DNA of 20,350 nt from a virus: positions 1-20,350 of IMG/VR virus record IMGVR_UViG_3300017697_000133; one strand, 5' to 3'. Under the pieces are notes generated by a model. It was not told the origin of the DNA, did no database searches, and saw nothing but the letters and a program-made list of their open reading frames with translations. Below, one piece after another: positions 1-20,350 of this stretch. Position numbers and translations under genes: made by a program. Every line of letters begins with the position of its first letter. Positions within the stretch are counted from its first letter, which is position 1.

Positions 1-40
1 GTGCTCCCCCACACATAAGGACTGACAATAGGTGTAACAC
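1..40 (-). CDS. Possible start of next gene, cut by window edge
   Basis: A GTG codon at 40-38 follows a GGAGA motif by about five bases, just downstream of the stop of the preceding gene. The frame is open to the window edge and begins V-L-H-L-L-S-V-L-M-C, a hydrophobic stretch that could be the start of a signal or lipoprotein peptide. An ATG in the same frame at 16-14 is an alternative start. Only 13 codons are visible, so no function can be given. Confidence 0.3.
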   Translation of the reverse strand, partial: MLHLLSVLMCGGA

Positions 41-49
41 AATGTTCTC

Positions 50-265
50 CTAACTTGTATTTATATTAATTTGTTCTGTATTCTTAAACTGATCTTCTCT
101 TAATTCTTCTTGCTTATCTTTTAACCAGTGCAATACTTTAAGTTGACCTTTAAGTTCACAAGTTTGTTCCCAAGTATCACAACTATATACTAAATGTGAA
201 CCAAAGTTATTTTCTAGTAGCCTAAGTAGACCATTTGTTATTACAATATCATTCTCAATATCCAT
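50..265 (-). CDS. Hypothetical protein, 71 aa
   Basis: This is a small soluble protein of 71 residues that I do not recognise. It is rich in Glu, Lys, Asn and Leu and has no signal peptide or membrane segment. The ATG is preceded by an AGGAG ribosome binding site. It follows the ribonucleotide reductase gene after a 47-base gap that holds a hairpin. In T7-like genomes this position lies between the DNA metabolism genes and the head genes, so it could belong to either group. Confidence that it is a real gene comes from its ribosome binding site, strand and packing. Confidence 0.75.
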   Translation of the reverse strand: MDIENDIVITNGLLRLLENNFGSHLVYSCDTWEQTCELKGQLKVLHWLKDKQEELREDQFKNTEQININTS

Positions 266-292
266 GAAAGGCTCTCCTAAAGACCCGATATT

Positions 293-311
293 ATCTGAAC
301 AGTGTTCAGAT
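293..311 (-). terminator. 9-bp palindromic hairpin after the reductase gene
   Basis: ATCTGAACA and TGTTCAGAT form a perfect inverted repeat around one central base, two bases after the reductase stop codon. Folded as RNA it gives an 8-bp stem with a 3-base loop. No U-tract follows on the minus strand, so it is not a classic intrinsic terminator. A processing site or a 3' stabiliser is equally possible. Confidence 0.4.
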
Positions 312-312
312 T

Positions 313-2241
313 TTATTTAGTAGGACAAACACCAGTAACACACTCATCATTTTCTATCTCATGTGAACTACCAGTATCACTAAAGTCTACATCATTTAAC
401 TGTGAGACATACTCATTGTATGCTTCTTCTGTTACTACTTCTTGTGGTAGGTACGAATAGACGGTATTAGTAACGGGAAGAAAGCTAACACCAACGTAGC
501 TAGACCAATTAGCCTTAAGCCAATCTCTAATAGCAGGGATTTCATCCTCTTTATAATAAACAGAAATCGAGCAGTTCTGTTCAACGTAAGAATCCATGAG
601 TAACTTGTAGCGTTCCAGCTGTTCAATAGCCGTCTCGTCATTAACATACTTGTCTCCTTCTTTAGTAAATCTTATGTTCTCCCAAGATACAGGAAAGGTA
701 ACAATAGCATTGTGTTCATCAATAGGATTAGTCACCACATGATACCCTGCTTCTCTGAGCTTAGGTAGAATAGGATCATTCACAGAGAAGTTAACATTGT
801 TAAAGATATACTTACCGATAGGCTTATGGCATCCCTCAGTAGTATCCATGATCTTACTCAATGTACCACTAGGTTTAATAGTAGTGACATTCTTAGGACG
901 TTGAGTACCTAACTCATCTGCCATTGAGTATGCACCATGTACTGCTATGTTTCTAAATCTCTTATAGTCGTATTCATTAAGGTCTTCTCTAGTGGTGATT
1001 CCTGTAAGACCAACTCCACAGAGTCTGAGATATTCGTTGTTCTCATGCCATGTTCTCTGTAAGATTCCATCATCAAGATTGACAAGCGTTTGCCTATAGT
1101 TAGCCCTAGCTGTGACATAGAGTGCTCTATCAAGTCCTCCGTTGTCATCTCTGAACTTGCCAATATCCACTTCGGTAAGGTTACAGAAAGCTTTATTTCC
1201 AAGGAGGATTTCTGCACAGGGATTGACTCCTGAAAACCAAGGTGCTCTTCGTCTTGCTTCCTGTCCATTGATGATTCCTGGTTCTGAACCTCCGCTTTCT
1301 TTAATGATTTCAAAGACTTGTCCCAATTGTGCATCAGTAGGTTCCTTCCAAAAGACTACACTATTATTAGATTGAGAACGGTGAGGAGAAGTAGCAAGAT
1401 TATCTTTAGCTCTAGCAAACTGCTCCCACTCTGGAGTATCATGATAAACCAAAGCTATCTCTGCTGACCTACGAGAGGATAGCACCGTACCTAACCAGTT
1501 CATGACATCTAGTATGTCCATCTTACTTAACAACTGTCCAGACTTCTTGTTAAGAATATGTGTTATAGCTGTGAAGGCTTTGGACAAGGGGCCATCACCT
1601 GATGATATCCAACCGTACCCTGCTAACCTTTGTCCTGCTGGTCTGAGCTGTGTGAGATCGAGAACGAGCTTTGTAGCTTTCCCTTTGTAAGCCAGAAGCT
1701 TACCGATACTTTTTGCCCATGCTTCAGCGGAGTCTCCAATTGTAATACTCCAAGTCCTGGTATCGGCATCGAAAGATTCTTTGTTTCCTTCATGTCCTCC
1801 TTTCTTGGTTCTCTTACTTCTAAGGACTTCAATGGTGGTAATGGGTGACGTAAATCCACTAAGTGTTCCGACAACTGGTGTAAAGCCGACTCCACAACCT
1901 TGTAACAGGAGCCACAAAGAGTCCACAACGTCATGAATAGTCTCCACTTTAAGATGAGCACAATTAAACTGACTAGCTTCCCTCTTCTTAGCTACATCAG
2001 TTCCCCCTAACCACAGTGTCCTACCTGATACCATGACCTTACGGTCTAGCATCAACTGTCTTAATTCTTCTAACTCATATAGGTTAACTCCAGTATCAGA
2101 TGTAAGAGAACGTAACCATAACCACTTCTGATGTTGTATTACTCTGTCTACAGTTTCTTCCCACGTCTCATAGCCTGTTTCAGTAGGTCTATTGTAGGTA
2201 CGTCTTGTTATTACTTGTGCTCTTACAGATGGTTTGGTCAA
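313..2241 (-). CDS. nrdJ: Ribonucleotide reductase, class II (adenosylcobalamin-dependent)
   Basis: Reduces ribonucleotides to deoxyribonucleotides for phage DNA synthesis, using adenosylcobalamin as radical generator. At 642 residues it resembles the monomeric Lactobacillus-type reductase (about 739 aa) but is shorter. All five family cysteines can be placed: C94 (FNCAHL), C342 in NPCAEI with E344, C353 eleven residues later (the same spacing as C408/C419 in the Lactobacillus enzyme), and the C-terminal pair C634/C639 that receives electrons. GCGVGF is at 115-120. The start is a TTG whose TTGA overlaps the stop of the MazG-like gene, about nine bases after GGAGG. It is the last gene of the nucleotide metabolism block. 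Class II enzymes are oxygen-independent but need B12 from the host. Confidence 0.93.
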   Translation of the reverse strand: MTKPSVRAQVITRRTYNRPTETGYETWEETVDRVIQHQKWLWLRSLTSDTGVNLYELEELRQLMLDRKVMVSGRTLWLGGTDVAKKREASQFNCAHLKVETIHDVVDSLWLLLQGCGVGFTPVVGTLSGFTSPITTIEVLRSKRTKKGGHEGNKESFDADTRTWSITIGDSAEAWAKSIGKLLAYKGKATKLVLDLTQLRPAGQRLAGYGWISSGDGPLSKAFTAITHILNKKSGQLLSKMDILDVMNWLGTVLSSRRSAEIALVYHDTPEWEQFARAKDNLATSPHRSQSNNSVVFWKEPTDAQLGQVFEIIKESGGSEPGIINGQEARRRAPWFSGVNPCAEILLGNKAFCNLTEVDIGKFRDDNGGLDRALYVTARANYRQTLVNLDDGILQRTWHENNEYLRLCGVGLTGITTREDLNEYDYKRFRNIAVHGAYSMADELGTQRPKNVTTIKPSGTLSKIMDTTEGCHKPIGKYIFNNVNFSVNDPILPKLREAGYHVVTNPIDEHNAIVTFPVSWENIRFTKEGDKYVNDETAIEQLERYKLLMDSYVEQNCSISVYYKEDEIPAIRDWLKANWSSYVGVSFLPVTNTVYSYLPQEVVTEEAYNEYVSQLNDVDFSDTGSSHEIENDECVTGVCPTK

Positions 2242-2612
2242 TTAATTAATCCCTCCAGTATCGGAGGCTCATAGTTCAATCCCTTCTGGACTTTACCATT
2301 AGCGTCCTTTATTAGTGGTAGCTTACTCATGTTAGACTTATGAACCAGCTCAAATGCTTTATCAAAGTCCATCCCAAATGATACTGCCATACCCTTAATC
2401 ACATACACAACGTCACACATTTCTTTTAGTAAGTCTTGCATCATAACATGACGTTCTTCTGTGTGCAAATTAGTTTCAATATCAAGAGCTGCACTTGCCA
2501 GTTCTTGTATCTCTTCAAAGAGGAGCCTTAATCTAAAGTCCATTAACTCTTTGCTGTAAGGTTGGTCAATGGCTAACTCCATCTTCTCATGAAACTCTCT
2601 AACTCTTTTCAT
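2238..2612 (-). CDS. MazG-like nucleotide pyrophosphohydrolase
   Basis: A 124-residue all-alpha protein with the metal-binding pattern of the MazG/dUTPase superfamily: EExxE at 33-37 and KExxD at 63-67 (K63, E64, D67). The family hydrolyses nucleoside triphosphates to monophosphates. In phages it is thought to clean the nucleotide pool or alter alarmone signalling; which applies here is not visible. The start overlaps the end of the DUF3310 gene by 14 bases and has AAGGAG about 12 bases upstream. It is coupled to the reductase gene by a 4-base overlap, which supports a nucleotide metabolism role. Substrate unknown. Confidence 0.82.
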   Translation of the reverse strand: MKRVREFHEKMELAIDQPYSKELMDFRLRLLFEEIQELASAALDIETNLHTEERHVMMQDLLKEMCDVVYVIKGMAVSFGMDFDKAFELVHKSNMSKLPLIKDANGKVQKGLNYEPPILEGLIN

Positions 2613-2910
2613 TATAGTAAAACTCCTTCATCATCTCAATACATTTTATTGCTTTGTTTAAATCCTCAACACCATTCTTATCACGATGTCGTACTACATA
2701 TTTAACTACCGAACCTACGTCCATCCCTAATTGATTCTCTATAATAAATGTCCAAGGATCAATCTTATATTTGGCATAATAACTAGGACGTATGTTAGTA
2801 CTACCACCTTTCCACTGATCATTCAACTCTTGACTCTTACAGTATGCCATGTGATCTTCCTTGTCTTGTCCACATTCATCACAATACATCATACTCTTGA
2901 CGGCTCCCAT
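2599..2910 (-). CDS. DUF3310 protein with N-terminal Cys motif
   Basis: 103 residues. The segment from about 42 to 96 matches the DUF3310 pattern seen in many phages: PSYY, then IDPWTFI, then a GSVVKYVVR block followed by NGVEDLNKA. This domain also occurs in T7 gp1.7, a nucleotide kinase, but this protein is far shorter than gp1.7 and lacks visible kinase motifs, so kinase activity should not be assumed. The N-terminus has C10, C13 and C24, a possible zinc-binding knuckle. The ribosome binding site is strong (GAGGAGGTG). It overlaps the 3' end of the exonuclease gene by 22 bases. Confidence 0.85.
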   Translation of the reverse strand: MGAVKSMMYCDECGQDKEDHMAYCKSQELNDQWKGGSTNIRPSYYAKYKIDPWTFIIENQLGMDVGSVVKYVVRHRDKNGVEDLNKAIKCIEMMKEFYYNEKS

Positions 2911-3632
2911 AGTATCACCTCCTCAGTTTTAAAGTCATAGTCATCAGCTCGTAATATCTTAGCTACCCTTGCTTGTACTAGTGCATCCTCTTCTGTGAGA
3001 TCAGCTTTATGAAAAGCTGTAAGCACACTGTCCCAAGTAGGAGTCTTAAGTATTTCTACTGCTTTCTTAGGCCCAATACCAGGACACCCTTTATAGTTAT
3101 CAGTATTGTCTCCAACCAGTGTCTGATACAAGTGCATATAATCTGCAAGAGATTCAGTCACAGTCTCAATCACTTCAGTGTCCATGTTAAAGTATTCACA
3201 TGGTATTGTCAACATATCTTTATCAATGCTAACAATCACATTCCTAGAGTGGCTACCATCAGTAGCTAGTATACCTAACCCATCATCAGCTTCACACTCA
3301 TGAAGAGTAAAAGTAGTATGAGTTTCTTTAAGGTACTCCACTAGAGAATTGTATCCTAGTGGTTTCTTTGTAGCTTTTCTGTTACCTTTATAATCCGCTA
3401 AAATTTTGTGCCTAAAATATTTTGACCCTCTAGGAGAGAAGCATATAATAAAATTAGATATGCCTATCTTCTCCTGCCAGTACCTTATGCTACTATCTGC
3501 TTGAGCTTTAAGCTCTGCTAAATTAGTAGCTGTAGTGACGATACCATCAGGCCATTCTACCTCATTCTGTACAGCCCAACAAGTTCTGTATGTAAGTATG
3601 TCTCCGTCTATTAATAGCCTTGAAGTCTTCAT
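2889..3632 (-). CDS. T7 gp6-type 5'-3' exonuclease (FEN family)
   Basis: In T7 this enzyme degrades host DNA and removes RNA primers. The 247 residues keep the FEN acidic metal ligands in order: D9 and D11 in LLIDGD, E114/D116/D117 in ECEADD, D137 and D139 in SIDKD, and D175/D178 in GDNTDNYKG. GCPGIGPKKA at 182-191 is a helix-hairpin-helix-like DNA contact. The block YKGNRKATKKPLGY is very close to the T7 gp6 equivalent. The end matches the usual C-terminal ILWEP. The start ATG has GGGAG upstream and lies inside the 3' end of the HNH gene, a 71-base overlap. T7 gp6 is about 300 aa; the shorter length reflects a compact central part. Confidence 0.92.
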   Translation of the reverse strand: MKTSRLLIDGDILTYRTCWAVQNEVEWPDGIVTTATNLAELKAQADSSIRYWQEKIGISNFIICFSPRGSKYFRHKILADYKGNRKATKKPLGYNSLVEYLKETHTTFTLHECEADDGLGILATDGSHSRNVIVSIDKDMLTIPCEYFNMDTEVIETVTESLADYMHLYQTLVGDNTDNYKGCPGIGPKKAVEILKTPTWDSVLTAFHKADLTEEDALVQARVAKILRADDYDFKTEEVILWEPSRV

Positions 3633-3957
3633 CTACGTCTCCCATGTCAGCGTGTGTTTGAGCATGACAATTTTCACACAAATACACACATTTTAATAAT
3701 TCTTTAAACAACGGTAATTTATCTTTATGCCCTGCTTGTCGTGTGATATTAAATTTTTTAGTCTCTGGTATTATATGATGAAAACAGAAAGTTCTGTCTT
3801 CATTAATTAAGCCACACTTTTGACAAGTAAAATTAAATAACCAACCTAAAAAACTAGTTCTCACTTTATGATGATATTTTGAATATGGGCCTAGATCACT
3901 TCGATCAACTGATTGATATGGATTACTTTTCTGTAATACTGTGTTCATTTGTTTCAT
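3562..3957 (-). CDS. Freestanding HNH homing-type endonuclease
   Basis: About 131 residues if translation starts at the ATG at 3957; the frame is open further upstream inside the polymerase gene, and M4 at 3948 is another choice. It shows a zinc-supported HNH fold: C45/C48 (CQKCG), H60-H61 in FHHIIPE, then C94/C97 with N96 and H98 in LCENCHAQTH. Such proteins cut DNA at one site and spread by homing. No strong ribosome binding site is visible. It sits exactly between DNA polymerase and exonuclease, and its last 23 codons overlap the exonuclease start. It looks more AT-rich than its neighbours, consistent with insertion. The polymerase C-terminus is intact, so it is not within an intron or intein. 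Confidence 0.85.
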   Translation of the reverse strand: MKQMNTVLQKSNPYQSVDRSDLGPYSKYHHKVRTSFLGWLFNFTCQKCGLINEDRTFCFHHIIPETKKFNITRQAGHKDKLPLFKELLKCVYLCENCHAQTHADMGDVDEDFKAINRRRHTYIQNLLGCTE

Positions 3958-3982
3958 AAATACTACCAAATCTTCTAAAGTC

Positions 3983-5788
3983 TTAATGTGTTTCAGCCCA
4001 AGTTTTTCCAATATGGCTAGTTGCGGAAAGTGGGCAGCCAAATTCAAAGTATTGTCCTGCTCTGTGAATAGACTCAGCTGCGTGTGATGCGATTTCTTCT
4101 GCATACTCTTCTTTGACCTCTATTTGAAACTCATCATGAATGTTGGCTACAAACTCATAGTCACCTTCTTGGTATTGCATCTTCAGACGTTCATCTAGTA
4201 AGATTAAAGCTTTCTTCATGAGTATAGCTCCTGCACTTTGTAACAATGTATTTAAAGCAGAGTGTTCTGAACGTATGTGTAGTTTCCTACCGTCAAGACC
4301 AATGAGATGCCCACGTCTCCTGAATACTTGCTTAACCTTTTCGGTAAGTTCCATAAGACCGCTGACTCCAGATAACAGGGCAGTTCTTCCCTGTTTGCCT
4401 CTCTTTGCACCACCCCCAAGAATTTTACCAAGCTTTTGATCTCCTGCCCCGTAAATGAAAGCGTAGAAAAAAGTCTTTGCAATATCTCTTGATGATAGTC
4501 CAAGTGCATCTCTATTGAGGGAGTGAACGTCACTGCCGTTGTCTTTAATACCATCGACTGCTGCTTTGGCATATATACCTCCATCATATTTTTTAAGGTA
4601 TCCTGCTAGTGCTCTAAGTTCTAAACCATCAGCATCACAACCAACCAATATACGATTCGTACTAGCTCTAAACAAACTACGACACTCAGTACCATACGGA
4701 CTGTATGCTGCAGGGACTTGTGCCACATTAGGACTGCTATGAGTACAACGCCCAGTGACTGCCCCATTTGTATTAACTGATCCGTATATTCTGCCATTAC
4801 GTTCAAGTTTAAGCCAAGCATGGTTTCCCTCCGCTAATTGTGAGATACGTTTAGAGATTAAGAAGTGCTCTTTTAGCTCCTGACAATTAGGTAACTGTAG
4901 CTTACCTAACACAGCCTCATCTATCTTAGGTTTTCCACCAGAAGTAAACTCTGTGGGCTTCCATCCTTGCTTCATTAAGCACCTAGAAATATGATCCCTG
5001 GAGTTAGGATTAAACTCTACTTGTTTAATCTTATTATACACAGCTCCTTTACTAGTGCCTCGTTTCTTACTACTAACTTTAGGAGTTACTTCTCCCTCAG
5101 AGACAAACCAAGTACCATAACTTTCTCTAAGAGCAGTACCTAGTTTCTCTTGACGTTTAAGTAGACTCACATAAAGTTCTTTACCTTTGTCTACATCAAA
5201 AGCATAGCCATGTTCTACCTGTCTCTGTATGATCTGTGCAAACTTATGTTCTAAGTCGATAGCATCCTCAGAGTATTCAAGTATATCAAAGTGATACTTA
5301 AGATGGGCAGATACACTAACATCCTGTATACAATAGTCTGCCATCTCAGGAGTAAACTTACTCCATATATCACCCTCTACTGTACCTAATGCTTTCTTCA
5401 ATACACCTATTCTTTGACCCCAAGCTTTTAAACTATGAGAACCATAGAGCTTATTGTCAATACTACGTTCCTTAGCATCTACTTCATACAGATTAGTATG
5501 GCACAACCTAGAAAGTAAAAGAGTATCAATGATCTCTGTGTGCTTACTAGGTGTCCACCCTAATATCTTCTTCAATACTGGTAGATCATACCCAATAATG
5601 TTATGTCCAGTAATAGACTTAGCAGCACTCATGATCTCTAGTGCATCCTCAAAACAATCATAAGGTTCTTGATTAGCAAAGACCTGTCCTGCTTGGGCTT
5701 CGACTACAGACATACCAATACAATGTATCTTGGTGACGTTAGGAAGTAATCCGTCTGTCTCTATGTCTACTATCAAGTCTAAGCTCAT
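3983..5788 (-). CDS. T7-type family A DNA polymerase with proofreading domain
   Basis: Replicative polymerase, 601 aa (T7 gp5 is 704). The exonuclease domain is intact: VDIET with D8/E10, GHNIIGYD at 61-68 and YCIQD at 152-156. Polymerase motif A is CDADGLELR (D385), motif B RDIAKTFFYAFIYGAG (K438, Y442, Y446) and motif C IHDEF (D552). The tyrosine at the position of E. coli F762 is kept as in T7. GSVNTNGAVTGR and LNTLLQSAGA are also conserved. The stretch between the thumb (GTWF, about 226) and FNPNSRDHI (259) is only about 31 residues, much shorter than the T7 thioredoxin-binding insert. The C-terminus matches T7 to the end. The start has AGGAG and overlaps the preceding stop as ATGA. Confidence 0.95.
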   Translation of the reverse strand: MSLDLIVDIETDGLLPNVTKIHCIGMSVVEAQAGQVFANQEPYDCFEDALEIMSAAKSITGHNIIGYDLPVLKKILGWTPSKHTEIIDTLLLSRLCHTNLYEVDAKERSIDNKLYGSHSLKAWGQRIGVLKKALGTVEGDIWSKFTPEMADYCIQDVSVSAHLKYHFDILEYSEDAIDLEHKFAQIIQRQVEHGYAFDVDKGKELYVSLLKRQEKLGTALRESYGTWFVSEGEVTPKVSSKKRGTSKGAVYNKIKQVEFNPNSRDHISRCLMKQGWKPTEFTSGGKPKIDEAVLGKLQLPNCQELKEHFLISKRISQLAEGNHAWLKLERNGRIYGSVNTNGAVTGRCTHSSPNVAQVPAAYSPYGTECRSLFRASTNRILVGCDADGLELRALAGYLKKYDGGIYAKAAVDGIKDNGSDVHSLNRDALGLSSRDIAKTFFYAFIYGAGDQKLGKILGGGAKRGKQGRTALLSGVSGLMELTEKVKQVFRRRGHLIGLDGRKLHIRSEHSALNTLLQSAGAILMKKALILLDERLKMQYQEGDYEFVANIHDEFQIEVKEEYAEEIASHAAESIHRAGQYFEFGCPLSATSHIGKTWAETH

Positions 5789-5865
5789 GGTCTCTCCTGA
5801 AAGATACTTCGTTTAGGATAAACTTTGTCTTCTAATTTAGAAATCCTGTGATTCATGTCCAGCAT
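5785..5865 (-). CDS. Possible 26-aa gene between primase and polymerase
   Basis: An ATG at 5865, with AAGGA four bases upstream, opens a 26-codon frame that ends in an ATGA overlap with the polymerase start. It begins inside the last codons of the primase-helicase gene. The peptide is charged and amphipathic (MLDMNHRISKLEDKVY at its start). The ribosome binding site and coupled stop favour real translation, but the frame is also open further upstream as a shadow of the primase gene. It may act only as a coupling leader for the polymerase. Confidence 0.4.
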   Translation of the reverse strand: MLDMNHRISKLEDKVYPKRSIFQERP

Positions 5866-7492
5866 TATGTCCTTCAATCTTTGTATTTCCACACTCTCTA
5901 AGTCTTCCTGTGTTGGTGTCGTAGAAGAGGCTTCCTGCAAGTCCCGTAGATGACCCTTTATATCTTGCCTTAAGTACTCTAATAGAGGTCTCACCGTCCG
6001 ACTGCTGGTTTCTCTCAAGTCCAATGACGAAATCACTGAGTTGAGCAATACTTCCTGACCCTCTAAGATCGCTGAGATTGACTTGTTTTCCATCTTCATG
6101 TCCCTTCCCTTGTTGAGGTCTTTTTAAATGTGACACAACAAACATACCAATATTAAGTTCTTCTACTAGTGACCTAAGTTGTGTCATTATATTATCTATT
6201 AATCTTCTTTCATCTCCACCTTCAATTCCGCTGACCATAATACTGAGATGGTCAAGAACAATCCAAGAAACATTGCAGGAGTGAACGAGATAACGGATAC
6301 GACTAGCCAAAATGTCAGCATCTAAACTCCCCCAATGATCATACAGATATAATCTGTTATCTGCAAATACTTTCTCCCATATATGTCTACGAAACTCTTC
6401 ATCTAAGTCCTTTTCTAAGTGTAACATCATGTTAGCTTCGATAGACATGAAATCTATTGCAGCTTGTCTAACAGACTCCTCCAAAGCAATATAGCCGACA
6501 GTCTCACCCTTACTGAGAAGATAAGAAGCGATTTCTTTAACAGCTGTAGATTTACCTGCACCCGTTCCCGCACAGAATGTAACAATTTCACCTTTTCTAG
6601 CTCCTAAAGTTTTGTCATTAAGTCCTTGCCAAGGATACTCATGATCACTAGCTGACATAGGACAATTAACCAAGTCCCATGTATCAGCTCCTGCTATAAT
6701 ACCATCTGGTCTATGTACTCTAGCTCTCCAGATAGCATCAACTACTGCTGATCCTCCCTCTTCACAGAGTAAGTCACTCGCATCCTTCTTTCCCAATCTA
6801 GCAATCTTACATCTTCCTGGTGGGAATAGTTCAGCCACTTCTGTAGCTGCTTTCTGCCCTGACTTATCCATGTCAAACATAAGAATCGTTTCATCAAAGC
6901 CAAGTAACCACTCCAAATTTTTTGCCACCACTTTTTTAGCAGACTTGTCACCACTAGGAATGGAGACCACAGGCCACTTACAGCTTTGAGCTTCTGCAAT
7001 ACTAAGTGCATCTAATTCTCCTGTAGATATACATATCTTCTTACCACTGCTCCATAAGTGCTTACCCCAAAGATCAGAGCAGTCACCTATAGTCCTAAAC
7101 TCTTTACCTTTAAGTCTAATCTTCTGTCCTACAACGGCTCCATCTTGTATAAATGCTGCAAGGTGTGCTGACTTTCCTTCGTATTTTCCAATTTTGTACC
7201 CGAACTTCCTACAAGTAGATTCCGATATTTTTCTCTTTGAAATCTCCTTGAACTCTCCTCCAATTGGAGTGAAAGCCCTCTTATTCTTTGCTGACTTGTT
7301 TCTAGCAATGACAGTAGAACCACTATTACTATGCTCATAATGATCACAGTCAATACTAAAACAGAATGCGTGTCCATCATCGTACCTCGCTAAATTATCT
7401 TTAGATCCACAGGAAGGACATGGTTCATGCCTCAGGCAGACACTCTCTGATCCAATCGTCTGGTATGCTTCCCTTGGAAAAGCTAAATCCAT
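5837..7492 (-). CDS. T7 gp4-type primase-helicase
   Basis: Bifunctional replisome motor and primase, about 551 aa from the ATG at 7492. The frame is open upstream, but earlier starts (ATG 7513, TTG 7564) run deeper into endonuclease I and have no ribosome binding site. The primase zinc domain has C25, C28, C44 and C49 (spacing x2, x15, x4; T7 has x2, x15, x2). The TOPRIM part has TGELDAL (about 157-163) and DMDKSGQ (about 207). The helicase part has Walker A GTGAGKST (309-316), Walker B IVLDHL (411-416), SHLKR (454-458) and RGSGSIAQLSD (477-487). The protein ends in Asp-Phe, like the T7 tail that contacts the polymerase. Confidence 0.93.
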   Translation of the reverse strand: MDLAFPREAYQTIGSESVCLRHEPCPSCGSKDNLARYDDGHAFCFSIDCDHYEHSNSGSTVIARNKSAKNKRAFTPIGGEFKEISKRKISESTCRKFGYKIGKYEGKSAHLAAFIQDGAVVGQKIRLKGKEFRTIGDCSDLWGKHLWSSGKKICISTGELDALSIAEAQSCKWPVVSIPSGDKSAKKVVAKNLEWLLGFDETILMFDMDKSGQKAATEVAELFPPGRCKIARLGKKDASDLLCEEGGSAVVDAIWRARVHRPDGIIAGADTWDLVNCPMSASDHEYPWQGLNDKTLGARKGEIVTFCAGTGAGKSTAVKEIASYLLSKGETVGYIALEESVRQAAIDFMSIEANMMLHLEKDLDEEFRRHIWEKVFADNRLYLYDHWGSLDADILASRIRYLVHSCNVSWIVLDHLSIMVSGIEGGDERRLIDNIMTQLRSLVEELNIGMFVVSHLKRPQQGKGHEDGKQVNLSDLRGSGSIAQLSDFVIGLERNQQSDGETSIRVLKARYKGSSTGLAGSLFYDTNTGRLRECGNTKIEGHNAGHESQDF

Positions 7493-7853
7493 GTTTTTCG
7501 CACCATTCTCCATACGTTGTCTTGGCTCCCTTATATAGTTTTTGATTCGGGTTAGTAAAGACAAACCTTATATCCAACTGAGGGTGTTGCTCCTTGAGCA
7601 GAAGGTGTTTAGTCCTGTCTGACCCAAGGAACCTACCCTTAGTTTCTACATAAAACTTAACTGCCTGACCTTTTACTATAAAATCAGGAGTATAAGTTCT
7701 TTGTCTAGGAGTATATGGGATACGTTCTGACTCATACTCCCACCTAACCTTAGCAGAATTAAGCTGTGCTCCTACTGAGGCTTCAAGTCCAGAACGGTAT
7801 CCCTCTACCATACCCCTATGCAACTGAGTACTAGAAATCTTCTTCATCTTCAT
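7425..7853 (-). CDS. T7 gp3-type endonuclease I (Holliday junction resolvase)
   Basis: Resolves branched DNA and helps degrade host DNA. The 142 residues line up well with T7 gp3, including the catalytic set of its PD-(D/E)XK-type site: E24 in RSGLE, D57 in TYTPDF, E70 and K72 in VETKG. KHLLLKEQHPQLDIRFVF and LYKGAKTTYGEWCEKHG are further family signatures. The start at 7853 follows GAGGAA by about seven bases; the third codon is also ATG. The 5' end overlaps the acidic tail of the ssDNA-binding gene by 23 bases, and the 3' end overlaps the primase-helicase gene by about 68 bases. Confidence 0.94.
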   Translation of the reverse strand: MKMKKISSTQLHRGMVEGYRSGLEASVGAQLNSAKVRWEYESERIPYTPRQRTYTPDFIVKGQAVKFYVETKGRFLGSDRTKHLLLKEQHPQLDIRFVFTNPNQKLYKGAKTTYGEWCEKHGFSFSKGSIPDDWIRECLPEA

Positions 7854-8397
7854 CTACTGATTCCTCTGCTTCTTTAAATTCATCTTTAGGTGCTACATAA
7901 CTACCCTTCTCTTCACCCCAATCTGTCCCATCAGCTTTAGACTGATACTCTACAAGGTCAAGGACTCTGACCTTCTTCATTCTCAAACTAACACCACCAC
8001 CCATAGCATCATAAGGTACAGCCTCGTATGCTACTTGTAGTTTACTACCACCACCTATGGCAGCAATCATCCTGTTACCATCAGAGTCAACCAGGATAGG
8101 CTTTTGATCCCACTCATCGCCACCTTTGGTCTTGACATGAGCTTTCATCTTAAAGTTAGCAACATACTGCCCTGTCTTTTCACCCTGATCATCTAACTCA
8201 GGTTTGATAGGATTGTTTTTACCACCATTCATTAGTGGTTTTACCACGTCACTAATCTTCTTAGTTGCAGCTTTATCAAAGATAAGCTTAACTGAGAAAA
8301 CTCCATCAGCATCAAACTTGGTGTCTGGCTTGTTAAGCCAAGGATATACTGCAATTCCAGCTGGTGATACATGGGTGTCAAACTTCTGCTTTGCCAT
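7831..8397 (-). CDS. ssDNA-binding protein, T7 gp2.5-like
   Basis: Coats single-stranded DNA and organises the replisome. The 188 residues include a beta-rich body with Gly/Lys turns and aromatic residues typical of phage ssDNA-binding proteins. They end in a strongly acidic tail, from about 173, terminating in DEDEEDF. A C-terminal phenylalanine after an acidic tail is the T7 gp2.5 hallmark needed for contact with polymerase and helicase. T7 gp2.5 is 232 aa, so this is a shorter version. The start has AAAGGAG about nine bases upstream. Position between RNA polymerase and endonuclease I matches T7 order. Confidence 0.88.
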   Translation of the reverse strand: MAKQKFDTHVSPAGIAVYPWLNKPDTKFDADGVFSVKLIFDKAATKKISDVVKPLMNGGKNNPIKPELDDQGEKTGQYVANFKMKAHVKTKGGDEWDQKPILVDSDGNRMIAAIGGGSKLQVAYEAVPYDAMGGGVSLRMKKVRVLDLVEYQSKADGTDWGEEKGSYVAPKDEFKEAEESVDEDEEDF

Positions 8398-8663
8398 TAT
8401 AATTCTCCTTTGATGTAGCGTTCTGCTCCCCCAAACTCAGGAACCTTTGTGCGTTTGCACTCTTCTCTCATTGTGTCTACCATTAACATTACATCTGTAA
8501 CACTATACATATCTTGAAGCTTATTGTTATACAGACAATTGAACACACTAAGAATTATAGCGTGTCTTTCTGCCTTGCTAAAATTATGTATTGCATCTAC
8601 TACTGCCATCATTCCTGCTGAAACATTCTTTACATTAGAATTAGCTAAAAAAGAATTCTGCAT
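8397..8663 (-). CDS. Hypothetical protein, 88 aa, after RNA polymerase
   Basis: A small protein predicted mostly helical, with no membrane segment. It overlaps the last 23 bases of the RNA polymerase gene and has AGGAAG upstream of its ATG. Its stop overlaps the first base of the ssDNA-binding gene start, so it is embedded in the polymerase-SSB operon. I do not recognise the family. In T7 the equivalent interval holds host-takeover genes such as gp2 (host RNA polymerase inhibitor), but no similarity to gp2 is visible, so that role is only a positional guess. Confidence 0.8.
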   Translation of the reverse strand: MQNSFLANSNVKNVSAGMMAVVDAIHNFSKAERHAIILSVFNCLYNNKLQDMYSVTDVMLMVDTMREECKRTKVPEFGGAERYIKGEL

Positions 8664-11040
8664 CTTTCACTTCCTCAATATTGAGTTTACCATACTCAGG
8701 AAGACTTGGCAAATCTAAGTCTCCCTGCTCTTCCATAAATTTTTTTAATATATCTTCTTTATACAAGTCTACAAAAGTTTCTCTGAGCACCATACCTAGT
8801 TGCTCAATATCACAAGCATGAGTACCAAAAGAATCATGTACTACAGCAAACGATTCAATACCATGATTATCTCTAGCACTAACCACAGTTTTCATAAGAT
8901 GACAGGCATCTAAGCTATGAACAAAGTTAGGAGCAATACCATTGACTTGTCTAAAATTGTGCATCTTTTCAGCATCACTACTCCCTGCATATAGTGAAGC
9001 CATACGCCCATTTATTATAGTCTTTACTTCTTTGACTATTGACCTTATGTACTTCTGCTTAACTACAAAGCCAGTAGACAGAGTCCAGTAGATAGGTCTC
9101 TTTAACTTGTTAGAAGCTTTAGCTACATCCTGTAGCCACTTCATGCCTAACCTAGAAGATATAACAACCCTTCCAATAGCTTCATAGATATGAAAAGCCA
9201 GATATTTACAATGAGGCCACATATCAGTACTGCTATCAATACCTGGAAATACCACTCCTTTGTCCAACTGCTTTTTAAGTTCTTCATGTATTTGATCCCT
9301 CATTCCGTATAGTGTAGCACCATAAGGAGTAGTCATTACAGGACGTTTAACCAACGCACGAGAAAGACAACCGTTACCCCATAACCTAAAATCTGCATCA
9401 TTGTCCAGAACCATTCGTTGTTCTGCTTCTCTTCTGACAATTTCATATATGTCCTCTGGTTGATCATGATTAATAAGGTTAGTTGCAGAGCCTCCAACAT
9501 CATCCCTAAGCATAGCAGAAAAATGTTGAAGACCGTTGCAACTACCATCCACCGTGATAGGAAGATGAGAAATATAATCCTCATTGTTATTACAACAAAC
9601 ATACTCAAAGCAAGCCCTAAGGAATTGCCAAGGTTTGTCTGCTTCCATCCATTCACGACTTGTAAGAGGATCAATGCCTATACGCATTATCATATCCTCG
9701 TTGTTGTCCGTCCAATCTAGTCGTTCTTCCAAGGATGCCTTATCAAACCCCCAAGAATTGCTGAGGTGTACCTTGACCCATGCGAGTCCTGAAGAACCCA
9801 AAGGTTTTCCCGTAGAGAATTCCAACAAGCCTTTTGCGGAATCTTCACCTTGGGGATTGAGGAAGGCTGTGTTGGCATACATACGTCCACGAAAGTCCAA
9901 GGTATGAGGGAAATATATAGCTTTTTCATTTTTAAACTTTCTAGTCATCCACATAAGTTGAGCGAACTGTATACGCTTAGTCTTACGTCTGACATTATCA
10001 GTATGTAGTAGTGTTGCTGTCCTTTTCCATTCTATTATTTCTTCCTTCGTCCCTGTTTTAGGGTATGACGTTTCCATGTGTCTTTGTCCCGATTCTGGGA
10101 TGACCTGACACACTGACTGATTGTCATATAAGGCTTCCATAACCTCAAAGACCTTACTGTTAATTCTCCACCCTGTGCCTTGTACGATATTAGTTGCATG
10201 AAACACCTCCTTTAAATTAGTATTATCTAATTGCTGAAGATATGCTGCATCTGAAGATTTAACTAAGTTCATCTTGGTGTACTGGTAGTAGCCACCTGTG
10301 TAAACACTGTCCCACTTTCTAGGATAGATTAAACAAGGCATCTTTACAGGACTTAATAGTTCACATACACTATTCTTATCATCTATCCATTTGAGACTAG
10401 CTTCAGTAGCTTCTAACCAGTACACCTTTTTAAATTTTCTTGAGGTATTGTTATTATGTTTCTTAATTTCAAATAGCTTGGTAGCTTCACAAACCATCTT
10501 GACTAGTAAAGTACCTAGCCTGGTTTTATCAGCTGTCAACCAGTTATGCCACTCAATCCCTGCTTTATTAGCTGAGTGTACAAGTACTCTCTTTTGTTTC
10601 CTGTAGTTGGTAGTTCTCTTAGATAGGTCTCTAGTCACCACACCAAACAAAGGTGCGTTCTCTTTAGCAAAGGCTCTGAACCTTGTCTCATCTTCTATGA
10701 ATGATCCTATCTCTAAGGCTACCTTGACTAGCTTAACTGGAGTAGACAAGTGATTAACACAAGCTTTAAGAGCTAGGAAGGCTACTACCTCAGAAGATAC
10801 AGAGTTAGTCAATAGCTCCATTACTTCTTTTTCACACTGGACAGGTATACCTTTAACATAGTCAAGTTTAAGCTTGTCTAAAGCTTTGACAATCTTACCA
10901 CAACCTTTACGAATAAATTGAATACCAGCAGGAGTAGTAGACTCATGTTTACCTTTCTTAGCTTCTGTATTCTCATGACGATACCTTTTGACTCCTAAAG
11001 TTATCATCTCGTCTTCTAAGAGTTTCTGTCTATTTAGCAT
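8641..11040 (-). CDS. T7-type single-subunit RNA polymerase
   Basis: Transcribes the middle and late phage genes. I use the ATG at 11040, which overlaps the previous stop as TAATG, giving 799 aa; a GTG at 11055 is possible but has no ribosome binding site. T7 RNA polymerase is 883 aa. Catalytic residues are visible: D498 in VDGSCNGLQHF (T7 D537), K565 and Y573 in LVKRPVMTTPYG (T7 K631, Y639), and D736 in VVHDSFGT (T7 D812). HTLDFRGRMY, IAPNFVHSLDA and the aromatic C-terminus FFFS (T7 FAFA) also fit. The promoter-recognition loop lies around 653-670 and differs from T7, so the promoter sequence should differ too. Confidence 0.96.
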   Translation of the reverse strand: MLNRQKLLEDEMITLGVKRYRHENTEAKKGKHESTTPAGIQFIRKGCGKIVKALDKLKLDYVKGIPVQCEKEVMELLTNSVSSEVVAFLALKACVNHLSTPVKLVKVALEIGSFIEDETRFRAFAKENAPLFGVVTRDLSKRTTNYRKQKRVLVHSANKAGIEWHNWLTADKTRLGTLLVKMVCEATKLFEIKKHNNNTSRKFKKVYWLEATEASLKWIDDKNSVCELLSPVKMPCLIYPRKWDSVYTGGYYQYTKMNLVKSSDAAYLQQLDNTNLKEVFHATNIVQGTGWRINSKVFEVMEALYDNQSVCQVIPESGQRHMETSYPKTGTKEEIIEWKRTATLLHTDNVRRKTKRIQFAQLMWMTRKFKNEKAIYFPHTLDFRGRMYANTAFLNPQGEDSAKGLLEFSTGKPLGSSGLAWVKVHLSNSWGFDKASLEERLDWTDNNEDMIMRIGIDPLTSREWMEADKPWQFLRACFEYVCCNNNEDYISHLPITVDGSCNGLQHFSAMLRDDVGGSATNLINHDQPEDIYEIVRREAEQRMVLDNDADFRLWGNGCLSRALVKRPVMTTPYGATLYGMRDQIHEELKKQLDKGVVFPGIDSSTDMWPHCKYLAFHIYEAIGRVVISSRLGMKWLQDVAKASNKLKRPIYWTLSTGFVVKQKYIRSIVKEVKTIINGRMASLYAGSSDAEKMHNFRQVNGIAPNFVHSLDACHLMKTVVSARDNHGIESFAVVHDSFGTHACDIEQLGMVLRETFVDLYKEDILKKFMEEQGDLDLPSLPEYGKLNIEEVKDAEFFFS

Positions 11041-11570
11041 TAACGCAATCCCCACATAACTAAAGTCTTTCTGATACCGTGAGTGACAGGTGTTACTCTA
11101 TGTCTCCATCCAGCTGGAAAAGAAGTTACCATACCACGTTCTTTCTCTGTAGTATGACTACCAAAGATACCTTCTATTTCCAGTAGACCACCCCTATAGT
11201 CTGTGGGTTCACTCAACTGAAGAATTCCAGATATTACCCTGTCACTCACGATCTCATCATTAGCACCTATGTCCCTATGCCAATCATAGTGACCACCTAC
11301 ATCATAGACACTATATTGAAATGATTGTAGCATAGATATAGGTTCAAGCAACCATAACTTAGCCATCTTCATGAATATCCAAGCTGTTTCATGAGTATGG
11401 TGTACCCATGCTATCTTGGTGTTTCTCTTCTTGTGCTCTACAGAGTCCTGACCCTTCACCAGGACTGCACCTTCTACTAGGTCTAGTGAATCACCTAGCT
11501 CTATAATCTTGTCTAACTCTTCAGGTGAATAGAGTCCTAAATGGTGATGCAACTGCATTGGACTACGCAT
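11040..11570 (-). CDS. 2OG-Fe(II) oxygenase
   Basis: A 176-residue non-haem iron dioxygenase of the prolyl-4-hydroxylase-like superfamily. Ferrous iron would be held by H98 and D100 (WHRD) and H157 (GWRHRV). R167 (GIRKTL), ten residues after the distal histidine, is placed to bind 2-oxoglutarate. The core pattern YDVGGHYDWHRD, then GILQLSEP, YRGGLLEI and FPAGWRHRV, is typical. Substrate is unknown; phage members have been proposed to act on proteins, nucleic acids or small molecules. The ribosome binding site is AAGGAAG. It overlaps the upstream membrane protein gene by eight bases and is coupled to the RNA polymerase start, so it is made together with the polymerase. Confidence 0.9.
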   Translation of the reverse strand: MRSPMQLHHHLGLYSPEELDKIIELGDSLDLVEGAVLVKGQDSVEHKKRNTKIAWVHHTHETAWIFMKMAKLWLLEPISMLQSFQYSVYDVGGHYDWHRDIGANDEIVSDRVISGILQLSEPTDYRGGLLEIEGIFGSHTTEKERGMVTSFPAGWRHRVTPVTHGIRKTLVMWGLR

Positions 11571-11778
11571 TCTTTCTTCCTTTCCAGTAAGCTTCCAAGT
11601 AGATATACCCTAGTCCTACGTCAATAAGAATAAAACCATACTGACCAGTGTATATCCACATGGAAACCCACAAGACCTGACCTATCCAACCTACGATAGG
11701 CCCTGCCTTGTGGCCTTGAGCTAACATTCGTATGGCTATCAAAGCCCATACTGATAGAAAGCTCTCAATCCAGATCAT
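11563..11778 (-). CDS. Small membrane protein, 71 aa
   Basis: About three hydrophobic segments are visible: residues 2-19, roughly 26-43 and 47-63, with a short basic C-terminus. The pattern (WIESFLSVWAL, then GWIGQVLWVSMWIYTGQYGF) is one I have seen in small phage membrane proteins that resemble half of a PnuC-type transporter fold, but I cannot assign a function. The start ATG overlaps the stop of the upstream exported-protein gene (ATGA), and the end overlaps the oxygenase start by eight bases. It would sit in the inner membrane. Confidence 0.75.
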   Translation of the reverse strand: MIWIESFLSVWALIAIRMLAQGHKAGPIVGWIGQVLWVSMWIYTGQYGFILIDVGLGYIYLEAYWKGRKNA

Positions 11779-12074
11779 TGTACTGTGTTAGTCCTTGTTA
11801 CTGGTCTATGCGAGTAACACCCTGCCCAATAATCACACTTAGTGAACACCATAGGCTTATTGAAATCCTCTGGTACATCTTCTGTTTCATCATTAACATA
11901 TAAGTGAGATGGTGAATCTCCGACACAGATTGCGTCCATACCATGCTTGACGAGCTGACACTCTTCTAGGGTAGAGTGAGTGGAGTACTGGCTGTAAGAG
12001 CCATGATCAAACCAGGAAGGCATGACTAGGTAGGAACTAAAAGTAGTAAGTGCTAAGGTGACTAAGACTATCAT
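11775..12074 (-). CDS. Exported Cys-containing protein, 99 aa
   Basis: The first 19 residues or so (MIVLVTLALTTFSSYLVMP) form a hydrophobic segment that could be a signal peptide or anchor. The rest is polar, with four cysteines (about C39, C50, C80, C86) that could form disulfides in the periplasm. No family is recognised. The ribosome binding site reads GGAGCAACACAATG, the shared early-gene start motif. The 3' end overlaps the membrane protein gene. An early-expressed exported protein could alter the envelope, for example in superinfection exclusion, but that is inference. Confidence 0.75.
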   Translation of the reverse strand: MIVLVTLALTTFSSYLVMPSWFDHGSYSQYSTHSTLEECQLVKHGMDAICVGDSPSHLYVNDETEDVPEDFNKPMVFTKCDYWAGCYSHRPVTRTNTVQ

Positions 12075-12084
12075 TGTGTTGCTC

Positions 12085-12279
12085 CTAGTACATTTGATTA
12101 ATAAGAGATTCTATTGTAGCTGCATGACCTTGAGCTATAGTCACTGCATTACTTTCAGACTCATATCTTTCTTTATCTCTATATCTAATCATCTCTACTG
12201 CTTTGTCCTCTACTTCTTTTCTATTCTTGCAGTTATCAAATATATCTTCGTACCACTCATCATTAGGTAACCAACTCAT
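12085..12279 (-). CDS. Hypothetical protein, 64 aa
   Basis: A charged, probably helical soluble protein without signal peptide or membrane segment. Aromatic residues cluster at the N-terminus (MSWLPNDEWYEDIF). The start has AAGGAGAAAC upstream and overlaps the previous stop by four bases (ATGA), so it is translationally coupled to the exported protein upstream. Family not recognised. Confidence 0.75.
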   Translation of the reverse strand: MSWLPNDEWYEDIFDNCKNRKEVEDKAVEMIRYRDKERYESESNAVTIAQGHAATIESLINQMY

Positions 12280-12581
12280 TTTTGTTTCTCCTTAGGTTTG
12301 AATGTCTTTGTTATCGTAGTTTTCCAAGGCCCACGCACCATGACAGGATAATTAGTATCAGTGAGGTAGCAAGTCTCCTGTCCTATCGACTTGGTATGAT
12401 ACACAGCCCATCCTTCTTTCATAGGCTTAGTGTGACAAGGCACTTGAATAGCAGAATAGCTGGCCTTGACACCAGACTTAAAGGTAACTTGTAGCTGATT
12501 ATGTATCTCACCAATATCCCAGTTTACTCCTTGAGATGCTGGTGGAATAATAAGCATAATAGTTATGATTATCTCATTCAC
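12276..12581 (-). CDS. Exported protein, 101 aa
   Basis: The chosen start is a GTG at 12581 that overlaps the stop of the tiny upstream membrane peptide gene as GTGA. A TTG further upstream (12605) or an ATG at 12557 are alternatives. From the GTG, residues 1-15 (VNEIIITIMLIIPPA) form a signal-like hydrophobic stretch followed by a small-residue cleavage-like site (PASQG). The mature part is beta-rich and basic and includes two cysteines. No family recognised. Together with 11775-12074 it suggests the early operon sends several proteins to the envelope. Confidence 0.7.
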   Translation of the reverse strand: MNEIIITIMLIIPPASQGVNWDIGEIHNQLQVTFKSGVKASYSAIQVPCHTKPMKEGWAVYHTKSIGQETCYLTDTNYPVMVRGPWKTTITKTFKPKEKQK

Positions 12582-12649
12582 AACTGAATGTAAATAGCAT
12601 AACAAACAGTAGAAAGAATAATCGCTATAATTAAGAATAGTCTAATCAT
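12578..12649 (-). CDS. Tiny membrane peptide, 23 aa
   Basis: ATG at 12649, four bases after the stop of the preceding gene, with AAGGTG about nine bases upstream. The product, MIRLFLIIAIILSTVCYAIY plus three residues, is a single hydrophobic helix with one positive charge at the N-terminus. Its stop overlaps the GTG start of the next exported protein. It may be a membrane peptide in its own right or a leader that couples translation. Too short for family assignment. Confidence 0.5.
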   Translation of the reverse strand: MIRLFLIIAIILSTVCYAIYIQL

Positions 12650-12653
12650 AATT

Positions 12654-12902
12654 TTATTCACCTTGTTTGCTATATTTCTTTTGTAGTTTTAAATCTTCTA
12701 TCATCCCACGATAAGTCTCATTGCTTGGTTTAATGTCACATGAACCAATTAAATTTATTTGGCTTATATCTGAATTTCTATTTAAGTCTCTTTCTTCTTC
12801 AACTTCTTGACCTTCCCAATTGTAGTTAGCTGTTTCAAAAGCACCATCACCATTAGCAAACCTAGTACTATTTCTTGACATTTCACTACATAAATCTTGC
12901 AT
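12654..12902 (-). CDS. Hypothetical acidic protein, 82 aa
   Basis: Polar protein rich in Asn, Glu, Asp and Ser, with a basic C-terminal end (LKLQKKYSKQ). Two cysteines, no membrane segment. The ATG follows CAGGAGATATACT, a good ribosome binding site. It is the first gene after a 133-base untranslated stretch that carries a promoter-like element and two inverted repeats, so it probably heads a transcription unit. Family not recognised. Confidence 0.75.
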   Translation of the reverse strand: MQDLCSEMSRNSTRFANGDGAFETANYNWEGQEVEEERDLNRNSDISQINLIGSCDIKPSNETYRGMIEDLKLQKKYSKQGE

Positions 12903-12928
12903 AGTATATCTCCTGGTTAAATTAAGTA

Positions 12929-12964
12929 GGGACTTAGGATATCAAAAGGAATACCCTAAGCCCC
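12929..12964 (-). promoter_or_regulatory. Leader hairpin upstream of 82-aa gene
   Basis: Inverted repeat with arms at 12929-12938 and 12955-12964. Read as minus-strand RNA, GGGGCUUAGG pairs with CCUAAGUCCC over ten positions with one G-U pair, around a 16-base loop. No U-tract follows, and the gene start lies only 27 bases downstream. It may be an RNA processing site, a stabiliser or a control element rather than a terminator. Confidence 0.45.
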
Positions 12965-12996
12965 AAGGAGAGAGACAAAAACCATCAAACATCTCT

Positions 12997-13025
12997 CTTA
13001 TAGCATATCTTTAAAACAAATGCAA
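12997..13025 (-). promoter_or_regulatory. Sigma70-like promoter, extended -10
   Basis: On the minus strand TTGCAT (13025-13020) and TATAAG (13002-12997) are separated by 17 bases, and TG precedes the -10 box with one base between, an extended -10 element. It lies in the untranslated stretch between two early genes. It would start a transcript near 12990 reading into the 82-aa gene. An inverted repeat (AGAGAGA 12969-12975 with TCTCTCT 12992-12998) overlaps its -10 and start region. Confidence 0.5.
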
Positions 13026-13035
13026 CCTGAACTTA

Positions 13036-13503
13036 CTAATAAGTAAAAATCCAATCAGGTATTTCACGTTTAGTCCAGTTTAGTAGATCATTCTTTTCAT
13101 ACCAGTAGTAATCGCGATATGCCTTAATTGGGTCTCTGTGTTTATATGGTTCTGGCATAGCTAATTTAAATGGTGTGAGTCCCATACTAGGAATATCAGG
13201 TCTAGTCAAAGAACAAGCTACCTCATAAGACTTATGATTAACCTCTGTATCATACCTATACCGATACTCACTATTTAGATACATAGTCAACTTCTGCAGC
13301 CACAACCAGTTATCTAAAGACTCAGCTACCCACTTAGTACAAGGATGATTCTTATGGACTACCTTATAACCTACTTCACCACCATTCTCTCTGGATACTG
13401 TAGATAACATCTGAGCAGACTCTAGTATCATTTTGACAACGTGTTTATCACAATGATATTTAGCACACTTTTCGATGTCATGGTCTAGCACAAAGATATT
13501 CAT
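13036..13503 (-). CDS. Conserved phage protein of unknown function, 155 aa
   Basis: The N-terminus (MNIFVLD, then CAKYHCDKHVVKMILESAQML) and later blocks (HKNHPCTKWVAES, NWLWL, TPFKLAMPEPYK, AYRDYYWYEK) match a family I recognise from many cyanophages and other tailed phages, where it is usually left unnamed. The dense conserved His/Cys/Asp pattern near the N-terminus looks like a metal or catalytic site, but no activity is established to my knowledge. The start uses GGAGACACAATG. It is in the middle of the early region and ends before the untranslated stretch with the promoter-like element. Confidence 0.85.
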   Translation of the reverse strand: MNIFVLDHDIEKCAKYHCDKHVVKMILESAQMLSTVSRENGGEVGYKVVHKNHPCTKWVAESLDNWLWLQKLTMYLNSEYRYRYDTEVNHKSYEVACSLTRPDIPSMGLTPFKLAMPEPYKHRDPIKAYRDYYWYEKNDLLNWTKREIPDWIFTY

Positions 13504-13512
13504 TGTGTCTCC

Positions 13513-13740
13513 TTATCTCAGACTGTTTAAGTACTTTTTCTTCTTAGTAGCATGGTAGTCATCTACAGTCATAAACTTTCTCGTTTTAGTAGAGTATACT
13601 TCATCATGTAGCTTGATTCCTGGAATATGAGTAGAATCAGTGACATTACCTGACTTATCATAAGACTTTATGTTTACCCCGTGAATCTTACTATGTTCTA
13701 AACTATGTAAATCTACACTGTTACTCTTATGGTTATACAT
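13513..13740 (-). CDS. Hypothetical protein, 75 aa
   Basis: A small basic, hydrophilic protein with many Lys, His, Ser and Thr residues and no membrane segment. The ribosome binding site is AAGGAGAAACATA before the ATG. It lies downstream of an untranslated AT-rich stretch with a large palindrome, so it may be the first gene of a unit. Family not recognised; a nucleic-acid-binding role would be consistent with its charge but is a guess. Confidence 0.72.
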   Translation of the reverse strand: MYNHKSNSVDLHSLEHSKIHGVNIKSYDKSGNVTDSTHIPGIKLHDEVYSTKTRKFMTVDDYHATKKKKYLNSLR

Positions 13741-13804
13741 TATGTTTCTCCTTATGTATTAACTATAGACCTTCTTATACTTGTCTAATACTTTAAAGTA
13801 AGAC

Positions 13805-13832
13805 TATAGTATATACTATATGTTATACTATA
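13805..13832. promoter_or_regulatory. 16-bp perfect palindrome plus third half-site
   Basis: TATAGTATATACTATA at 13805-13820 is a perfect palindrome. The half-site ATACTATA (13813-13820) recurs at 13825-13832, twelve bases on. The set lies in the 147-base gap before the 75-aa gene. On the minus strand TTGAAG stands 17 bases before TAGTAT, so it could be a cluster of -10 boxes, an operator, or both. Confidence 0.4.
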
Positions 13833-13887
13833 TAGAAATGAGTCCTACTTCAACTAAAATATGAGTTTATCCTTTGTTTACTTAGGT

Positions 13888-14295
13888 TTAACTATTGTAA
13901 CTAGTAGTGTGTCTAATGTCATGCTCATAACCATAGTCATTTGTCTCTTCTTGTTTCTTCTTTGCAAGTAAATCCATAGAAGTAATACATCCTAGACCAC
14001 TAAGCTCTAATGAATATTTATTCATCCTCTCCACACCCTTTGTCATGTTTCTCTTATTAAATCTACCATGAGAGAAAGGATCAACAGTATATTCACCAGA
14101 ATTTAGAGCTATATGTAGCACAGATTTCTCACAATTGTCACAAAAGAACTGTATACCCAGTAAAGTAAAACCTACTGATAGACTAGAGGTGTCTCTAGTA
14201 TTACATTTATCACAATAGATATGTTCTATGATCTGTGAATAAGGTGCAAACTGTCTCGTACTAGCTTTATCTAACTTCTTTAGCTTGAATGACAT
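13888..14295 (-). CDS. Hypothetical CxxC protein, 135 aa
   Basis: Two cysteine pairs, CDKC at 28-31 and CDNC at 52-55, with 20 residues between them, look like a small zinc ribbon. The rest is polar with a basic C-terminal half. No signal peptide; one moderately hydrophobic strand (GFTLLGIQFF) lies between the Cys pairs, as in zinc ribbons. The start reads GGAGAATACAATG. A nucleic-acid or protein binding role is plausible for an early phage protein, but the family is not recognised. Confidence 0.78.
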   Translation of the reverse strand: MSFKLKKLDKASTRQFAPYSQIIEHIYCDKCNTRDTSSLSVGFTLLGIQFFCDNCEKSVLHIALNSGEYTVDPFSHGRFNKRNMTKGVERMNKYSLELSGLGCITSMDLLAKKKQEETNDYGYEHDIRHTTSYNS

Positions 14296-14315
14296 TGTAT
14301 TCTCCTTGTAATATC

Positions 14316-14332
14316 CTCAGAGAGGCTCTGAG
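14316..14332 (-). promoter_or_regulatory. Short hairpin in early leader
   Basis: CTCAGAG and CTCTGAG form a perfect 7-bp stem around a 3-base loop, 21 bases before the start of the 135-aa gene. No U-tract follows. The same 116-base gap holds an ATATAG/CTATAT inverted repeat and the 11-base motif shared with the leader at 12952. Processing site or structural leader is possible. Confidence 0.35.
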
Positions 14333-14411
14333 TAGCCTTGTGTTGCTATTTAAGGTCTTACCCTAAGCCACCATATAGGTTTACTATATGATAGCCTAGA
14401 ATCTGATCTCA

Positions 14412-14588
14412 TTAGCTCATAACACCTAAGTAGAAATTACGGGTATTAGTCATATAGACTTGAAATATTAACAGTTTAGCACTATAATAGTCCCACTTTG
14501 CTTTTTCTTTCTTCCATAGTTGATAGTCATCTGTTTGAGTGTAGTATTGATCTAAGTCTGCTCTTAAGTTTGATAGTTCTTGTATCAT
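14412..14588 (-). CDS. Hypothetical protein, 58 aa
   Basis: ATG at 14588 with GGAGG eight bases upstream, overlapping the stop of the previous gene by four bases (ATGA). The peptide begins MIQELSNLRADLDQYYTQTD and continues with a Lys/Trp/Tyr-rich middle (LWKKEKAKWDYY). It is predicted helical, the first half coiled-coil-like. No family recognised. The strong ribosome binding site and coupled start make it a convincing gene despite its size. Confidence 0.75.
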   Translation of the reverse strand: MIQELSNLRADLDQYYTQTDDYQLWKKEKAKWDYYSAKLLIFQVYMTNTRNFYLGVMS

Positions 14589-14845
14589 TTTGATACCTCC
14601 ACAGGTTCGATATAAAGTCTAACATGAGTAGCATATTTAAGAGGTAGAGATTGATCATACATTCTTGAGGTATAACCATTAGAATCAATCATACTCCATT
14701 TAGCCCTTGGGCCTGAGCCTCTTACTCTTATTTTAAATTTACCTTTAGCTTGTTTCTTCAAACTATCTATAGCTTGTTTTGTGTCTTCTGTGTAAGGTAG
14801 TTTTACTTGATATTTGTATTGCTTTGGTAGTAGTACAGTTTTCAT
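14585..14845 (-). CDS. Hypothetical basic protein, 86 aa
   Basis: A basic protein (many Lys and Arg) with the segment GKFKIRVRGSGPRAKW in the middle, and no membrane segment. The ATG overlaps the stop of the methyltransferase-like gene by one base (TAATG), and its own stop overlaps the next gene. It is therefore coupled on both sides. Family not recognised; charge would suit nucleic acid binding. Confidence 0.78.
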   Translation of the reverse strand: MKTVLLPKQYKYQVKLPYTEDTKQAIDSLKKQAKGKFKIRVRGSGPRAKWSMIDSNGYTSRMYDQSLPLKYATHVRLYIEPVEVSK

Positions 14846-15492
14846 TATATGATCCCTTTCATTACAGGTTTAATCCATTGTCTAACAATAGCATCACTGA
14901 TACCATCATAAGTTTTACTTCTTAGCTTCCATCTATCTTTAGTTGGTGGTAGCTTGTGCATTGCTGAACCCTTGACAGGTTTGACTATTCTAGTCTTAAA
15001 TAATGGTGGTAGGTTATCAAGCCAAAAACAGGTAGCTTTAGACTCCTCATGACCATGATGAAAAGGCTGTGTAAGCATATCGTAGTTACCAATGATAGCT
15101 TTAGCATACTTATGTGGTATTGGATTTTCTAAAGCTTTATATTCTACTGGAAGATCTCTTAAATCATTAAAGAAATTACAGGCATCTATCATATCAGTAT
15201 ATCTATCAAAGCCCCTTGATACACCATTAGACTGCTTGTCAGACCATAAGTGACATACACCACTATTAGCTAAATATGTACAGCTAGGATGGCCTATCAG
15301 CATCTTAATGTTAACCACTTGACTAAGTATATCAAAAGCTTTAAATACGTCACCCTTGATATGATAGTTTTTATGTTTTCCTTCACCATCCAATAAGTCA
15401 ACACTAAAGGCCAGAATATTATTGTCTAAGCACTTGTCTCTTATTGTCCCGCTATGCTCACAAGCTATAAAGACTGCATCCTGTTTTTTCAT
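14845..15492 (-). CDS. Phage DNA-methyltransferase-like protein
   Basis: 215 residues resembling a phage family often annotated as DNA cytosine methyltransferase. Visible blocks: a FACEHSG-type N-terminus with VDLLDGEG (31-38) for the cofactor-binding side, YHIKGDVF (43-50), IGHPSCTYLANSG (66-78) at the position of catalytic motif IV, LENP (121-124) resembling motif VI, PFHHGHEESKATCFWL (143-158) and a C-terminal LPPTKDRWKLRSKTY block. The catalytic loop reads Pro-Ser-Cys rather than Pro-Pro-Cys. Activity and target are unproven; it might modify phage DNA against host restriction. The start has AGAGGTAGAACC upstream. Confidence 0.72.
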   Translation of the reverse strand: MKKQDAVFIACEHSGTIRDKCLDNNILAFSVDLLDGEGKHKNYHIKGDVFKAFDILSQVVNIKMLIGHPSCTYLANSGVCHLWSDKQSNGVSRGFDRYTDMIDACNFFNDLRDLPVEYKALENPIPHKYAKAIIGNYDMLTQPFHHGHEESKATCFWLDNLPPLFKTRIVKPVKGSAMHKLPPTKDRWKLRSKTYDGISDAIVRQWIKPVMKGII

Positions 15493-15514
15493 GGTTCTAC
15501 CTCTCTCAAAAGGT

Positions 15515-15598
15515 TTATAACAATATTAGAATTAGTATACCAGTGAGTACACCAAATAAACAAGCAAAAAGAATATCATTTATGTCTAGTTTATACAT
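15515..15598 (-). CDS. Tiny membrane peptide, 27 aa
   Basis: ATG at 15598 with AAAGGA eight bases upstream; the ribosome binding site starts right after the stop of the 105-aa gene. The product has a polar start (MYKLDINDI) and then one hydrophobic helix of about 18 residues up to its C-terminus. It lies alone in the gap before the methyltransferase-like gene, where no other frame explains the spacing. Function unknown. Confidence 0.6.
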   Translation of the reverse strand: MYKLDINDILFACLFGVLTGILILILL

Positions 15599-15610
15599 TT
15601 TATTTATCCT

Positions 15611-15928
15611 TTAGTTATTTAGATCAACTAATTTATACTCACCACTATTTATCTTAGCTTGTGTTTCTTTTGTTGATTCATTTAAGAATTGGTTACGGTA
15701 TTTACTAGTAGTTACGCTATAGTTCCAATAGGTTTTATCTAGGACTATTTCAAATCTATGAGAATTGAGGTCATCTTTAGTAAAAGCAGTAGTATTATTT
15801 AAGTCTGGTATCTTAGCAATGATGCTATCATAGCTTTGAAAATATGTATTCCCTTGGTCATCTTCAATAACATATTGATTAGCTACTGGTTTACCCGTTC
15901 TTCCAAGTAATGGTTTTACTTTGGTCAT
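15611..15928 (-). CDS. Conserved phage protein of unknown function, 105 aa
   Basis: A soluble protein whose blocks LLGRTGKPVANQYVIED, YFQSYDSIIAKI, YWNYSVTTSKYRNQFL and the final YKLVDLNN fit a pattern I recall from many tailed phages, where it has no named role. The WxYSxTTxKYxxxFL signature near residues 68-82 is the most typical part. No signal or membrane segment. The start reads AAAGGAGAACACAATG, the common early-gene form. Early position suggests a host-takeover or regulatory role, but nothing in the sequence shows which. Confidence 0.8.
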   Translation of the reverse strand: MTKVKPLLGRTGKPVANQYVIEDDQGNTYFQSYDSIIAKIPDLNNTTAFTKDDLNSHRFEIVLDKTYWNYSVTTSKYRNQFLNESTKETQAKINSGEYKLVDLNN

Positions 15929-15947
15929 TGTGTTCTCCTTTGGTTAA

Positions 15948-16073
15948 TTAAAGTTTATTACTAATAGACACATAAACTATCATATTGTGATTGTGTGTCA
16001 AGAATAATTTCCATGTTTCTCTATATTCTCTATAATACTCACCGTCTAATCGTTTACCCCAAAAATTATACAT
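15948..16073 (-). CDS. Hypothetical protein, 41 aa
   Basis: ATG at 16073 with AAGGGA about eight bases upstream, directly after the stop of the 33-aa membrane peptide. The peptide is rich in Tyr, Arg and Trp in its first half (MYNFWGKRLDGEYYREYRET) and ends in a short hydrophobic beta-like stretch. It fills the gap between two convincing early genes. No family recognised. Confidence 0.6.
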   Translation of the reverse strand: MYNFWGKRLDGEYYREYRETWKLFLTHNHNMIVYVSISNKL

Positions 16074-16084
16074 TATGTTGTCCC

Positions 16085-16186
16085 TTAGTTAGTTAAAGCA
16101 ATTAATAAGTGACTAAATACAAAACACCAACTCATAATGCCCAATGCTCCTATAAGACTTACACCTAACATCTTGATGGTTTCCAT
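16085..16186 (-). CDS. Tiny membrane peptide, 33 aa
   Basis: ATG at 16186 with the early-gene start motif AAAGGAGATACACAATG. The peptide METIKMLGVSLIGALGIMSW continues as one long hydrophobic helix to its C-terminus, with a Lys near the N-terminus. It is a single-span inner membrane peptide by appearance. The ribosome binding site is among the best in the window, so translation is likely. Function unknown. Confidence 0.68.
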   Translation of the reverse strand: METIKMLGVSLIGALGIMSWCFVFSHLLIALTN

Positions 16187-16206
16187 TGTGTATCTCCTTT
16201 GTTAAA

Positions 16207-16374
16207 TTAATTTGTTGTTTCTTCTTCTATTGTTTCGTTAATCCATCCGTTATTAATCACTTGCTGTTGTTTCTCTAAAAGTTTAAGGCTTTTAGTTATA
16301 TCAGTATTATAATAAATCTTACTCCATCTAATTGCTTTTCGTATTTCTTTAAGTGTTAAATTCTTATAGTTCAT
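16207..16374 (-). CDS. First early gene, hypothetical, 55 aa
   Basis: I place the start at the ATG at 16374, which follows GGAGACAAC by a few bases; the open frame upstream of it is hydrophobic by chance in AT-rich DNA and lacks a ribosome binding site. The 55-residue product is charged and helical (MNYKNLTLKEIRKAIRWSKI at its start) with an acidic C-terminus. It is the first gene after the long untranslated stretch, the position of T7 gene 0.3, an anti-restriction protein. No similarity to that protein is visible, so its role is open. Confidence 0.7.
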   Translation of the reverse strand: MNYKNLTLKEIRKAIRWSKIYYNTDITKSLKLLEKQQQVINNGWINETIEEETTN

Positions 16375-16408
16375 TGTGTTGTCTCCGTGTTTAATTAATG
16401 TTGATGTC

Positions 16409-16436
16409 AATATACTAAAAAAATAAATAAAAGCAA
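16409..16436 (-). promoter_or_regulatory. Candidate early host promoter
   Basis: On the minus strand TTGCTT (16436-16431) and TATATT (16414-16409) are 16 bases apart, 34 bases before the first early gene. The -10 matches five of six consensus bases, the -35 is weak. The surrounding DNA is very AT-rich, so a chance match is possible. Confidence 0.3.
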
Positions 16437-16783
16437 TAAACAGAAAAATAAAATGCATTCATTAACAATAATTAATGTTAGCAATAAGTCACAACCAGGC
16501 TAACTTATTGTAAACAAAAGGCTTGAGCTGATTAACATAACACACACATTGCATGGCTTGTGGTATACCATAAGTGTTATCCCTTGTTTGCCCTATGTTT
16601 AATGATAAATAAAAAAACAAATTACCACACAAGAGACACAAGCCCAACCTGTAGACAACATAATGACCACACCAGCCAGCCTAATGATGACATTGTGTCA
16701 AACTTTAAGTTTTCTTTGTGTCGCTCTAATGAATATATAAGTGTCGATGGGGGGAAATTTTGCTTTCGACTAGTGCGTATACC

Positions 16784-16815
16784 CCCTCAGATTTTTACTT
16801 TAAATTATCTGAGGG
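16784..16815 (-). terminator. 9-bp hairpin after the last late gene
   Basis: CCCTCAGAT (16784-16792) and ATCTGAGGG (16807-16815) form a perfect 9-bp inverted repeat around a 14-base AT-rich loop, 16 bases after the stop of the 31-aa gene. There is no U-tract on either strand. It could end or stabilise the late transcript, or be part of the structure at the packaged genome end. Confidence 0.4.
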
Positions 16816-16831
16816 AGCACACATAGTTTAC

Positions 16832-16927
16832 CTAATACGTCCTAAGTTTCACAGGTTTCTGCTTAGGTGGCTTCTTACCTACCTTAGGTTTAGGCTTAGG
16901 GTTCTTATATCCTTTAAGTTTGGGCAT
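16832..16927 (-). CDS. Lys/Pro-rich peptide, 31 aa
   Basis: ATG at 16927 with AAAGGA upstream, one base after the stop of the previous gene. The product begins MPKLKGYKNPKPKPKVGKKP and is about one third lysine with many prolines, so it is strongly basic and probably unstructured. It is the last gene before the untranslated stretch. Binding to DNA, RNA or another acidic partner would suit its charge, but this is only inference. No family assigned. Confidence 0.6.
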   Translation of the reverse strand: MPKLKGYKNPKPKPKVGKKPPKQKPVKLRTY

Positions 16928-16928
16928 A

Positions 16929-17120
16929 TTACAGTCCTTTGTGGTTCCTTATTTCACCTTTAGATGACTCATAAGGAAGTCTAGTTGATAATTTAGTTAC
17001 ACCTTGGTTTTTTAAGGTCATACCTCTAGTATCTTTAGGACTAGGGGTAGGATTACGGCCTCCAAGGCTTGAATTGAAGCCCCCATTGCCTACGTCTCCT
17101 GCTACCTTCTTTACTTTCAT
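16929..17120 (-). CDS. Hypothetical protein, 63 aa
   Basis: The ATG follows AAAGGAGCTGGAA, one of the strongest ribosome binding sites in the window. The product is rich in Gly, Asn, Ser, Lys and Pro and looks disordered (for example GNGGFNSSLGGRNPTPSP). No signal, membrane segment or cysteine. It sits between the terminase block and the 31-aa basic peptide. Function unknown. Confidence 0.68.
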   Translation of the reverse strand: MKVKKVAGDVGNGGFNSSLGGRNPTPSPKDTRGMTLKNQGVTKLSTRLPYESSKGEIRNHKGL

Positions 17121-17214
17121 TTTCCAGCTCCTTTGTTTTAATAATTTTAGGTACTCGTTTTACTTTATGCTGCGGTTTATGAACATGATAATCTTTCTTT
17201 TCTTGTATATTCAC
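17053..17214 (-). CDS. Possible basic protein, 53 aa, GTG start
   Basis: A frame opening with GTG at 17214 runs 53 codons and overlaps the starts and ends of both neighbours. It contains a protein-like basic stretch (HKVKRVPKIIKTKELENE) and ends with QWGLQFKPWRP. There is no clear ribosome binding site and it overlaps the 63-aa gene by 68 bases. It fills the otherwise empty 17121-17176, which is the main argument for it. Confidence 0.3.
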   Translation of the reverse strand: MNIQEKKDYHVHKPQHKVKRVPKIIKTKELENESKEGSRRRRQWGLQFKPWRP

Positions 17215-17284
17215 TTGGATAAACTATGCTCCATGTGCCACATTGATTAAGAAGGGTTGGTTGATTTACAGGTATATCAATCAT
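17177..17284 (-). CDS. Possible small protein, 35 aa
   Basis: ATG at 17284 overlaps the stop of the preceding 66-aa gene (ATGATTGA), which suggests coupling. The product includes NQPTLLNQCGTWSIVYPSEY and has a non-random feel, with one Trp, two Cys and mixed charges. The frame is open further upstream (an ATG at 17374) inside the neighbour. Function unknown. Confidence 0.42.
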   Translation of the reverse strand: MIDIPVNQPTLLNQCGTWSIVYPSEYTRKERLSCS

Positions 17285-17477
17285 ACCCTGAAGGAGGATA
17301 TCTTCCTTTACGTCTTTCATAGGGTTCATCCCAAGGGACTGCTCCTCTTGATTTATTTTCTTGTCTTCTGTCATACTTTCTTTTCTCTTGTTTATATTCA
17401 TTTAATTCTTGTCTCAATAGCTCTATTGTTGCTTCTTTCATAATACAAGCAGTACAAGAATCAACATAATGCTTCAT
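17277..17477 (-). CDS. Hypothetical coiled-coil protein, 66 aa
   Basis: The N-terminal part carries two cysteines in CTAC (9-12). Residues about 14-40 are a charged helix likely to form a coiled coil (IELLRQELNEYKQEKRKYDRR). The C-terminal part is Pro/Arg/Tyr-rich (VPWDEPYERRKGRYPPSGYD). The start overlaps the previous stop by one base. It belongs to the string of small genes after the large terminase. Family not recognised. Confidence 0.75.
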   Translation of the reverse strand: MKHYVDSCTACIMKEATIELLRQELNEYKQEKRKYDRRQENKSRGAVPWDEPYERRKGRYPPSGYD

Positions 17478-17677
17478 TAAGCTCCTCTCCCTTTAAACGG
17501 TACACAACCTAAGTTAATTTCTCTTGGTATGGGATTGTTACTATCAGTAGCCTCCTTAAAAATGGTTCGCATACGCTTAATACAGTTTTGCTCACTGTGA
17601 AAGGTTTGCCCTATCTCAGCGTGTACTACAGATATAGGATCACCCCCTAGGTGGATTATCATTAGTAACCAAAGCAT
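17477..17677 (-). CDS. Small exported protein after terminase, 66 aa
   Basis: The first residues (MLWLLMIIHLGG) are hydrophobic and signal-like, though without a clear positive N-terminus. The rest is polar with C32 and C58, which could pair outside the cytoplasm; EQNCIKRM and NLGCVPFKG are the Cys contexts. The ATG is one base after the terminase stop, with AAGG upstream. I recall similar small exported proteins next to terminase in marine phages, but no function is established. Confidence 0.72.
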   Translation of the reverse strand: MLWLLMIIHLGGDPISVVHAEIGQTFHSEQNCIKRMRTIFKEATDSNNPIPREINLGCVPFKGRGA

Positions 17678-17678
17678 T

Positions 17679-19334
17679 TTACCTTGCCTGAGTCCATACT
17701 GACTCGTCTATATTAGTTTCATTTACAGTATTCATAAAGTTCATTATACCATCCATAAACTCCTCTTGTTGTCGCTCTTTGTAAGCAGCGTGTTCATCTT
17801 GGGCCATTTGTTCCCACCAATACTGAACTCCCATAGCCAGAACATCAAGCCTATCGTCATACTGGAGAGACCCTTTGTCTCTCGTCAATCTAGTCATCTG
17901 GTAAAACAGTTGTCTCCTAGGTTCTTCTTTAGATTCCTCATAGTCCCTTTCTACTTCACTTCTATCAATTACAAGTCTATGTTGATTCATAACAGGCTCT
18001 AAGGCATCTATAATTCTGGCCTCCTTCTGTTTACTATGCTTGATCTCCTCAACAGTGCATCTGTGGTACTTAAAGAGGACGGGCTTAAATATCTCAGTAT
18101 ACATCCCGTCCCCAAAGTTAGCCTCAATTTCAACGAGATTGACTTTGTGTTTCTTAGCAATATTAGCCAACTTCGTAAGAGTGAAGTTGTCGTACCCACC
18201 TTTAAGTCCTCCTACTTCAACTACAAAGATTTTACCATGTAACATCTTAGTAACTACATAACCTGTCTCATCCTGTCCTCTACCACTAGGATCAATGTGC
18301 ATAGCAGCACCAGTATAGGTAAAATAGTCCTGTGAGACGTGCATAGCCTTATAAAAATAGTCTCCAGTAAGTCCTACAGCAGGTAAATCTAGTATTTCAT
18401 CCTTACCATAGAGGACTTCTCCTGGCCCTTGCTCTGTACTTAATGGTATTACAATTAAATCTTTAAGTTTCAATGGGAATCTCTGGTCATCTTCACCAGA
18501 AGTATCCAACATAAACTGTAGTGCAAACCCTGATTTACCATAGGAAGCTTCTCGTTCAGATAGATCAAGGCTATCAAACCTCAATGGGTCTGTAGGCTCC
18601 TGAGCTTCGATCTGAAGCTTCTTTATAAAAGGCGATAGTCGGTGTGCATAGAACTCTTTTAAGCGATTGTCGGGCATCCTAGCGGGCCATATGCGACATT
18701 CATAGCCTCTATCTTGTAATCCTGCATATAATGACTCTTCAACCTGTGGAGTACCAAGGTAGATAATACGTCCTACCTTAGGCATCACCACAGCATCGAA
18801 TTCTTTTACTACTTCGCCCAATTTGTCTCTCATTACTTGGGTTAAAGCATTGGATAATACTTCAACATCATCAGCAATGATAAAGTGAGCACGAGACCCT
18901 ACAATCTGTCCAGTGATACCTACAGACTTAACTGAAGGTGCGTGAGCAGCTCTACTTGGGGCTACATCAAAGGCAACATTAGAGTTTCTTTGTTCTTCTC
19001 TTGCCCTGAGATGCTGTAAGATAGGCATCTCGTGTATGATACGTTTAGTAAAAGTAGAGAAATCGTCTGCCCTTTGTTTAGATGCAGATATAACTAGAAA
19101 CTTTAGTTGTGGATCAACCAGTAACTTCCATACAACAAAAGCAGAAGTAATCCAAGATTTACCAACACCTCTGAAGGCTTGTATAATAAGTCTCTTAGGC
19201 CCTTCTTGGAGATACTCAGCGATGTCGTATTGTATAGGAGTAGGAGGAGGTAGAGCAAGGTGCTTCCAAGCAATGTAAAGAAAATTACGGAAGTCACTTT
19301 TAATTAGTTCTAGTTGATCTACTTGGTGTTTCAT
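17679..19334 (-). CDS. Terminase large subunit, T7 gp19-type
   Basis: The ATPase and nuclease that packages DNA into the procapsid and cuts concatemers. 551 aa from the ATG at 19334 (a TTG directly upstream is an alternative; GGAG fits both); T7 gp19 is 586 aa. The ATPase part has Walker A QAFRGVGKSW (about 52-61) and Walker B FIIADDVE (about 151-158), then the coupling motif YLGTPQ (about 192-197). The nuclease part has HIDPSGRGQDETGY (D348), LVEIEANFGDGMY (E402/E404) and DDRLDVLAMG (about 493-502) as the last acidic pair. It overlaps the small subunit gene by 35 bases. The T7-type protein predicts packaging with direct terminal repeats. Confidence 0.95.
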   Translation of the reverse strand: MKHQVDQLELIKSDFRNFLYIAWKHLALPPPTPIQYDIAEYLQEGPKRLIIQAFRGVGKSWITSAFVVWKLLVDPQLKFLVISASKQRADDFSTFTKRIIHEMPILQHLRAREEQRNSNVAFDVAPSRAAHAPSVKSVGITGQIVGSRAHFIIADDVEVLSNALTQVMRDKLGEVVKEFDAVVMPKVGRIIYLGTPQVEESLYAGLQDRGYECRIWPARMPDNRLKEFYAHRLSPFIKKLQIEAQEPTDPLRFDSLDLSEREASYGKSGFALQFMLDTSGEDDQRFPLKLKDLIVIPLSTEQGPGEVLYGKDEILDLPAVGLTGDYFYKAMHVSQDYFTYTGAAMHIDPSGRGQDETGYVVTKMLHGKIFVVEVGGLKGGYDNFTLTKLANIAKKHKVNLVEIEANFGDGMYTEIFKPVLFKYHRCTVEEIKHSKQKEARIIDALEPVMNQHRLVIDRSEVERDYEESKEEPRRQLFYQMTRLTRDKGSLQYDDRLDVLAMGVQYWWEQMAQDEHAAYKERQQEEFMDGIMNFMNTVNETNIDESVWTQAR

Positions 19335-19569
19335 CAAACGGTAACTCCTCTACTAATCCTTTTATGTCTTCATTATTAGCACCAAGGCACTCAATATTAT
19401 TGTCTCGTAGAAACTGCCTTGCAACATTAAGGACTGATGCAGGAGCTGATACTTGTTCAATAGTTCCATCTTTAGATACCGTAGTTACACCGTTAAGAAG
19501 TTGGTCTTTAAGTGTTCTAGCGATAATACCATGTAGATCACCAAGGTCTTTAACAGTTCCATTACTCAT
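19300..19569 (-). CDS. Terminase small subunit, T7 gp18-type
   Basis: 89 residues, the same length as T7 gp18. It directly precedes and overlaps the large subunit, as in all T7-like phages. The sequence has a helical N-terminal half and the block SVLNVARQFLRDNNIE (46-61), which is typical of this family in marine podoviruses (ARxFLKDNNIE). It would recognise the concatemer and regulate the large subunit. The start overlaps the stop of the lipoprotein gene by one base (TAATG). Confidence 0.85.
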   Translation of the reverse strand: MSNGTVKDLGDLHGIIARTLKDQLLNGVTTVSKDGTIEQVSAPASVLNVARQFLRDNNIECLGANNEDIKGLVEELPFDETPSRSTRTN

Positions 19570-19856
19570 TATTTACATACCTCTTTATAGAGATCATTAT
19601 TTCTAGCTATCTTAGCTAAATCTTTTACTACTACACCAGTAGGTTTATTCTTAGTTATCCACTCTTTAGTCTCAGCACTAAGTTGTACTGGCTCATACCA
19701 CAGACATTCTTTAGAGTAGTATGAGTCAGCATTGTATAGTCCTAATCCAAAGTTAGCTGCTGGTGCAGCCATTTCTGATAATAAACTACAGCCCGTTAAG
19801 GACATCAGTAACACCAGTGCGATCTTTAACTTCAGCTTTTGCTTTATCCAGTTCAT
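19569..19856 (-). CDS. Lipoprotein, candidate outer-membrane spanin (Rz1-like)
   Basis: 95 residues. A basic N-terminus (NWIKQKLKLK) and hydrophobic helix are followed by the lipobox LTGC with C23 as the lipidated residue. The mature part contains CLWYEPVQLSAETKEWIT and ends in NNDLYKEVCK, a pattern I have seen in phage lysis lipoproteins of the CxWxxPIxLS type. The start lies within the 3' end of the upstream membrane protein gene, a 71-base out-of-frame overlap as in Rz/Rz1 pairs. It lacks the proline-rich segment of classic Rz1. Role in outer membrane disruption is inferred. Confidence 0.7.
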   Translation of the reverse strand: MNWIKQKLKLKIALVLLMSLTGCSLLSEMAAPAANFGLGLYNADSYYSKECLWYEPVQLSAETKEWITKNKPTGVVVKDLAKIARNNDLYKEVCK

Positions 19857-20064
19857 CTTCTACTTCTTGTAATGCAGCCATCCCTTTAGGATGATTGACG
19901 TTATTAAAGATGTTACCAGCTAACCAGTTAAAGATAGGCCAAAGTTTACCTAAGACAGGTATTTTATTAACAAACCTGTCAGGCATAGCTCCAGTTAGAG
20001 CTGTAAACATTAGTACTACTTCTCCTACTATCTGGAACCAACTTTGGTTCATAAACATTTCCAT
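19786..20064 (-). CDS. Membrane protein, candidate holin or inner-membrane spanin
   Basis: 92 residues. Residues 8-27 form a membrane helix (WFQIVGEVVLMFTALTGAM), and 35-52 (IPVLGKLWPIFNWLAGNI) is a second, weaker hydrophobic segment. The C-terminal third is a charged helix (ALQEVEDELDKAKAEVKDR) able to form a coiled coil. Two readings fit: a small holin with a charged tail, or the inner-membrane partner of the overlapping lipoprotein. Related short phage proteins with an LAGN motif near lysis genes are often annotated as holin without proof. The start has AAGGAGAAACAGA upstream. Confidence 0.6.
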   Translation of the reverse strand: MEMFMNQSWFQIVGEVVLMFTALTGAMPDRFVNKIPVLGKLWPIFNWLAGNIFNNVNHPKGMAALQEVEDELDKAKAEVKDRTGVTDVLNGL

Positions 20065-20075
20065 TCTGTTTCTCC

Positions 20076-20168
20076 TTAATTACATGGTGTACAAACATAG
20101 TATGCTAAACACCATCCTGCTATTACCATCATTGCCATAGTCCAAGGAAACCTATTTAATACATCCAT
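20076..20168 (-). CDS. Tiny membrane peptide, 30 aa
   Basis: ATG at 20168, one base after the stop of the upstream gene. The product MDVLNRFPWTMAMMVIAGWC continues as one hydrophobic helix and ends in VCTPCN, with three cysteines in total. There is no clear ribosome binding site, so translation would depend on coupling to the upstream gene. Its stop sits in the ribosome binding site region of the membrane protein gene. It may be part of the lysis cassette. Confidence 0.5.
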   Translation of the reverse strand: MDVLNRFPWTMAMMVIAGWCLAYYVCTPCN

Positions 20169-20169
20169 A

Positions 20170-20350
20170 TTAGTCACAATTTCTATCCATTATGTGTACA
20201 TTAATAATTAGAGATAATGGAATACTACCATATCCCTTGTATTTTCCTGCCTCACTCATATCCTTATTATATCCTATAACTAGATGATCATTAGATACAC
20301 CCATAAGAAAACCACAGGACTCATAGATAGCCCTTTGTATATCTAAGTCA
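20170..20350 (-). CDS. 3' end of an unidentified gene, cut by window edge
   Basis: A frame is open from the window edge to a TAA at 20172-20170, giving 59 residues. It begins DLDIQRAIYESCGFLMGVSN and ends NVHIMDRNCD. The mix of residues looks coding. It stands just upstream of the lysis and terminase genes, where T7-like phages carry tail fibre genes or small proteins, but nothing visible identifies it. Confidence 0.6.
   Translation of the reverse strand, partial: DLDIQRAIYESCGFLMGVSNDHLVIGYNKDMSEAGKYKGYGSIPLSLIINVHIMDRNCD

Follow-up and report, generated by a model that had tools for sequence, protein, structure and literature searches.

Of four frames of 23 to 33 codons in a marine T7-like phage contig, at least two are genuine genes under selection in related phages, and a third probably is. 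Each encodes one hydrophobic helix, and all four (here P1 to P4) lie on the minus strand of the window, a virus contig of 20,350 bases carrying T7-like (autographivirus) genes (Table 1). The frames are unrelated to one another: one encodes a terminase-side peptide that is widespread, the others early peptides that are exchanged rapidly. Taken jointly, the observations are best explained if the frames are genuine single-helix micro-genes, with P4 belonging to the lysis side and P1-P3 being early host-membrane accessory peptides, a combined reading to which we give about even chances.

No isolate reaches 60% identity to the RNA polymerase of the window (the best of the matches listed has about 34%), and the large terminase likewise stays below 60% against isolates; relatives in IMG/VR are many and range from a 99.9% identical contig (L012) to distant ones. 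At 16500-17679 (minus strand) the TerL gene passes directly into the early region, which is the join of the ends of a T7-like genome, and the same TerL/early order in L004 and L015 indicates that the contigs are circularly permuted or concatemer-derived. Downstream of TerL, a 31-codon lysine/proline-rich frame, MPKLKGYKNPKPKPKVGKKPPKQKPVKLRTY (16832-16927, minus strand), is kept in dozens of contigs and is a further missed micro-gene, not a membrane peptide.

Table 1. Features of the window discussed in the text
Feature	Coordinates	Strand	Remarks
Exported protein, ~101 residues	12276..12581	-	Start GTG at 12581-12579 shares GTGA with the P1 stop
P1, 23-codon single-helix peptide, M-x-R start	12578..12649	-	Similar peptides in relatives
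P2, 27-codon single-helix peptide, [IL]-D-[IL] N-terminal motif	15515..15598	-	Slot counterparts in relatives
P2 ribosome site with overlapping stop of the 105-residue gene, TAAAGGATAAATAAA	15599..15613	-	Upstream sequences compared
P3, 33-codon single-helix peptide	16085..16186	-	Strong ribosome site AAGGAG at 7 nt
Large terminase subunit (TerL)	17679..19337	-	53-59% identity to autographivirus TerL among the isolates listed
Small terminase subunit (TerS)	19300..19569	-	PHROG 891, E 1.4e-13
Lipoprotein, LTGC lipobox	19569..19856	-	Begins, out of frame, inside the 92-residue gene; arranged like spanin genes
92-residue membrane protein, two hydrophobic segments and charged C-terminal helix	19786..20064	-	Directly downstream of P4
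P4, 30-codon single-helix peptide	20076..20168	-	Apparent founder of a 27-30-residue family; homologues in relatives
Upstream 93-101-residue soluble protein gene, 3' part	20170..20350	-	Stop TAA at 20170-20172; runs off the window

The frames P1 (MIRLFLIIAIILSTVCYAIYIQL, 23 residues), P2 (MYKLDINDILFACLFGVLTGILILILL, 27 residues), P3 (METIKMLGVSLIGALGIMSWCFVFSHLLIALTN, 33 residues) and P4 (MDVLNRFPWTMAMMVIAGWCLAYYVCTPCN, 30 residues) exist as the initial annotation described them, and the plus-strand readings of the same intervals contain many stops. Its count of three plausible ribosome binding sites was also confirmed (AAGGAG at 7 nt for P3, AAGGA at 8 nt for P2 and AGGTGA at 8 nt for P1), and no convincing Shine-Dalgarno sequence was seen upstream of the P4 start in the window. 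As for the coupled spacing that it described, the P1 stop overlaps the next start (GTGA) and P4 begins one base past a TAA (TAATATG), whereas P2, 12 nt downstream of one gene and 22 nt upstream of the next, and P3, 20 nt from the preceding and 11 nt from the following gene, are tightly packed without overlap.

The chance background was counted for ATG frames of 20-45 codons in the early region with a strong Shine-Dalgarno sequence, whose hydropathy averaged over 17 residues was 1.6 or higher. Two frames on the early coding strand pass (P2 and P3), whereas 300 dinucleotide shuffles gave 0.05 such frames on average and never two; the antisense strand of the window's early region holds no hydrophobic frame with a strong Shine-Dalgarno sequence. 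When the ribosome-site condition was dropped, ten frames were counted on the early coding strand versus about one in shuffles. The early regions of 11 relatives contain six sense versus zero antisense hydrophobic frames with a strong ribosome site. The sense excess is less marked around the 105-residue gene of more distant phages (nine sense versus three antisense at a hydropathy threshold of 1.9).

Judged by sequence comparison, P4 is a genuine protein-coding gene under selection, its start, frame and length being kept and synonymous changes being in excess. Homologues occur in more than 40 contigs, nearly all of them 27-30 residues long, and P4 stands upstream of the 92-residue gene in 28 of the 38 distinct loci that have enough upstream sequence. 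In an 18-sequence alignment M1, M14, G18 and C26 are invariant, and the C-terminal core of the family reads G-x3-[GA]-x-[YF]-[VI]-C followed by zero to four residues. The dN/dS ratio is 0.147 and 0.10 in two subgroups, each value pooling non-independent pairs. Within the window's group the P4 start abuts the stop of the 93-101-residue gene (TAATATG or TAATG), whose end in L025, L031 and L047 meets or overlaps that start; in another group P4 has a ribosome site to itself, TAAGGAG. AlphaFold2 models P4 as one helix spanning residues 3-26 (mean pLDDT 78), and its hydropathy of 1.66 over 17 residues is that of a peptide with at least one membrane-spanning helix. P4 has no PHROG match, P2 and P3 have none that convinces, and tblastn against 50,697 isolated-phage records (INPHARED) returned nothing for P4 (at E 10), for P2 or for P3; compared with these two collections, P4 appears to be the founder of a previously unlisted peptide family.

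P2 is likewise a genuine gene as seen through the counterparts in its slot, where selection was measured. Peptides of 26-28 residues with the N-terminal motif occupy this slot in L001 and L023 (MKLLDICIEGVTIGIILYIMMVLTTTL), in L004 (a variant of MKLLDICIEGVTIGIILYIMMVLTTTL), in L003 (MITKIDLNTLVFACLFGVLICILILISF) and in L024 (MTIIDIVGSTLLFIFLGIIIILLMSL), and L031 has a looser 28-residue counterpart; a close variant of the P2 ribosome site, AAGGATAAAACAAA, is present in L001, L004 and L024. The flanking genes vary among several relatives, with length, motif, helix and mostly the ribosome site constant, and that the peptide persists while its neighbours are exchanged speaks for a function in its own right. 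Between the L001 and L004 counterparts there are eight synonymous and four nonsynonymous changes (Fisher p 0.0006, approximate because the test assumes independent pairwise changes); the synonymous bias of the window allele versus L003 is not significant alone (p 0.21).

P1 is probably a genuine micro-gene as well, in view of P1-like peptides of 24-26 residues in three relatives, whose similarity to P1 itself is weak. L009 carries a 24-residue helix peptide in the P1 slot with an ATGA overlap with the next start, and in L007 and L011 a 26-residue peptide precedes, without overlap, a gene that looks like QueE. The L007 and L011 peptides differ by eight synonymous changes and one nonsynonymous change (p 4e-5 in the same approximate test, a figure for the relatives rather than for P1), a constraint which indicates that peptides of P1's build are selected and that P1 is probably one of them. 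The window's own P1 allele shows no statistically strong synonymous bias. P1 is absent from L001, L003, L004 and L015 and has no convincing PHROG match (best E 0.13). DNA homology of the exported-protein gene to several relatives starts exactly at its GTG codon, homologues of the protein were also found, and through the stop-start overlap P1 would hand ribosomes to this start. The place of the window's exported protein after P1 is taken in L011 (421-1975) and L007 (261-1815) by genes that look, by sequence appearance, QueE-like and QueD-like (queuosine/7-deazaguanine), together with a 209-residue protein.

The proposal that gene callers had skipped four genuine genes, examined in relatives for conserved start, length and synonymous bias, thus stands for P4 and P2 and, less directly and through relatives, for P1; P3 was found only in the near-identical L012 and L022, with one nonsynonymous difference. 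That certain frames, and P3 in particular, arose by chance as hydrophobic readings of AT-rich DNA is in our view distinctly unlikely. P3 would fit such an origin in having no independent relative and a sole variant that is nonsynonymous, and without the ribosome-site condition shuffles give about one such frame per early region; once a strong ribosome site is required, however, the shuffle expectation is 0.05, and purifying selection acts on the P4, P2-slot and P1-like frames. Selection and background counts together reject or disfavour chance for P4, P2 and P1, and P3 is a candidate, likely also a micro-gene. That the tiny frames serve mainly as translational leaders or couplers, bringing ribosomes to the next start with the peptide itself irrelevant, is suggested by the P1 stop, which overlaps the next start as that of a leader or coupling peptide would, by the P4 start directly after a stop, and by the exported-protein gene, which in many of 45 distinct loci begins over the end of its upstream neighbour. 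We nevertheless hold this to be very improbable: amino acids are conserved (dN/dS 0.10-0.15 for P4, eight synonymous to one nonsynonymous change for the P1-like peptides, eight to four for P2), P2 retains its slot though the downstream gene changes, in the window a separate ribosome site serves the gene that follows P4, and in L007 and L011 some 50 nt separate the end of the P1-like peptide from the next start.

The initial annotation had further grouped the four frames as a set and read the three early ones as an envelope-directed early programme, perhaps for superinfection exclusion or host membrane control. P1-P3 do lie ahead of the RNA polymerase gene, in the company of exported and multi-span membrane proteins, but the grouping is not supported, since P4 lies upstream of TerS and TerL in a separate conserved cassette, P1-P3 are unrelated and were gained and lost independently, and P2 retains its slot as neighbours are swapped. 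A single system of four related peptides was accordingly rejected, there being no common sequence and an independent presence of each. A narrower version, in which P1-P3 would be superinfection-exclusion or host membrane-takeover peptides of one early programme, is consistent with their position and with the recurrence of different tiny membrane peptides in the early regions of relatives (the six sense versus zero antisense frames above). It is nonetheless unlikely: P1-P3 share neither sequence nor a joint pattern of presence and absence (P1 is missing from L001, L003 and L004, and P3 is confined to near-identical genomes), nothing links them to one pathway, and the P4 member is not early. Our best guess is that P1-P3 are fast-turnover host-envelope peptides, early accessory products that would act on the host inner membrane or on a host membrane protein.

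Downstream of P4 the genes follow in the order 92-residue membrane protein, lipoprotein, TerS, TerL, and the overlap between the lipoprotein and 92-residue genes is also present in relatives. The 92-residue protein (10-sequence alignment A2, mean column identity 81%), whose gene in the window has the ribosome site TAAGGAG, was modelled as helical at a confidence too low for structure comparison (mean pLDDT 55); it has no PHROG match, and its L031 homologue has no Pfam match and one weak PHROG match. In T7, the holin and spanin genes sit in the terminase neighbourhood. One relative has a lysozyme gene between TerS and TerL, and a phage-lysozyme profile run against eight contigs matched in L058 only. 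Because no protein of the P4 cassette has a match among known holin or spanin families, the name lysis cassette rests on position, the lipobox and one relative's lysozyme, from which lysis is the best reading of the P4 neighbourhood. Five loci without P4 (L242, L244, L247, L251 and L259) carry in its place a hydrophobic protein of 68-71 residues and an exported protein of the family that follows P1 in the window's early region. The terminase-side cassette of L244 also contains a further 23-codon membrane peptide, MTRVWFFVASAITLAVWLIVHNL.

As part of such a cassette, P4 would be translated with the terminase-side late packaging and lysis block, in the window via re-initiation right after the upstream stop, and would most likely insert in the inner membrane, where its G-x3-[GA] face could pack with itself or with the adjoining 92-residue protein and its invariant cysteine would be placed at the far membrane edge; there it would be a small lysis component, either of the holin type or one that governs timing. 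We regard as unlikely the stronger claim that the P4 family comprises the smallest lysis-controlling membrane peptides known from dsDNA phages, a minimal holin or holin regulator of 27-30 residues characterized by the membrane-edge cysteine and the packing face and replaced in a sister lineage by the 68-71-residue hydrophobic protein. The 92-residue protein, with its two hydrophobic segments, could itself be the holin, and P4 would then have another role. On another reading, which we find rather unlikely, P4 has no part in lysis and instead belongs with the 92-residue protein, as a small subunit or a partner in assembly, to an undescribed late membrane complex. The arrangement in 28 of 38 loci, with a gap of about 10-30 nt in the window's group, and the short helix with its small-residue face would suit subunit packing; yet in 10 of the 38 loci the 92-residue protein is present and no P4 was detected, so that P4 is not obligatory for it, and the gap between the two genes is 140-240 nt in one lineage and about 500 nt in L054.

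A 20-codon frame, MRSDSRLSYSKPIWWLRVRP (14350-14412, minus strand), was considered as a fifth micro-gene and rejected because its start and frame are not kept in relatives: the DNA is conserved, but the ATG is lost in L009 and L024, L024 has an internal stop, and the sequence is gone in L003. A nucleic-acid element, perhaps one of RNA, is the likelier identity of the interval, and two possible hairpins (CTATA..TATAG and GGCTTA-GGG-TAAGCC) can be discerned by eye; the frame is a useful negative control for the comparative test. A conserved intergenic element (12918-13026, minus strand; 86-93% in L001, L004 and L007) contains a TTGCAT/TATAAG-like promoter, its -10 of the extended kind, together with a leader and a terminator-like stem of 15 pairs (12964-12929), which suggests a short RNA or an attenuator before the P1 cassette. 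No repeated phage promoter was found in the window, where the promoter-like element at 13004 is unique, and a search with the 58-residue neighbour yielded no new early regions.

Phage holins include single-span class III proteins such as T4 T and the small T7 gp17.5. P4 resembles them in its predicted inner-membrane helix and in a gene beside spanin-like and terminase genes, but differs in having no profile match, a competing holin candidate in the adjoining 92-residue protein and a pore that is hypothetical; to our knowledge, its 27-30 residues make it smaller than known holins. The type I toxin peptides TisB, IbsC and DinQ are small, hydrophobic and built of one helix (19-30 residues), like the micro-peptides described here, which in contrast sit in a phage operon with coupled translation. 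Upstream of the terminase of the T7-like marine Pelagivirus HTVC131P, in a region equivalent to that of P4, lies the annotated gp52, also of one helix but longer (40 residues), with other neighbours and no evident sequence similarity. Catalogues of small phage genes hold over 2 million entries (reviewed in PMC11323111), conserved and unannotated ones among them, so the kind of gene is known, and the families appear new with respect to PHROGs and isolate records.

Our results provide comparative evidence that these T7-like phages carry conserved 26-30-codon single-helix genes absent from PHROGs and from isolate records. P4 forms a compact family beside the terminase genes of phages without an otherwise recognisable lysis system and, if it does control lysis, would represent a natural lysis protein of very small size.
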